Both the position numbers and the translations under genes were made by a program. The notes below the pieces were generated by a model. That model was not told the DNA's origin and did no database searches. It saw nothing but the letters and a program-made list of their open reading frames with translations. DNA of 64,000 nt from Nakamurella panacisegetis (lineage in GTDB: Bacteria; Actinomycetota; Actinomycetes; Mycobacteriales; Nakamurellaceae), in assembly GCF_900104535.1 (NCBI RefSeq), contig NZ_LT629710.1, forward strand, positions 310,001 through 374,000. Reading direction: 5' to 3'. How positions within the stretch are numbered: position 1 is the stretch's first letter; every line of letters begins with the position of its first letter. Below, piece after piece: positions 1-64,000 of the stretch.

Positions 1-581
1 AACCGGTCCAGCAGCTGCGGACGGAGCTCGCCCTCCTCCGGGTTCATGGTCCCGACCAGCACGAACCGCGCGGCGTGGGCGACCGAGACACCGTCCCGCT
101 CGACCGTCGAGCGGCCCATCGCGGCCGCGTCGAGCAACAGGTCGACCAAGTGGTCGTGCAGCAGGTTGACCTCGTCCACGTAGAGCAGGCCACGGTGGGC
201 CGCGGCCAGCAGCCCCGGCTCGTACTCGGTGATGCCGGCCGCCAGCGCCTTCTCCAGGTGCAGGGAGCCGATCACGCGGTCCTCGGTCGCGCCGACCGGG
301 AGTTCGACCAGCCGGGCCGGCCGTCGCGCGGCGGCCGCGCTGTGCTGCGCGTGATCGGGACACCGCGGGTCGGGGTCGGCCGGGTCGCAGGAGAACCGGC
401 ACCCCGCTATGACGTCGACGGCCGGCAGCAACGCGGCCAGGGCCCGCACCATGGTGGATTTGGCGGTGCCCTTCTCCCCGCGCACCAGTACCCCGCCGAT
501 GGCCGGGGACACCGCGCAGAGGGCGAGCGCCAGGGCCATGTCGTCGGACCCGACGACGGCCGTGAAGGGGTAGGTACGCAT
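1..581 (-). CDS. ChlI/BchI-like chelatase AAA+ ATPase, 3' end outside window
   Basis: The reverse strand reads an open frame from ATG at 581 to the left edge, so the C-terminus is missing. The N-terminus has the magnesium/cobalt-chelatase I-subunit form. The Walker A motif GEKGTAKST lies near residues 35-43, followed by a chelatase-type Cys-rich insert, the motif [13 protein letters not shown], and the Walker B motif [10 protein letters not shown] near residue 135. In Actinomycetota such ChlI/ChlD-like ATPases are thought to partner CobN in aerobic cobalt insertion into hydrogenobyrinate diamide, replacing CobS/CobT. The B12 riboswitch immediately upstream and the cob genes around it support the cobalt role. 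Magnesium chelatase of chlorophyll synthesis is unlikely here. Whether a ChlD domain is fused downstream cannot be seen. Confidence 0.88.
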
Positions 582-639
582 CTGCGAGCTCCTCGTGCGG
601 GTGTCCACGCCCGCGTTGACGGTCCGCCGCCCGGATGGT

Positions 640-785
640 GGGCGGGCGGGACGACTCGAGACGTCCTGGCTTGCTGTTCGTCGGTGGGACGTCAGCTCAC
701 AGTGGCGGGACCGCTCCGGATTCACCACGCCGGTGAGGGCGTGATCCACCGGGATTCCTCTCGAGGGGTCGCCCGAATGATCCCA
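640..785 (-). promoter_or_regulatory. Cobalamin (B12) riboswitch before the chelatase ATPase
   Basis: Read on the minus strand, the leader holds the conserved adenosylcobalamin aptamer signals in order. First comes GAATCCGGAGCGGTCCCGCC, then CACTGTGA, then the B12 box GCAAGCCAGGACGTC at about 660-673. The aptamer ends about 60 nt before the ATG at 581. It should repress the downstream chelatase gene (and whatever follows off the window) when cobalamin is plentiful. It points away from cobL, so cobL-cobM is not under its control. Confidence 0.93.
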
Positions 786-836
786 CAGTTGCCGGCGCAG
801 CCGCACGCTCCGACCGGCGCCGCCGCCTCGAGCGGC

Positions 837-842
837 TAGGGT
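837..842 (+). promoter_or_regulatory. -10 hexamer TAGGGT before cobL
   Basis: TAGGGT lies 8 nt before the GTG at 851 and only 2 nt before the upstream in-frame GTG at 845. Its position favours transcription starting at or next to 851, a leaderless mRNA, and decides the start chosen for cobL. No convincing -35 box is seen. Confidence 0.5.
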
Positions 843-850
843 CGGTGGCC

Positions 851-2095
851 GTGCCCTCCGATACACCCGTCCCCCCGGCCCGGGTCACCGTGATCGGGAT
901 CGGGGCCGACGGCTGGGACGGCCTCGGACCGGCCGCGCGGGACGCCATCACGGCCGCCCCGCTGGTGATCGGCGGACATCGCCACCAGACCATGCTGCCG
1001 GACATCCCGGGCCAAGATCGCCGCCGGTGGCCGACGCCGATGCTGCCCAGCCTGTCCGCGTTGCTGGACGAGTACGCGGGCCGCGAGATCGTGGTGGTGG
1101 CCTCCGGCGATCCGATGGTGTCGGGTGTCGGCAGCACGCTGGTGGCCCGGCTCGGCGCGGAGAACGTCACCGTGGTGCCGGCGGTGTCGTCGGTCGCCCT
1201 GGCCCGGGCGGCGATGGGCTGGCCGGCCGAGTCGGTGGACGTGGTCACCGTGGTCGGCCGGGATCCGGCGGCGGTGCTGGCCCGGGTCGGGCCCGGGCGC
1301 CGGCTGATCGTGCTCTCCGCCGACGAGAACACCCCCTCACAGGTGGCGTCGCTGCTGGTCGGCGCCGGGTACGGGGCATCGGGCATGACGGTGCTGGGCG
1401 AGCTCGGTGGCCCGGCCGAATCCCGGATCGAGGGCACCGCGCGGGCCTGGGCGGCGGTGTCGCCCCGGCTGAATCTGATCTGCCTTTCCCTGGTCTCCGA
1501 CCCGGGCACGGTCCTGTTGGCGGGCGTTCCGGGCCTGCCTGACGAGGCGTTCGAGCACGACGGTCAGCTGACCAAACGCGACGTGCGGGCATCGGCCATG
1601 GCCCGGCTGGCTCCGGTGCCGGGCCAACTGCTCTGGGACGTCGGCGCCGGCGCCGGTTCGGTGGCCGTCGAATGGGCGCGCACCGATCCGCGGTGCGCCG
1701 CGATCGCGATCGAGCGGGATGCCGGGCGGGCCGAGCGGATCGGGCGGAACGCGTCGTCGCTCGGCGTTCCCGGTGTGCGGGTGGTCGTCGGTGGCGCTCC
1801 CGACGCGCTCCACGGCCTGCCGGAGCCGGACGCGGTCTTCGTCGGCGGCGGTGCGACGACGCCGGGAGTGCTGGACACCTGTTGGGCCGCACTGCGTCCG
1901 GGCGGTCGTCTGGTCGTCCACGCGGTGACCCTGGAGACCGAGGCGGCACTGTTCGAGCGGTACAAGGCCCTCGGCGGGGAATTGGTCCGGCTGTCGGTCG
2001 AACGTGCCGCCCCGGTCGGCACGTTCACCGGTTGGACGCCCTCCCGGGCCGTCACCCAATGGTCGATCACCAGAGCTTCGGAAGGTCCGGCATGA
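851..2095 (+). CDS. cobL: Precorrin-6Y C5,15-methyltransferase (decarboxylating)
   Basis: This is the bifunctional CobL enzyme of the aerobic cobalamin pathway. It methylates C5 and C15 of precorrin-6Y (dihydro-precorrin-6) and decarboxylates the acetate side chain to give precorrin-8. An N-terminal tetrapyrrole methylase half (CbiE-like, about residues 9-200, starting with [14 protein letters not shown]) is joined to a C-terminal Rossmann SAM-methyltransferase half (CbiT-like, motif [14 protein letters not shown] near residue 262). The length of 414 aa suits the fused enzyme. The start is GTG 851, chosen from the -10 position; GTG 845 is also in frame. The stop codon overlaps the cobM start as ATGA. 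Confidence 0.95.
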
Positions 2096-2829
2096 CGGTT
2101 CATTTCATCGGCGCCGGGCCCGGAGCGGCCGACCTGCTGACCGTCCGGGCGGTGAGACTCCTTGGCGCGGCCCCGGTCTGCCTGTACGCGGGTACCTACA
2201 TCACGTCGGACGTGTTGGCCCACTGCCCGCCCGGGGCGGATCTGGTCGACACCGCGCACCTTGACCTGGACCAGATCACCGCCCATCTGGTGCGGGCCGA
2301 TGCCGCCGGACTCGACGTCGCCCGGCTGTGTTCGGGCGACCCGTCGATCTACTCGGCCCTGGCCGAGCAGACCCGGCGGCTGGACGCGGCCGGCGTGCCC
2401 TGGGACGTCACCCCCGGGGTGCCCGCCTACGCCGCGGCCGCCGCCATCCTGGGTCGGGAACTCACCGCCCCGGAGCTGTCCCAGACCATCATCCTCACCC
2501 GGGCCCAGGCGCGGTCGACCAAGATGCCGGAGACCGAGGCCCTTCCACTGCTGGCCCGCAGCCGGGCGACGCTCGTCCTGCACCTGGCCATCACGCGGAT
2601 CCGTCAGGTGGTGGCCGATCTGGTGCCGGAGTACGGCCAGGATGCACCGGTCGCGGTGGTGGCCAACGCATCCGCTCCGTCCGAGCTGGTGCTGCGCGGC
2701 ACCCTGGCCGACATCGCCGACCAGGTGGAAGCGGCCGGCCTGCGCCAGGCGGCTGTCATCATCGTCGGGAACACGTTGGGCGCCAAGCACTTCGCCGACT
2801 CCCACCTCTACGCGACCCGCCCCCGCTGA
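2092..2829 (+). CDS. cobM: Precorrin-4 C11-methyltransferase
   Basis: CobM transfers a methyl group from SAM to C11 of precorrin-4. The 245-aa protein is a single tetrapyrrole-methylase domain. It opens with VHFIGAGPGAADLLTVRA, carries CSGDPSIYSAL near residue 81 and ends in an IIVG segment typical of the fold. The ATG overlaps the cobL stop by 4 bp, so the two genes are translationally coupled and the pair makes a two-gene operon. Immediately downstream are a tandem-repeat array and a long hairpin that could also end the transcript. Confidence 0.95.
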   Translation: MTVHFIGAGPGAADLLTVRAVRLLGAAPVCLYAGTYITSDVLAHCPPGADLVDTAHLDLDQITAHLVRADAAGLDVARLCSGDPSIYSALAEQTRRLDAAGVPWDVTPGVPAYAAAAAILGRELTAPELSQTIILTRAQARSTKMPETEALPLLARSRATLVLHLAITRIRQVVADLVPEYGQDAPVAVVANASAPSELVLRGTLADIADQVEAAGLRQAAVIIVGNTLGAKHFADSHLYATRPR

Positions 2830-2842
2830 GGCTGCCCTTCCG

Positions 2843-2937
2843 CGCATACGTTCCGTCCCGGCGCATACGTTCCGTCCCGGCGCATACGTTCCGTCCCGGC
2901 GCATACATTCCGTCCGGGCGCATACATTCCGTCCGGG
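2843..2937 (+). repeat. Tandem array A: five 19-bp units
   Basis: Five head-to-tail copies of a 19-bp unit fill 2843-2937. The first three read CGCATACGTTCCGTCCCGG exactly; the fourth and fifth read CGCATACATTCCGTCCGGG. The array runs straight into the hairpin at 2937-2998, whose left arm begins with the same GCGCATACG. It sits just after cobM. A related array occupies 7934-8083. Confidence 0.93.
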
Positions 2938-2998
2938 CGCATACGGAAATGCCCATTCTCGGCAGATTCCCGCCGATTCCGGGCATTTCCGTATGCGC
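2937..2998 (+). repeat. Long hairpin A (18-bp perfect arms) with decayed tail
   Basis: The left arm GCGCATACGGAAATGCCC (2937-2954) pairs perfectly with 2981-2998. The 26-nt interior holds an inner stem TCGGC/GCCGA. From 2999 to 3118 follows a degenerate tail of ATGCGCGACCG-like and GCGCCGCCG-like units that runs up to the stop of the next gene. The core is clearly related to the hairpin at 8084-8155. It may act as a terminator for cobM, but it has no U tract. Confidence 0.9.
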
Positions 2999-3118
2999 GG
3001 CCGACCATGCGCGACCGGCTGTGCGCGACCGACCATGCGCGACCGGCGTATGCGCGACCGCCCTGCGCCGCCGGCTGTGCGCCGCCGACTACGGAGCGGC
3101 CCACTATGGCGCGGCCGG

Positions 3119-3601
3119 CTACCGCGCGGCGAGATACGACTCGAGACGGTCGTAGCTGGTGTCGGCGCCGCTGGTCATCCCGGTGGCCAGCACGGCATCG
3201 CGAGCTTCCTGGGACGGAAGAGTCATGGTGTGCCGCATGTGGGTGCGGCCGCCGACCCCGGTCAGCTCCATGCGGTTCACCGATTCCGATTCTTCGTACA
3301 CCTGAGTGTTGATGATCAGACCGGGGGGCTCGATTTCCCGGTACACGCCGTGCATCTCGAATTCCCGCCCGTCGGACGGATTGCGCCAGACATACCGCCA
3401 GGCGCCGCCGACCCGGAGGTCGATCTCACAGGTCGGCATGATCCAGCCGTCCGGCCCGAGCAACCACTGCTGGACGTGTTCGGGTCGGGTGAACGCGGCG
3501 AACACGACGTCGATGGGCGCGTCGAAGTCCCGCTCGGAGACGATCTGGGTGTCCGTTGGCGTGGTCCAGACCGTCTGATGCGCATTACTGGTGGTGGCCA
3601 T
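3119..3601 (-). CDS. SRPBCC/AHSA1-domain protein
   Basis: This 160-aa protein has the START-like AHSA1 (Activator of Hsp90 ATPase homologue 1-like) fold. It shows the signature start TQIVSERDFDAPIDVVFAAF, a central EMHGVYREIEPPGLIINT strand and a C-terminal helix with the ending ARDAVLATGM...YDRLESYLA. Such proteins usually bind a hydrophobic ligand and sit beside an ArsR regulator; the ligand cannot be told here. The start ATG 3601 is preceded by AAGGAG at good spacing, and an in-frame ATG at 3661 lies inside the regulator gene. The frame begins 17 bp before the ArsR stop, so the pair forms an operon. Confidence 0.85.
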   Translation of the reverse strand: MATTSNAHQTVWTTPTDTQIVSERDFDAPIDVVFAAFTRPEHVQQWLLGPDGWIMPTCEIDLRVGGAWRYVWRNPSDGREFEMHGVYREIEPPGLIINTQVYEESESVNRMELTGVGGRTHMRHTMTLPSQEARDAVLATGMTSGADTSYDRLESYLAAR

Positions 3602-3947
3602 TGTTCTGCTCCTTCGACTGGAGGGTGACGAGATAGTCGTCGAGGTTTCGGTAGCTCGCATCCCAGAATCGGCGGTATTCCTCCGTCCACCGACTCACCT
3701 GCTGCAACGGCGCCGCCCGGAGCATCGACGGCCGACGCTGCGCATCGCGGCCGCGCTCGATCAGACCCGCGCGCTCGAGTACGCGCAGGTGCTTGGAGAT
3801 CGCCGGACCGCTCATCTCGAACGGCTCGGTCAGTTCCTTGACGGTGGCCTCGCCGGCGGTCAACCGGGCCAGGATGGCGCGGCGTGTCGGGTCGGCCAGC
3901 GCGGCGAAGATCAGGCTGAGCTGGTCCGTCGCCGGCGCCTCATTCAT
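3585..3947 (-). CDS. ArsR-family winged-helix regulator
   Basis: This 120-aa repressor has an N-terminal winged helix (LSLIFAALADPTRRAILARL, then the recognition region PFEMSGPAISKHLRVLERAG at about residues 40-62). The C-terminus is the extended form common in regulators paired with AHSA1 proteins (RWTEEYRRFWDASYRNLDDYL). It lacks the ELCVC-type metal-binding cysteines of ArsR/SmtB, so it is probably not a metal sensor. It probably represses itself and the downstream AHSA1 gene through the palindromes at 3957-3984. Confidence 0.88.
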   Translation of the reverse strand: MNEAPATDQLSLIFAALADPTRRAILARLTAGEATVKELTEPFEMSGPAISKHLRVLERAGLIERGRDAQRRPSMLRAAPLQQVSRWTEEYRRFWDASYRNLDDYLVTLQSKEQNNGHHQ

Positions 3948-3956
3948 GCTGTATCA

Positions 3957-3984
3957 AACCAAGCGGTTTGCGAACCATATGGTT
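3957..3984. promoter_or_regulatory. Tandem operator for the ArsR regulator
   Basis: AACCAAGCGGTT (3957-3968) and the perfect palindrome AACCATATGGTT (3973-3984) lie 10 bp upstream of the regulator ATG, 16 bp apart start to start. This spacing and placement fit autoregulation. The region also separates the regulator from the divergent amidohydrolase gene. Confidence 0.65.
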
Positions 3985-4098
3985 ATAGAAGCACTCGGCG
4001 CCCGCCCCGTCAATGGGTCGGCCCGTGGAAAATTCCCGATCTCGCCGCTGCCACGCCACCTCGATCACCCGCCATCGAGGGCGGGGCGGCGCTCGCTG

Positions 4099-4104
4099 TA
4101 GCGT
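4099..4104 (+). promoter_or_regulatory. -10 hexamer TAGCGT, leaderless amidohydrolase
   Basis: TAGCGT is followed by 7 nt and then ATG 4112, with no Shine-Dalgarno sequence between. This is the leaderless arrangement seen at several other genes in the window. Confidence 0.5.
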
Positions 4105-4111
4105 TCCCGCG

Positions 4112-5464
4112 ATGACGATCGACCCGCCCGGCCCGCTGCTCATCCAAGGCTGCGATGTGCTGGTGGTCCCGGAGTCCGGCGATGTGACGGTCCGTACGGC
4201 CCAGGACATCAGGATCGACGACGGGCTGATCACCGCGATCACGCCGACCGGTCAGCTCGTCCCGGATGGTGTCGAGATCCTCGACGGCCACGGACTGCTG
4301 GCCACGCCCGGGTTGGTCAACGGGCACACCCACAGTCCGATGGTGCTGTTCCGCGGCGCGGCCGAGGACGTGCCGGTGCACGACTGGTTCAACAAGCGGG
4401 TCTGGCCGATGGAGAGCAATCTGACCGATCGGGATGTGTACTACGGCGCCCTGCTGGCCTGTGCCGAGATGATCTCCTCCGGCGTGACGACCTTCGTCGA
4501 CCATTACTTCACTCCCCACGAGATCGCCGAAGCCGTGGCCGAGAGCGGGATCCGGGCCGACATCGCACCGACGTACTTCAGCAGCCAGGGGCGGGACGCT
4601 CTGGAGGCGACGGTCGCCTTCGCGGAGCAGTGGCACGGTGGAGCAGGCGGGCGGGTCAGCGTGTCGATGGGACCGCATGCGCCCTACACGGTGAACGACG
4701 ACGATCTGACGTTGCTCGCCGACCATGCCCGGCGCCTGGGGATCGGGGTGCACCTGCACGCCAGCGAGAACGTCCAGCAGGCCGAGTCGAGCCTGGCCCG
4801 GCGGGGCGTCACCCCGATCGAAGTCCTGCAGCAGACCGGCATCCTGGACGCCGGGGTGATGATCGCCCACGGCTGCGGAATTCTGCCGCGGGACTACGAC
4901 ATGCTGGCCGCGCACGCCGATCGGATCGCGGTCGCCAGCTGTCCCAAGGTCTACCTGAAGCACGCCCTGTGGCCGCTCACCCCCATCCGGGACCTGTTGG
5001 GACTCGGCGTCACCGTAGCCGCGGGCACCGACGGAGCGGCCGGGCACAACACCCTGGACGTCTGGGAGGCACTGCGTCTGGTCGCCGAGACGCAGAAACT
5101 CGAAACCCGTGACGCCATGTTCCTGTCGGTCTCGGACACTCTGCGACTGGCCATGCGAGGTGGAGCCGCCGCCGCCCGTCTCGGCCCGGGCGCCGGTGCT
5201 CTCGAACCCGGGCAGCGGGCCGACATCGCGCTGGTCGACCTGTCCGGCATGCGCCATCGGCCGCTGCACGACCCGCGGGCCGCCCTGGTCTACGGCGTCC
5301 AGACCCACGACGTGAAGTCCACCGTGGTGGCCGGCCGGGTGCTGATGCGCAATCGGCAGCTGCTGACCGTCGACGTCCCGGGCCTGTTGGCCGAGATCGA
5401 TTCCCGGGCCGGACGTCTCGTCGACCTCTCGTCCGGCGCATCGGTGCAGTTCTACGATCCCTGA
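4112..5464 (+). CDS. Amidohydrolase, TRZ/ATZ (ATZ/SAH deaminase-like) family
   Basis: This is a 450-aa metal-dependent deaminase or chlorohydrolase of the superfamily that includes S-adenosylhomocysteine/5'-methylthioadenosine deaminase, guanine deaminase and AtzA/TrzN. All metal ligands are visible: HTH in LVNGHTHSPM (residues 72-74), the histidine in HLHASE (about 215), AHGCG (about 252) and the aspartate in GTDGAAGHNT (about 306). The C-terminal beta-sandwich part is complete. The start ATG 4112 follows a -10 box closely; the frame upstream is open, but no better start lies there. The natural substrate cannot be assigned from sequence alone. Confidence 0.85.
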   Translation: MTIDPPGPLLIQGCDVLVVPESGDVTVRTAQDIRIDDGLITAITPTGQLVPDGVEILDGHGLLATPGLVNGHTHSPMVLFRGAAEDVPVHDWFNKRVWPMESNLTDRDVYYGALLACAEMISSGVTTFVDHYFTPHEIAEAVAESGIRADIAPTYFSSQGRDALEATVAFAEQWHGGAGGRVSVSMGPHAPYTVNDDDLTLLADHARRLGIGVHLHASENVQQAESSLARRGVTPIEVLQQTGILDAGVMIAHGCGILPRDYDMLAAHADRIAVASCPKVYLKHALWPLTPIRDLLGLGVTVAAGTDGAAGHNTLDVWEALRLVAETQKLETRDAMFLSVSDTLRLAMRGGAAAARLGPGAGALEPGQRADIALVDLSGMRHRPLHDPRAALVYGVQTHDVKSTVVAGRVLMRNRQLLTVDVPGLLAEIDSRAGRLVDLSSGASVQFYDP

Positions 5465-5500
5465 TCGAGGTGGAGCAGAGACATCGGTCTCCGAACGCAG

Positions 5501-5540
5501 AAAAGGGGCGGCCGACCGGGATTCGGTCTGCCGCCCCTTT
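5501..5540. terminator. Bidirectional intrinsic terminator
   Basis: AAAAGGGGCGGC (5501-5512) pairs with GCCGCCCCTTT (5530-5540) around an 18-nt loop, with an A run on one side and a T run on the other. It lies between the convergent amidohydrolase and DHA2 exporter genes and can serve both. Confidence 0.85.
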
Positions 5541-5554
5541 CGTCATGGGGACGA

Positions 5555-7225
5555 TCAGCTGCGTGCGCTCGCCACCAGGGTGTCGCCGGACGTCGGATCC
5601 CCGGCGTCGCCCAGGTCGAGAAGCGCCTCTTCCTGGACCACTTCGGCATCCAGGATCACGTTGAGTTCTTCCGGTGCGGTGTTGCTGGCCCGCAGCGGGG
5701 TCTCCTTGATCAGGAAGATCACGACGGCCCCGATCGCCGCCGCGACTGCGCTCAACCCGAAGGCCCAGGCCGTGCCGGTGCCGTAGGCGCTCTTGACGAC
5801 GGTGGCGATCGGTCCGGGCAGGGCGGAGGTGTCGGGAGTACCGGACGATGCACCGAGGGCCGAGGCCGGCACCCCGAGCTGGGCCAGTCCGGAGGCCACG
5901 TGCGAGGTCACCTTGCCGGCCAGGACGGCCCCCAGGGCGCTGACGCCGATGGCCCCACCCAGCGATCGGATGAAGGAGACGGTGGCCGAAGCGCTACCGA
6001 TGTCACGGATGGAGACGCTGTTCTGGACGGCCAGCACCAGGTTCTGCATGGTGGCGCCCATGCCACTGCCGGCCAGGGCCATGCCGACGGCCAACACCCA
6101 GTACGGCGAGGTGGACGACATCGTCGACAGCACCGCCAGTCCGGCGACCAGCAGTACACCGCCGGCGGCCAGGTATCGCTTCCACTTGCCGGTCCGGGTG
6201 ATGATCCGGCCGATCACGAGCGACGTCACGAACATCCCCAGCACCATCGGGATGGTGGCCACGCCCGACATGGTCGGACTGTCGCCGCGGGACACCTGGA
6301 AGTACTGACTGAGGAAGACGGTGATGCCGTACAGGGAGGATCCGACCAGCAGGCTGGCGATCGATGCGTAGGTGACGGTGCGGTTCTTGAAGATCGCGAG
6401 CGGGATGATCGGCTCGGCGACCTTGCTCTCCACCCACACCGCCACGGCCAGCAACGCGAGACCGCCGATCACCATGACCGCGGACGGCCAGGACAGCCAG
6501 TCGAAGTTGGTGCCGGCCAGCGAGACCCAGATGAGCAGAACGCTGACACCGGCGACGATCAGACTGGCCCCCAGGTAGTCGATCTTCGCCTCGCGCTTGA
6601 TCGTCGGCAGCCTCAGGGTCTTCTGCAGGACGATGATTGCGGCGACGGCAAACGGGACTCCGACGTAGAAGCACCAGCGCCAGCCGAGCCAGGGGGTGTC
6701 CACGATCACGCCGCCGACCAGCGGGCCGAGCACGGTGGCCAGCGCGAACACGGCACCGAGGTAGCCGCTGTAGCGCCCCCGCTCCCGCGGCGAGATCATC
6801 CGGGCCATGATCACCTGGACCAACGCCAGAAGGCCGCCGGCGCCGATGCCCTGGACGGCCCGGGCGCAGATCAACATGCCGACACTCTGCGACAGGCCGG
6901 CGATCGCCGATCCGCCGACGTAGACGACCAGGGACAGCTGGACCAGGAGCTTGGGGCTCATCAGGTCCGACAGCTTCCCCCAGATCGGGGTGGTCGCGGT
7001 CAGGGCGAGCAGGGTGGCCACCACGACCCAGGTGTAACCCGATTCGGTGCCGTGCAGCTGGTTGATGATCGTCGGCAGCGCGTTGGTGACGACGGTCGAC
7101 GAGAGCATGGCCACGAACATGCCGATGAGCAGTCCGGACAGTGATTGCAGGATCTGCTTGTGGGACATGGTCCCGATCTCGCCGGCGTGGGCCGGCTGGG
7201 TCTGGGGCGCGGTGGCGCTGGTCAT
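5555..7225 (-). CDS. MFS drug exporter, DHA2 (EmrB/QacA) family
   Basis: This 556-aa protein has the length and 14-helix pattern of the DHA2 proton-coupled multidrug exporters. It begins LQSLSGLLIGMFVAMLSSTVV, carries motif A GKLSDLMSPK near residues 83-92, the ARAVQGIGAGGLLALVQ helix, motif C-like LGPLVGGVI, and a hydrophilic acidic tail. The MarR gene directly upstream on the same strand (89 bp away) is its likely regulator. The start ATG 7225 has only a weak SD; an internal ATG at residue 20 is possible. The substrate is unknown. Confidence 0.9.
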   Translation of the reverse strand: MTSATAPQTQPAHAGEIGTMSHKQILQSLSGLLIGMFVAMLSSTVVTNALPTIINQLHGTESGYTWVVVATLLALTATTPIWGKLSDLMSPKLLVQLSLVVYVGGSAIAGLSQSVGMLICARAVQGIGAGGLLALVQVIMARMISPRERGRYSGYLGAVFALATVLGPLVGGVIVDTPWLGWRWCFYVGVPFAVAAIIVLQKTLRLPTIKREAKIDYLGASLIVAGVSVLLIWVSLAGTNFDWLSWPSAVMVIGGLALLAVAVWVESKVAEPIIPLAIFKNRTVTYASIASLLVGSSLYGITVFLSQYFQVSRGDSPTMSGVATIPMVLGMFVTSLVIGRIITRTGKWKRYLAAGGVLLVAGLAVLSTMSSTSPYWVLAVGMALAGSGMGATMQNLVLAVQNSVSIRDIGSASATVSFIRSLGGAIGVSALGAVLAGKVTSHVASGLAQLGVPASALGASSGTPDTSALPGPIATVVKSAYGTGTAWAFGLSAVAAAIGAVVIFLIKETPLRASNTAPEELNVILDAEVVQEEALLDLGDAGDPTSGDTLVASARS

Positions 7226-7314
7226 GTGTTCACGCTTTCGAAAGAGGGTCGGGCCTTGGATGGAGCCCGGTATTGCGTCAGGCCGGGTGACCGGCAGCGG
7301 TCGAACTTCCGTGG

Positions 7315-7842
7315 TCAGCCGACGGTGAACGCCGGGACCCGGTACGCGGCGGGCGGGGACTTCGCGCAGCCCGGCTCGCTGGCGACCAGGTCGGTGGCCA
7401 GGCGCCGGACCAGATCGGTGAGGGTGCCCAGGTCCTGGGCGGACCAGTTGGAGATCCGGCCGGCGATGTCCGATCCGGCGGTCTCGCAGGCAGTGGCCAG
7501 GGCCATCTCCCCCGCGGCGGTCAGCCGAACCAGCTGTGCTCGGTGGTCGGCCTCGTCCCGGACCCGGGCGACGAGGCCGGCCCCTTCCAGCGCGGCCACC
7601 TGACGGCTGGCCGCCGAGATGTCGATCATCAACATCTCGGCCAGCATCGAGACTCGGGCCCCTGGCGTCCCCTCCAGGGCGCTGAGCATCATCAACGCTC
7701 CGGCGTCCTGCTTGTATCTCATCGACCGCCGACGAGCACGGGTCAACTGCTGCAGCGAGCGCAGCAGGTCGACGCAGTCCTGCGTGGTGGGTCCGGTTGT
7801 TTCACTCTGCACAATTACCGATGCTAAGCATATTGCTTGCAT
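7315..7842 (-). CDS. MarR-family transcriptional regulator
   Basis: This 175-aa MarR repressor has the winged helix VSMLAEMLMIDISAASRQVAALEGAGLV and the wing residues DEADHRAQLVRLT (DxRxxxxxLT type). It lies upstream of, and co-directional with, the DHA2 exporter, the usual MarR-pump arrangement. ATG 7842 is the longest start, but a palindrome at 7826-7838 falls inside the first codons, so GTG 7812 may be the true start with the operator just upstream of it. Confidence 0.88.
   Translation of the reverse strand: MQAICLASVIVQSETTGPTTQDCVDLLRSLQQLTRARRRSMRYKQDAGALMMLSALEGTPGARVSMLAEMLMIDISAASRQVAALEGAGLVARVRDEADHRAQLVRLTAAGEMALATACETAGSDIAGRISNWSAQDLGTLTDLVRRLATDLVASEPGCAKSPPAAYRVPAFTVG
7826..7838. 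promoter_or_regulatory. Probable MarR operator
   Basis: AAGCA-TAT-TGCTT is a short perfect inverted repeat of the AT-rich kind bound by MarR dimers. It overlaps the 5' end of the regulator gene. Binding here would block expression of the regulator and the exporter. Confidence 0.5.
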
Positions 7843-7933
7843 GACTCAAGCAACTGTGACCGGGGCGACTCAGGCGGCAGCGCGGCAACGCCGCTCCGCG
7901 GACTGATCCCGTCGCGTATGCAGAGCTGACCGT

Positions 7934-8083
7934 CCGCGCATACGAAGCCTGGGCCGCTGCGCACATGAAGCTGCGCCTCCGCGCACATGAAGCTGGGCCT
8001 CCGCGCATACGAAGCCTGGGCCGCTGCGGATATGAAGCTGGGCCTGTGCGGATATGAAGCTGGGCCTCCGCGCATACCAAAAG
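7934..8083 (+). repeat. Tandem array B: about six 22-23-bp units
   Basis: Imperfect head-to-tail units fill this stretch. They alternate between CCGCGCATACGAAGCCTGGG-type and CCGCGCACATGAAGCTGGGC-type (or CTGCGGATATGAAGCTGGGC-type) versions. The last unit, CCGCGCATACCAAAAGG, merges into the hairpin that follows. The organisation and the CGCATAC core match array A at 2843. The rest of 7843-7933 and 8181-8289 shows nothing recognisable. Confidence 0.88.
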
Positions 8084-8155
8084 GCCCGGCGCAGACGAAA
8101 GTGCCCATTCCCGGCGGACTTTCGCCGGGAACGGGCACTTCGATCTGCGCCGGGC
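8084..8155 (+). repeat. Long double hairpin B
   Basis: The outer arms 8084-8106 and 8133-8155 pair over 23 positions with one 3-nt mismatch block. The inner sequence TTCCCGGCG-gacttt-CGCCGGGAA forms a further perfect 9-bp stem. The core TGCCCATTCYCGGCRGA is shared with hairpin A at 2937-2998. A GTATGCGCGG motif follows each hairpin. It lies 3' of the cobIJ gene. Confidence 0.9.
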
Positions 8156-8289
8156 AGAAGCGTATGCGCGGAGGTCAGCCGTGGATCAGCGAGTGGCTCG
8201 TGCACCCCCGGAAAGCGTCCCATGATCACCGCCGACGGATCCGCGGGCGGGGCACCGACGTCGCCCTGATCGGGCCGATGCAATCGCCG

Positions 8290-9828
8290 TCACGACATGC
8301 CGCCGACCGACGTGGCCACCACCTCCGGGACGAATCGACGGGTGAACACGCGATCACCGGTGACCAAGGTTCCCCTGGCGCCGATGATCAGCAGGCACTG
8401 CATGTCGATGCTCGCCGGGTCGAGGGCGCCGAGAGTGGTGGTCTGCACCGACTCGTCCGGCCGGCCGACGGACCGGCCGATGATCACCACGGTGTTCGCC
8501 GATCGATGTTCCAGCAGCACGGTTTTCGCTTGGGCAACCTGGGTCGGCCGGGATCGTGACCCCGGGTTGTAGATGGCCAGGACCAGGTCGGACTCGGACA
8601 CCTTGCGCAGCCGGTCGGCGATGACGTCCCACGGCTTGAGCCGATCCGACAGCGACATGACGGCGTAGTCGCCACCCAGCGGGGCGCCCGCGGCCGCGGC
8701 GACCGCTTGCGCGGCGGTCAGGCCGGGCAGCACGGTGATCTTGACCGGCGCGTATCGCTCGTCCTCCGCTGCCTCGAACACGGCTGACGCCATGCCGAAC
8801 ACACCGGCGTCCCCGCCGGACACGACGGCCACCTTCTCGCCGGCCAGAGCCAGGTCGAGCGCGAATCGCGCCCGGTCAACCTCCACCGTGTTGCCGGAAG
8901 CGTGACGCTGCAATCCGTCTCGTTGCGGAACCCGGTCGACATATGGGCCGTAGCCGACGATGTGGTCGACTGCGGCCAGAGCGGCGGTGACCTCGGGGGT
9001 GATCCACCTGTCCGGTCCCGGACCGAGCCCGACGACCATCAGTTCGGTCGGGTCCGGGGCCGGGGCGGCCACCGACGACGAGCCGGCGTCGCCGGACATG
9101 GCACCGACCTGCCGGTCGGCGCCGGGCACCAGGATGATCGAGAAGTACGGCACCGTCGACGGATCCACGTCGGCCACCCGGACCAGCGCCTGGCCGGGGG
9201 TCGACGCGCGCTCCACGTACAGGGCCGCGTCGAGCCGGCCGGCTTGCGAGAGCGCTTCCCGCACCTCGGGAAAGGTGCGGCCCAGCTTCATGATCGCCGC
9301 GGCCTGGGTGTCGGCCAGACGGCGGGCCAGCTCGGGCACCGGGAGCGTTCCGGGGAGGATCGTCAGCACGTCCTCGTGGCGGACCAGGGGTCGACCGGCG
9401 GCCGCCGCGGCGGCCGACACGGAGGTCACGCCGGGCACCACCTCGGTGACGAACTCCCCGGCCAACCGGTCGTGCAGGTACATGTACGACCCGTAGAACA
9501 GCGGGTCCCCCTCGCACAGCACGACCACGGTGCGCCCGGCACGCAGGTGCACGGCCAGCCGTTCCGCGGACTCGTCGTAGAAGTCGGCCATCGCCCCCTG
9601 GTAGCCGCCCGGATGGGACGACCGTTGGGTGGTCACCGGGTACACCAGCGGCTCTTCCCGCACGCCGGCCGGCAGCAGCTCGGCCGCGATGGACCGGGCG
9701 ATGGACCGGCCGTGGGTACCGGAGTGATAGGCGATGACATCGGCCGCCTCGATCAACCGGGCCGCCTTGCGGGTGATCAACTCCGGATCGCCGGGGCCCA
9801 GCCCGACTCCGTACAGTCGGCCCGTCAT
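8290..9828 (-). CDS. cobIJ: Fused precorrin-2 C20- / precorrin-3B C17-methyltransferase
   Basis: This 512-aa protein fuses two SAM-dependent tetrapyrrole methylases. CobI (residues 1 to about 245) starts GRLYGVGLGPGDPELITRKA and holds CEGDPLFYGSYMYL. CobJ (about 265-512) starts LMVVGLGPGPDRWITPE and has VVSGGDAGVFGMA and AIYNPGSRSRP. The enzymes act at the precorrin-2 and precorrin-3B steps, the second with ring contraction. The same fusion is known in mycobacteria. ATG 9828 overlaps the cobH stop as ATGA, placing it last in cobG-cobH-cobIJ. Confidence 0.96.
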   Translation of the reverse strand: MTGRLYGVGLGPGDPELITRKAARLIEAADVIAYHSGTHGRSIARSIAAELLPAGVREEPLVYPVTTQRSSHPGGYQGAMADFYDESAERLAVHLRAGRTVVVLCEGDPLFYGSYMYLHDRLAGEFVTEVVPGVTSVSAAAAAAGRPLVRHEDVLTILPGTLPVPELARRLADTQAAAIMKLGRTFPEVREALSQAGRLDAALYVERASTPGQALVRVADVDPSTVPYFSIILVPGADRQVGAMSGDAGSSSVAAPAPDPTELMVVGLGPGPDRWITPEVTAALAAVDHIVGYGPYVDRVPQRDGLQRHASGNTVEVDRARFALDLALAGEKVAVVSGGDAGVFGMASAVFEAAEDERYAPVKITVLPGLTAAQAVAAAAGAPLGGDYAVMSLSDRLKPWDVIADRLRKVSESDLVLAIYNPGSRSRPTQVAQAKTVLLEHRSANTVVIIGRSVGRPDESVQTTTLGALDPASIDMQCLLIIGARGTLVTGDRVFTRRFVPEVVATSVGGMS

Positions 9829-10484
9829 TCGCGGTCCTGGGCCAGGGCGTTGAGGGCGGACGCGGCCAGCGCCGAGCCGCCGCGGCGACCGCGGACGATG
9901 ACCGCGGGGATGCCTGCTTCGTGTTGCAAGAGCGCCTCTTTCGATTCCCGGGCCCCGATGAACCCGACCGGCATTCCGACGATGGCCGCCGGGCGCGGCC
10001 CCCCGTCGTCGATGAGCTCCAGCAGGTGGAACAGAGCCGTCGGCGCATTGCCGATGGCGACCACCGCACCTTCCAGCCGCGGCCCCCACAAGGAGACCGC
10101 GGCCGCGGACCGGGTGGTCCCCCAGCGGGCGGCCAGTTCGGGCACCCGGGGATCCCGGAGCAGGCAGATGACGTCGTTGTCGGCGGGTAGCCGGGCCCGC
10201 GTCACGCCGGACGCGACCATGTGCGCGTCGGTGAAGATCGGCGCGCCGCCCTCCAGCGCCGTGCGCGCGGCCGGGACGAGGCCGGGATGTACCCAGAGGT
10301 CACGGATCAGGTCGATCTGCCCGGTGGCGTGCACCATGCGGACCGCGAGCTTCTCGGCCGACGAGGGCAGCCCCGACAGGTCCGTCTCGGACCGGATGGT
10401 GGCGAACGACCGCCGGTAGATCTCGAGCCCGTCGGTGACGTAGTCGTAGCGTCTTCTCGGTGCGGCGATGAGGTTGTCGGTCAC
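9825..10484 (-). CDS. cobH: Precorrin-8X methylmutase
   Basis: CobH moves a methyl group from C11 to C12, turning precorrin-8X into hydrogenobyrinate. The 219-aa protein shows the family signature around the active-site histidine, RMVHATG with His52. It also has APIFTDAHMVASGV and VGFIGARESKEAL near the C-terminus. The start is GTG 10484, overlapping the cobG stop as GTGA, and the 3' end overlaps cobIJ as ATGA. The tight coupling suggests equal expression of the three proteins. Confidence 0.96.
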   Translation of the reverse strand: MTDNLIAAPRRRYDYVTDGLEIYRRSFATIRSETDLSGLPSSAEKLAVRMVHATGQIDLIRDLWVHPGLVPAARTALEGGAPIFTDAHMVASGVTRARLPADNDVICLLRDPRVPELAARWGTTRSAAAVSLWGPRLEGAVVAIGNAPTALFHLLELIDDGGPRPAAIVGMPVGFIGARESKEALLQHEAGIPAVIVRGRRGGSALAASALNALAQDRE

Positions 10485-11704
10485 GAACCATTCCTTGCGC
10501 GAGCGACGACCTGCGCCAGATGGGCGGCGTCGCAGTTGATGTCGGGCCGACCGGACGGGCCGGAGACGGTGAACCCGGACGGGCCGGCCAGCACCTGGAT
10601 GTGCTCGCCGCTGGGCGCCCCGCAGCGGCGCGCGCAGGCGACGACGTGCACGCCCGGGGTTGATGCCGAGCAGCCCGTTCCGGCCAGCAGCGCCGCGACC
10701 GGCCGGGTGGCGGCCGCGGCCTTGACGCAGCCGGGAGCCCCGGCGCAGGCGGAGATGTTCCGCCACGGAGATTCCGGATCCAGGATGAGACCCGCCGCCG
10801 CCGGTTGGGCGGCGTCCTCGCGCAGGTCGGGCAGCAGGAGCCCGCGCCACGGCGTGACGACCAGCATGCCCGATCCGCTCCGCGTCGCCGCCGTGGCCAC
10901 CGCGTCCACCTGATCCGCGGTCAGAGTGGCCAGCGGGACGCCCAGGGACAACAGGCCCTGTCCGTCGACCTGGGTGAGCCGGCCGAAGTCGAGTGGGCCG
11001 CCGAGCGGGAGCATCGGGTCGCCGGCATCGGGAATCAGCGGCGCCCCGTCGAGTTCGCGCACGTGCCACGCCGCCCCGCGGCGGGCCAGGAACCGGCGGG
11101 CCAGGACGAGCAGCTCACCGGCGGCCCGGTGCAGCGGGATCGGAGCACCGACCGCGCCGGCCGCGCTGAGCCGCACGTACTCGGCGTCGACGGCCAGCAC
11201 GCCGAGGTCGTGGGCCAGCGGGAGCACGTCACCGCGGCCGTCGTCGAGGGCGAAAAGGAACCGGCCCGGCAGGGCGGCGAGTTCGGAGGACGCGCACAGG
11301 CGTGCGTCGAGTTCGGCCAGCAGTGGCCGCAGATCCGCCCGGCCGCCGACGCGACCGGTGAGCGGGGAACAGACGATGTTGCGGACCAGTTCGTGACGAG
11401 CCGACGGCAGCAGACCGGCGGCCGCGATCCGGTCGACCATCTCTGCCGGGACGTCGCCTTCGGCGTCGACCGGGACGCTGCGCAGTTGCAGGTTGCCGCG
11501 GGAGGTCAACCGGACCTGCCCGTCACCGAATTCGGTCGCGACCGCGGCGACCTCGGTCAGAGCGGCCGCGCTGATCACGCCGCCCGGGATGCGCAGTCGA
11601 ACCAGAGCCCCGTCGGCCGCCTGATGCGGACGCAGGAGCCCGGGGCAGCGATCCGGCTGCGTCCGGGGGGCAGCCCAGGGGGACGATGCACTCACAGCAC
11701 CCAT
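10481..11704 (-). CDS. cobG: Precorrin-3B synthase (CobG)
   Basis: CobG uses oxygen to hydroxylate precorrin-3A and form the gamma-lactone of precorrin-3B; it is a hallmark of the aerobic pathway. The protein resembles sulfite/nitrite reductases, with a ferredoxin-like half domain containing GQVRLTSRGNLQLRSV. The [4Fe-4S] cysteines are seen as CAGAPGC near residue 320 and CARRC near residue 356. At 407 aa it has a typical length. ATG 11704 is chosen because the recognisable domain begins soon after it; ATG 11725 is an in-frame alternative. No SD is obvious for either. Confidence 0.9.
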   Translation of the reverse strand: MGAVSASSPWAAPRTQPDRCPGLLRPHQAADGALVRLRIPGGVISAAALTEVAAVATEFGDGQVRLTSRGNLQLRSVPVDAEGDVPAEMVDRIAAAGLLPSARHELVRNIVCSPLTGRVGGRADLRPLLAELDARLCASSELAALPGRFLFALDDGRGDVLPLAHDLGVLAVDAEYVRLSAAGAVGAPIPLHRAAGELLVLARRFLARRGAAWHVRELDGAPLIPDAGDPMLPLGGPLDFGRLTQVDGQGLLSLGVPLATLTADQVDAVATAATRSGSGMLVVTPWRGLLLPDLREDAAQPAAAGLILDPESPWRNISACAGAPGCVKAAAATRPVAALLAGTGCSASTPGVHVVACARRCGAPSGEHIQVLAGPSGFTVSGPSGRPDINCDAAHLAQVVARARNGS

Positions 11705-11745
11705 GGTGGCATGCCGGACCGACATCACCGGCCCCGGAGGAAAGC

Positions 11746-11797
11746 ACTCGGGCCGTCTCCGGCACCGTCCGAGGACGATGACGGGGACGGCCCGAGT
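11746..11797 (-). terminator. Hairpin terminator after rpf
   Basis: ACTCGGGCCGTCTCC (11746-11760) pairs with GGGGACGGCCCGAGT (11783-11797) with one wobble. It starts 14 bp past the rpf stop, read on the minus strand, and lies upstream of cobG, so it may insulate cobG from rpf. Confidence 0.7.
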
Positions 11798-11810
11798 ACC
11801 CGGATCCGGA

Positions 11811-12683
<873 letters not shown>

Positions 12684-12694
12684 TCATGACGGTT

Positions 12695-12855
12695 CCGGCT
12701 TGACCCCAAGGATGTGGGTGAACATCCGAACTGCGGTGGGTCCCCCGCCGCTGTCCAAGCCTTTCTGCGTGTGAGGGTTTCGCGGACCATTCGGACAGCG
12801 CTCGGCGCGGCGGCCCACGAAGTTGCTTGGAGGCGATCAACTTTCGACCGCTGAT
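12695..12855 (-). promoter_or_regulatory. Probable c-di-AMP (ydaO-yuaA) riboswitch before rpf
   Basis: Read on the minus strand, the rpf leader contains GTTGATCGCC, then GGACAGCGGCGGGGGACCCA, then CTTGGGGTCAAGCCGG. This order and the GGGGGACCCA and TTGGGGT blocks match what I recall of actinobacterial ydaO-type leaders, which commonly precede rpf genes and turn expression off at high c-di-AMP. About 115 nt separate it from the ATG at 12578. The stretch 12856-13087 upstream of it holds no gene that I can see and presumably carries the rpf promoter. Confidence 0.75.
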
Positions 12856-13087
12856 GAGAACCATACGACCGGTCCCTGAGTGCCGGCCGTCGAGAATCGG
12901 CCATTTCCCATGATCACAGCACGATAACGAGACAATCACGGAGAAGCCTCAGGGCCATTTGTGCAGTTCGGGCCGAATTTGATCTCGCAATATGTCTTGT
13001 GGCCTGAATCACAGGGAATTTTCTCCAAGACCGGGCTCCGCGCCGACTCCAGCCGGCGGGTGCCGGAGCGCTGTCGGTCCCCCTGAC

Positions 13088-13093
13088 TACCGT
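13088..13093 (+). promoter_or_regulatory. -10 hexamer TACCGT, leaderless kwaA
   Basis: TACCGT is followed by 7 nt and GTG 13101, leaving no room for an SD. The same hexamer and spacing occur before the MFS gene at 43918. Confidence 0.5.
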
Positions 13094-13100
13094 CCTGTTC

Positions 13101-13646
13101 GTGCGAAACGCAGCGTTCCGGCCGTCGTTGGCCGTCCGGGTCATCATGCTGTCGGCCGCCTACGCGCCGTTGCTGGTCCTGCTGGCCGTGCTCGACTCGT
13201 TCCACGTGCCGTGGTTGCGATGGCTGTTCGCCGGGGTCGCGGTCGCGGGCGTCCTGGGGACCCTGCTGTTCCTCACCCGAGCCGTTCCCCGGCGCAATGC
13301 GGTTCCCGAGACGATCCACACGGCCAAGCCCCGGGAGGGCGAGGCGCTGAAGTTCTTCGCGTCGTACGTGGTGCCGTTCTTCGTCACCACCAGCGCCGCC
13401 GCGCCGGCCCGCTGGGGACTGCTGATCTATCTGGTGTTGATCGCCCTGCTGTACCTGCAGGGCGACATGTACTTCTCCAACCCGGTGCTCGCCGCGCTCG
13501 GGTTTCGGATCTTCGAACTCGGGCGGGCCGATCGGGGCTTCCTGCTGGTGATCAGCCGCGCCTGGTACCTGGCTCCGGACGAGACGATCCTGCTCGTGCC
13601 GCTCGGCGGCTACATCTACGTGCAACCGAAGGAGCACCGGCCGTGA
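13101..13646 (+). CDS. kwaA: Putative Kiwa membrane protein KwaA
   Basis: This 181-aa protein has four predicted membrane segments (about residues 12-33, 40-62, 85-102 and 104-122). It then has the stretch GDMYFSNPVLAALGFRIFEL, which resembles the NPxL...GY/F segment I recall at the end of the last helix of KwaA. KwaA is the small inner-membrane subunit of Kiwa, thought to sense phage attack at the membrane and recruit KwaB. The assignment rests on length, helix count and above all on the KwaB-like gene that overlaps it as GTGA. On its own it would be called a hypothetical membrane protein. The start GTG 13101 follows a leaderless-type -10. Confidence 0.75.
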   Translation: MRNAAFRPSLAVRVIMLSAAYAPLLVLLAVLDSFHVPWLRWLFAGVAVAGVLGTLLFLTRAVPRRNAVPETIHTAKPREGEALKFFASYVVPFFVTTSAAAPARWGLLIYLVLIALLYLQGDMYFSNPVLAALGFRIFELGRADRGFLLVISRAWYLAPDETILLVPLGGYIYVQPKEHRP

Positions 13647-14659
13647 CCACTGCCACCCCTGCCCCCGCCCAGCCGACCGAGGCCGACCTGCGCGGCCGCG
13701 TGGCCGCGCTCGCTGATCCGGACGCCTTGACGGTCACCCTGCTGCTGATCAACGGCCATCGCACCGACTCGCCCACCGTGTACGACGTGCCGATCAGCAC
13801 CGACCTGGCCGACGCGCTGCTCAACCAGGTGGCCGAGACCGCCTCCGCCGCGGCCGACGCCGAGCTCCGCCCTATGCAACCCGGTCACACCCCGGCGGCC
13901 CACGAGTGGGTGCACGGGACGGTCGACGACGGCCCGCTGGTCGACGTGGAGCCGATGGTGCTCGCCGCGACCCACCTGCAGTACGACCGCTCCACCGACT
14001 TCGGTCGGCGGAGCCTGCTGGCCCTGCGGGTGCGTCGTCGGGACGGGCAGGATCTGGGGCGTCTCTACCAGGGCTTCTCGCCCGAGAAGGCGCTGGCCCA
14101 GCACACGAAGATCATGGCCGTCTGGACCGGCGAGCGGTTCGCCTCGCTCGACGCCCAGCCGCTGGTGATCGACCGGAGCCTGCGCCTGTTCGTCTTCGGT
14201 GGCGAGACGAGCACCGTGGTCCTGATGAAGAGCAACAGCGCCTACGAATCGCTGTTCGGTGCCCTGCCCGATCTGAGGGCCCGGGCGGCCTCCACCTATG
14301 CCGCGACCCTGGGCCGGCTCGACATCGTCGGCGCCGAGGCCCTGCAGGCCGCGTGCGAGAGCGACATCAACATGATGCGCAAGCTGCTGTCCATCCAGCA
14401 CAAGATGGACCAGCCGGGCTACCCGGAGGCGCTGGACATGCCGAGCGTCCTGAGTTTCCTGGAACGCAACGAGCACATCGACGTCCCGATCGACCGGTCC
14501 GGGAATGCCCCGGCCCTGGTGTTCAGCCCGCAGCCGCAGCACCGCTGGGCCCTGCTCAAGCTGCTCGACGACGACTTCCTGCGCTCGGACCTGACCAACA
14601 TCAACTACGAGGCGAACTCCAAGATCGAGGTGGTGCGCAACCGGGGGGACCTCAGCTGA
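13643..14659 (+). CDS. kwaB: DUF4868 protein, putative Kiwa effector KwaB
   Basis: This 338-aa cytoplasmic protein has DUF4868 hallmarks. The clearest is the C-terminal block LLKLLDDDFLRSDLTNINYE followed by SKIEVV, the most conserved part of KwaB. Mid-protein FVFGGETSTVVLMKSNSAYESLF fits the family's substrate-like barrel edge. KwaB is the DNA-binding partner in Kiwa that stops phage DNA replication and late transcription once KwaA signals infection. GTG 13643 overlaps the kwaA stop, and GGAG lies 8 nt upstream. The last 8 bp overlap the convergent GH1 gene. No other defence genes or integrase are nearby. Confidence 0.82.
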   Translation: MTTATPAPAQPTEADLRGRVAALADPDALTVTLLLINGHRTDSPTVYDVPISTDLADALLNQVAETASAAADAELRPMQPGHTPAAHEWVHGTVDDGPLVDVEPMVLAATHLQYDRSTDFGRRSLLALRVRRRDGQDLGRLYQGFSPEKALAQHTKIMAVWTGERFASLDAQPLVIDRSLRLFVFGGETSTVVLMKSNSAYESLFGALPDLRARAASTYAATLGRLDIVGAEALQAACESDINMMRKLLSIQHKMDQPGYPEALDMPSVLSFLERNEHIDVPIDRSGNAPALVFSPQPQHRWALLKLLDDDFLRSDLTNINYEANSKIEVVRNRGDLS

Positions 14660-15827
14660 GCGGGAGGGTTCCGGTCCGGGCCACGCGCCCCAGCCAGGCG
14701 GCGCTGGGCTTCGGGGTGCGGACGAACGTCTTGCGGTCGACGGCGATGAGGCCGAAGGTGGGCCGGTAGCCGGACGCCCACTCGAAGTTGTCCAGGGCGC
14801 TCCAGTGCAGATAGCCGAGCACGTCCACCCCGTCTGTCATGGCGTCGTGCAAGCCGGCCAACGCACCGGCGGTGTAGGCGATCCGTCGCTCGTCGTCGTC
14901 GGTAGCGATGCCGTTCTCGGTCACCATCACCGGCACCCCGCCGGTCACGGCCCAGGCATTGCGCACTCCGATACCCAGGGCGGGTGGATAGAACTCCCAT
15001 CCGGTGAGCGTCCTCTCGACATCCGTCCGGACCGGACGTGGCCCGTCGGGTCCGATGATGGTCCGCGTGTAGGCCTGCACGCCGACGAAGTCGTCGCCGC
15101 GCGCGGCCTCCAGATAGAAGTCCTCCCGGGGATGCCCATAGGTCAGGGCGATGTCCTCACACCCCGGTTCGGCCTGGAACGCCTGGGTCGCCACCGTCCA
15201 GCCGCTCCGGATGGCCGGCACCGTTGACAGCACCTTGCGGGCGATGCCATGCGCGGCCACGAGTGTCTCGGCGACCAAAGGGTCGGGGGCGGGCAGGCCA
15301 TGGGCGACCAGATTCGCCGCATTCTCGCCGCCGGCGAGCATAGCCGCGATGTTCGGCTCGTTGATGGTGCAGACCCATTCGACGCCGTCGGACACGACGT
15401 CCAGGGCTTTCTCGACGTACCGGCCGAAGGCCTGAGCCGCCTCCGGATGCCGCCACATCCCGCGATCCCGCATCCACCGCGGAACGGTGAAATGCAGCAT
15501 GGTGACCACCGGCGTGAGCCCGAACTCGTGACAGGCCGCGACCATCCGCCGGTAGTGGTCGATCTCGGCCAGCGAGAAGAATCCCGGTTCCGGCTCGATC
15601 CGGGCCCATTCCAGGCTGAAGCGGTAGGAATTGAAACCCAGCCTGGCCAGGATCGCCATTTCCTCGCGGTACCGGTGATAGCTGTCGCAGGCGTCGCCAC
15701 TCGGCTCGGCGATCGCACTCCCGGGGGCGTGTTCCAGCACCCACCAGTCGCTGTTGACGTTGTTCCCCTCGACCTGGTGGGCCGCGGTGGCCGCCCCCCA
15801 CAGGAACTCCTCCGGAAACTGCGGCAT
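14652..15827 (-). CDS. Glycoside hydrolase family 1 (beta-glycosidase)
   Basis: This retaining beta-glycosidase, probably a cytoplasmic beta-glucosidase, has 391 aa and no signal peptide. The fold starts with FPEEFLWGAATAAHQVEGNN. The catalytic acid/base is in INEPN (about Glu157) and the nucleophile in VTENG (about Glu303). DNFEWASGYRPTFGLIAVD marks the C-terminal +1 site region. It is somewhat shorter than typical GH1 enzymes (about 450 aa). ATG 15827 is chosen because GGAAGGA lies 8 nt upstream; GTG 15857 is an in-frame alternative. It lies last behind the ABC importer genes and probably cleaves the imported glycoside. Confidence 0.92.
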   Translation of the reverse strand: MPQFPEEFLWGAATAAHQVEGNNVNSDWWVLEHAPGSAIAEPSGDACDSYHRYREEMAILARLGFNSYRFSLEWARIEPEPGFFSLAEIDHYRRMVAACHEFGLTPVVTMLHFTVPRWMRDRGMWRHPEAAQAFGRYVEKALDVVSDGVEWVCTINEPNIAAMLAGGENAANLVAHGLPAPDPLVAETLVAAHGIARKVLSTVPAIRSGWTVATQAFQAEPGCEDIALTYGHPREDFYLEAARGDDFVGVQAYTRTIIGPDGPRPVRTDVERTLTGWEFYPPALGIGVRNAWAVTGGVPVMVTENGIATDDDERRIAYTAGALAGLHDAMTDGVDVLGYLHWSALDNFEWASGYRPTFGLIAVDRKTFVRTPKPSAAWLGRVARTGTLPLS

Positions 15828-15925
15828 GGGTTCAGTCCTTCCGTTCGTCTTGCTCACTGGATCCCTCTACTCGACCTGGCCCGTCACCTCCGCCCGCCGG
15901 GGCGGCCTGAGACCGGCCCCGCCGA

Positions 15926-17599
15926 TCAGTGCGGCGCGACCCGCTCCAGGGCCCGGGTCGGACGGGGAACGGCGTTCAGCAGGGTGATCGTGTAGTCGTC
16001 CTTCGGGTGCTGGAGCACCTCGGCGGTCTGACCCGATTCGACGACGGATCCCTTGTTCAGCACCAGGATCCGGTCGGTCACCACACGCGCCGACAGCAGG
16101 TCGTGCGTGATGTAGAGCATGCTGACGCCCCATCTCACCCGGAGGTCCTCCAGCAGGGCCAGCACGCCGGCCCGCAGCGAGACGTCCAGCATCGAGACGG
16201 GTTCGTCGGCGATGATCACCTGCGGGTTGCAGGCCAACGCCCGCGCGATGACCACCCGCTGCCGTTGGCCGCCGGAGAGCTGGTGGGGCAGTTTCGCCGC
16301 GAACTGTTCGACCGGCGTCAGCCCGACGGTGTCCAGCAATTCCAGCACCCGCGCCCGAACGGCTCCGCCGGTCAGACCCGACATGTTCTTCACCGGCCGG
16401 GTCAGGATGTACTCGACCGTGTGCAGCGGATTGAGGGCCGCGTACGGATCCTGGAACACCATCTGGACCTGGGAGTGCAACTCGCGCAGGCGTTTCCGGT
16501 TCAGTCGGTCGACGGTCAGCCGTCCGAAGCGGATGGTCCCCGAGGTCGGGACCTCGACGCCGGTGATCAGCTTGGCGATGGTGCTCTTGCCGCTGCCACT
16601 GGCGCCGACCAGCGCCATCGACTCCCCCGGCTCCAGGGTGAACGACACGTCGTCGACCGCGGTGACCGCCGCCTCCCCGCGCCGCGGCGGTGGAAATACC
16701 TTTCTCAGATGCTCGACGACGAACGCGTCGTGCGCACCCTGCACCCGACCCGAGACGTCCGCCGGGGAGGCCGCGGTTGCCGTCCGCCGGGCCAGCCCAG
16801 GCAGCTCCACGGTCTCCGCGCGCGGATCGCCGTAGTGACTGAGCAGCATCCGGGTGTACTCGTGCCGCGGATTGCGCAGGATCTCCGGGGCGCTGTTGTC
16901 CTCGACGATCACGCCGTCCTTCATGACCATGACCCGCTCGGTGGCCTCCAGCACCACTCCGAGGTCGTGGCTGATCAAGATGGCGGTGAAGTTCTCCTGC
17001 TTCTGCAGCGTCGTGATGGTGTCCATGACGGCGTGCTGGACCAGCACGTCGAGTGCGGTGGTCGGCTCGTCGAAGACCATCAGCTTCGGCTCCAGCGACA
17101 GGGCCAGTGCGATCGACACCCGTTGCCGCATACCGCCGGACAGTTCACCCGGGTAGCGATCCAGGACCGATGCCGGCAGTTCGACCTTCCCCAGCAGTTC
17201 CACCGCCCGGGCCTTGCGGGCGCCCTTGGCCACATGGGAGTGGGCGGCGAAGATGTCGCCGAAATGGTGCCCGACGGTACGGACCGGGTTCAGGGCGTTC
17301 ATGCCCGACTGCAGCACCATGGCGAATCCGCCGTGCCGCATGGTCCGCAGTTCCTCGTCACCGATACCCGCGACGTCCCGGCCGTCGAAATCGATCCGGC
17401 CCCCGACGATGTGGGCCGGCGGCTTCGAAAGCCGGGTCAGGGCAAACCCGAGCGTGGACTTCCCCGAGCCGGACTCACCGACCAGGCCCACGAATTCACC
17501 CTGCTGCAGTTCGAAACTGACGTCGTCGACGGCGAGCACCGGCTGAGCCCCGCGCGGGTCGTACCGCACCGAGAGGTTCTCCACGCTGAGCAGGCTCAT
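15926..17599 (-). CDS. Fused double ABC ATPase of an oligopeptide/oligosaccharide importer
   Basis: This 557-aa protein joins two DppD/OppD- and DppF/OppF-type nucleotide-binding domains. The first has Walker A GESGSGKST near residues 38-46, signature LSGGMRQR and Walker B MVFDEPTTALD. The second begins at about residue 300, with Walker A GASGSGKST, signature LSGGQRQR and VIIADEPVSMLD. Fused forms energise family-5 importers in place of two separate ATPases. ATG 17599 follows AAGGAG and overlaps the permease stop. The linked GH1 enzyme suggests sugar oligomers as cargo rather than peptides. Confidence 0.93.
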   Translation of the reverse strand: MSLLSVENLSVRYDPRGAQPVLAVDDVSFELQQGEFVGLVGESGSGKSTLGFALTRLSKPPAHIVGGRIDFDGRDVAGIGDEELRTMRHGGFAMVLQSGMNALNPVRTVGHHFGDIFAAHSHVAKGARKARAVELLGKVELPASVLDRYPGELSGGMRQRVSIALALSLEPKLMVFDEPTTALDVLVQHAVMDTITTLQKQENFTAILISHDLGVVLEATERVMVMKDGVIVEDNSAPEILRNPRHEYTRMLLSHYGDPRAETVELPGLARRTATAASPADVSGRVQGAHDAFVVEHLRKVFPPPRRGEAAVTAVDDVSFTLEPGESMALVGASGSGKSTIAKLITGVEVPTSGTIRFGRLTVDRLNRKRLRELHSQVQMVFQDPYAALNPLHTVEYILTRPVKNMSGLTGGAVRARVLELLDTVGLTPVEQFAAKLPHQLSGGQRQRVVIARALACNPQVIIADEPVSMLDVSLRAGVLALLEDLRVRWGVSMLYITHDLLSARVVTDRILVLNKGSVVESGQTAEVLQHPKDDYTITLLNAVPRPTRALERVAPH

Positions 17600-18552
17600 C
17601 TTCCAGCTCCTTCCCGCAGACGCGGGTTCGACAAGGCATCGACGCCGAAGTTGATCAGCGTCATCGAGGTGGCCAGCAGGGCGATGCACAGGCCGGGAGC
17701 GAACAGCAGGGCCCACTGGCCGCGCAGCAACGCATTGGAGTTCTGCGCCCAGAACAGCATCGTTCCCCAGCTGACGGTCGACGAGTCGCCGAGACCGAGG
17801 AACTCCAGGCCGGCCTCGGCCAGGATCGCGGCCGTGGCCGCCCCGAAGAAGCTGGCCACGATCAGCGACACCATGTTCGGCAGGATCTCCCGGAACACGA
17901 TGCGGAACGTACCCTCCCCACTGAATACGGCGGCCGTCACGAAATCGCGGCTGCGCAACGACTGGGTCTGAGACCGCAGGACTCTGGCGCCCCAGGCCCA
18001 CCCGGTGATGACCACGACCAGGATGATCATCGCGATCCCACCGTTCTGCAGATAGGCGGCGATGACGATCATCAGCGGCAGGCCCGGCACCACCAGGAAC
18101 AGGTTCACCACGAAGTTGATGACGTCACCGACCCAGTTCCGCAGATAGCCCCACAGCAGCCCGACCACCACCGCGACGACGGTCGACAGCAGCCCGGCCG
18201 CGAAACCGACGAACACCGAGATCCGCGCCCCGGAGATCAGTTGGCTCAGCACGTCCTCACCGGCGGCGGTGGTGCCGAACCAGTGGGCCGAACTGCCGGG
18301 CAGGCTGCGGCCGAAACTGTTGTCGTCGGTCGCGTACGGCGCGATGAGCGGCGCGAAGATCGCGACCAGGACGAAGAATCCGAGCAGGATCAGGCCGATG
18401 CGGGCCTTGGTGTTGCTCCAGAGCACCCCGACCGTGCGACCCAGCATGCTCAGCGGCCCGGGGATGTTCGGCGCTACCCCGGATGCGTCCGGAGTCGCCG
18501 CCGGCGGAACGGGAGCCGGCGGAACGGGCTTCGATTCGGCGTGGGTGGTCAT
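17596..18552 (-). CDS. ABC permease, DppC/OppC type
   Basis: This 318-aa inner-membrane subunit starts with a proline-rich cytoplasmic leader. The OppC N-terminal helix (ARIGLILLGFFVLVAIFAPLI) and the loop HWFGTTAAGEDVLSQLISGARIS follow. The EAA-like loop is AGLEFLGLGDSSTVSWGTML. Both ends overlap neighbours as ATGA (with the second permease upstream and the ATPase downstream), so it is made with its partners. It forms the translocation channel with the DppB-type permease. Confidence 0.93.
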   Translation of the reverse strand: MTTHAESKPVPPAPVPPAATPDASGVAPNIPGPLSMLGRTVGVLWSNTKARIGLILLGFFVLVAIFAPLIAPYATDDNSFGRSLPGSSAHWFGTTAAGEDVLSQLISGARISVFVGFAAGLLSTVVAVVVGLLWGYLRNWVGDVINFVVNLFLVVPGLPLMIVIAAYLQNGGIAMIILVVVITGWAWGARVLRSQTQSLRSRDFVTAAVFSGEGTFRIVFREILPNMVSLIVASFFGAATAAILAEAGLEFLGLGDSSTVSWGTMLFWAQNSNALLRGQWALLFAPGLCIALLATSMTLINFGVDALSNPRLREGAGR

Positions 18553-19610
18553 CGGCGCGTCCTCGGGTCCAGGAATCCGTACAGGATGTCGACCAGGAAG
18601 TTGGCCAGCAGCACGCTGGTGGTGATCATCAGGAACAGCGCCTGCATCAGCGGGAAATCCTGGTTCACCACCGCGTTGTAGAGCAGATATCCGACCCCCG
18701 GATAGTTGAACACCCGTTCCACCAAGAGGGATCCGCCGACGACGCCGCCCAGCGCGAGGCCGAAGGACGTGAGGTTCGGCAGGATGGCGTTGCGCGCCGC
18801 GTACTTCAGCGCGACCGTCCGCGGACGCAGACCGTTCGCCTCGGCGAAGGTCACGTAGTCCTCGCCCAGGGTGTTGATCATCGTGTTCCGCATGCCCAGG
18901 ATCCAGCCGCCGAGCGAGGTGATCAGGATCGTCAGTGCGGGTAGCACCGAGTGGTAGGCCGCGTCGCCGATGAAGCTCCAGGACAGATTCGGGGAGACGT
19001 CCCGGCTGTACGCGCCGGACGTGGGGAACCACCGGAACACGTAGCCCAGGAAGAACAACAGAAGCAGGGCCGTCCAGAAGTACGGGAAGGCCGACATGAA
19101 CGAACCGGACAGCGTCGGCAGCGAATCGCGCCAGGTGCCCCGCCGCCAGGCTGCCAGTACGCCGATCAGCGTGCCAACGACGAACGCCACGATGGTGACC
19201 AGACCGACCAAGATCAGGGTCCAGGGAAGCGCCTTCGCGATCAGGCTCGACACCGACTCCGGGAAGAAGGTGTACGACACCCCGAAATCGAGCCGGACGA
19301 TGCTCCCCAGGTAATGCCAGTACTGACTCCAGACGTTGCCCGTCGGCACGCCGAGCTGCGCTTCGATCGCCGCCTTGGTGGCCGGGCTGACCGGGCCGCT
19401 CTGGGCCAGTTTGGCGATGGCCGCGTCGGCCGGCGAACCGGGCATCAGGCGCGGCAGGATGAAGTTGAGAGTGGCTGCGGCCCAGAGCGTCAGAGCGAGC
19501 AGGCCGAGTCGGCGGGCCAGATAGGGGCCGCGCCCGGTGCCGGACTTCGGTCCTTTGGCGGCATCGGCCGGCGACGCCCCGGCGGCCAGCGCCGGTGTGG
19601 TGATCGTCAT
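18549..19610 (-). CDS. ABC permease, DppB/OppB type
   Basis: This 353-aa partner channel subunit has a first helix containing LGLLALTLWAAATLNFILPRLMPGSP, typical of OppB/DppB. The conserved EAA loop sits in RNAILPNLTSFGLALGG, and the motif GGSLLVERVFNYPGVGYLL follows. About six membrane segments are present. It overlaps the binding-protein gene and the second permease by 4 bp each. The periplasmic-side loop after helix 1 is long (about 90 aa), as is common for this class. Confidence 0.93.
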   Translation of the reverse strand: MTITTPALAAGASPADAAKGPKSGTGRGPYLARRLGLLALTLWAAATLNFILPRLMPGSPADAAIAKLAQSGPVSPATKAAIEAQLGVPTGNVWSQYWHYLGSIVRLDFGVSYTFFPESVSSLIAKALPWTLILVGLVTIVAFVVGTLIGVLAAWRRGTWRDSLPTLSGSFMSAFPYFWTALLLLFFLGYVFRWFPTSGAYSRDVSPNLSWSFIGDAAYHSVLPALTILITSLGGWILGMRNTMINTLGEDYVTFAEANGLRPRTVALKYAARNAILPNLTSFGLALGGVVGGSLLVERVFNYPGVGYLLYNAVVNQDFPLMQALFLMITTSVLLANFLVDILYGFLDPRTRR

Positions 19611-21280
19611 GACGCCTTCTTCAGATGAGTCAGGATCAGCAGGACGGAGGACATCCAGGTGATCGGCGGGGCGTACGGATCGGCCTGGCTGGGCCAGCCG
19701 GTGAAATTGGCGTTGCTGAACAGCCCCCACAGCCCGCCGTAGAACATCCCGATGGCCGGGAGCTGTGTGTAGACGATCTGCTCCAGCTGGTGGGCGATCC
19801 GCAACTGCGTCGCCGGGTCGCTCGTCGCCTGGTACTGGGCCAGCAGTTTGTCGGCCGCGGGACTTTTGAACCGTTGGTAGTTGGCCGTCGTTGCGGTACC
19901 GATCGGAGCGGCGAATTTCGAGTTCAGCAGGTTGTTGAAGTCCTGATAGACCGAGCCGGTGCCGCCGTAGGAACCGACGATCAGGTCGTAGGTGCCGTTC
20001 TGCTGCTGCTGCGCGTAGGCCGCGGGTTGCGGTTGGTTGATCTTGACGCTGATGCCGAGCGCGGACAGTTGCTTCTGCACGGTCTGCACGCCTTGCAGCC
20101 AGTCGGAATAGCCGTTGGCCGTGGTGATGGTCAGGACGAGCTGCCGGCCCGAGGCGTCGACCATCTTGCCGCCGCTCTGGTGGTACCCGGCCTTCTGGTA
20201 GTACGAGAGCGCCTTGGCCGTGTCCTGGGAGATGTTGCCGCCGTTGGGTAACGACGGATCGAGCCACTTCTGCTGGTTGGGCAGCAGCAGACCGCTCTGC
20301 CCGGCCGGCTGGACGTAGCCCTGCTCGGCGGTGTCGGCGATCTGCTTGCGGTTCAGCGAGTAGGACAGCGCCTGGCGGAAGTTCAGGTTGTTGAACGGCG
20401 CCTTCGTCAGGTTCGGGAACAGCGCGATGGTGCCGCCCGGCGGATACCAGTAGACATTCTTGCCGCCGTTCTGCTTCACCCAGGTGTTCTGCACGTCGGT
20501 GAGGAACGAATAGGCCCAGTCGTAACCGTTATCCACGATGTCGAGCTGGCTGTTGGAACCGGGGAAGACCAGTTTGTCGATGGCGACCTTGTCGGCCTGC
20601 CAGTAGTGGTCGTTCTTCACCAGGGTGTATTCGTTCGGATTGAACGTGCCCAGCGTGTAGGGACCGGTGACCACGGGCGTCTGGTTGGTGAATGTGACCG
20701 GGTCAGCCACACCGGACCAGATGTGCTGCGGAACGATCGGCACGTTCTCGATGATCTGGGCGGCCGGCACGTCCGGCCCGAGCAGGTGGAAGGTGACGTC
20801 GTCACCTGACACCGCAACGGATTTCACGTGCTGCCAGACCCCGGTGGTGTCCAGGGCGACATGGGCCTTGAGCAATCCGAAGGTGAATGCCACATCCGCC
20901 GGCGTGAAGTCCGCTCCGTCGGTCCATGTGACCCCTCGCCGAATGGTGAAGACGATCGTCGTCGGATTCTCCACCCGGTAGCCGGTGGCCAGGAACATCG
21001 TGTCCTTGCCGTCGATCTGGTTCATGACGCCGAGCGGCTCGTACATGAACTTGGCGCCGACACGGGCCGAGGAGGCGAACGGATTGAAGTTCCGGGCCAT
21101 GGTCGGGGAACCGGTGTCGGCGGCGATCAACACCGCGCCTGGCTCGCCGGCTCCGCTGGAACCGCCCTGGACCGCGATGTTGCATCCCGACAGAGCGAGC
21201 AAGGTGGCCAGGGTCAGGGCCAGGAACGCGGCGACGCGTCTGCGTCTGCCGGGCGCCCGCCGTAGTGGGAGACGTTTCAT
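19607..21280 (-). CDS. Solute-binding lipoprotein, family 5
   Basis: This 557-aa extracytoplasmic receptor has a lipoprotein signal peptide with lipobox LALSGC, cysteine near residue 33. The mature part has the family-5 (peptide/opine/nickel and oligosaccharide) signatures, including GVTWTDGADFTPADVAFTF and NLNFRQALSYSLNRKQIADTA. In Gram-positive bacteria several such receptors bind cello- or xylo-oligosaccharides; the adjoining GH1 enzyme argues for that here. ATG 21280 follows AGGAG. It is the first gene of the operon importer-GH1, with a LacI-type operator about 60 bp upstream. Confidence 0.92.
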   Translation of the reverse strand: MKRLPLRRAPGRRRRVAAFLALTLATLLALSGCNIAVQGGSSGAGEPGAVLIAADTGSPTMARNFNPFASSARVGAKFMYEPLGVMNQIDGKDTMFLATGYRVENPTTIVFTIRRGVTWTDGADFTPADVAFTFGLLKAHVALDTTGVWQHVKSVAVSGDDVTFHLLGPDVPAAQIIENVPIVPQHIWSGVADPVTFTNQTPVVTGPYTLGTFNPNEYTLVKNDHYWQADKVAIDKLVFPGSNSQLDIVDNGYDWAYSFLTDVQNTWVKQNGGKNVYWYPPGGTIALFPNLTKAPFNNLNFRQALSYSLNRKQIADTAEQGYVQPAGQSGLLLPNQQKWLDPSLPNGGNISQDTAKALSYYQKAGYHQSGGKMVDASGRQLVLTITTANGYSDWLQGVQTVQKQLSALGISVKINQPQPAAYAQQQQNGTYDLIVGSYGGTGSVYQDFNNLLNSKFAAPIGTATTANYQRFKSPAADKLLAQYQATSDPATQLRIAHQLEQIVYTQLPAIGMFYGGLWGLFSNANFTGWPSQADPYAPPITWMSSVLLILTHLKKAS

Positions 21281-21340
21281 CGAGCGGTTCTCCTTCGTGT
21301 CGTCATCGACGTGAGGATCTTCGGCCGTGCCGGTACCCAC

Positions 21341-21354
21341 TGTAAGCGCATACA
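21341..21354. promoter_or_regulatory. LacI-type operator before the importer operon
   Basis: TGTAAGCGCATACA is a 14-bp palindrome with one mismatch and a central CG, very like the LacI-family consensus TGTAAGCGNTTACA. It lies between the LacI gene ending at 21413 and the binding-protein gene starting at 21280, so it is the likely site for that regulator. Confidence 0.7.
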
Positions 21355-21412
21355 TTGCCGCTCGGCAACCCGGTCGGGCAAGCCCAGAACCTCGGGATGG
21401 CGCCGGGTCACG

Positions 21413-22516
21413 TCACACGCGCGAGCAACCGCAGCTCTCCCGGAGAAGCACCTCGACCGGGAGCAGCCGCGCCATGCGGGCGGCCCGCCGGTCGGCCAGA
21501 CGCCTGACCAGCACGTCCACCGCACTCCGGCCCATCAGCGCCATCGGCTGGGCCACGGTGGTGATCCGGGGCCGCACCAGGCGCCCGGCCTCGATGCCAT
21601 CGAAGCCGGTGAGCGCCACCTCCCCCGGCACGTCCACCCCGGCCTCGGTGAGCACCTCCAGCAATCCGACCGCACTCTGGTCGTTCGCGCACACCAGAGC
21701 ACGAGGCAGAGCGCCGGCGGCCAGCATCTGCCGGCCCACTTCTCTTCCTCCGGCGGTGGTGAAATCGGTGTGCCACTTGACGTCCGACGGCACCGGGCGC
21801 CCAGCCGCGGACATGGCCGCCCGGAAGCCCTGGAACCGGGCATCGGAGTCGGGCGAACCCGTTGGCCCACCGACGAACTCAAGGTCCCGATAGACGTGCC
21901 CGGCCAGCAGGTGCCCGGTCACGGCCCGGACCCCGGCCTCGTTGTCCACCCCGACGTGGTCGAAGGTGTTGTCCGCCAACGGACCGGCCAGGATGACGAC
22001 CGGAACCCGCTGGCTGATATGGCGCAGCACGTCATCCGAAGCGGTACGCGACAGCACGGCCAGCGCATCGACCCGGCCGGCGATGTCACTGACCGCGGCA
22101 TCCTTGCCCGGCCCCCGGATCACCGAGGTCATCACCGCGAAACCGCGCCGCCAGGCCTCCATCTCGACCCCTCGCATCACCTGGTCGACGTAGAGTTGCC
22201 GCCCGCCGGGGTCACCTCCGGGCCCGTCGTCGCGCCGGATCGTCACATTCCCGGCCACTTCGGGCGCCAGATCCGGGTCGTCCAGGCCGTCCACGCCGGG
22301 CACACACAGGCCGAGCACTCCGGTCCGGTTGGCGGCCAGGCCACGAGCACTGGCACTCGGGACGTAACCGAGGGTGCGGACCGCGGCGGCGACGATCTCC
22401 CTGGTCGCGGGCCGGACCGCCTGCGGATCGCGGAAGAACCGCGACACGGTGGCGATCGACACCCCGGCCAGCGACGCGACGTCGTAGACCGTCGCATGCT
22501 TGGACGCGGACGGCAT
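21413..22516 (-). CDS. LacI-family regulator, probable importer-operon repressor
   Basis: This 367-aa repressor has the LacI helix-turn-helix TVYDVASLAGVSIATVSRFF, hinge helix SASARGLAA and a sugar-binding periplasmic-type core ending RPRITTVAQPM. The C-terminus has the CGC motif ESCGCSRV common in sugar-responsive actinobacterial members. ATG 22516 is chosen because GGAAGGGG precedes it. It lies directly upstream of the importer operon in the same direction, and the operator at 21341 sits between them. The inducer is probably a glucoside or a breakdown product of the imported sugar. Confidence 0.9.
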   Translation of the reverse strand: MPSASKHATVYDVASLAGVSIATVSRFFRDPQAVRPATREIVAAAVRTLGYVPSASARGLAANRTGVLGLCVPGVDGLDDPDLAPEVAGNVTIRRDDGPGGDPGGRQLYVDQVMRGVEMEAWRRGFAVMTSVIRGPGKDAAVSDIAGRVDALAVLSRTASDDVLRHISQRVPVVILAGPLADNTFDHVGVDNEAGVRAVTGHLLAGHVYRDLEFVGGPTGSPDSDARFQGFRAAMSAAGRPVPSDVKWHTDFTTAGGREVGRQMLAAGALPRALVCANDQSAVGLLEVLTEAGVDVPGEVALTGFDGIEAGRLVRPRITTVAQPMALMGRSAVDVLVRRLADRRAARMARLLPVEVLLRESCGCSRV

Positions 22517-22579
22517 TGCTGCCCCTTCCCACCTCTGGGAGGCCGAGTGTAGGGCACCGCGCACGGCCGGCACCGCGAC

Positions 22580-23593
22580 TCAGTGCCGCAACGAGGATTC
22601 GCGAATCTTGAGCTCGAACGGGGCGATGATCTGCTTCCGGTCGGCCAGCGGCACGTCCTGGGTGAGCCGGCGGTGCAGCAGGGTGACGGCCAACTCGGCG
22701 ATGGCGTCCCGGCTCGGTGACACGCTGGTCAGCGCGGGGGTGGAGTAGGCGGCCGACTGTGTGTCGTCGAAGCCGACCACGCAGACGTCGCCGGGAATCG
22801 AGACCCCGTTGCGCAGCAGCGATCTCAGTGCCCCGATGGCCAGCGCGTCGTTGAGGCAGAAGACAGCGTCGAATTCCAGGCCGGAGTCGATCAGGCCCTG
22901 CATGGCGGTCGCGCCGGTGTCCATGTGCCAGACGCCGGGGTTGACCAACAGTTCCGGCACCGGCGCGACGCCGCGGTCGGTCATCGCGCCCAGCGCCCCG
23001 GCGACGCGAAGCGTCGCCGCGCCCGGTTCGTCGTCCGGGTCGACCCCGATCAGGGCGATCCGGCGGCATCCCTGGTCCAGGAGATGGTCGACCGCCGCCC
23101 GGGCACCGGCCTCGTTGGCCATGGCGACGTGGTCGACCGGGCGGTCGAAGGCCCGTTCGCCGAGAAGTACCAGCGGCAGGTCGAGCGGGATCTCGGCGGC
23201 GTAGGCCGGGCCCATCGCGAACGGGCTGTAGATGAACCCGTCGACCAGGCTCCGCCGCGCCCCCGAGAGCACCGACCGCTCCCGTTCCAGCTCGGAGCCG
23301 GTGGTCTCGACGAAGACCGTGAGATCGAATCGGGCGGCCGCCCAGATCACGGACTGGGCCAGTTCCGCGAAGTACGGCTGCCCGAGCTCGGGAATGGCCA
23401 GGGCGATCATGCCGGTCCGCCCGGAGCGGAGGTTGCGCGCCGAGACGTTGACCTTGTACTGCAGGGTCGCGATCGCGTCCTCGACCCTGGCCCTGGTCTC
23501 CGGACGCAGGTACGGGTAGTTGTTGATCACGTTGGAGACCGTCTTCTTCGAGACCCCGGCCAGCCGGGCGACATCCTCCATGGTGACGGCCAC
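22580..23593 (-). CDS. LacI-family regulator, probable arabinose-operon repressor
   Basis: This 337-aa LacI-type repressor has the HTH TMEDVARLAGVSKKTVSNVI, hinge SARNLRSGRTG, and effector domain with GFIYSPFAMG and PALTSVSPS. It is divergent from the GH127-araD-araA operon, with two perfect palindromes in the shared promoter region. L-arabinose or a derivative is the likely inducer. The annotated start is GTG 23593; ATG 23581, four codons later, is also plausible. It is distinct in sequence from the LacI gene next to it. Confidence 0.9.
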   Translation of the reverse strand: MAVTMEDVARLAGVSKKTVSNVINNYPYLRPETRARVEDAIATLQYKVNVSARNLRSGRTGMIALAIPELGQPYFAELAQSVIWAAARFDLTVFVETTGSELERERSVLSGARRSLVDGFIYSPFAMGPAYAAEIPLDLPLVLLGERAFDRPVDHVAMANEAGARAAVDHLLDQGCRRIALIGVDPDDEPGAATLRVAGALGAMTDRGVAPVPELLVNPGVWHMDTGATAMQGLIDSGLEFDAVFCLNDALAIGALRSLLRNGVSIPGDVCVVGFDDTQSAAYSTPALTSVSPSRDAIAELAVTLLHRRLTQDVPLADRKQIIAPFELKIRESSLRH

Positions 23594-23611
23594 CGATCCA
23601 GCGTAGCCGAT

Positions 23612-23649
23612 CTACATCGATGTAGACGCCGCCCTGTACATCGATGTAC
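23612..23649. promoter_or_regulatory. Twin perfect palindromes, LacI-type operators
   Basis: CTACATCGATGTAG (23612-23625) and GTACATCGATGTAC (23636-23649) are perfect 14-bp palindromes sharing the core TACATCGATGTA, with centres exactly 24 bp apart. They lie between the divergent LacI gene and the arabinose operon. The spacing would put two dimers near the same DNA face. Confidence 0.85.
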
Positions 23650-23725
23650 TGTCGCCTCACCTCGACCGCAGCCCCGCCCTCGGGGCTCCTTTTCACCGGC
23701 GAACAAGGCTCACGGAGGCCAGATC

Positions 23726-25618
23726 TTGACCGCTCTGCCCAACTCCCGCGGATTCGGTCCGATCGCCACCACCATGACGCCGCTTCGCCCACTGCCCCAT
23801 CAGGACGTGACCCTCACCCCGGACGGCTGGCTCGGGCGCTGGCAGCTGGTCAACCGAGCCGCCACCATCGGTCATTGCATCGCCCAGCTCGAGACCTCGG
23901 GCGCGGTGGAGAACCTGCGCATCGCGGCCGGGGAATCGGAGAAGTCGTTCCAGGGCATGTTCTTCACCGACTCCGACATCTACAAGGTGCTCGAGGCCAT
24001 CGGGTGGGAGGCCGGCCGATCCGACATCACCGAGTTCCTGCCGTTCGTGGACGCGACCGTCGCGCTGTTGCAGCGCGCCCAGGCCCAGGACGGCTACCTG
24101 AACTCCTACGTCCAGGCGGTCAAGCCCGCCGAGCGGTTCGGCGACCTGCGATGGGGGCACGAGCTCTACTGCCTCGGGCATCTGCTGCAGGCCGGTATCG
24201 CGTGGGAGCGGACCCAGGGCCGCGCCGACCTGCTCGAGATCGGCCGCCGGTTCGCCGATCTGGTCGCGAAGCGGTTCGCCGACGAACCCTTCATCTGTGG
24301 TCACCCGGAGGTGGAGACGGCCCTGGTCGAGCTCTACCGGACCACGGGCGAACCCAGCTACCTTGACCTGGCCCGCGACATGGTCGACCTTAGTGGTCAC
24401 CAACTGATCGGCGAGGACCGGTTCGGCTACCCCTACTTCCAGGATCACCTTCCGGTGCGGGAGGTCACCGAGGCGACCGGTCACGCCGTTCGCCAGGTGT
24501 ACCTGACGACGGCCATGGCCGACCTCCGGGCCGAACTGGACGACCGCTCGCTGGACGCGCCGCTGGAACGGCTGTGGGACAGCGTGCACCGCCGCAAGAT
24601 GTACATCTCGGGCGGACTCGGAGCCCGTCATCGGGACGAGTCGTTCGGTGATTCCTATGAGCTGCCACCGGACCGCGCCTACTCCGAGACGTGCGCCGCC
24701 ATCGCCAACTTCATGTGGAACGCCCGCATGCTGCTGGCCACCGGCGAGGGCCGGTTCGCCGACGAGATGGAACGCGGCCTGTACAACGGCATCGCCGTCG
24801 CCACCTCGGTCGAGGGCACCGAGTTCTTCTATTCCAACCCACTGCAACTCCGATCCGACCACGACGGCAGTGACGAGGACGCCCCGTCGAGCCGGCTGCC
24901 CTGGTACACCTGTGCCTGCTGTCCGCCGAACCTGGCCCGGCTGATCAGCTCGGTGCACGACTACCTGGTCACCACCGACGGGGACGGCCTGCAGATCCAC
25001 CTCTACGCCGACGGCGACATCACCCTGGACGGCCGATTCGGGGCAACCCGGGCCGCCGTCCGCACCGGCTATCCGTTCGACGGTCGCATCGAGATCGGGT
25101 TCGATCACCGTTTCACCGGAACCCTGCTGCTGCGGGTACCGGCCTGGGCCGATGGTCAGCGCGTCGTCGTGGACGGGGTGGTGGTCACTCCGGACCGGAC
25201 CGACCACGGTTACCTCCGGATCACCGGTGGCGCCGACACCGTCGTGTTCACCCTGCCGCTGCCCATCAGCGTCGTGCATCCCCACCCGCACGTCGACGCG
25301 TCGCGGGGCTGCGTCGCCGTCACCCGCGGCCCGGTGCTGTACGCCCTGGAACAGACCGATCTGCCGGACGGGATCACCATCGAGGACGTGCTGGTCCCGG
25401 CGACCCCCGAGGTCCGGCCGGGCGGGACCGACGACCACCTGATGGCCACGGTGCTGACACTGGCCGGCGGCCGGGTACGACAGCGGCCGGACGAGTTGTA
25501 CAGCACCACGCCGGCGTCCTCCGCCGGATCCGGCGAGGTCGAACTGCGACTGATTCCCTACTACCGCTGGGGCAACCGCGGCGGTGGGGGCATGCGGGTC
25601 TGGCTTCCCACCACCTGA
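23726..25618 (+). CDS. Glycoside hydrolase family 127, beta-L-arabinofuranosidase
   Basis: This 630-aa enzyme releases L-arabinose from beta-linked arabinofuranosides. GH127 enzymes use a zinc-held cysteine nucleophile. The metal/nucleophile set is visible as YSETC near residue 320 (Glu, Cys) and CACCPPN near residue 395 (two Cys). The (alpha/alpha)6 barrel part includes GHELYCLGHLLQAG and GGLGARHRDESFG, followed by beta-sandwich domains. There is no signal peptide, so the substrate is used inside the cell. The start is TTG 23726, with GGAGG 7 nt upstream; ATG 23774 is the next option. It is first in the arabinose operon. Confidence 0.93.
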   Translation: MTALPNSRGFGPIATTMTPLRPLPHQDVTLTPDGWLGRWQLVNRAATIGHCIAQLETSGAVENLRIAAGESEKSFQGMFFTDSDIYKVLEAIGWEAGRSDITEFLPFVDATVALLQRAQAQDGYLNSYVQAVKPAERFGDLRWGHELYCLGHLLQAGIAWERTQGRADLLEIGRRFADLVAKRFADEPFICGHPEVETALVELYRTTGEPSYLDLARDMVDLSGHQLIGEDRFGYPYFQDHLPVREVTEATGHAVRQVYLTTAMADLRAELDDRSLDAPLERLWDSVHRRKMYISGGLGARHRDESFGDSYELPPDRAYSETCAAIANFMWNARMLLATGEGRFADEMERGLYNGIAVATSVEGTEFFYSNPLQLRSDHDGSDEDAPSSRLPWYTCACCPPNLARLISSVHDYLVTTDGDGLQIHLYADGDITLDGRFGATRAAVRTGYPFDGRIEIGFDHRFTGTLLLRVPAWADGQRVVVDGVVVTPDRTDHGYLRITGGADTVVFTLPLPISVVHPHPHVDASRGCVAVTRGPVLYALEQTDLPDGITIEDVLVPATPEVRPGGTDDHLMATVLTLAGGRVRQRPDELYSTTPASSAGSGEVELRLIPYYRWGNRGGGGMRVWLPTT

Positions 25619-25647
25619 CGATCACTGTTGACTGAAAGGCTTCTGCG

Positions 25648-25749
25648 ATGAAATCCCTTCATCGGCCACGGCCGGCCGATACCGGCGGCACCGGCCTCCC
25701 GCGCCGCACACCCTGCCCCCGCCCGGATCTCGCCGGAGTCCGGCCATGA
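25648..25749 (+). CDS. Possible 33-aa leader or coupling peptide before araD
   Basis: An open frame of 33 codons begins at ATG 25648 with AAAGG 8 nt upstream. It ends at a TGA that overlaps the araD ATG as ATGA. The peptide is rich in Pro and Arg (starts MKSLHRPRP, ends LAGVRP) and matches no family I know. It could be a leader whose translation couples to araD, or chance. Its end geometry is the same as that of real gene pairs here. Confidence 0.3.
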   Translation: MKSLHRPRPADTGGTGLPRRTPCPRPDLAGVRP

Positions 25750-26444
25750 CCATCTCCCAGCAGATCCGTTCCACCATCGACTCCCTGCGGGCGCAGGTGG
25801 CCGAACTGCACGCCGAACTCCCGCGCAACGGCCTGGTCATCTGGACCGCCGGCAACGTGTCGGCCCGGGTGCCGGGGGCAGACCTGATGGTCATCAAACC
25901 GTCGGGTGTCTCCTATGACGAGTTGGACGCCGACGCCATGGTGGTCACCGACCTCCACGGAAACCTGGTGGAGGGCAACCACCTTCCGTCCTCCGACACC
26001 GCGGCCGCGGCCTACGTCTACCGTCACCTGGCCCACGTCGGTGGCGTCGTGCACACCCATTCCCCCTACGCCACCGCCTGGTCGACCCTCGGCATCCCGG
26101 TGCCGTGCGTGCTGACCATGATGGCCGACGAGTTCGGCGGTGACATCCCGATCGGGCCGTTTGCGCTGATCGGCGACGACTCCATCGGCAAGGGCATCGT
26201 CGACACGTTGCGCGGCAGCCGCTCTCGTGCCGTACTGATGGCCAACCACGGACCGTTCACCATCGGCAAGGACGCCAAGGACGCGGTGAAGGCCGCCGTC
26301 ATGTGCGAGGACGTCTGCCGGACGGTCGCCCTGGCCCGGCAACTCGGCGTCCCGCACCCGATCCCCCAGAGCGACATCGACTCGTTGTTCGACCGCTACC
26401 AGAACATCTACGGACAAGATGGGCACACCGATGGCAATTCGTGA
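25746..26444 (+). CDS. araD: L-ribulose-5-phosphate 4-epimerase
   Basis: This 232-aa class II aldolase/epimerase converts L-ribulose 5-phosphate to D-xylulose 5-phosphate. The phosphate/zinc motifs are present: [24 protein letters not shown], and zinc histidines in [13 protein letters not shown] (about residues 101-103), with a further histidine in [12 protein letters not shown] 25746 is preceded by GGAG. It lies between GH127 and araA. The kinase AraB that should make its substrate is not in this operon. Confidence 0.94.
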
Positions 26445-27927
26445 ATGTTGGTTCCTGACCGGATCCCAGGGCCTCTACGGCCCCGAGACTCTGGACCAGG
26501 TGGCCGCCCAGTCGGCGGAGATCGCGCGGCAGTTGGACGCCAGCCCGGACCTGGCCGTACCGGTGGTGTTCAAGCCGGTGCTGACCAACGCCGATACCAT
26601 CCGCCGGGTGATGCTGGACGCGAACTCTGACGACAACTGTGTCGGCGTCATCATCTGGATGCACACGTTCTCGCCGGCCAAGATGTGGATCAACGGGCTC
26701 GACGCGCTGCGCAAGCCGTTGCTGCATCTGCACACCCAGGCCAATGTCGATCTCCCGTGGGCCGAGATCGACATGGACTTCATGAATCTGAACCAGGCCG
26801 CGCACGGTGACCGCGAGGTCGGGTACATCCAGACCCGGCTCGGGGTGGCCCGCAAGACCGTCGCCGGTCACGTCAGCAATCCACGCGTCACGGCTCGGAT
26901 CGGCGCCTGGCAGCGGGCGGCGGTCGGCGCGACGGCGGTCCGCCGGCTCAAGCTGGCCCGGTTCGGCGACAACATGCGGGACGTGGCCGTCACCGAGGGC
27001 GACAAGGTGGAGGCCCAGCGCCGGTTCGGCGTATCGGTGAACACCTACGCCGTCAACGATCTGGTCGAGGTGGTCGACGACGTTCCGGCCGCGGCGGTCG
27101 ACGATCTGATCGAGACCTACCTGCTCGACTACGACGTGGCCGAGGAGCTGCTCCCGGGGGGCGACCGTCATGAATCCCTGCGCTACGGAGCTCGCATCGA
27201 GGCCGGGCTGCGCCGCTTCCTGACCGACGGTGGGTTCGGCGCCTTCACCACCAACTTCGAGGACCTCGGCGGTTTGCGGCAGTTGCCCGGGCTGGCCGTG
27301 CAGCGGCTGATGGCCGACGGCTACGGCTTCGGCGGCGAGGGCGATTGGAAGACGTCGGTCATGCTGCACACGGTGAAGGCCATGGCGGCCGGCCGGCCGG
27401 GTGGGACTTCGTTCATGGAGGACTACACCTACGACTTCGGCGCGCAGCCGGCGAAGATCCTGGGCGCGCATATGCTCGAGGTCTGCCCGAGCATCGCCGC
27501 GGCCCGTCCGCGGCTGGAGATCCACCCGCTCGGCATCGGTGGACGGGAGGATCCAGTGCGTCTGGTGTTCGATGCGGCCCCGGGGCCGGCCGTCGTGGTC
27601 GGCATAGCCGACATGGGCGAGCGTTTCCGGCTGGTCGCCAACACGATCGACGTGGTGCCCCCGTCCGAGCCGCTGCCCAAGCTCCCGGTGGCCCGCGCGG
27701 TCTGGGAGCCGCACCCGGACCTGGAGACGTCGACCGAGTGCTGGCTGACCGCCGGCGGCCCGCACCACACCGTGCTGTCCTCGGCCGTCGGGGTCGAGGA
27801 ACTGGCCGACTTCGCCGAGATCATCGGTGTGGAACTGCTGCTGATCGACCAGCAGACCACCACCCGCCGCTTCTCGCAGGAACTGCGCTGGAACCAGGCT
27901 TACCACCGTCTGGCGCAAGCCCTGTGA
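26419..27927 (+). CDS. araA: L-arabinose isomerase
   Basis: This 502-aa manganese-dependent isomerase interconverts L-arabinose and L-ribulose. It begins [17 protein letters not shown], with [12 protein letters not shown] near residue 80. The metal ligands are in the [14 protein letters not shown] region (Glu about 312), in [10 protein letters not shown] (Glu about 337), and as His in AHMLEVCPS and a later [10 protein letters not shown]. It overlaps araD by 26 bp. ATG 26431 is an alternative in-frame start. Confidence 0.95.
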
Positions 27928-29195
27928 CCACCGACCCGACGACGGTGGAGCGGACCAACTGGGCCGGCAACGTCACCTTCTCCGCGGCCCGCTTCCACGG
28001 CCCGACGAGCGTTCCGGAACTGCAGCGGATCGTCGCCGGGGCCCGGGCGGTGCGCACCCTGGGTTCGGGGCATTCCTTCAACCGGATCGCCGACACCGCC
28101 GGCGACCTGGTCTCGGTGTCCGGCCTGCCCACCGTGCTGGAACTGGACTCGGCCGCGGGGCAGGTGAAGGTCAGCGCCGGCACCCGCTACGGCGAACTGG
28201 GACGCTTCCTGCAGCGGCAGGGCTTCGCGTTGCACAACACCGGTTCGCTGCCGCACATCTCGGTGGCCGGCGCCAGCGCCACCGGAACCCACGGATCCGG
28301 GGTCGGCAACGGCAATCTGGCCACTATCGTGTCCGCGATCGAGATCGTGGGGCCGGGCGGTGACCTCGTTTCGCTGAGCCGCCGCGCCGACGGCGAGCCG
28401 TTCAACGGGATGGTGCTGGCCCTGGGGGCCCTGGGCGTCATGACGTCACTGACCCTGGAGGTGGTGCCGACCTTCGACATCCGCCAGGACGTCTTCGAGG
28501 AGCTGAACGCCACGACCCTGGACGAGCACTTCCAGGAGATCATGGCCTCGGGCTACAGCGTCAGCGTCTTCACCGACTGGACCACCCCGGGGCGCTACCA
28601 GGTCTGGCGGAAGTCCAGAGTGGACGCGTTCACCGGCACCGACGACTTCTTCGGCGGTATACCGGCGGCGGTCGACGTCAACCCGGTGCCCGGCATGCCG
28701 GGCGAGAACGCCACCGCCCAACTCGGTGTGCCCGGGCCGTGGAACGAGCGCCTCCCGCACTTCCGGCTCGAATTCACCCCGAGCAGCGGCGACGAGTTGC
28801 AGGCCGAATACCTGTTGCCCCTGGCTCAGGCGGCGGCTGCCCGGCAGGCGCTGGAGGAGATCTCGTCGCTGATCGCTCCGGTGCTGATGATCTCCGAGTT
28901 CCGGGCCATCGCGGGCGACGATCTGTGGATCAGCCCGAGTCACCGGCAGGACAGCGTGGCCTTCCATTTCACGTTCCGGCCGGATCCGGTGGCGCTGGCG
29001 CCGGTGACGGCGGCGATCGAGGCCGCCCTGGCGCCGTTCGGCGCCCGTCCGCACTGGGGCAAGGTGTTCGCCACGGCCCCGGAGGTCCTGGACACGCTCT
29101 ACCCCCGGATGGACGACTTCCGAGGTCTGCTGCGCACCTACGACCCGGCCGGGAAGTTCCGCAACGAACTGGTCGAGCGGCTGATCCGGGTCTGA
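27924..29195 (+). CDS. Alditol oxidase-like FAD flavoprotein
   Basis: This 423-aa FAD-binding oxidoreductase is closest in form to actinobacterial alditol (xylitol) oxidase and to sugar-lactone oxidases. The N-terminal FAD domain holds [14 protein letters not shown] (His about 49, the covalent flavin site in alditol oxidase) and [14 protein letters not shown]. The C-terminal ALO domain ends HWGKVF...YDPAGKFRN. It would oxidise sugar alcohols with O2 to give H2O2. GTG 27924 overlaps the araA stop as GTGA, so it belongs to the arabinose operon. An arabinitol or L-arabinose-derived substrate is an inference. Confidence 0.85.
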
Positions 29196-29212
29196 CTCCC
29201 CCGATTCCCAGG

Positions 29213-29240
29213 GCGGCCGCCGGCTGGTGCCGGCGGCCGC
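29213..29240. terminator. Perfect 12-bp hairpin after the arabinose operon
   Basis: GCGGCCGCCGGC (29213-29224) and GCCGGCGGCCGC (29229-29240) pair perfectly around TGGT. It lies between convergent genes and can end both the arabinose operon and the tiny Lys-rich gene. No U tract is present. Confidence 0.75.
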
Positions 29241-29259
29241 GTCCCGGGAGGGTCGGAGC

Positions 29260-29310
29260 TCACTTCTTCTTGCTCTTCTTGCCCTTCTTCTTGTCCTTCT
29301 TCTTCGCCAT
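29260..29310 (-). CDS. 16-aa lysine-rich micropeptide
   Basis: Minus-strand ATG 29310 opens a 16-codon frame. The peptide is MAKKKDKKKGKKSKKK: twelve lysines, one aspartate. A textbook AAAGGAGG lies 7 nt before the ATG, and a strong hairpin follows the stop, so the unit has all parts of a real gene. Similar tiny KKK-rich peptides exist in other actinobacteria to my knowledge, with no assigned role. Binding to RNA, DNA or acidic membrane lipid is plausible but unproven. It is divergent from a small HTH gene. Confidence 0.6.
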   Translation of the reverse strand: MAKKKDKKKGKKSKKK

Positions 29311-29385
29311 GTTCGCCTCCTTTCGCTCCGGGTGGCCGATCGGGCGGCCACCGCACTCGTCTCGAATGCCGACAGTCAAGCATCC

Positions 29386-29403
29386 GTTGACGATGACGTC
29401 AAC
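29386..29403. promoter_or_regulatory. Inverted repeat with extra GTTGAC half-sites
   Basis: GTTGACG-ATGA-CGTCAAC is a perfect 7-bp inverted repeat. Further half-sites ATTGAC and GTTGAC follow to 29437. The cluster fills the divergent promoter region between the Lys-rich peptide and the HTH gene and may be an operator; the last GTTGAC also sits where a -35 box would be. Confidence 0.5.
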
Positions 29404-29453
29404 ATACCATTGACCCCGACGGCAACTACTCGTTGACGCCGAAACGACACGGG

Positions 29454-29459
29454 TAGGCT
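29454..29459 (+). promoter_or_regulatory. -10 hexamer TAGGCT, leaderless HTH gene
   Basis: TAGGCT lies 6 nt before GTG 29466, with GTTGAC (29432-29437) 16 bp upstream as a possible -35. This is the best-formed leaderless promoter in the window. Confidence 0.6.
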
Positions 29460-29465
29460 ACGACG

Positions 29466-29702
29466 GTGCCGGAGCCCACCCACGCGAAGCGCGTCGCCCG
29501 CGCGGTCGAAGCACTCCGCGAGGTGGCGGATCCATTGGTCCGCCTTGACGCCGTCCGGGCGGCCCTGGAACAGCTGGAGGAACTCGAGGCCTCCACCGTC
29601 GCCGAGGCCAGAGCCGCCGGTGCGACCTGGGGGCAGGTCGGAGCGATCTACGGCCTCACCAAACAGGGTGCTCAGCAACGCTTCCGGACGAGAGAGTCCT
29701 GA
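29466..29702 (+). CDS. Small HTH protein (sigma-70 region 4-like)
   Basis: This 78-aa protein has an N-terminal helical region (AVRAALEQLEELEASTVAEARAAG). The C-terminal helix-turn-helix ATWGQVGAIYGLTKQGAQQRF is of the kind shared by sigma region 4 and small actinobacterial regulators. It lacks any effector domain. It may bind the GTTGAC repeats in its own promoter and control the divergent Lys-rich peptide. The function is not known. Confidence 0.7.
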   Translation: MPEPTHAKRVARAVEALREVADPLVRLDAVRAALEQLEELEASTVAEARAAGATWGQVGAIYGLTKQGAQQRFRTRES

Positions 29703-29707
29703 CCGTC

Positions 29708-29726
29708 CGGGCCCGCCGCGGGCCCG
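29708..29726. terminator. CGGGCCCG hairpin terminator
   Basis: CGGGCCCG-CCG-CGGGCCCG is a perfect 8-bp stem with a 3-nt loop. It lies in the 51-bp gap between the convergent HTH and SDR genes. No T run follows. Confidence 0.55.
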
Positions 29727-29753
29727 ACGAACCGTGACCGCCCGGCCTCCGGC

Positions 29754-30482
29754 TCAGCGGCTGGTGTAACCACCGTCGATGGGCAACGAGACCCCGCTGA
29801 TCATGGCCGAGGCGTCGCTGAGCAGAAACACGATCGGCCCGGCCACATCGTCCTCGGTCGCCCAGCGACCGAGCGGCATCTGCTCCAGGAAGGGCTTGCC
29901 GATGTCGTCGCGTCCCCAGTAGAAGTTCGACATGTCCGTCATGACGACGGTCGGATTCACACTGTTGACCCGGATGCCGTACCGGCCCAGTTCCAACGCC
30001 GAGACGCGAGTGATGTTGTCCAGCGCAGCCTTCGACGAGCCGTAGGAGACGTGGCTGGTCAGCGCGACCAGGCTGGCCTGGCTGGAGACGTTGACGATGG
30101 ATCCGCCCCGTCCGAGGCGGATCAGGGTGCGGGCGGCGTACTTGATGACCAGCAACGCACCGCGCGCGTTGATGGCGATCACCTTGTCGAACACGTCGAT
30201 GTCGGTGTCCTGGGGACTGGCGATCTCGCCTCCGAAGCCAGCGCAGTTGACCACCCCCCACAGGTCGAGCCCGTCGACCGCGTTCTTGATGCTTTCCTCG
30301 GACTCCAGGTCGAACACCAGCGGGCGGGCGGCGGTCTCGGCGACGATCTTCTCCAGGGATTCGGCCGTCCGCCCGGCGGCGATCACGTCGGCGCCCTTGG
30401 CCACGAGCTGGCGGACGGTGGCGCCGCCGATCCCTCCCCCGGCGCCGGTGACGAGGATGGTGCGTCCTTCGAATTCGGTCAT
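29754..30482 (-). CDS. Short-chain dehydrogenase (L-xylulose/dicarbonyl reductase-like)
   Basis: This 242-aa classical SDR has the Rossmann glycine motif TGAGGGIGG near residues 12-20, AGRT at the end of strand 2 (NADP preference) and NVSSQASL. The catalytic Tyr/Lys are in SYGSSKAAL, and SVNPTVVMTDM follows. That last block, together with the N-terminus, closely recalls dicarbonyl/L-xylulose reductase. In a pentose-related region it may reduce L-xylulose or another keto-sugar. Its ATG overlaps the LacI stop as TAATG, so the regulator and enzyme share a transcript. Confidence 0.88.
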   Translation of the reverse strand: MTEFEGRTILVTGAGGGIGGATVRQLVAKGADVIAAGRTAESLEKIVAETAARPLVFDLESEESIKNAVDGLDLWGVVNCAGFGGEIASPQDTDIDVFDKVIAINARGALLVIKYAARTLIRLGRGGSIVNVSSQASLVALTSHVSYGSSKAALDNITRVSALELGRYGIRVNSVNPTVVMTDMSNFYWGRDDIGKPFLEQMPLGRWATEDDVAGPIVFLLSDASAMISGVSLPIDGGYTSR

Positions 30483-31501
30483 TACGCTTGCGATCCAATC
30501 TGTTCGGTGGTTCGTGGGTGGGTGTGGGTCGGTCTGACGCGCAGCTCGACCGGCAGCAGGATCTGCCGCTTGCGGCGGGCGCCGGGCCGGTCGATGCGGT
30601 CGAACAGGCGGTCCGCGGCCGTCCGGCCGAGCAACGCCGGGTCCTGGTCGATCACGGTGACCGCGGGGGTGAGGGCCGAGGCCATCGGAAAGTCGCCGAA
30701 GCTCACCACGGTGAGATCGGTCCGACGACGGCGGTGCAGGTCCGACACCAGCGCGACCGACAGCCGCGCGTTCGACGAGAAGACCGCGGTCGGCGGCTCG
30801 TCCAGCCTCAGCAGGACGTCCAGCGAGGAACCCGGATCGCCACCGGTCCGGTCGACCAGACAGACCAGATCCTCGCGCTCGCCGATGCCGGCCCCGGCCA
30901 GCGCCGTCCGGTACCCGTCGAGCCGGCGCCCGGTGGTGACCACGGACGACCCGTCACCGAGAAATGCGATCCGGCGGTGGCCGGCGGACAGCAGGTGGGA
31001 CACGGCGACCGCCGCGCCACCCTCGTCGTCCTCGATCACGCTGTCGGCGGCGATCCGGCTCGGCGGCCGGTCGACGAAGACCAGCTCGGTGGTCTCCCGC
31101 CACGGGCGCAGGTAGGACTGGTCGGCCGACACCGGGGCGATGATCAATCCGGCCACATGACGACGCAGCAGCGCCTCCACTGCGACCTGCTCCTGGGCGG
31201 CATCGGTGCCCAGACTGGTGATCAGCACCGGGGTCGAGCGGGCCCTGGCCCGCTCCGAGATCGCCTGCACCACGGCCGCGAAGAACGCGTCGGCGATGGT
31301 CGGCACCGCGACCCCGATGGCCGTGTCCCGTCCGTTCCGGAAGGCCTGGGAGAGCATGTTGGGCACGTAGCGCAGCTCGGCGATGGCTCGCTCCACCCGC
31401 TCGCGGACGTCGGTCGAGACGTACCGGTCGCCGTTGATCACCCGCGACACCGTCTTACCGCTCACCCCGGCCAGCGCCGCGACTTCGCGCATGGTGCTCA
31501 T
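30482..31501 (-). CDS. LacI-family regulator of the SDR gene
   Basis: This 339-aa LacI-type repressor has the HTH TMREVAALAGVSGKTVSRVI, a hinge region MLSQAFRNGRDTAIGVAVP and an effector domain with PAVTVIDQDP. It is followed by the SDR gene with a 1-bp overlap. Two identical 16-bp palindromes lie 50-90 bp upstream of its ATG and are the likely autoregulatory operators. ATG 31501 is chosen because the HTH must begin within a few residues of the start; the frame is open upstream to 31582 but crosses the operators. Confidence 0.9.
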   Translation of the reverse strand: MSTMREVAALAGVSGKTVSRVINGDRYVSTDVRERVERAIAELRYVPNMLSQAFRNGRDTAIGVAVPTIADAFFAAVVQAISERARARSTPVLITSLGTDAAQEQVAVEALLRRHVAGLIIAPVSADQSYLRPWRETTELVFVDRPPSRIAADSVIEDDEGGAAVAVSHLLSAGHRRIAFLGDGSSVVTTGRRLDGYRTALAGAGIGEREDLVCLVDRTGGDPGSSLDVLLRLDEPPTAVFSSNARLSVALVSDLHRRRRTDLTVVSFGDFPMASALTPAVTVIDQDPALLGRTAADRLFDRIDRPGARRKRQILLPVELRVRPTHTHPRTTEQIGSQA

Positions 31502-31551
31502 CGACGTCCTTCCGCTGCCTGTCCGGGTGAAACTACCCCAGAGCGGCCGGT

Positions 31552-31591
31552 CTGTCACCGGTGACAGAGCAACCCCTGTCACCGGTGACAG
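31552..31591. promoter_or_regulatory. Twin 16-bp palindromic operators
   Basis: CTGTCACCGGTGACAG occurs twice, at 31552-31567 and 31576-31591, each a perfect palindrome, with centres 24 bp apart. They lie between the LacI-SDR operon and the divergent ArsR gene. The 24-bp pitch equals that of the unrelated palindrome pair at 23612-23649. Confidence 0.88.
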
Positions 31592-31617
31592 AGCAATCGC
31601 GGCGATTTCACTCTTGA

Positions 31618-31627
31618 CTTATATAAG
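31618..31627. promoter_or_regulatory. Palindrome before the second ArsR gene
   Basis: CTTATATAAG is a perfect 10-bp AT-rich palindrome inside a wider TCTT...AAGA frame, 21 bp before GTG 31649. The AT-rich site in a 70% GC region and its position suggest an ArsR operator overlapping the promoter; TTAGAT at 31637-31642 is a possible -10. Confidence 0.5.
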
Positions 31628-31648
31628 AGACGGCGATTAGATGGTCCG

Positions 31649-31996
31649 GTGCATGCGTTCGACGTCCTGGGTGATCCGGTCCGGCGCCGGATCCTGGAAC
31701 TGCTGCTGTCGGGCGAACAGACCGCCGGATCGCTCACGGCGACGATCACGGCCGAATACGGGATCAGCCAGCCCGGCGTCTCGCAGCACCTGAAGGTGCT
31801 GCGAGACAACGGATTCGCCCACGTGCGCCCGGAGGGCGCCCGCCGGCTCTACGCGGTGGCGCCGGATGCCCTGCGCGATGCGGACGCCTGGTTGGGCCGG
31901 TTCCGCCGTTTCTGGACGCCACCGCTGGATGCACTGGCCACCGAACTCGCACGGGGACGCCGCCACCCGAACCGGAAGGAAGACGAACAGCCATGA
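31649..31996 (+). CDS. ArsR-family regulator (second ArsR-AHSA1 pair)
   Basis: This 115-aa winged-helix repressor begins HAFDVLGDPVRRRILELLLSGEQTAGSL, has recognition helix QPGVSQHLKVLRDNGFAHV, and ends in an FRRFWTPPLDAL segment as in the regulator at 3585. No metal-binding cysteines are present. GTG 31649 is the start, possibly leaderless. The last codons overlap the AHSA1 start as ATGA. Confidence 0.87.
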   Translation: MHAFDVLGDPVRRRILELLLSGEQTAGSLTATITAEYGISQPGVSQHLKVLRDNGFAHVRPEGARRLYAVAPDALRDADAWLGRFRRFWTPPLDALATELARGRRHPNRKEDEQP

Positions 31997-32643
31997 TCGA
32001 CATCTCGGAACAGATCAACGCCGTCGAACGAACTGTCGGCCGCCGCACCATGGCCGCCGGCGAGGCCAGGACGGTGACCATCACCCAGACCTACCGGGCC
32101 GCGCTCGAGGACGTCTGGGACGCCTGCACGAACGCCGAACGGATCCCCCGGTGGTTCCTGCCGATCACCGGCGACCTGAGCGTCGGCGGCCACTACCAAC
32201 TCGAGGGCAACGCGGGCGGGACCGTCCAGACCTGCGATGCCCCGCATGGCTTCTCGGCCACCTGGGAGATCGGGGGCGACGTCAGCTGGATCGAACTGCG
32301 GCTGACCGCCCTGGCCGCCGACCGGACCGAGTTCCGTCTCGAGCACACGGCTCACGTCGACGATCAGCGGTGGAACGAGTTCGGCCCGGGCGCGGTCGGC
32401 ATCGGCTGGGACATGGCGCTCATCGGCCTGACCCTTCACCTGGCGTCCGGAGAGGCGGTGGACCCGACCGGAGCGATGGCCTGGATGGCGTCTCCGGCCG
32501 GACACGACTTCATCACTCGCTCCGGGAGCGCATGGTGCCAGGCGCACATTGCCGCCGGCGACGATCCGGACGCGGCGCAGGCAGCGGCCGCCCGCACCCT
32601 CGCCGCCTACACCGGGACGGAGCCGGACGCCGCCCGGTCGTGA
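31993..32643 (+). CDS. SRPBCC/AHSA1-domain protein (second pair)
   Basis: This 216-aa START-like protein has the AHSA1 domain spanning about residues 25-165, with TVTITQTYRAALEDVWDACT, RIPRWFLPITGDLSVGGHYQ and the late helix NEFGPGAVGIGWDMALIGL. A further C-terminal 60 residues hold an Ala-rich helix. It is longer than, and diverged from, the AHSA1 protein at 3119. The ligand is unknown. It is translated from the ArsR transcript by a 4-bp overlap. Confidence 0.85.
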   Translation: MIDISEQINAVERTVGRRTMAAGEARTVTITQTYRAALEDVWDACTNAERIPRWFLPITGDLSVGGHYQLEGNAGGTVQTCDAPHGFSATWEIGGDVSWIELRLTALAADRTEFRLEHTAHVDDQRWNEFGPGAVGIGWDMALIGLTLHLASGEAVDPTGAMAWMASPAGHDFITRSGSAWCQAHIAAGDDPDAAQAAAARTLAAYTGTEPDAARS

Positions 32644-32718
32644 CCGCCCGGTGGTCGTCGGTGAGGCGCGACCCCGTCGACCGGCGGGAGCAGCCGGGCC
32701 GGACATCCCGGCGGCCGG

Positions 32719-34344
32719 TCAGGCCGATTCGCCGTCCGGCGACTCGTCCGCTGGGGCCTGGCTCGCCGTGACCCCCACGGCCGGCGCGGCGGACACGGCC
32801 AGGGTGTCGCCCCGGAAGTACGGCGGTTGCGTGAGCCGCTGCAGAATCATCAGCCCGATGCCCAACGCGACGGTGCCCGCGCCCAGCAGGAACACTCCCC
32901 CGATGTTCCAGTGCGGGCTGAACGGCAGGTGCCAGACGGTGTAGCTGGCCGCGCCGGACACGTTCGGGTCCAGCCAGTCGTCGTGCAGGCTCCAGGCCAG
33001 GGCGAAGTACAGGATCAGACCGCCGGCGGTCGGCAGGATCCCGCGCATCCACAGGTTCCGGGCGCTCTGGCGCAGGGTCCGGCGGTAGTACCAGGTGCAG
33101 GCGAAACCCGTGAGGCCGTAGTAGAACGCGATCATCATCCCGAGCGCCGTCACGCAGTCGGCGATCACACTCGTCGGGTTGGCGACGTTGTTCAGGATGG
33201 CGTACAGCACGATCGACACCGCGCCGAAGGTCAGGGTCGAGACGGACGGCGTCAGGTGCCGGGGGTGCATCTTGGCGAAGACCCTCGGCAGGGCGCGATA
33301 GGTGGCCATGGCCAACGACGTCCGGGCGGTGGGCAGGATGGTGGTCTGGGTCGACGCGGCGGCCGAGGTCAGGACCATCAGCACCAGCAGGTGCGACAGG
33401 AACGAGCCGACCCAGCCCGGGCCGAACACGGCCGAGCCGAGCACCGACAGCACGTCGCCGGCGTTGTCCTGGTTGCCAAGGCCGATGCCGCTGGTCCCGA
33501 TGCCGGCGAACGACTGCGCGGCCACCGTCACCAGGGCGTAGGTGACGACCAGCAACAGGGTGGACAGCACGGCCGCGCGCCCGGGGGTGCGCGACGGGTC
33601 GGCCGTCTCCTCGTTGACCGAGACGGCGCTGTCCCAGCCCCAGTAGATGAAGATCATCAACAGCAGCCCGCGGAAGAACGCCGAGAACGAGTCGATACGG
33701 AACGGGTTCAGCCAGGACCAGGACACCCCGATGGCGCCGGTCGGCGCGTGCCCGATCCCCACCCTGACCAACGCCACGACGGCGAAGGTCAGCAGCACGA
33801 TGAGTTCCACCGCCAGCAGCACTCGCTGCAACCGGGCCGAGAGTTCGATGCCGACGTAGCAGATGCAGGTCATCAGCACGATCCAGGCGATGCCGACCAG
33901 CAGCACCCAGTTGCTGGTCGGGTCGTGACCGATGTCGTTGGCGTCGAACAGGAGGAAGACGTACTGCCCGGCCACCTGGGCCAGGCTCGACATCACCAGC
34001 AGGTCCGCGGCCAGGATGCCCCAGCCGCCGAGCCAGCCGGTGGTCGGTCCGAAGGCCCGCGTGGCCCAGGTGAACGTCGTCCCGCAGTCCGGATCGGCCT
34101 TGTTGAGCTCCGAGTAGCCGATGGCGGTGAACAGCATCGGGACGAAGGCCAGCACCACGATGGCCGGCGACTGCAGGCCGACGCCGGTGACGATGAAGCC
34201 GAGCGTGGCGGCCAGGCTGTAGGCCGGCGCCGTCGAGGCCACCCCGATGACGACGCTGGAGACGAGTCCCAGCGCCCCGCGCTTGAGTCCCTTGTCCGGC
34301 GTTATCGGCGGCGGGCCGGGTTGGGATCGCAGGTCATGGGCCAT
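32719..34344 (-). CDS. APC-superfamily amino-acid permease
   Basis: This 541-aa transporter has about 12 membrane segments and the APC signatures. The first helix is broken by VVIGVASTAPAYSLAATLGFI, and GTTFTWATRAFGPTTGWLGGWG marks helix 3. The central FIYWGWDSAVSVNEETADPSRTPGRAA motif follows. It most resembles putative actinobacterial amino-acid/polyamine permeases. The substrate is unknown. The SD is GGGAG 9 nt upstream. It is separated from the ArsR-AHSA1 pair by 75 bp and convergent with it. Confidence 0.88.
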   Translation of the reverse strand: MAHDLRSQPGPPPITPDKGLKRGALGLVSSVVIGVASTAPAYSLAATLGFIVTGVGLQSPAIVVLAFVPMLFTAIGYSELNKADPDCGTTFTWATRAFGPTTGWLGGWGILAADLLVMSSLAQVAGQYVFLLFDANDIGHDPTSNWVLLVGIAWIVLMTCICYVGIELSARLQRVLLAVELIVLLTFAVVALVRVGIGHAPTGAIGVSWSWLNPFRIDSFSAFFRGLLLMIFIYWGWDSAVSVNEETADPSRTPGRAAVLSTLLLVVTYALVTVAAQSFAGIGTSGIGLGNQDNAGDVLSVLGSAVFGPGWVGSFLSHLLVLMVLTSAAASTQTTILPTARTSLAMATYRALPRVFAKMHPRHLTPSVSTLTFGAVSIVLYAILNNVANPTSVIADCVTALGMMIAFYYGLTGFACTWYYRRTLRQSARNLWMRGILPTAGGLILYFALAWSLHDDWLDPNVSGAASYTVWHLPFSPHWNIGGVFLLGAGTVALGIGLMILQRLTQPPYFRGDTLAVSAAPAVGVTASQAPADESPDGESA

Positions 34345-34447
34345 GAACGGCTCCCGTGGGTCTGACTGGTGGTCGGCTGGTCACCAGCGTCAATCGTGCC
34401 ACCGGAGGCGGGTTCGTGCGATGCCCGGCCCGGCCCGGCCCGGGTCC

Positions 34448-35332
34448 TCAGATGTTGGAGCCGTCCGGAGGCACAGAGGCCGGCGGCTGCGACGAACCGC
34501 CGACCCCGGCCACGTGGGGGCACGACATACCGAGCGTGTAGGCCGTCATCGACAACGACCCGTAGGCGTAGCCGTCGACGAGCACATCGGTGGAATCCGA
34601 ACGGGCCTCGCCGGCCAGGCCGGCCAGGTACAGGGCCGGTATGAAGTGGTCCGGTGTCGGCACGGCCCGCCGGAAATCCGGATGTGCATCCAGGGTCGCG
34701 AACTCCGTCGGATCGGTCAGCATCCGTTCCTTGGCCTCCTCGTCGAACCGCTGGGCCCAGTCGAATCCGTCGTCGGCCAGCTTCCAGTTCATCCCACTCA
34801 GGTTGTGCACCACGTTGCCGCTGGCCACGATGAGCACCCCTCGGTCTCGTAGGGGGGCCAGCTTCGCGCCGAGTTCCAGGTGATGGTCCAGCGGCTTGTC
34901 GGCGTTGATGCTCAGCTGCACCACCGGTATGGAGGCATCGGGGAAGGCGTGGGCCAGGACCGACCACGTCCCGTGATCGATGCCCCAACTGTCGACGTCC
35001 GCCCCGACCCAGGTCGGATGGACGACGTCACTCACCTCCGTGGCCAGTTCGGGCAGACCGGGCGCGGGATATTGCACCTGGAACAGTTCGGGCGGGAATC
35101 CGTAGAAGTCGTGGATCGTTCGCGGCCGCGGCATTGCGGTCACGGCCGTCGCGTTGATGTACCAATGCGCGCTGACGACCAGAATGGCTCGAGGCCGGGG
35201 CACGGCCTGGCCGAATGCCCTCCAGGCGGTGGTGTAGCGATTCACTTCCAGTGCGTTCATCGGATTGCCGTGGCCGATGAACGCCGCGGGCATAGGACGG
35301 TCCGCAGCGGTGGAGTTCTGTCCCGTCGTCAT
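34448..35332 (-). CDS. Extradiol dioxygenase, 4,5-DOPA dioxygenase (YgiD/LigB) family
   Basis: This 294-aa class III extradiol-type dioxygenase belongs to the DODA/YgiD family. The metal-ligand motifs are visible in order: [12 protein letters not shown] (His about 21), VVSAHWYIN (His about 56), [12 protein letters not shown] (His about 120) and [12 protein letters not shown] (His about 178). The family opens catechol rings of DOPA-like substrates; the bacterial role is uncertain. The start ATG 35332 has GGAG upstream. A possible -10 TAGCGT lies 15 nt before the ATG. The gap 35333-35508 up to the lon operator also holds a GTTCGCC-caa-GGCGAAC hairpin (35456-35472) of unknown use. Confidence 0.88.
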
Positions 35333-35508
35333 GCCGTCTCCGTCTGAACGCTAGATTCTCGGCCCCGGTGAGCACCCCCAACGATATTTCACCCTCGATG
35401 TACGGGCCCACCGTCACTCCCGCGCCGGTGATCGGCGGCTGGGTGGCTCGGCGTCGTTCGCCCAAGGCGAACGCGGAACCCATAGGGAACAAACGACACT
35501 CGCCGAGC

Positions 35509-35529
35509 ATTGAGTCAGACACGCTCAAG
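35509..35529 (+). promoter_or_regulatory. HAIR element (HspR operator) before lon
   Basis: ATTGAGT-CAGACAC-GCTCAAG matches the HspR HAIR consensus CTTGAGT-N7-ACTCAAG with the exact 7-nt spacer and two mismatches, both in outer or joining positions. It sits 18 bp before the lon ATG. It implies heat-shock control through HspR, as described for lon in Streptomyces. Confidence 0.85.
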
Positions 35530-35547
35530 TTTTGAAGGGTGCCATAA

Positions 35548-37905
<2,358 letters not shown>

Positions 37906-37917
37906 TCCACCCCCTGA

Positions 37918-37957
37918 GTCCGGCCCGGAGGTCGCTGTCGCGGCCACCGGGCCGGAC
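37918..37957 (+). terminator. Hairpin terminator after lon
   Basis: GTCCGGCCCGG (37918-37928) pairs perfectly with CCGGGCCGGAC (37947-37957). It starts 12 bp past the lon stop and separates lon from the glycosylase gene. No T run follows, as is common in high-GC actinobacteria. Confidence 0.65.
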
Positions 37958-38017
37958 GTCTGTCCGTTGGACGGCGCTCCCGCCCGGCTGTCGGTGGGCC
38001 GGGGCAGACTGCCCCGC

Positions 38018-38887
38018 ATGGACACCTTCACGATCGTCCCGACCGCCGCGTTCTCGCTCCGGGAGTCGGTGGAATTCGGATTCGGCCAGCGGCATTCGCA
38101 GCCGTTCGACGGCGTGATGCGGCTGGCGTTCGTCCAGGACGACCTGCGTCATCAGGTCGGGGTCGTGCTCCGGCAGGACGAGGCCGGCGTGCACGGCGAG
38201 ATCCACGGCGGGGACGGGAACGTGGCCTCGATCAAGGCCCAGGTCGCCCGCGTGCTGTCGCTGGATCGCGACGCGACCGGTTTCGCCGAGGTCGGACGAC
38301 GCGATCCGGTGATCGGGGCTCTGCAGGCCGCGGCGCCCGGCCTGCTGCCGCCACTGTTCTATTCGCCCTACGAGGCTGCGGTGTGGTCCGTGCTGTCCGC
38401 CCGCCGCCCGGCCAAGCAGATGGCCGAGGTCCGGCGCCGGTTCTCCGAGGCCAACGGGAGGGTGTTCGCCCTTGCCGGGCAGCACCTGGCGGCGTTGGCT
38501 ACGCCGGAGCAGATGCTGGCCGTCACCGAGTTCCCCGGGCTTCCGGCGGACAAGCTGGACCGGATGCAGGGCGTCGCCCGCGCCGCCCTGGACGGCCTGC
38601 TCGACGTCGAGCGCCTGCTGGCGTCCGGCCCGGAGGTGGCGACGGCGCAGCTGCAGCGCATCAAGGGCATCGGCCCGTTCTACGCCTCGCTGATCACCAT
38701 CCGGGCCACCGGCTTCACCGACGTCCTCCCGGCCGACGAGCCGCTCGCCCGGGATCTGGTGACGCGCCTCTATCACCTCGACAAGCCTTGCGAGCCGGCT
38801 GATTTCGAGCGGATCGCCGAGCCATGGCGGCCGTACCGGACATGGGCCACGGTGCTGATCCGGGCGGCCGGGCACCGGATCCTCTGA
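38018..38887 (+). CDS. DNA-3-methyladenine glycosylase II-like (AlkA/HhH-GPD)
   Basis: This 289-aa base-excision repair glycosylase has a HhH-GPD domain: LQRIKGIGPFYASLITIRAT forms the helix-hairpin-helix and the downstream VLPADEPLARDL holds the catalytic Asp. The N-terminal half matches the AlkA-like beta domain only loosely. It would remove alkylated bases. ATG 38018 follows CAGACT (38005-38010) by 7 nt, so the mRNA is probably leaderless; the frame is open upstream to 37967 but overlaps the lon terminator. Confidence 0.85.
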   Translation: MDTFTIVPTAAFSLRESVEFGFGQRHSQPFDGVMRLAFVQDDLRHQVGVVLRQDEAGVHGEIHGGDGNVASIKAQVARVLSLDRDATGFAEVGRRDPVIGALQAAAPGLLPPLFYSPYEAAVWSVLSARRPAKQMAEVRRRFSEANGRVFALAGQHLAALATPEQMLAVTEFPGLPADKLDRMQGVARAALDGLLDVERLLASGPEVATAQLQRIKGIGPFYASLITIRATGFTDVLPADEPLARDLVTRLYHLDKPCEPADFERIAEPWRPYRTWATVLIRAAGHRIL

Positions 38888-38974
38888 CGGGCAGCCGGAT
38901 GGAACGCGGTGTCGATCGACGGCGGCCGGCGACCCGGCTTGACGCGCCCGGTCCGGGGCAAGGACAGTGGCAGG

Positions 38975-39155
38975 ACCAGCACCACGCCACAGGCGTCAGG
39001 AACCCGGCGAGCATCCGGGGCGGCCTGAGCCACTGTGACCGGGGAGTACTGCGCCACCGAGATCGGCCGGTTCGCCGGCTGGTGTCAGGCCACGGCAGCG
39101 CCATCGCCGGAAGGCCGGCGACGTGCGTCGATCCGGGAGCCAGGACATTGACCCT
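38975..39155 (+). promoter_or_regulatory. Cobalamin riboswitch before cobN
   Basis: In order on the plus strand are AGGAACCCGGCGAGCATCCG, GGGCGGCCTGAGCCACTGTG, a peripheral region, and GGGAGCCAGGACATTGACC as the B12 box. The box ends about 50 nt before the cobN GTG. It should shut off CobN when cobalamin is high, in parallel with the riboswitch at 640-785 on the chelatase ATPase gene. The rest of the 38888-39203 gap shows no gene. Confidence 0.93.
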
Positions 39156-39203
39156 GCGGCGACCCGTCGATCATCGGTCCCAGGCCCGGTGAGAAGGAGC
39201 CCC

Positions 39204-42200
39204 GTGAATCTCGCCTCGCCGTTGTCCCGCATCGCCCTGCTGTCCACCTCCGACACGGACCTGTTGTCCGGGCGGGCCAGCCGCGCCGACTTCACCCTGG
39301 CCAACCCGTCGCGGCTGGACGTGACCACCGACCTCGAACCGCTGATCGCCGACGCCGCCGTGATCATCGTGCGGATCCTGGGCACGGCCCGGTCGTGGCA
39401 GGCCGGGCTGGATGCCGTGGCCGCCCGCGGGGTCCCGCTGATCGTGCTGGGCGGCGAGCAGACTCCGGACGCCGAGCTGATGCGCCTCTCGTCCGTCCCG
39501 ATCGGGATCGCCGCACAGGCCCACCGGTACCTGGCCGAGGGTGGTCCGGCCAACCTGGCCCAGCTGCACGCGTTCGTCAGCGACACCGTGCTGCTCACCG
39601 GCGAAGGCTTCGAGGCCCCGACGGTGCTGCCGGCCTGGGGTGCCCTTCCCCGTCCGGAGCTCCCCGAGATCGCCGTCCGCCCCAAGGTCGGCGTGCTGTT
39701 CTACCGGGCCCACCAGGCGTCGGGCAACACCGGTTTCGTGCACACCCTGGCCGACGCCATCGACGAGTCCGGCGGTCGCGGCGCCCCGATCTTCTGCTCC
39801 AGCCTGCGCAACGCCGGCCCTGACCTGCTGGCCGAGCTCGGCAGCTGCGACGCGCTGATCGTCACCGTGCTGGCCGCCGGCGGCACCAAGCCGGCCGCCG
39901 CGACCGCGGGCGGCGAGGACGAGAACTGGGACGTGGCCGCCCTCGCGGCGTTGGACATCCCGATTCTCCAGGGACTCTGCCTGACCTGGAGCCGGTCAGC
40001 CTGGCAGGAATCGGACGAGGGACTCTCGCCGCTCGACGTGGCCACCCAGGTCGCGGTGCCCGAGTTCGACGGCCGCATCATCACGGTGCCGTTCTCGTTC
40101 AAGGAAACCGACGCCGACGGCCTCCCCCACTACGTGGCCGACCCCGAGCGGTGTGCCCGGGTGGCCGGCGTCGCGCTGGCCCACGCCCGCCTGCGGCACA
40201 CCCCGCCGGCCGACCGGAAGATCGCGTTGCTGCTGTCGGCCTACCCGACCAAGCACTCCCGGATCGGCAACGCGGTCGGCCTCGACACCCCGGTGTCGGC
40301 CATCCGGTTGCTGCGTGCCATGCGCGACGCCGGGTACGACGTGGGGCCGGCCGACGGTCCGGACGCTCTGCCCGGCCTGGCCCCACTGGACCCGATCGAC
40401 GGCGAGGACCCGGACACGACGGCCGGTAACGCGCTGATCCATGCGCTCATCGCCGCCGGCGGCCAGGACGAGGAGTGGCTGACCGGCGCGCAGCTCTCCG
40501 GCCAGACGGTTCGGATCGCCGCGGCCGACTACCGCCGCTGGGTCGCCGATCTGCCGGCCGAACTGACCGAGCCGATGACGCAGACCTGGGGGGAGGCGCC
40601 GGGAAACCTGTTCGTCGACCGATCGGCCGACCCGGACGGGGAGATCGTGCTGGCCACCCTGCAGGCCGGGAACGTGGTGGTGCTGATCCAGCCGCCGCGT
40701 GGTTTCGGCGAGAATCCGGTGGCCATCTATCACGACCCCGACATGCCGCCCTCGCACCACTACCTGGCCGCCTATCGGTGGCTGGAACGGGGTTTCGGCG
40801 CGCACGCGGTCGTCCACCTGGGCAAGCACGGGAACCTGGAGTGGCTCCCGGGCAAGAACGTCGGGATGTCGGCCGGCTGCGGCACGGACGCCGCGATCGG
40901 CAACATGCCGCTGATCTACCCGTTCCTGATCAACGACCCGGGCGAGGGCACCCAGGCCAAGCGTCGGGCACACGCCACCATCGTCGACCATCTGGTCCCG
41001 CCGATGGCCCGGGCCGAGTCGTACGGCGACATCGCCCGCCTGGAACAGCTTCTGGACGAACACGCGAACATCGCGGCCATGGACCCGGCCAAGTTGCCGG
41101 CAGTCCGCGCGCAGATCTGGACGCTGATCCAGGCGGCCAAGATGGACCACGATCTCGGTCTGGGCGGGGCCGCCGGCCGACCCGACGACACGGAGTTCGA
41201 CGACTTCATCCTGCACGTCGACGGTTGGCTGTGCGAGGTCAAGGACATGCAGATCCGCGACGGGCTGCACGTGCTCGGGCAGGCGCCGGTGGGCGAGGCC
41301 AGGGTCAATCTGGTGCTGGCCATGCTGCGGGCGTCTCAGGTCTGGGGGGGCGTCACCAACGCTCTGCCCGGGCTCCGGTCGGCCCTCGGGCTCAAGGACG
41401 GCGCCGAACTCGCCGCCGTTGATGCCGTTGAGGCGCAAGCCCGTTCGCTCGTCCTGGCGGCCGAGGAGGCGGGGTGGGTCCGTTCCGCGATGGGATCCGT
41501 CGTCGCGTCGGTGATGCCGGACAGCGATCCGTCGGTGCTGGCCGTCATGGAGTTCGCCGCCTCGGAGGTGGTGCCGCGGCTGGCCGGAACGTCGGCCGAG
41601 CTGACCTCGATCCTGCATGCCCTGGATGGCGGTTTCGTCCCGGCCGGCCCGTCCGGCTCGCCGCTGCGCGGGCTCATCAACGTGCTCCCGACCGGCCGGA
41701 ACTTCTACTCGGTCGATCCCAAGGCCATTCCCTCGCGACTGGCCTACGACACGGGCGCGGCCATGGCCGCCTCGCTGATCGAGCGGTACCTCGAGGACAA
41801 CGGCCAGTACCCGCAGTCGGTCGGACTGTCGGTCTGGGGCACATCGGCCATGCGGACCTCAGGCGACGACATCGCCGAGGTGCTGGCCCTGATGGGCGTG
41901 ACCCCGGTCTGGGACGAGGCGTCCCGCCGGGTGTCCGACCTGGCCGTCATCCCGCTGGCCGAACTGGGTCGCCCGCGGGTCGACGTGACGGTGCGGATCT
42001 CCGGGTTCTTCCGGGATGCGTTCCCCCACGTGGTGGCCATGCTCGACGACGCGGTGCGGCTGGTCGCCGGCCTGAACGAGCCGGCCGATCAGAACTACGT
42101 CCGGGCCAACGCGCAGGCGGACCTGGCCCGGCACGGTGACGAACGGCGGGCCACCACCCGGATCTTCGGTTCGATGCCGGGCTCGTACGGGGCCGGACTG

Positions 42201-42881
42201 CTGCCGCTGATCGAGTCGGGCAACTGGCGGGACGACGCCGACCTGGCCGAGGTCTACACCGCCTGGGGCGGTTTCGCCTACGGTCGCGAGTTGGATGGCC
42301 GGCCCGCGCGGGAGGACATGGAGGCCAACTACCGGCGGATCGTAGTGGCGGCCAAGAACACCGACACCCGGGAACACGACATCGCCGACTCCGACGACTA
42401 CTTCCAGTACCACGGCGGCATGGTGGCCACCGTGCGGGCGCTGACCGGTACCGCTCCCGCTGCGTACATCGGGGATTCGACCTCGCCCGACGCGGTGCGC
42501 ACCCGCTCCCTGACCGAGGAGACGGCTCGCGTGTTCCGGGCCCGGGTGGTCAATCCCCGGTGGATCGCGGCCATGCGGCGTCATGGGTACAAGGGCGCGT
42601 TCGAGTTGGCCGCCACCGTCGACTATCTGTTCGGGTACGACGCCACAGCGGGCGTCGTCACCGATTGGATGTACGAGACCCTGGCCCGGACCTACACGCT
42701 CGACGCGGAGAACCAGGCGTTCCTCAAGCACGCCAATCCGTGGGCGCTGCGGGGCATCATCGAGCGGTTGAACGAGGCGGCCGACCGCGGGCTGTGGTCC
42801 GAACCCGATCCGGACCTGCTGGCGCAGATGTCGCGGGTCTACCTCGACGTCGAGGGTGACCTGGAGGACGCGGGCGCCTGA
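39204..42881 (+). CDS. cobN: Cobaltochelatase large subunit CobN
   Basis: CobN (1225 aa) is the large catalytic subunit that inserts cobalt into hydrogenobyrinic acid a,c-diamide. The sequence is full length and shows the CobN/BchH/ChlH family motifs LLSAYPTKHSRIGNAVGLD, VVHLGKHGNLEWLPGK and PLIYPFLINDPGEGTQAKRR, plus the C-terminal FGYDATAGVVTDWMYE. The GTG 39204 start has AAGGAG 6 nt upstream; the frame upstream lies inside the riboswitch. The partner ATPase is probably the ChlI-like protein at the left edge, since no CobS/CobT is present in the window. Confidence 0.97.
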   Translation: MNLASPLSRIALLSTSDTDLLSGRASRADFTLANPSRLDVTTDLEPLIADAAVIIVRILGTARSWQAGLDAVAARGVPLIVLGGEQTPDAELMRLSSVPIGIAAQAHRYLAEGGPANLAQLHAFVSDTVLLTGEGFEAPTVLPAWGALPRPELPEIAVRPKVGVLFYRAHQASGNTGFVHTLADAIDESGGRGAPIFCSSLRNAGPDLLAELGSCDALIVTVLAAGGTKPAAATAGGEDENWDVAALAALDIPILQGLCLTWSRSAWQESDEGLSPLDVATQVAVPEFDGRIITVPFSFKETDADGLPHYVADPERCARVAGVALAHARLRHTPPADRKIALLLSAYPTKHSRIGNAVGLDTPVSAIRLLRAMRDAGYDVGPADGPDALPGLAPLDPIDGEDPDTTAGNALIHALIAAGGQDEEWLTGAQLSGQTVRIAAADYRRWVADLPAELTEPMTQTWGEAPGNLFVDRSADPDGEIVLATLQAGNVVVLIQPPRGFGENPVAIYHDPDMPPSHHYLAAYRWLERGFGAHAVVHLGKHGNLEWLPGKNVGMSAGCGTDAAIGNMPLIYPFLINDPGEGTQAKRRAHATIVDHLVPPMARAESYGDIARLEQLLDEHANIAAMDPAKLPAVRAQIWTLIQAAKMDHDLGLGGAAGRPDDTEFDDFILHVDGWLCEVKDMQIRDGLHVLGQAPVGEARVNLVLAMLRASQVWGGVTNALPGLRSALGLKDGAELAAVDAVEAQARSLVLAAEEAGWVRSAMGSVVASVMPDSDPSVLAVMEFAASEVVPRLAGTSAELTSILHALDGGFVPAGPSGSPLRGLINVLPTGRNFYSVDPKAIPSRLAYDTGAAMAASLIERYLEDNGQYPQSVGLSVWGTSAMRTSGDDIAEVLALMGVTPVWDEASRRVSDLAVIPLAELGRPRVDVTVRISGFFRDAFPHVVAMLDDAVRLVAGLNEPADQNYVRANAQADLARHGDERRATTRIFGSMPGSYGAGLLPLIESGNWRDDADLAEVYTAWGGFAYGRELDGRPAREDMEANYRRIVVAAKNTDTREHDIADSDDYFQYHGGMVATVRALTGTAPAAYIGDSTSPDAVRTRSLTEETARVFRARVVNPRWIAAMRRHGYKGAFELAATVDYLFGYDATAGVVTDWMYETLARTYTLDAENQAFLKHANPWALRGIIERLNEAADRGLWSEPDPDLLAQMSRVYLDVEGDLEDAGA

Positions 42882-42951
42882 GGATCGCACCCACCGCCCC
42901 GGTCACCCTGCGGTCGGTGCCGGGAACGCCGATCAGTCGCCGGCGACCGGT

Positions 42952-43854
42952 TCAGCCGGTGAGCAGGTTGGGCGCGAACCGGATCAGATGACTGCGCAGG
43001 TGCCGTCCCGGTGGCGACAGTTCGCGGTCGGCCGACCAGGCCAGAGACAGGGTGCGGGAGGCCGCCGGGTCCGAGAGCGGACGGGCCCGGGTCCCGGGCA
43101 CCTCGTTGCCGGGCGGCAGGATCGCGATGCCAAGGCCCGCCGCCACCAGACCGGCGGCCGTGGTCATCTCCTGGCTCTCGAAGGCGTACGACCGGGGAAT
43201 CCCGGCCGCCTGCAGCAGTTGATCCGTGATCGTGCGCACGCCGTAACCGGCCGCCAGGGTGATCAGCTCCCGTCCGGCCAGATCGCTGACCCCGACCGTC
43301 GTTGCCTGCGCCAACTCGTCTCCGTCCGGCACCAGTAGCGCCAGCGGCTGCTCGGCCAGTGGACGCGACCGCCAGCGCGGATCGCCCGGGACCGGGGCGG
43401 CCAGCACCAGATCCACTCCACCACCGGGGATCCGCCGCAGCAGGCCGTCGGCTGAATCCTGCACCAGACGCACGGTGACCCCCGGATACTCGCGACGGAA
43501 CCCGCGGAGCAACGCCGGCACCACCAGAGGGCCGAGACTGTGCAGGAAACCGAGGATGACGGTTCCGGTGCTCGGATCGGCCTCGGCCCGAACCGCCCGG
43601 ACCCCGGCCATCAGCTCGTCGAGCGCCCGGCCGGCGCTGGCCGCGAGCAACTCCCCGTGCCGGGTCAGCCGCACGCCTCGCCCGTCCTTCTGCAGCAGCG
43701 GCGTGCCCAGGTCACGTGACAACCGGGCCATAGCCCGGGACAGCGTCGGCTGCGGGATACCCAGATGCTGTGCCGCGGCGGTGATCTGCCCGAACTCGGC
43801 GATCGCGGTCAGCTGCTCCAGGGTCGTCGCCAACCCGAACGACTCATACGTCAT
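42952..43854 (-). CDS. LysR-family regulator of the divergent MFS exporter
   Basis: This 300-aa LTTR has an N-terminal winged helix (LEQLTAIAEFGQITAAAQHLGIPQPTLSRAMARL, written here in two halves about residues 13-46). The effector-binding domain begins near residue 95 with TVILGFLHSLGPLVVPALL. It is divergent from the MFS gene with 63 bp between starts, the classic LysR-target layout. Its ATG follows TAGACT (43861-43866, minus strand) by 6 nt, so its mRNA is probably leaderless. The inducer is unknown. Confidence 0.9.
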   Translation of the reverse strand: MTYESFGLATTLEQLTAIAEFGQITAAAQHLGIPQPTLSRAMARLSRDLGTPLLQKDGRGVRLTRHGELLAASAGRALDELMAGVRAVRAEADPSTGTVILGFLHSLGPLVVPALLRGFRREYPGVTVRLVQDSADGLLRRIPGGGVDLVLAAPVPGDPRWRSRPLAEQPLALLVPDGDELAQATTVGVSDLAGRELITLAAGYGVRTITDQLLQAAGIPRSYAFESQEMTTAAGLVAAGLGIAILPPGNEVPGTRARPLSDPAASRTLSLAWSADRELSPPGRHLRSHLIRFAPNLLTG

Positions 43855-43860
43855 TGCATC

Positions 43861-43910
43861 AGTCTAAAGGTGAAATCGTATTGGACGCATGAGTGGCTCG
43901 TCTCTACCGT
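43861..43910. promoter_or_regulatory. Divergent leaderless promoters, LysR and MFS
   Basis: TAGACT on the minus strand (43866-43861) lies 6 nt before the LysR ATG. On the plus strand TTGGAC (43881-43886) and TACCGT (43905-43910), 18 bp apart, lie 7 nt before the MFS GTG at 43918. Only 14 bp separate the inner edges, so LysR binding here could control both. Confidence 0.55.
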
Positions 43911-43917
43911 GGACGCG

Positions 43918-45135
43918 GTGACCACAACGAACGAAGTCGCAGCGACCGCGAGCGGCCGCACCGACTCCTACGCCGGGTCGCGCGAAGTGCATCGGCTGGA
44001 AGTCGCGATGCTGGCGGCCGGGCTGGCCGCGTTCGGGCTGCTGTACGTCACGCAGGCCGTACTGCCGTCCGTCGGCACCGCTTTCGGGGTGAGCGCCACC
44101 GTCGCCAGCCTGACCGTCTCCTTCGCCACCGGCGGCCTGGCCCTGGCCATCCTGCCGATGTCCAGCCTGGCCGAGTCGTTCGGGCGGGCCCGCATGATGC
44201 GCATCGGCATGGTGGCCGCGCTGTTGCTGGCCGTGGGATGTGCGACCAGCACCCACTTCTGGGAGTTGCTGACCTGCCGGGCGTTGATGGGCATCGCCCT
44301 GGGCGCCGTCGTCGCGGTGGGGATGGGGCACCTCGGGGACGAGATCCACCCGTCGAAGGTCAGCGGGGCGATGGGCATCTACGTCGCCGGCAACACTATC
44401 GGCGGAGTGGTCGGCCGGTTGGTACCGGGCATCGCGCTGGACTTCGGTTCGTGGCGGTTCGCAGTGCTGATGTTCACTGCCTTCGCCTCGGTGGCCATCC
44501 TGACCTTCTCCCTGCTCCTCCCGGCCCCCCGACGGTTCACGCCGGTGCCGGCGCGCGGCGGCCACCATCTGCGCGCGGCCCGCGAACTGCTGGCCGACAG
44601 CGGGATCCGGAAGCTCTGCGGCATAGCCTTTCTGCTGATGGGCGGTTTCGTCGCCTGCTACAACTTCCTGACCTTCCGGCTCACCTCCGCGCCGATCGAC
44701 CTCAGCGGTAGTGCTGCGTCCCGGCTCTTCCTGGCCTACCTGGCCGGCACGGTCAGCTCGACGGCGGCCGGTTACTGCGCGGGGCGGTTCGGCCGCCGCC
44801 GGGTGCTGTGCAGCGGCATCGCCCTGATGCTCGGGGGCCTCGCTTTGACGCTGCCCGACCATCTGGGATCGATCACGGTCGGGCTGGTCATCTTCACCGC
44901 GGGATTCTTCGCGGCCCACTCCACGGCCAGCGGATGGATCTCGGCCCGGGCGAGCCGCAGCCGGGCTCAGGCGTCCGCCCTCTACCTGATGGCCTACTAC
45001 CTGGGATCGAGCACCCTCGGGGCTGCCGTTGGCCTGGCGTTCCTGGTCGGCGGCTGGAGCGCCACCGTCATCGCCATCGCCGTTCTGGCCGTGGCGGCGT
45101 TCGGCCTCGCGCGTAGTTTGGATCCCGGACGATGA
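43918..45135 (+). CDS. MFS transporter, YnfM-like
   Basis: This 405-aa, 12-helix major facilitator has the first helix VAMLAAGLAAFGLLYVTQAVLP. Motif A-like SSLAESFGRARMMRIG lies near residues 82-97, and motif C-like AGNTIGGVVGRLVPG follows. It resembles the YnfM group of inner-membrane exporters often paired with LysR regulators. The substrate is unknown. GTG 43918 is set by the promoter; GTG 43909 is also in frame. Confidence 0.85.
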   Translation: MTTTNEVAATASGRTDSYAGSREVHRLEVAMLAAGLAAFGLLYVTQAVLPSVGTAFGVSATVASLTVSFATGGLALAILPMSSLAESFGRARMMRIGMVAALLLAVGCATSTHFWELLTCRALMGIALGAVVAVGMGHLGDEIHPSKVSGAMGIYVAGNTIGGVVGRLVPGIALDFGSWRFAVLMFTAFASVAILTFSLLLPAPRRFTPVPARGGHHLRAARELLADSGIRKLCGIAFLLMGGFVACYNFLTFRLTSAPIDLSGSAASRLFLAYLAGTVSSTAAGYCAGRFGRRRVLCSGIALMLGGLALTLPDHLGSITVGLVIFTAGFFAAHSTASGWISARASRSRAQASALYLMAYYLGSSTLGAAVGLAFLVGGWSATVIAIAVLAVAAFGLARSLDPGR

Positions 45136-45154
45136 CGTCGGCTAAGGAGCGGAC

Positions 45155-45508
45155 ATGGACAGCACACGCGTGACGGCCAACCTTCCCGTGACCGACATCG
45201 AGGCCGCGAAGAGCTTCTACACCGACTTCCTGGGGTTCCGCACCGAGGAATTCAACATGGGTTGGGTGGCCCGTTTCACCGCCCCGGACGGTGTGACGAG
45301 CGTCCAGCTCGTCACCCACGACGCGACCGCGCCGGAGGATTCGGTCATGTCCGTGCACACCGACGACGTGGATGGCGCCTACGCCGAGGCTCAACGCCGG
45401 GGCCTGCAGATCGTGCACCCGCTCACCACCGAGACATGGGGTGTCCGCCGGTTCTTCGTCCGCGACCCCTGTGGCAACGTCATCAATGTCGTCGGCCATC
45501 GGAGCTGA
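45155..45508 (+). CDS. VOC-family (glyoxalase-like) protein
   Basis: This 117-aa vicinal-oxygen-chelate protein has two beta-alpha-beta-beta-beta modules: VTANLPVTDIEAAKSFYTDFLGF at the N-terminus and FFVRDPCGNVINVV at the C-terminus. Several VOC metal positions (His, Glu) are not conserved, so it may bind a small molecule rather than act as glyoxalase. ATG 45155 has AAGGAG 6 nt upstream. It follows the MFS gene by 19 bp in the same direction and may be cotranscribed. It ends 2 bp from cobQ, convergent. Confidence 0.8.
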   Translation: MDSTRVTANLPVTDIEAAKSFYTDFLGFRTEEFNMGWVARFTAPDGVTSVQLVTHDATAPEDSVMSVHTDDVDGAYAEAQRRGLQIVHPLTTETWGVRRFFVRDPCGNVINVVGHRS

Positions 45509-45510
45509 CC

Positions 45511-49157
<3,647 letters not shown>

Positions 49158-49360
49158 CTAGCCAGGAACCCCGACAGCGAGCGGTTCGACGCAGGTTCGA
49201 CGCAGGAGTGGCTGATCGCGAGGCAGTGCGCAGACGGTGCTCCGGGGGGCGGCGCGGGGCCGCGCGCGGCTCGACGCACAAAGTCCACCGCTTCCGTGAC
49301 CCCCGTTCACCCCAGCTACATCCGTCCACCCGAGCCACACCCCGCTCCGGGGCGGGAACG

Positions 49361-49446
49361 GGTGTGACGGTGGCTAACCGGTGTGACGGTGGCAAACCGG
49401 TGTGACGGTGGCTAACCGGTGTGACGGTGGCAAACCGGTGTGACGG
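49361..49446 (+). repeat. 19-bp tandem repeat, 4.5 copies, alternating
   Basis: The unit GGTGTGACGGTGGCTAACC (49361-49379) alternates exactly with GGTGTGACGGTGGCAAACC, giving T, A, T, A at unit position 15 over four copies plus a 10-bp partial. The array therefore is a duplicated 38-bp unit. It lies in the 500-bp gap 49149-49649 between ligA and the FMN reductase gene. The rest of that gap holds no gene I can support; a TTGACA-like box is at 49588-49593. Confidence 0.93.
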
Positions 49447-49649
49447 CGTCGCCGTTCCATCGCCACCTCACCGGCTCAGCCCACCGGCCCGACCTCGCGG
49501 CAGCGATCCGGCGAAGTTCCGTACCAGCCGGAGGTCGACGTGAGCGTGCTCACTCCGGCCGCCGGAACATCGCCTCGAGCGCGATAGTTGACACGTCATG
49601 ATGCGCTGCGTTGCCGACGCGTCGCACGCCGAACCACGGAGGCCATCCC

Positions 49650-50219
49650 TTGTCCACGTTGAAGATCATCATCGCGTCCACCCGCCCGGGTCGCATCGGC
49701 CTGCCCATTGGGACCTGGATCGCCCAGGTGGCGCGGACCCACGGCGGCTTCGACCGGGTCGAGGTCCTCGATCTGGCCGAGATCGACCTGCCCTTCATGA
49801 ACGAGCCGAACCACCCCCGACTGCGCCAGTACGTGCACCCGAAGACGATCGCCTGGTCCGAGGCCGTCGATTCGGCCGACGCGTTCATCTTCGTCTCTCC
49901 CGAGTACAACTTCTCGATGACGGCACCGTTGAAGAACGCGCTGGATTTCCTGTCGGCCGAGTGGGCCTACAAGCCCGTCGGCCTGGTCACCTACGGCGGC
50001 ATGTCGGGCGGATTGCGTGCGGCCCACGACATCCGCCAGGTGGTGCCCGTGCTGCGGATGATCCCGATCCCGGAAGCCGTTGCCCTGCCGGTGGTCTTCC
50101 CGCAGATCGTCGACGGAGAGTTCGTCCCCAATGACGCCAACACCGGCGCGGCGAACGTCATGCTGGACGAGCTGGTCAAGGTCAGCGCGGCTCTGGCACC
50201 GCTCCGCGCAACGGTCTGA
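49650..50219 (+). CDS. NADPH-dependent FMN reductase family protein
   Basis: This 189-aa flavodoxin-like reductase has the FMN phosphate loop STRPGRIGLPIGTW near residue 9, FVSPEYNFSMTAPLKNALDFL, and GLVTYGGMSGGLRAA. It reduces flavins or quinone-like substrates with NAD(P)H. The start is TTG 49650, with GGAGG 7 nt upstream; the ATG at 49611 has no SD. It sits beside an F420/PPOx-type protein, which may use related flavin chemistry. A redox-stress role is likely but unproven. Confidence 0.86.
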   Translation: MSTLKIIIASTRPGRIGLPIGTWIAQVARTHGGFDRVEVLDLAEIDLPFMNEPNHPRLRQYVHPKTIAWSEAVDSADAFIFVSPEYNFSMTAPLKNALDFLSAEWAYKPVGLVTYGGMSGGLRAAHDIRQVVPVLRMIPIPEAVALPVVFPQIVDGEFVPNDANTGAANVMLDELVKVSAALAPLRATV

Positions 50220-50258
50220 CCGTCGGGGCCTGAGCCGAAGTTGTGTCAGGCTGGAGCA

Positions 50259-50645
50259 GTGAAATTCGATCCGCTTGATCTACCGGATGCCGCTCGGGTC
50301 TTCCTGACCGAGCGGCATCTGGCCTCTCTGATCACTTTGCGCGTCACCGGGACCCCGCACGTGGTGCCGGTTGGCTTCACCTATCTGGACGGCATCGCCC
50401 GCGTGATCACCAACGACGGATCGATCAAGGTGCGCAACGCCTCTCGCGTCGGCGCCCGGGCCGCACTGAACCAGATCGACGGCCGGTTCTGGCTCACCCT
50501 GGAGGGCCCGATCTCGGTGTCGCGTGATCCGGACGACGTCGCACTGGCCGTGGAGCTGTATGCCCGGCGATACCGGCAGCCGCGTATCAACCCGACCCGC
50601 GTGGTGCTGCTGATGGCCGTGGACCGCATCATGGGCAACATCTGA
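50259..50645 (+). CDS. PPOx-class F420-dependent enzyme-like protein
   Basis: This 128-aa split beta-barrel protein of the pyridoxamine-5-phosphate-oxidase-like class includes many actinobacterial F420-binding enzymes. The sequence RVFLTERHLASLITLRVTGTPHVVPVGFTY is typical (shown here only as a family pattern). Then come SIKVRNASRVGAR and the C-terminal RRYRQPRINPTRVVLLM. CAGGCT (50247-50252) 6 nt before GTG 50259 suggests a leaderless start. Substrate and cofactor are not settled. Confidence 0.78.
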   Translation: MKFDPLDLPDAARVFLTERHLASLITLRVTGTPHVVPVGFTYLDGIARVITNDGSIKVRNASRVGARAALNQIDGRFWLTLEGPISVSRDPDDVALAVELYARRYRQPRINPTRVVLLMAVDRIMGNI

Positions 50646-50672
50646 CCGGCCATCTGCACCTCATCTGACCGC

Positions 50673-50770
50673 CCGTATCCGGCATGGATCAACTTCGCCG
50701 ATTTGGGACGCGCGGGACAGAAGTCAACAACTTGATCCAGGCCTGAGAAGTTGATCCACGCCGGATACGG
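50673..50770. repeat. Long inverted repeat with 23-bp arms
   Basis: The left arm 50673-50695 starts CCGTATCCGGCATGG, and the right arm 50748-50770 ends CGCCGGATACGG. They match at 22 of 23 positions with 52 nt between. The interior holds a further AACTTGATCCA (50730-50739), a third copy of the arm core. It ends 2 bp before the stop of the MetE-like gene, on a region between two convergent genes. It may be a terminator or a miniature mobile element; no target duplication is evident. Confidence 0.9.
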
Positions 50771-50772
50771 GG

Positions 50773-51864
50773 TCACCAGCCTTCGGGCGGGTCCTGGAAG
50801 GCTTGGGCGAGTTGACGAACGGTCTTCATGGCGTCGAGGGCCCAGTCGTGATCGGCGCCGGCCAGCCCACAGGTCGGAGTCGGCACCACGCGCTGCGAGA
50901 GGGTCTCGCGGGGGAAGCCCAGCCGGTCGAAGGTGCCGAGCACCGGGGCAGCCCAGCTCCTCAGATCGGGCGCGCGGCCGGTGGGCCGGACACCGGGAAC
51001 CAGGCCGGCCAGGAAGACGGTGCCGCCCTCGACCAGCTCGCCGATCGGGTCCAGCCGAGCCGCACTGGTACCGACGTCGGTGAAATCGACCGACAGCGCG
51101 TCGAAACCGGCCGCCCTCAGCAGCCGGTGGGGCGCCGACTCGTGGCAGCAGTGGACAACCGTCGGCACCTCGCCGAGGGCGTCGGTCACCCGCTGCAGTA
51201 CCTGCCCGACCCGTTGCCGATCCACCGCCCGGACGGTTCCGAAACCGCTTGGCGTGGACAGCATTCCGGAAATGACGGCCGGCACCGACGGCTCGTCGAT
51301 CTGCACGACGAACGACGTGCCGGGCAGCCGCCGACCGAGCTCGGAGAGGTGATCGAGCAGACCCTGCGTCAACGACGCGGCCAGGTCGTCCACCGCTCCG
51401 TCGTCGATCAGAGCGCGGTTCCCCGATCCCACCTCGACCTGGGCGGCCAGGGTCCAGGGACCACAGACCTGCACCTTGACCCAGTCGGCACCGGCGTACT
51501 GCTCGGTCGCGGCGTCCAGGTCCCACTCAAGAAAGTCCTTGGCCCGGCGGACATCCCGCCCCGGGCGGCGCATGACCCGCCACCCCGACGGCACCACCTC
51601 GGCGAAGACGTCGACCAACAGGCCCACCGTCCGCCCGACCATGTCGGCGCCGACGCCCCGATCGGGCAACTCGGCCAGATACGGCAGATCGGGCAGCTCA
51701 CCGGCGATCATCCGGGCCGCCTCGTCCGGCGAATCCCCGGGCAGCGAACCGATTCCGGTGGCCACCCCATCGTGCCAGGACCGCTTGACGCGCAACGGAA
51801 CGATGGTCTCGATGTCAGACCCGGTCGCGATCTCGATCCCGCCCCGATCCCGCTGGTCGTTCAC
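50773..51864 (-). CDS. Methionine synthase II (MetE C-domain-like)
   Basis: This 363-aa protein has the UROD/MetE-like barrel of cobalamin-independent methionine synthase. It is the short actinobacterial form that lacks the MetE N-domain. It has ATGIGSLPGDSPDEAARMI, VVQIDEPSVPAVI, the metal-binding VVHCCHESAPHRLL, and a C-terminal PTPTCGLAGADHDWAL with cysteine. Mycobacterial Rv3015c next to ligA is the same type, and the order here agrees. Whether it makes methionine is not proven for this group. Confidence 0.85.
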   Translation of the reverse strand: MNDQRDRGGIEIATGSDIETIVPLRVKRSWHDGVATGIGSLPGDSPDEAARMIAGELPDLPYLAELPDRGVGADMVGRTVGLLVDVFAEVVPSGWRVMRRPGRDVRRAKDFLEWDLDAATEQYAGADWVKVQVCGPWTLAAQVEVGSGNRALIDDGAVDDLAASLTQGLLDHLSELGRRLPGTSFVVQIDEPSVPAVISGMLSTPSGFGTVRAVDRQRVGQVLQRVTDALGEVPTVVHCCHESAPHRLLRAAGFDALSVDFTDVGTSAARLDPIGELVEGGTVFLAGLVPGVRPTGRAPDLRSWAAPVLGTFDRLGFPRETLSQRVVPTPTCGLAGADHDWALDAMKTVRQLAQAFQDPPEGW

Positions 51865-51968
51865 GGCTGGCGCCGGCGACGTCGGGCCGACCGATGACGG
51901 CCGATGACCGCGGTGGGTGAACCGTCCAACTCAGAAAGGGATCGGAATGCCGAGCAGAGCACGTGGAC

Positions 51969-53054
51969 TCATCCTGCCTTGGTGATGGTTCCGGCGCCGA
52001 TGACATAGTCGTTGCCCTCGTCGTACAACACCACGGTCTGCCCGGGAGCAATACCGCGGATGGTCTCGTCCAGCGTCAATCGCAGGTGGCCGTCGACCAG
52101 ATCCACCGATCCGGCCACGTTGCCACCGTGGGCACGTACCTGGGCGACCGTCCGGAACGGGAAGTCCGGGGCCACCCCGGTGGAGAACACCACCCGGCCG
52201 GCGGTGATCACCGAAACATCAAGGCCGGTCACCGGTCCCACCTTGACGGTGCCGCTGATCGGCTCGATCCCGAGTACGTACCGCGGCTTGCCGTCGGCGG
52301 CCGGACGGCCGAGTCCGAGGCCCTTGCGCTGCCCCACGGTGTACGCGAAGAACCCGTCGTGCTCACCGAGCACCTCACCGGTCTCGGCGTCGACCACCGA
52401 ACCGGGCTGGGCGCCGAGCTTCTCGACCAGGTAGCCGTGGGTGTCGCCGTCCGGGATGAAGCAGATGTCGTACGAGTCGGGCTTGGCCGCCACGGCGAAA
52501 CCGCGGCGCGCGGCCTCGGCCCTGACCTGCTCCTTCGTCATCTCGCCGAGCGGGAACATGGTGTGCGCCAACTGATCGGCGGTCAACACAGCCAGCACGT
52601 ACGACTGATCCTTGGCCTCGTCCACGCTGCGGTGGAGGACCCCGTCGATGAGCTTCACGTGATGCCCGGTCGCCACGGCGTCGAAGCCGAGCGCGACCGC
52701 CCGGTCCAGCAGCGCCGCGAACTTGATCTTCTCGTTGCAGCGCAGACACGGGTTGGGCGTGCGCCCGGCGGCGTACTCGGCCAGGAAGTCGTCCACCACC
52801 CCTTCGGCGAACTCGGCACTGAAATCCCAGACGTAGTACGGGATCCCGAGCAGGTCACAGACGCGGCGAGCGTCGAAGGCGTCCTCCACGGTGCAACACC
52901 CGCGGGACCCGGTGCGCAGCGTCCCGGGCTGCCGGGACAGCGCCATGTGCACGCCGGTCACCTCGTGCCCCGCATCGACGGCCAGGGCAGCGGCGACCGC
53001 CGAATCGACGCCGCCGCTCATCGCGGCCAAGACTCTCAACTTCGGCTCCTTCAT
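51969..53054 (-). CDS. mnmA: tRNA 2-thiouridylase MnmA
   Basis: This 361-aa enzyme thiolates U34 of tRNA Lys, Glu and Gln using ATP and sulfur relayed from a cysteine desulfurase. The PP-loop is [16 protein letters not shown]. The catalytic cysteines are in PNPCLRCN (about 105) and YDICFIPDG (about 203). The [15 protein letters not shown] region follows. ATG 53054 overlaps the stop of the desulfurase gene as ATGA, so the sulfur donor and its user are cotranslated. Confidence 0.96.
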
Positions 53055-54256
53055 GCCCGCCTCCGGGCGCCGGCCAGCGCGGCTTTCCGGGCCCGTTCGA
53101 CCACCGGACCGATCGCGTCCAGGACCGCCTGCACGTCGGCCGCGGTCGAGGTGTGACCAAGAGAGAACCGGAGCGCGCCGCGGGCCTCGGACTCCGGGAT
53201 CCCCATCGCCAGCAACACGTGGGACGGCCGGGCCACCCCGGCCGTGCAGGCCGAACCGGTGGAACACTCGATGCCGCGGGCATCGAGCAACATCAGCAGT
53301 GAATCGCCATCACAGCCCGGGAACCGCAGATGGGCGTTGCCGGGCAACCGGGACGGACCGGAATCGACCAGGCTCTGACCCGGATCGCCGGCCAGCACAA
53401 CGTCGGGTATCAACTCGCGAACGCGCTCGACCAGGTGGTCGCGCAGTTGGCCCAACATGACGGCCCGCTCGGGCCGAAGGGCCTGGGCATCGGCCACGGC
53501 CACGGCCAGACCGATGATCCCGGCGACGTCGAGGGTGCCTGAACGGACTCCCCGCTCCTGACCGCCGCCGTGCAGGATCGGCACCACCTTGACGTCCCGG
53601 GACAACAGCAGCACCCCGACGCCGGTCGGACCGCCGACTTTGTGTCCGGTGATCGTCATGGCATCGGCCCCGCTGCGCCCGAAGTCGACCGGTACCTGTC
53701 CGAGCGCCTGGACGGCATCGGTGTGCAGCGGAATCCCGTGGACGTGCGCCACCTGGGCCAGTTCACGGATCGGGTTGACCGTCCCGACCTCGTTATTGGC
53801 CCACATCACGGTGACCAGGGCAACGTCAGCCGGATCCTCGGCGATCGCCGCGGCCAGGGTGTCGGCGTGCACGCGCCCGTAGTCGTCCACCTCGAGCCAG
53901 CCGATGACGGCTCCCTCGTGGGCCTGCAGGTACTCGAGCACATCCAGGACGGCGTGGTGTTCCACCGGAGAGGCCAGGATGCGCCGTCGGGCCGGGTCGG
54001 CACCGACCCTCGCCCGATAGATGCCGGCGACGGCCAGGTTGTCGGACTCGGTCCCCCCGGAGGTGAAGATGACCTCGCTGGGACGAGCTCCGAGATCACG
54101 AGCGATCGACTCGCGGGACTCCTCGACCCGGCGACGAGCGGCCCGGCCGGAGCTGTGCAGGGACGAGGCGTTGCCACACTGACCGATGGCCGCGGTCATT
54201 GCAGCGACCACCGCCGGAAGGACCGGGGTGGTTGCGGCGTGGTCGAGGTAGGTCAT
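53051..54256 (-). CDS. Cysteine desulfurase (IscS/NifS family)
   Basis: This 401-aa PLP enzyme converts L-cysteine to alanine and a protein-bound persulfide. It starts [13 protein letters not shown]. The PLP lysine is in [12 protein letters not shown] (about 205), the persulfide cysteine loop is [21 protein letters not shown], and [11 protein letters not shown] follows. The order desulfurase-mnmA matches mycobacterial Rv3025c-Rv3024c, so a role in tRNA thiolation and Fe-S supply is likely. A TACCCT hexamer 8 nt before the ATG is a possible -10. Confidence 0.95.
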
Positions 54257-54424
54257 CGCCTACCAGGGTAGGCCGTGGCCGGGCGATCACCCCAAATCGT
54301 GGGCCGAAGACCGGTGGAACAGCGGTGTCGCGGTTGCCCGGATCATCCGCGAGGGCGTTAACTCCCCGTGTCGGCCGCATCGGGTGGCCCGGCGGAAGAT
54401 CGACCACACGAAAGGCAGTGCATC

Positions 54425-54646
54425 GTGGCAGTTTCGGTGAACCTCTCCAAGGGCCTCGACAAGGCGTTCGAGGACAAGGGCCTCGACGAGATCCTGGCCG
54501 CCCCGCCGTCGGCGCTCGCCGGCTTGACTGAGCGGCACGACGGCATCCTGGCCGAGATGGGTATCAAGACCATCAAGGACCTGGGCTCGAACAAGTACTT
54601 CGCGCTGGCCGGCGTCCTGGTCGCCCTGCAGGGCAAGACCGGCTGA
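54425..54646 (+). CDS. Small helical protein, helix-hairpin-helix-like
   Basis: This 73-aa protein starts at GTG 54425 (AAAGG about 11 nt upstream). After VNLSKGLDKAFEDKGL comes LAAPPSALAGLTERHDGIL and then EMGIKTIKDLGSNKYFALAGVLVAL. The motif 'gI.TI.DL' followed by a helix recalls HhH-type domains found in short bacterial proteins, but I cannot name the family. It stands alone between convergent genes and ends in a strong terminator, which indicates an independent, well-expressed unit. Confidence 0.6.
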   Translation: MAVSVNLSKGLDKAFEDKGLDEILAAPPSALAGLTERHDGILAEMGIKTIKDLGSNKYFALAGVLVALQGKTG

Positions 54647-54661
54647 CCTCAGCCGCCGCAC

Positions 54662-54700
54662 CCGACAGCCACACCCGGACCAACCGGGTGTGGCTGTCGG
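54662..54700 (+). terminator. Strong 17-bp hairpin terminator
   Basis: CCGACAGCCACACCCGG (54662-54678) pairs perfectly with 54684-54700 around ACCAA. It begins 15 bp after the small protein's stop. It may also end the convergent Eis-like gene, whose stop is at 54735. Confidence 0.85.
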
Positions 54701-54734
54701 CTCTCCGGGCCAACGGGAGCGCCGCCCGGCGAGG

Positions 54735-55961
54735 TCAGAACATCGTGGTGCAACTGGGCGCGGTCCCCCACCCGAACATCGTGTCGGCCACGTCGGCCAG
54801 TGCCGGGTCGCCGACCTCGATCAGACCGGCCCGGTGGAGGGTCTTGGCCCCCACCCCACCCAGGTACAGCGAGGACAGGGTGCTGATGTCCATGGTCAGA
54901 TCGGCCGGTTCATCGGTCGGCTCACAGGTGGCCGCTCCGTCCGCGACCGACAGCACGAACCGCCCGGCGCCGTAGCCCAGCCGGTCGGCCACCTCCAGCA
55001 TCAGCCGGCCACTCGTCCGATACCGCCGGGCCGACAGCGCGGCCGGAACGTCGAGCAGACGCAGCCACAGCGAATCGATCGGCTCGTGGCGCCGGACCTG
55101 CCGGCCGTCGGTCACCAGGTACGGCAGCGGATCGTCGACGGGCCTCACCTCGACCCGGATCTCGGCCACCAGGTCCAGACTCAGCAGGTGCTGCCAGAGC
55201 AAGGCCGTCCCGGTGTCGTTCACCGCGACGAACAGGGAGGAGCTGACCAGGTGCCGGGCCCGGCTCTGCTCCCACCGGTCCTCGACCTCGTACCGGCAGA
55301 ACCCGACCGCGCGGCCCTCGACGTCCCGCACGATCACGTGGAAGCCGGGCTTGACGCGATCCCGGCTGGGTAGCCGGAGGATTCCGAGGCTCAGGTCGAA
55401 CGCCCAGTCGTTCCGGGAGATCTCGCCCGACGTCGCCGCCAGGTAGCCCGCGTAGATCTCCGGCAGCAGGGCCCGGGCGGTGTCCCGGTCGACGAGTTCG
55501 GCCGAACCGGCCACCGGCTCCCGCAGCTGCGCCGCGGCGTCAACCACGAGGGTGCATTCGGAACTGGCCGGCCCGAAGCCGAAACGGCCGTAGATCCCCC
55601 ACTCCGAGGCGTGCAGCACGGCCGCGACCTCGCCGCGGGCCCGCGCGGCGCCGAGGTCGGCCGTCATCAGGCGGGTAGCCAGGCCCCGCCGGCGGTGGGT
55701 GGACAGGGTGCTGACCGACGTGATGGCGCTGACGTCGACGGCCGCGCCGCCCGGGACGGTCAGCGCGACCGGGAACGAACGGGTCGTCGCGACGATCCGG
55801 TCGCCGTCGAAACCGGCCCAGGTCCGATCGAGCACCGTGCCGCCGCGGCGGGCCTTGGCATCGGCCTCAGCGTCCTCGGTGGGGTGCAGGAACCCGAGCC
55901 CCCAGGCCGCGCTGAACGCCGGCAACTCGTCTTCGGTGATGGTGCGTACGTCCAAGGTCAT
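54735..55961 (-). CDS. Eis-family GNAT N-acetyltransferase
   Basis: This 408-aa protein is built like mycobacterial Eis. An N-terminal GNAT domain has VSTLSTHRRRGLATRLM as the acetyl-CoA loop at about residues 82-98. A second GNAT-like region follows, then a C-terminal SCP2-like domain (LTMDISTLSSLYLGGVGAKTL). The chain ends in the free carboxylate SCTTMF, which in Eis takes part in catalysis. Eis acetylates amines at several positions, including aminoglycosides. The native role is unknown. ATG 55961 is 7 nt after TAGCCT, so the mRNA is probably leaderless. Confidence 0.88.
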   Translation of the reverse strand: MTLDVRTITEDELPAFSAAWGLGFLHPTEDAEADAKARRGGTVLDRTWAGFDGDRIVATTRSFPVALTVPGGAAVDVSAITSVSTLSTHRRRGLATRLMTADLGAARARGEVAAVLHASEWGIYGRFGFGPASSECTLVVDAAAQLREPVAGSAELVDRDTARALLPEIYAGYLAATSGEISRNDWAFDLSLGILRLPSRDRVKPGFHVIVRDVEGRAVGFCRYEVEDRWEQSRARHLVSSSLFVAVNDTGTALLWQHLLSLDLVAEIRVEVRPVDDPLPYLVTDGRQVRRHEPIDSLWLRLLDVPAALSARRYRTSGRLMLEVADRLGYGAGRFVLSVADGAATCEPTDEPADLTMDISTLSSLYLGGVGAKTLHRAGLIEVGDPALADVADTMFGWGTAPSCTTMF

Positions 55962-55968
55962 GTCCGGA

Positions 55969-55974
55969 AGGCTA
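55969..55974 (-). promoter_or_regulatory. -10 hexamer TAGCCT, leaderless eis-like gene
   Basis: On the minus strand TAGCCT is followed by TCCGGAC (7 nt) and ATG 55961. No SD fits between. Confidence 0.55.
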
Positions 55975-56082
55975 AAGGGTCCGCCCCGCGCCTCGTCGAG
56001 TCGACGACCACCTGCGTCTCCGGATATCGGGTTGCGGTCACCGTCCTGGCTCTCCACAATCAGATCGGGCGATGGGGTGAAA

Positions 56083-56748
56083 ATGCCAAGATCTGCCGTA
56101 TCTCGGCCGGCGGCCTGTGGTCTGGTTCTGGCCGCGGTGCTGGGAGCCTGCACGACCGGCGCGACGTCGCCGGCGTCGACGGCGTCGACGGCGTCGACGG
56201 CGCCGACGGTGTCGGCCGAGGCGGCGACGGCCGTGCCGTCAGTCGGCGGGTCGATCACGCCCTCGCGCGCCGACTTCTCGTGCGCACCGTCGATCGACTC
56301 AGCTGATCCGCCGCCGGAATGGACGATCGTTCTCGACGTGGTCGCCCTGCCGGCCAGCCCAAGAGCACGATCCCTGCAGGCGACGGAGAGCGGTCTGGCC
56401 GGAACGCAGACGAGACTGTTCGCCAAGACCGGTCTGCTGGTGAGGGCCGGAGCCTCGTTGACCATCGGCATCGGCCCCGGATTCGCCGACCGGGCCCGGA
56501 TCGGTTGGGGCGTCTCGCCGATCGCCGCCGAACTCACGGTGACCGATTGCCAGGATCCGGCGCGTCCGGAAGGCACATGGTTGGCCTACGCCGGCGGCTA
56601 CTACGTCGATCGTCCGATGTGCCTGCCCATTCTGATCACGACGGGACGACGCAGCGCCCAGGTCAGCATCGGAGTGGGCACCACGTGCCCGGGTCAGCAA
56701 GCGGTCGAGACCGGCGACGTTCCCGATTCGACCGCCCGCACCGGCTGA
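56083..56748 (+). CDS. Putative secreted lipoprotein, unknown function
   Basis: This 221-aa protein has a signal peptide (PRSAVSRPAACGLVLAAVLGAC) with lipobox VLGAC, cysteine near residue 22. A Ser/Thr/Ala low-complexity stretch (ASTASTASTAPT) tethers the rest to the membrane. The mature domain has four cysteines and a repeated ITIGIGPGF/ITTGRR pattern; I recognise no family. ATG 56083 is chosen; GTG 56077, two codons earlier, is possible. It is divergent from the Eis-like gene by 121 bp. Confidence 0.6.
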   Translation: MPRSAVSRPAACGLVLAAVLGACTTGATSPASTASTASTAPTVSAEAATAVPSVGGSITPSRADFSCAPSIDSADPPPEWTIVLDVVALPASPRARSLQATESGLAGTQTRLFAKTGLLVRAGASLTIGIGPGFADRARIGWGVSPIAAELTVTDCQDPARPEGTWLAYAGGYYVDRPMCLPILITTGRRSAQVSIGVGTTCPGQQAVETGDVPDSTARTG

Positions 56749-56760
56749 CCTCAGGACACG

Positions 56761-56775
56761 CCGGACCGAGTCCGG
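56761..56775. terminator. Small CCGGAC hairpin
   Basis: CCGGAC-CGA-GTCCGG forms a 6-bp perfect stem in the 38-bp gap between the convergent lipoprotein and acyltransferase genes. It is short and has no U tract. Confidence 0.45.
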
Positions 56776-56786
56776 AGCACCGCGGA

Positions 56787-57689
56787 TCAACCGGCGAGCG
56801 CCCGCACCCCGTCCGGGCCGAGCACGCGGCCAACCGTCGGCACGGCGGCCACTCCGTCGGGGCGCCGCACCGGCAGGCCCAGGTTCCTGGCCACCGCGTT
56901 CTGCGCAAGCGCGGCCACCCGAGCGCGATCGACGTGATCGCGTCCGGTTCCGGCGATGGCCGGGATCGGACGCAGCCAGTGCACCTGCACCGTCGTGCGC
57001 GGAGTCCGGAGCACCCGCCGCACGCTGGACGCGAGGGTCTCGTCTCCGACAAACGCCGCCGAGGTGATACCCGCGTCGTCACCGTCCAGGTACTGCACGG
57101 TGACCGGCGAGATCACCACTCCGGCGTTGATCGCGGCCTGGAACGGCGCGCGGTGGAACCGATCCAGCGCCCCGCCACACCGCGTCGTGGCCTCCGGGAA
57201 CACCTGCACCCTGGATCCGGACCTCAAGGCCGCCGTCATGTCGGCGACCGCTTGGGGCAGCTCGCGGAGCCGCTTCCGCTCCAGGAACAGGGTGCCGGTT
57301 CGAGCGGCGGAACGGCCGATCAGCGGCCATCGAGCGACTTCGGATTTCGCCACCATGCGCATCGGGGCCGACGCCGACAGGGCCAGGATGTCCAGCCACG
57401 ACACGTGATTGCCGACGACCAGGCTCGGCCCGGACCGCGGAGCGCCGTGCACCGACAGGCGCACGCCGACCGCCCGCAGGACCCAGCGAGACGCCTTGTG
57501 TTGCGCCCACGATCCCCTTCCGGCTCGCCCGGGACCCGGCACACTCGAGCACACCGCGATGAATACGGCACCGACGGTGAGCGCAACCGTCAACTGCACG
57601 GCGCGCGTCAGGTAGCGAGTGGTGCTGACCTCCGACATCGGTGGGTCGACGCAGTCGGCCCCGCACGCCGGGCGGACGCACCCTGTCAT
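56787..57689 (-). CDS. Acyltransferase PlsC/OlsA-like
   Basis: This 300-aa membrane-anchored 1-acyl-glycerol-3-phosphate-type acyltransferase has an N-terminal hydrophobic helix (QLTVALTVGAVFIAVCSSV). The HX4D motif is VGNHVSWLDIL (His about 94), and the second motif is VQVFPEATTRCG. Its position after an OlsB-like gene, overlapping as ATGA, suggests the second step of ornithine-lipid synthesis (O-acylation of lyso-ornithine lipid, OlsA). Mycobacterial Rv3026c occupies the same place. General phospholipid acylation is the alternative. Confidence 0.85.
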   Translation of the reverse strand: MTGCVRPACGADCVDPPMSEVSTTRYLTRAVQLTVALTVGAVFIAVCSSVPGPGRAGRGSWAQHKASRWVLRAVGVRLSVHGAPRSGPSLVVGNHVSWLDILALSASAPMRMVAKSEVARWPLIGRSAARTGTLFLERKRLRELPQAVADMTAALRSGSRVQVFPEATTRCGGALDRFHRAPFQAAINAGVVISPVTVQYLDGDDAGITSAAFVGDETLASSVRRVLRTPRTTVQVHWLRPIPAIAGTGRDHVDRARVAALAQNAVARNLGLPVRRPDGVAAVPTVGRVLGPDGVRALAG

Positions 57690-58504
57690 CGGGCGTCCCG
57701 GAGCAGGTTGACGTCATCGGCGCCGAGAAAGAACCGCAGATAGCGCCGGTTCGCCGTCTGCAGGTCCAGGAGGACCAGGAAATCGGCGGTTCCGAAATCG
57801 GGGTCGAACGCCGGCGGCCCGCACACCACGGCCCCGAGACGCAGATAGCCGCGCAGCAACGGGGGCACCGCGTCCGTCCGCCGCCGGGCGATTCCGGCGA
57901 CCTCGAACTCCCTGCGCGGTCGACATCGGAGGGCCGGCGGCGCGGCGTACCGCTCGGCGGCCAGATCCGCGAAAGAGGCTGCGGCGGAGCCGCCGTCGGT
58001 GAGCGGAATGGAGGCGCAGCCCATCAGATAGCGGTACCCGGTCAGTTGCATGTACCGGGCGATGCCGCCCCACAACAACGAGATCGGCGCGGCCGTCCGG
58101 TGTTCCGCCGCGACACAGGAACGGCCGGCCTCGACCGTGCGGTCGAGGATGCCCTCGAGTGCGGTGAGGTCGAACTCGGTGTGGGAGTAGAGGCCGTGTC
58201 CGCGGGGACTGGAATCGTTGGCGTGCGGCGGAAGCAGCCGGTAGGTGGCGACGACCTCGCCGGGATCGGCCGAGGGGCCGGAGGCCCGGACGAGCAGGTG
58301 GTCGCACAGGTCGTCGAACGGATCGACGTCCAGGCCGGCCGGCCCCGGAGTGTCCGCCCCGCCTTCGGTGGCGAAGACGTCGTACCGGAGTCGTTGGGCG
58401 GCGAGCACATCGGCCGCATCAGCGGCCAGCGCGACGTGATAACCGTTGACAGGTGGAGCGTCGATCAGCTGGTTGGCCTTCGTCTGCAACTCTGTGGTGG
58501 TCAC
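57686..58504 (-). CDS. GNAT acyltransferase OlsB-like (hemolysin-type)
   Basis: This 272-aa N-acyltransferase belongs to the OlsB/hemolysin-like family. The family motifs are visible: AQRLRYDVF (residues 36-44), DPFDDLCDHLLV, VATYRLLPP, FDLTALEGI, and CVAAEHRTAAPISLLWGGIARYM written over residues 131-153. OlsB links a 3-hydroxy-fatty acid to the amine of ornithine. Together with the OlsA-like gene it forms an ornithine-lipid pair. GTG 58504 may be leaderless: CACTCT lies 7 nt before it. The substrate amino acid is inferred. Confidence 0.8.
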   Translation of the reverse strand: MTTTELQTKANQLIDAPPVNGYHVALAADAADVLAAQRLRYDVFATEGGADTPGPAGLDVDPFDDLCDHLLVRASGPSADPGEVVATYRLLPPHANDSSPRGHGLYSHTEFDLTALEGILDRTVEAGRSCVAAEHRTAAPISLLWGGIARYMQLTGYRYLMGCASIPLTDGGSAAASFADLAAERYAAPPALRCRPRREFEVAGIARRRTDAVPPLLRGYLRLGAVVCGPPAFDPDFGTADFLVLLDLQTANRRYLRFFLGADDVNLLRDAR

Positions 58505-58600
58505 GTTCTGCAGAGTGTGCGCAGCCGAATCGGAGGACCGCCGAATGCGCAGCGTCCACCTGGTGGCCGCTGCGTGAATTTCAGCCGAGCCGAGCAGGAA

Positions 58601-58638
58601 GGGCCCGGAACGGACGTCGAAGCGTCAGTTCCGGGCCC
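58601..58638 (-). terminator. Hairpin terminator after etfA
   Basis: GGGCCCGGAAC (58601-58611) pairs perfectly with GTTCCGGGCCC (58628-58638). It lies 22 bp past the etfA stop on the minus strand and separates etfBA from the olsB-like gene. Confidence 0.75.
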
Positions 58639-58660
58639 CTCCCGGTGCCGGCCGTTCGCG

Positions 58661-59629
58661 TCAGCCCTTGCGAGCCTTGATCTCCGAGGCGAGTTGGGGG
58701 GCGACGGTGAACAGGTCACCGACGACGCCGTAGTCGGCGATCTCGAAGATGGGGGCGTCGGGATCCTTGTTGACCGCGACGATCGTCTTCGAGGTCTGCA
58801 TCCCGGCGCGGTGCTGGATGGCACCGGAGATACCCAACGCGATGTACAGCTGCGGGGAGACGGTGGTGCCGGTCTGCCCGACCTGGAACTGGTGTGGGTA
58901 GTACCCGGAGTCCACCGCCGCCCTGGACGCGCCGACGGCGCCGCCCAGCGTGTCGGCCAGCTCCTCCACCACGTGGAAGTTGTCGGCCGAACCGACCCCG
59001 CGGCCACCGGAGACGACGACCTTCGCGCCGCCGAGTTCGGGGCGATCGCCCTGCTCCTCGGGCAGCCATTGCACGACGGTGGTCACCGCCGGGCCGGCCT
59101 CGGTCTCCAGGGGGACGATCTCGGGTGCGGTGACGGCCGGGGCCGCCCCCTCGATGGAGTTGGCCCGCACCGAGATCACCGGAACACCCCGGGTCACCGC
59201 GTACCTCGTGGTGTAGGCGCCGCCGAACACCGACTGCGTCGCCACCACGGCGCCGCCCTCGAGCTCGACCCCGACGACGTCGGCCAGCAGACCGGAGTCC
59301 AACCGCACCGCGAGCCGGCCGGCGATCTCCCGGCCGTCGAAGGTGGAGGCGACCAGCACCGCCGCTGGATCGCCGGCCGCGGCCGCGGCGGCGGCCAGCG
59401 CGGCGACCTGCCCGGTGAGCAGGACCCGGGTCGGGTCCACCGACTCCGCCGCGTAGATCTTGCTCGCGCCGGCCGCGGCCAGCTGATCGGCCAGGGCGGC
59501 GGCGGTACCCGGGGCACCGACCACCACCGCGGACGGGGACCCCAACGCGGACGCGGCCGCCAGCAGCTCCAGGGTCACCTTGCGCAACGCGTTGTCGACG
59601 TGTTCGACGAGAACCAGAACTTCACTCAT
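58661..59629 (-). CDS. etfA: Electron transfer flavoprotein alpha subunit
   Basis: This 322-aa EtfA binds FAD and passes electrons from acyl-CoA dehydrogenases and related enzymes to the quinone pool. The N-terminal domain begins [20 protein letters not shown]. The FAD domain has [48 protein letters not shown] and [18 protein letters not shown]. It is preceded by etfB on the same strand with 22 bp between. The order etfB-etfA and the olsB-like gene downstream match mycobacteria. Confidence 0.96.
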
Positions 59630-59651
59630 GATCGTGGTCTTCCTTTCCGGC

Positions 59652-60431
59652 TCAGACGAGTCGCTGCGCGACGAGGTAGTCGGCGATCCTGGTGCCGCCG
59701 GTGCCGTCGTCGACGACCTTCTCGCCGGCGGACTTGGCCGGCCGAGGGGCGCCCGACACCACCTGGGTGGAGGCATTGGCCAGTCCCAGCGAACCGGCGT
59801 CCAGGCCCAGATCGGCCGCGGACAACGTGGTGACCGGCTTGGATTTGGCGGCCATGATGCCCTTGAAGTTCGGGTACCGAGGCTCGCCGATCTTCTCGTT
59901 CACCGACACCACCGCCGGCAGCGACGCCGACACCTTCGCCGACCCGCCCTCCACCACCCGCTCCGCGGACAGGGTGGACCCCTCGACCGCGATCGAGACC
60001 ACCGACGTCACCGCGGGCAGCCCCAGCCGTTCGGCCAGCATCGCCGGCATCGACGCCGTCCGGCCGTCGGTCGCCTCGTTCCCGGTGATGATCAGATCCA
60101 CGTTCAACGTCTTCAACGCAGCCGCCAACGCCGCCGACGTCTGCAACGCGTCCGACCCGGCCAACGCCGCGTCATTGATGTGCACCGCCTTGTGGGCGCC
60201 CATGGCCAACGCCTTGCGCAGGGTCTCGGTGGCCCGGTCCGGACCCATCGTCACCACCGTCACCGTCCCACCGTGGGCCTCGGTCAACTGCAGACCGATC
60301 TCCACCCCCTTGGAATCGATCTCGTCGATCACGGCATCGGCCGCATCACGGTCCAGGACCCAATCGCCCTCGCGCAGCTTGCGCTCGGAATACGTATCAG
60401 GCACCTGCTTGACCAGAACTGCAATGTCCAT
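59652..60431 (-). CDS. etfB: Electron transfer flavoprotein beta subunit
   Basis: This 259-aa EtfB is the AMP-binding partner of EtfA. It starts MDIAVLVKQVPDTYSERKL and has GTVTVVTMGPDRATETLRKA, DLIITGNEATDGRTASMPAM and the late EPRYPNFKGIMAAKSKP. It is the first gene of the pair. A near-perfect 26-bp inverted repeat with TTACTCGCCAGTAG lies about 150 bp upstream and is a probable repressor site. ATG 60431 is chosen over an upstream in-frame start at 60536 by homology to the EtfB N-terminus. Confidence 0.96.
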   Translation of the reverse strand: MDIAVLVKQVPDTYSERKLREGDWVLDRDAADAVIDEIDSKGVEIGLQLTEAHGGTVTVVTMGPDRATETLRKALAMGAHKAVHINDAALAGSDALQTSAALAAALKTLNVDLIITGNEATDGRTASMPAMLAERLGLPAVTSVVSIAVEGSTLSAERVVEGGSAKVSASLPAVVSVNEKIGEPRYPNFKGIMAAKSKPVTTLSAADLGLDAGSLGLANASTQVVSGAPRPAKSAGEKVVDDGTGGTRIADYLVAQRLV

Positions 60432-60583
60432 GGTCCTGCTCAACCTCTCAGTAGTTGCTCGTGGTAGTTGGCGTGCGGTGGTACCGATCTCCTCGTCCGC
60501 CGCAACGAGGACGCCGCCGGACAATCTGGCGCCCATGTTCTCACCCCGGCCGCGAGGGACCGGTCCGGCGGTGGCCGATAACC

Positions 60584-60609
60584 GCTAAGTTACTCGCCAG
60601 TAGCTTAGC
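60584..60609. promoter_or_regulatory. 26-bp inverted repeat, probable TetR-type operator
   Basis: GCTAAGTTACT-CGCC-AGTAGCTTAGC has 11-bp arms with one mismatch. The inner TTACT...AGTAG form resembles TetR-family sites for fatty-acid genes. It lies between etfB (start 60431) and the divergent small membrane protein gene (start 60684) and could control either. No TetR gene is in the window. Confidence 0.65.
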
Positions 60610-60683
60610 CGACACCTCTTCTCATCCCGCGGGCCGCCGGTGCGACCGGGGCGAATCGGGCCGGGCGTGGCACGCTTGTCCTC

Positions 60684-61010
60684 GTGTCCTCCTCCGAGCC
60701 CCGCCTCTCCCGACCGCTGACTGTGGGTTCCGCGCCCGAACTGACCGGCCCGGACAGCAATCCGTTGAAATCGAACGTCCCGTTGTCGACCCACATCGCG
60801 TTGATCGGCTGCATGCTGCTCTTCTTCGTGAGCGCGACGCTGATCACACTCCAGGCGGCCTGGCCCTGGTGGATCGTGGTGGTCGTCATCGCCATCCCCG
60901 TTCTGGTCGTCCTCTCCCAGCGATACGGCCGGGTCAGGAAGGCTCGCCGGGAGCGCCTCGAACTGGAAGCGAAACTGGGCCGCGGCCGGTCGGCCGGAGC
61001 TGGTCGATGA
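60684..61010 (+). CDS. Small membrane protein of unknown function
   Basis: This 108-aa protein has two membrane helices (HIALIGCMLLFFVSATLITL and WWIVVVVIAIPVLVVLS) and a basic C-terminal tail RVRKARRERLELEAKLGRG. I do not recognise a family. GTG 60684 lies 7 nt after CACGCT (60671-60676), suggesting a leaderless mRNA. Its stop overlaps the start of the nucleoside hydrolase gene as ATGA, so the two form an operon. Confidence 0.65.
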   Translation: MSSSEPRLSRPLTVGSAPELTGPDSNPLKSNVPLSTHIALIGCMLLFFVSATLITLQAAWPWWIVVVVIAIPVLVVLSQRYGRVRKARRERLELEAKLGRGRSAGAGR

Positions 61011-61969
61011 GCCCGATTCCGGTGATCATGGACGTGGACACCGGCATCGATGATGCCATGTCCCTCCTCTTCGCGGTCCGTCATCCCGGCATCGACCTGC
61101 GCGCGGTGACCTGCGTCGTCGGTAACACGGGAGTGGAGCAGGTGGCGGCCAACACGCGGTACGTGCTCGACGCCGCGGGGGCACCGGACATCCCGGTGGC
61201 CCGCGGGTCGGCGCGGCCGATGCTGGTACCCCCGGCCGACGCCAGCCACGTCCACGGCGTGGACGGCCTGGGCGGATTCTCCCGCCCGTCCGACCGCCGG
61301 ATGAGCCGGCTGAGCGCGGTCGAACTGCTGCGCCGCGAGCTGATGGCAGCGGTCGGGACGGGCGAGAAGATCACGCTGGTCCCCAGCGCTCCGCTGACCA
61401 ACATCGCGTTGTTGCTGCGGACCCATCCCGAGGTGGCCGCCGGCATCGAACGGATCCTGTTCATGGGCGGGTCCGCGTCGGTCGGGAACGCAACGGCGAC
61501 CGCGGAGTTCAACATCTGGCACGACCCGGAAGCCGCGGCCGTGGCGCTGACCGCGGCCGGCGAACTCGACATCCCGGTGACGATGTACGGGCTCGACGTG
61601 TTCAACGACGTGGTGATCTCCCGGTCCGAGGCGGCCCGCCTGCGGTCGCGACTGGACCCGGCCGCGCAATTGGCCGGCTCGCTCATCGAATTCGCCTGCG
61701 ACACGTTCGACGCCGACACCGCCACCATCGGCGATGCCGGGACCGTCTGCGCCGTGGTCGACCCTGACGGCCTGCGGACCGAACGGTTCCCGGTGCAGGT
61801 CGAACTGAGCCGCGGGCTGGCCCGCGGACAGACCGTGGTCGACCGCCGCACCTGGATCGGCGACCTGAAGGCGGATCCGCAGCAGACCCGCCCGACGATG
61901 GTCGACGTCGCCCTGGAGGTCGACGGCCGCCGTTATGCCGACCTGTGGCTGGCGACCATCAGCGCCTGA
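61007..61969 (+). CDS. Inosine-uridine-preferring nucleoside hydrolase
   Basis: This 320-aa ribonucleoside hydrolase splits the N-glycosidic bond of nucleosides for base salvage. The calcium-binding N-terminal aspartates are in MDVDTGIDDAMSL (Asp9, 11, 15, 16). Then come VPSAPLTNIALLLR, ILFMGGSASVGNATATAEFN with Asn, HDPEAAAVAL with a late Asp, and NDVVISRSEA. ATG 61007 overlaps the preceding stop. It is convergent with a cytosine deaminase (13 bp apart), which makes a nucleoside-to-base-to-uracil link plausible. Confidence 0.92.
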   Translation: MSPIPVIMDVDTGIDDAMSLLFAVRHPGIDLRAVTCVVGNTGVEQVAANTRYVLDAAGAPDIPVARGSARPMLVPPADASHVHGVDGLGGFSRPSDRRMSRLSAVELLRRELMAAVGTGEKITLVPSAPLTNIALLLRTHPEVAAGIERILFMGGSASVGNATATAEFNIWHDPEAAAVALTAAGELDIPVTMYGLDVFNDVVISRSEAARLRSRLDPAAQLAGSLIEFACDTFDADTATIGDAGTVCAVVDPDGLRTERFPVQVELSRGLARGQTVVDRRTWIGDLKADPQQTRPTMVDVALEVDGRRYADLWLATISA

Positions 61970-61981
61970 GGGACCAGCCGG

Positions 61982-62446
61982 TCAGACGCCGATGTCCTCG
62001 TTCCAGAGCTCGGGCTCCTCGTCGATGAAGTCGGTCATCATCTGCACGCAGGCCGGGTCGTCGACCACGATCACCTCGACGCCCCGGCTGCGCAGCAGGT
62101 CCTCGGCCCCGCGGAAGGTGCGGTTCTCCCCCACGATGACCCGCGGGATCTTGTAGAGCAGGATCGCCCCGGTACACATGTCGCAGGGCGACAATGTCGT
62201 CACCATGGTGGCTTTGGCGTACACGCGGGCCGGAAGGCGGCCGGCGTTCTCCAGGCAGTCGGTCTCGCCGTGACGAATGGCGCTGCCCAGCTGCACGCGC
62301 TGATTGGAACCGGTGGCCAGGATCTCGCCGTCGACCACCAACGCCGCCCCGATCGGGATACCTCCCTCGGACCGGCCCTTCCGGGCCGCGGCCACGGCGG
62401 CGGCGAGATGTTCCAGATCGGTTGCGCTGGGGGTGGTCTGGCTCAT
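61982..62446 (-). CDS. Cytosine deaminase, fungal FCY1-type
   Basis: This 154-aa zinc deaminase has the zinc motif RHGETDCLEN (His about 74, catalytic Glu about 76) and the second motif TLSPCDMCTGAILLYKIPR with two Cys ligands. VIVGENRTF follows. The C-terminal ending FIDEEPELWNEDIGV is the hallmark of the yeast FCY1 fold rather than of bacterial CodA, and HGE (instead of HAE) also fits. It converts cytosine to uracil, and in this family also 5-fluorocytosine. ATG 62446 has GGAGG 7 nt upstream. It is convergent with the nucleoside hydrolase gene. Confidence 0.88.
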   Translation of the reverse strand: MSQTTPSATDLEHLAAAVAAARKGRSEGGIPIGAALVVDGEILATGSNQRVQLGSAIRHGETDCLENAGRLPARVYAKATMVTTLSPCDMCTGAILLYKIPRVIVGENRTFRGAEDLLRSRGVEVIVVDDPACVQMMTDFIDEEPELWNEDIGV

Positions 62447-62534
62447 GTGGATCCTCCGTGGGTGGCCTGGGAACATCGGCGGACGTCGCTCAGCGGTCCG
62501 AGTCCATCGTTTCATCCCTGGCATGCTGAACGGC

Positions 62535-63545
62535 ATGCGGACCGACCCCGAACTGCCCCGCGACCGCCGGTCGCCGCGACTCGGCCTGCGCACGATCCTG
62601 CCCGTGGCCGCCCTGGTCGGCGCCGGGGTGCGGCCGGAACGCCTCGGACTGTCGACGACACCGTATGTACTGCATGCCCTTTCGTTTCGCGGCCCGCTGA
62701 GCCTGCTGCTCGCCTCGGCCGGCCTCGCCGTCCTGCGGGGCGGAACGACCACCCCCGGCCGGACCAGGACGACCGCCGGCCTGGCCCTGGCTCTAGCCGG
62801 CCTCGGGCAGGCCGGCATCGTCGCCCGCCGTGGCTGGGCCTGCCGGCCGGTTCCCGGACGGGCGGATCTGGTGGCCATCAGCCTCAACACGCTGGGTGGC
62901 GCCGCGACGCCGGAGCAGGTGGCCGCACTGGTACTCGCCGAACTCCCGGCCACCTCGTCGGTCATGGTGTCGCTACCGGAGACCTCGCCCGCCGATGCCG
63001 CCCGCATCGCGGACCGCCTGGCCGCCGCCGGACACCCGTTCCAGGCGTTCTCGACCACCGAGGGACCACGCCGGTTCGACACCACGAGTCTGCTGCTCAG
63101 TGAGAATCTGGGCTCCTACCAACAGGTTCCGGCCCCGCTGATGTTGCTCGGGGCCGTCCTCGCGACGCCCCGGTCCGGCTCCGGACCCACCTTCGCCGCC
63201 GTGCATCCCGGGGCCCCGGTGGCCGCGGTCGGGTACCCGGAGTGGGCGACCTACGTGTCACGCGCGGTGGACCTGTGCCGGTCGAACCCCGACTCGGTGG
63301 TCGCCGGTGACTTCAACGCCACCATCGACCACGGGCCGATGCGGCACCTGGAGCCGTCTTTCGACGCCGCGGTCCGGGCCGGCCGGGGGGCCGAGGGCAC
63401 GTGGCCCGCCGCATTCCCGGCGCCGCTGGCCGCACCGATCGACCACGTCCTGGTCAACGGCGGCTACGACGTGCTGGGCAGCCGGACGGTACGGGTGGGC
63501 GCCAGCGACCACCGCGCCGTGATCGTGCGACTGCGCCGTCGCTGA
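62535..63545 (+). CDS. EEP-family (endonuclease/exonuclease/phosphatase) protein
   Basis: This 336-aa EEP-fold enzyme sits behind two hydrophobic stretches near residues 20-70 (RTILPVAALVGAGV; LSLLLASAGLAVLRG), so it is probably membrane-bound. The catalytic domain shows LVAISLNTLGG, the Glu in SLPETS, the core GDFNATIDHGPM near residue 258, and the C-terminal SDH motif VGASDHRAVIV. It is not DNase I-like enough to name a substrate. ATG 62535 lies 7 nt after CATGCT; ATG 62523 is in frame just upstream. Downstream is a convergent FAD oxidoreductase. Confidence 0.78.
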   Translation: MRTDPELPRDRRSPRLGLRTILPVAALVGAGVRPERLGLSTTPYVLHALSFRGPLSLLLASAGLAVLRGGTTTPGRTRTTAGLALALAGLGQAGIVARRGWACRPVPGRADLVAISLNTLGGAATPEQVAALVLAELPATSSVMVSLPETSPADAARIADRLAAAGHPFQAFSTTEGPRRFDTTSLLLSENLGSYQQVPAPLMLLGAVLATPRSGSGPTFAAVHPGAPVAAVGYPEWATYVSRAVDLCRSNPDSVVAGDFNATIDHGPMRHLEPSFDAAVRAGRGAEGTWPAAFPAPLAAPIDHVLVNGGYDVLGSRTVRVGASDHRAVIVRLRRR

Positions 63546-63561
63546 CCGGCCGTCGAACGGG

Positions 63562-64000
63562 TCAACCGGTCGGTCGACCCGCGCGCAGGGTGTCGACCGC
63601 GGCCGCGCCGCCCAAGCCGGAGACCCCGCCGCCACGCACCGTCCCGGCCCCGGCCAGCAGGATCTTCGTGCACCCAGGGACCTGCGTCCCGAACCGCTGG
63701 GCGGGCGTCGGGTCGACCTCGTCGTCGAGCCACGGCCAGCTCAGGTCGCCGTGGAAGATGTTGCCGCCGGGCATGCCCACCGAGGCCTCGACGTCGAGCG
63801 GGGAGGCGACGTCCAGGCAGAGCCGGCCGTTCGCGTCGCGGGCCAGGCAATCGGTGAGCGGTTCGGCCAGGTGCAGCTGCAGGGCGGCCAAGGCGGCCTC
63901 GGCCGCCTGCGCCCTAGCCGTCTCCGGGTCCTCGCGGAACAGCGCGTCGGGGGTGTGCAGCCCGAACAGCGTCAGGGTGGCTCCGGAGTGGCCGTTCAGG
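63562..64000 (-). CDS. FAD-dependent oxidoreductase (phytoene desaturase-like), N-terminus outside window
   Basis: The minus frame is open from the right edge to TGA at 63562, so only the C-terminal 145 residues are seen. They hold MPGGNIFHGDLSWPW and TKILLAGAGTVRGGGVSGLGGAAAVD, the C-terminal dinucleotide/FAD closing motif of the NAD(P)/FAD-dependent oxidoreductases related to phytoene dehydrogenase (CrtI-like). The N-terminal FAD-binding half is missing, so the substrate cannot be judged. Confidence 0.75.
   Translation of the reverse strand, partial: LNGHSGATLTLFGLHTPDALFREDPETARAQAAEAALAALQLHLAEPLTDCLARDANGRLCLDVASPLDVEASVGMPGGNIFHGDLSWPWLDDEVDPTPAQRFGTQVPGCTKILLAGAGTVRGGGVSGLGGAAAVDTLRAGRPTG

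Follow-up and report, generated by a model that had tools for sequence, protein, structure and literature searches.

Can an open reading frame of 16 codons, rich in lysine, be a genuine bacterial gene, and if so, with what does it work and to what end? The question is raised by a locus within the window analysed here, that is, the whole 64-kb stretch C1:310001-374000 of a genome held on a single contig of 5.01 Mb, in which such a frame lies divergent from a small HTH gene with palindromic sites between the two. The features concerned, in window coordinates, are the following.

29213..29240, minus strand: terminator-like hairpin with a perfect 12-bp stem and a 4-nt loop, starting 19 bases past the micropeptide stop
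29260..29310, minus strand: 16-aa lysine micropeptide gene, MAKKKDKKKGKKSKKK (ATG 29308-29310, TGA 29260-29262)
29316..29323, minus strand: Shine-Dalgarno sequence AAAGGAGG of the micropeptide gene, with the ATG five bases 3'
29375..29391, no strand assigned: operator GTCAAGCATCCGTTGAC, one mismatch to GTCAAY-N5-RTTGAC
29398..29414, no strand assigned: operator GTCAACATACCATTGAC, exact fit to the degenerate pattern GTCAAY-N5-RTTGAC
29421..29437, no strand assigned: operator GGCAACTACTCGTTGAC, one mismatch, its right half-site overlapping the putative HTH -35
29433..29459, plus strand: putative HTH promoter, TTGACG -35 (29433-29438), 15 bp, TAGGCT -10 (29454-29459)
29466..29702, plus strand: 78-aa standalone HTH gene of the ClpC2-N-terminus/RelI family, GTG start, probably leaderless

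The micropeptide gene and its relatives

The first-pass annotation had described a lysine ORF with a perfect Shine-Dalgarno sequence and a terminator, divergent from the HTH gene, and both the divergent arrangement and the ORF with its well-placed Shine-Dalgarno sequence were recovered, the latter exact to the base. The hairpin after the stop was likewise found, and a 151-nt fold of its region gave a z of -3.3; no U-tract lies 3' of this terminator-like structure, which may be shared with the convergent gene that ends at 29195. No promoter could be placed for the micropeptide gene, since a clear -10 on the strand of the gene is lacking in the window, as in most loci.

Chance was rejected as the origin of the ORF on two kinds of control, the hairpin counts in random stretches given below and a filter for lysine-rich ORFs (10-60 aa, at least 40% Lys and at least 5 Lys). 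No second ORF in the 64-kb window passed this filter, and 57 control loci whose HTH matches are of another kind or more distant (185,093 bases) yielded a single one, the 10-aa VKKKIEKTPK, which is unlike the micropeptide. A Shine-Dalgarno sequence followed by MAKKKDKK was present in only one of 345 class genomes, namely the window's own, but this motif is narrow and misses family members in G492 and G522, both of which have peptides, so that the existence of orphan lysine peptides, with no HTH beside them, cannot be ruled out. A K-K-x-K-K pattern matched 0/396 across the phylum, a pattern that cannot match even the peptide of the window.

Relatives were sought in a species-genome collection with one exact HTH string, [KR]QGAQQRF, which under-samples other variants. 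It returned 56 loci, 43 of them judged from their sequence to be true standalone relatives, and together with the genus and later HMM searches a set of 49 standalone HTH rows was obtained; L070, which lies at a contig end, and L004, which shares its contig with L047, were dropped. The HTHs of L059 and L110 are identical, and the two may represent one species, which would leave 48 rows if merged. In L145 and L146, both found by an HMM search that was run once the pattern was known, QAAQQRF replaces QGAQQRF, and both have peptide and operators. L110 is not part of the operator and leaderless table, L081 is outside the hairpin counts, and L110, L145 and L146 are outside the 40 tabulated peptides.

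The same divergent pair, HTH gene and lysine-rich ORF, stands at 43 of the 49 loci, five rows have no peptide, and one (L061) has a longer coiled-coil protein instead. Loss of the frame or of the Shine-Dalgarno sequence in relatives had been named beforehand as what would refute the gene, and synteny of the pair as a way to check it; the frame and the pairing passed, and most loci also have a purine-rich Shine-Dalgarno-like stretch before the start (seen, not counted). Judged by this recurrence in many Actinobacteria beside the same HTH and tandem sites, the 16-aa lysine micropeptide gene is real, and standard annotation probably overlooks a gene of 16 residues that is almost pure lysine.

Two loci depart from the common form. 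At L061:1476-1874, in Actinomycetospora, the peptide's place behind the same operators is taken by a coiled-coil protein of 133 aa (all its coiled-coil matches are sub-threshold) whose N-terminus is rich in lysine, and which was not scored as peptide-positive; at L082:1728-1790, in a metagenome bin labelled Streptomyces, a lysine ORF with a good Shine-Dalgarno sequence has ACG at the start position and was scored positive nonetheless.

The hosts include Nakamurella, Amnibacterium, Naasia, Gulosibacter, Trujillonella, Pseudonocardia, Tessaracoccus, Raineyella, Cellulomonas and Kribbia, as well as uncultured Acidimicrobiales and Streptosporangiaceae; L049 and L069 are from metagenome bins that bear the labels Acidobacteria and Dehalococcoidia, and these contigs may have been mis-binned. 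The module is rare, its HTH being found in 3/394 class genomes at E ≤ 1e-16, own genome included. Within the genus the HTH occurs in 5/17 genomes (E ≤ 1e-10), four of them with the divergent lysine ORF: the window's genome (MAKKKDKKKGKKSKKK), G006 (MAKKKKDKKKGKKKK), G008 (MSKKKDKKDKKDKKKKNNKKKK) and G010 (MAKGKKAKKVKKGKK), with none in G004. On a tree of the HTH, one branch (SH-aLRT 99) separates all 49 standalone rows from 20 ClpC2-like rows, the only split used, as 38 of 64 inner branches remain open in this 66-column alignment. The peptide label changes 6 times on the tree against a mean of 21.3 when shuffled, a pattern that would fit an old pairing of HTH and peptide with some losses.

No neighbour shared among loci was seen by eye in the ORF strings around 21 of them, and no sensor domain or common neighbour hints at a signal or a target. 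The ALO gene that adjoins the module occurs in 5/17 genus genomes, and in the other four a coarse ORF listing places no module beside it. A phage or plasmid origin is unsupported: tblastn at 1e-3 matched none of 50,697 phage records and 72,556 plasmid records, and no viral-contig relative was found, although all 45 HTH cores matched phrog_686, a phage HTH family. Nor is a defence system supported (padloc 0/45).

Composition of the peptides and their RNA

The window peptide contains 11 Lys, 1 Asp and no hydrophobic stretch. The 40 tabulated peptides range from 13 to 116 aa (33/40 have at most 26 aa), consist of 59% Lys, 16% Ala, 8% Asp, 7% Ser and only 0.3% Arg, all end in Lys, and carry Ala (36) or Ser (4) at position 2. 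The first-pass suggestion of a membrane-binding role is thus unlikely, for the short peptides hold almost no hydrophobic residues; nucleic-acid binding, its other suggestion, is plausible, without binding data. Known protein families gave no help: no Pfam match was obtained for six long peptides and no NCBIfam match for nine peptides plus the window peptide in padded form, low-complexity sequence being hard for such models and most of the short peptides falling below the 20-residue minimum of the tools.

The serines are encoded by both AGC/AGT (23) and TCN (48), so that what is kept is the residue and not the DNA. The ORFs of L079 and L081 differ by one synonymous codon between flanks 81-87% identical, and six of the seven other pairs compared likewise show higher identity in the ORF than in either flank; the exception is L072/L080, with 88% identity in the 3' flank against 78% in the ORF. 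After the peptide stop, a stem scoring at least 7 follows at 29/39 loci and one scoring at least 12 at 21/39, compared with 13/195 and 0/195 of random stretches drawn from the same loci.

Such strong hairpins, and lysine codons that are almost all AAG (618/629), could be taken to mean that the short ORF acts through its translation, as a sensor of Lys-tRNA or of the ribosome, or as part of a regulatory RNA, the peptide itself having no role. We consider this very improbable. The Ser and Ala codons vary freely, versions reach 116 aa, and a known RNA was rejected, as no Rfam family reached its gathering score (three matches, all below it, best E 0.31). A leader-peptide attenuator was likewise discarded, since only the end of the convergent gene lies downstream in the window and there is nothing to attenuate.

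Four loci in Microbacteriaceae and Tessaracoccus (L074, L076, L078 and L085) encode divergent Lys/Ala-rich proteins of 75-116 aa. In composition these long members resemble histone-H1-type polycations, the histone-H1-like and other lysine-rich nucleoid proteins being disordered and rich in Lys and Ala; the short lysine peptides differ from them in being far smaller and nearly free of arginine.

The HTH protein, its operators and the link to ClpC2 and RelI

The HTH gene had been called leaderless, and this holds as a probable assignment, because its GTG at 29466 stands six bases past TAGGCT. A leaderless-type -10 precedes the HTH in 47/48 rows, at a distance of 6 or 7 nt in 46/47, against 3/147 in random frames, which served as the control for a count that picks the start codon by the -10 motif; a TTGAC -35 lies 15-19 bp from that -10 in only 21/47 rows. 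The AlphaFold model of the protein, a confident one (pLDDT 92.8), has four helices, the second of them Glu-rich, and the chain ends four residues past QQRFR. The protein has no Pfam match at 1e-3, and NCBIfam gave the HTH cores only stray matches, in 4 members at most. A Foldseek search with the model gave nothing at E ≤ 0.001, and the absence of RelI and ClpC2 from its rows proves nothing; the best row of a VIA structure comparison was Fis (Z 6.1, rmsd 3.9, 71 aligned), a Fis-like or sigma-region-4 fold thereby being no more than possible.

Profile comparison placed the protein. A profile of 45 HTH cores (A2) matched RelI (9sdc_A) with E 1.6e-12 (3.5e-6 for the single sequence) and the N-terminus of ClpC2 (8ada_A, Rv2667, residues 33-71) with E 6.6e-5, the recognition helix remaining unaligned where 8ada stops. 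Arg57 of ClpC2 aligns with R49 of the HTH, invariant in 45 rows, and the ClpC2 R57A variant is dimerisation-deficient, according to the available part of that paper (PMC10030653). The HTH protein is probably dimeric.

The cluster of GTTGAC half-sites noted in the first-pass annotation is indeed present, but its units are three 17-bp palindromes of the form GTCAAC-N5-GTTGAC whose starts are exactly 23 bp apart. This form, the HTH family and the link to ClpC2 and RelI had all been missed. As far as the accessible text of the ClpC2 paper goes, ClpC2 binds CGTCAAC-n5-GTTGACG in EMSA and is an autorepressor whose repression is relieved by cyclomarin A, the site occurs in repeated form in many actinobacteria among those analysed and overlaps putative -35 and -10 elements, and the transcripts look leaderless (PMC10030653). 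ClpC2 (Rv2667 and its actinobacterial homologues) thus shares with our protein an HTH-homologous N-terminus, the same palindrome over its own promoter and, judging from what could be consulted, a transcript suggested to be leaderless. Unlike ClpC2, which has a C-terminal cyclomarin-binding Clp_N part (Pfam Clp_N was found in 9/10 ClpC2-like proteins tested, L095 lacking it), the HTH of the window stands alone, with a divergent lysine peptide and operators that are mostly 23 bp apart. The published work, in the portion seen, assigns DNA binding to the C-terminal domain of ClpC2 (PMC10030653); since a standalone ClpC2-type HTH goes with the same operator, it is probably the N-terminal HTH that reads the operator DNA, an inference resting on the shared HTH and operator (window 29466-29702; L125-L127).

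With up to two mismatches allowed in the 12 fixed bases, at least two operators are present in 44/48 standalone HTH rows. The peptide accompanies 42/44 rows with at least two operators and none of the four rows with 0-1 operator; L006, one of the five HTH rows without peptide, has two operators. The most frequent spacing in the standalone rows is 23 bp (38/67 gaps), compared with pairs 27-29 bp apart upstream of the HTH motif at 18/57 loci with a related HTH (ClpC2-like and other). Among these 18 are four ClpC2-like genes (HTH plus Clp_N) of the window's genus, L008, L010, L015 and L017, with two GTCAAC-N5-GTTGAC operators 28 bp apart. In Serinicoccus (L095, L097, L098 and L100), where the proteins have a related HTH, exact operators lie some 400-450 bp ahead of the match. 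G010 carries both ClpC2 (L017) and the lysine module (L007); because the operator is identical, ClpC2 may co-control the module there, and the two could cross-regulate.

Genome-wide, GTCAAY-N5-RTTGAC with one mismatch allowed occurs at 33 places, compared with 19 for its reversed form. The operators of the window account for three of the 33, no other two among the places listed lie within 400 bp of each other, and the sole other exact place is inside a coding frame of 525 codons. As no second operator cluster was found and this other exact place is intragenic, the array in the window would probably be the main or only target, so that the module regulates only itself; the other single one-mismatch places were not checked individually.

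The close pairing of the HTH and peptide genes, the operators they share, the Glu-rich helix 2 and a protein of 78 aa, too small for a sensor domain, would also suit a peptide that modulates the HTH, acting on it as inducer or as co-repressor and taking the role that the fused, ligand-binding Clp_N part has in ClpC2. We find this distinctly unlikely, for without a second operator cluster the module would have no output beyond itself, and specific ligands seldom vary in length as widely as this (13 to 116 aa).

The second known relative, RelI of the RelS-RelI pair (Rv2664-Rv2663), is also a small standalone protein of this HTH family. In the part of the report available, RelI is the antitoxin of the rRNA-cleaving RelS and related to ClpC2 within the HTH region; a single operon encodes RelI and this partner, a 78-aa RelE/ParE-like RNase, and the authors find no inverted repeats upstream and no evidence of DNA binding (PMC13284704). 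The module of the window has clear operators and a lysine peptide, and no RelS-type neighbour: no adjacent gene forms an operon with the HTH, there being a convergent SDR gene downstream, 51 bp past the HTH stop, and only the opposite-strand micropeptide upstream.

On account of RelI, the best solved match, the main rival reading is a toxin-antitoxin-like pair, in which the HTH would be both antitoxin and repressor and the lysine peptide a growth inhibitor neutralised by direct contact. Autoregulation inferred by homology, the patchy distribution in class and genus and the lack of shared neighbours at the loci viewed all speak for it. Against this, the two genes are divergent and form no operon, the convergent gene leaves no space downstream of the HTH for a RelS-type partner, five HTH rows have no peptide, and the peptide could hardly fold; such a pair thus seems unlikely to us, if still a serious contender.

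A proposed self-contained module with a polycation as output

The explanation that we put forward, and to which we give about an even chance, is that HTH and micropeptide form a self-contained, autorepressed module, and that its output, a cytosolic polycation, acts on a polyanion. The HTH, probably as a dimer, would bind the tandem operators between the divergent genes (binding by homology to ClpC2), repress its own gene, since in the window a half-site overlaps its own putative -35, and be expected to repress the micropeptide as well. Autorepression is likely and repression of the divergent peptide gene plausible, both on homology and operator identity and without any assay of this HTH. Upon derepression, should the HTH be lost or titrated away, a good Shine-Dalgarno sequence on a short mRNA would give a near-poly-lysine peptide, in most species of 13-26 aa. 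That the peptide is the output is suggested by the lack of a second operator cluster and by neighbours that vary in 21 loci. Its target is inferred: as a disordered polycation in the cytosol it may act on nucleic acid, the ribosome or polyphosphate, polyanion binding resting on charge alone, as read from the residues of the window peptide.

How the peptide gene responds to the HTH is less certain. At L083, L079 and L066 the operator nearest the peptide ends just 14-17 nt 5' of the ATG (14 nt at L083, counted from the last operator), too close for an ordinary promoter to fit between the two. As the peptide promoter is unexplained, activation of the peptide gene by the HTH is not excluded.

What can be established without experiment is the gene pair, its operators, their conservation and the HTH family. 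Going further, one may imagine an actinobacterial family of near-poly-lysine 'mini-histones' with dedicated ClpC2-type repressors, derepressed under stress, binding RNA/DNA or ribosomes and pausing growth, with ClpC2 possibly co-controlling them where present (G010); we offer this as a speculation that is unlikely to hold as a whole. The literature searched for such peptides and for the operator, most subscription papers lying outside its scope, leaves the pair undescribed, and on the operator only the ClpC2 paper was on point.

Together, the HTH and its lysine micropeptide have the appearance of a two-gene module, so far unrecognised, by which a tiny polycation is switched on and off. Next to Clp_N in ClpC2 and RelS for RelI, the peptide may be a third kind of partner of this HTH, and the loci provide a large set of conserved micropeptides that is easy to test, lies at the lower limit of gene size and has a regulatory handle ready for use.
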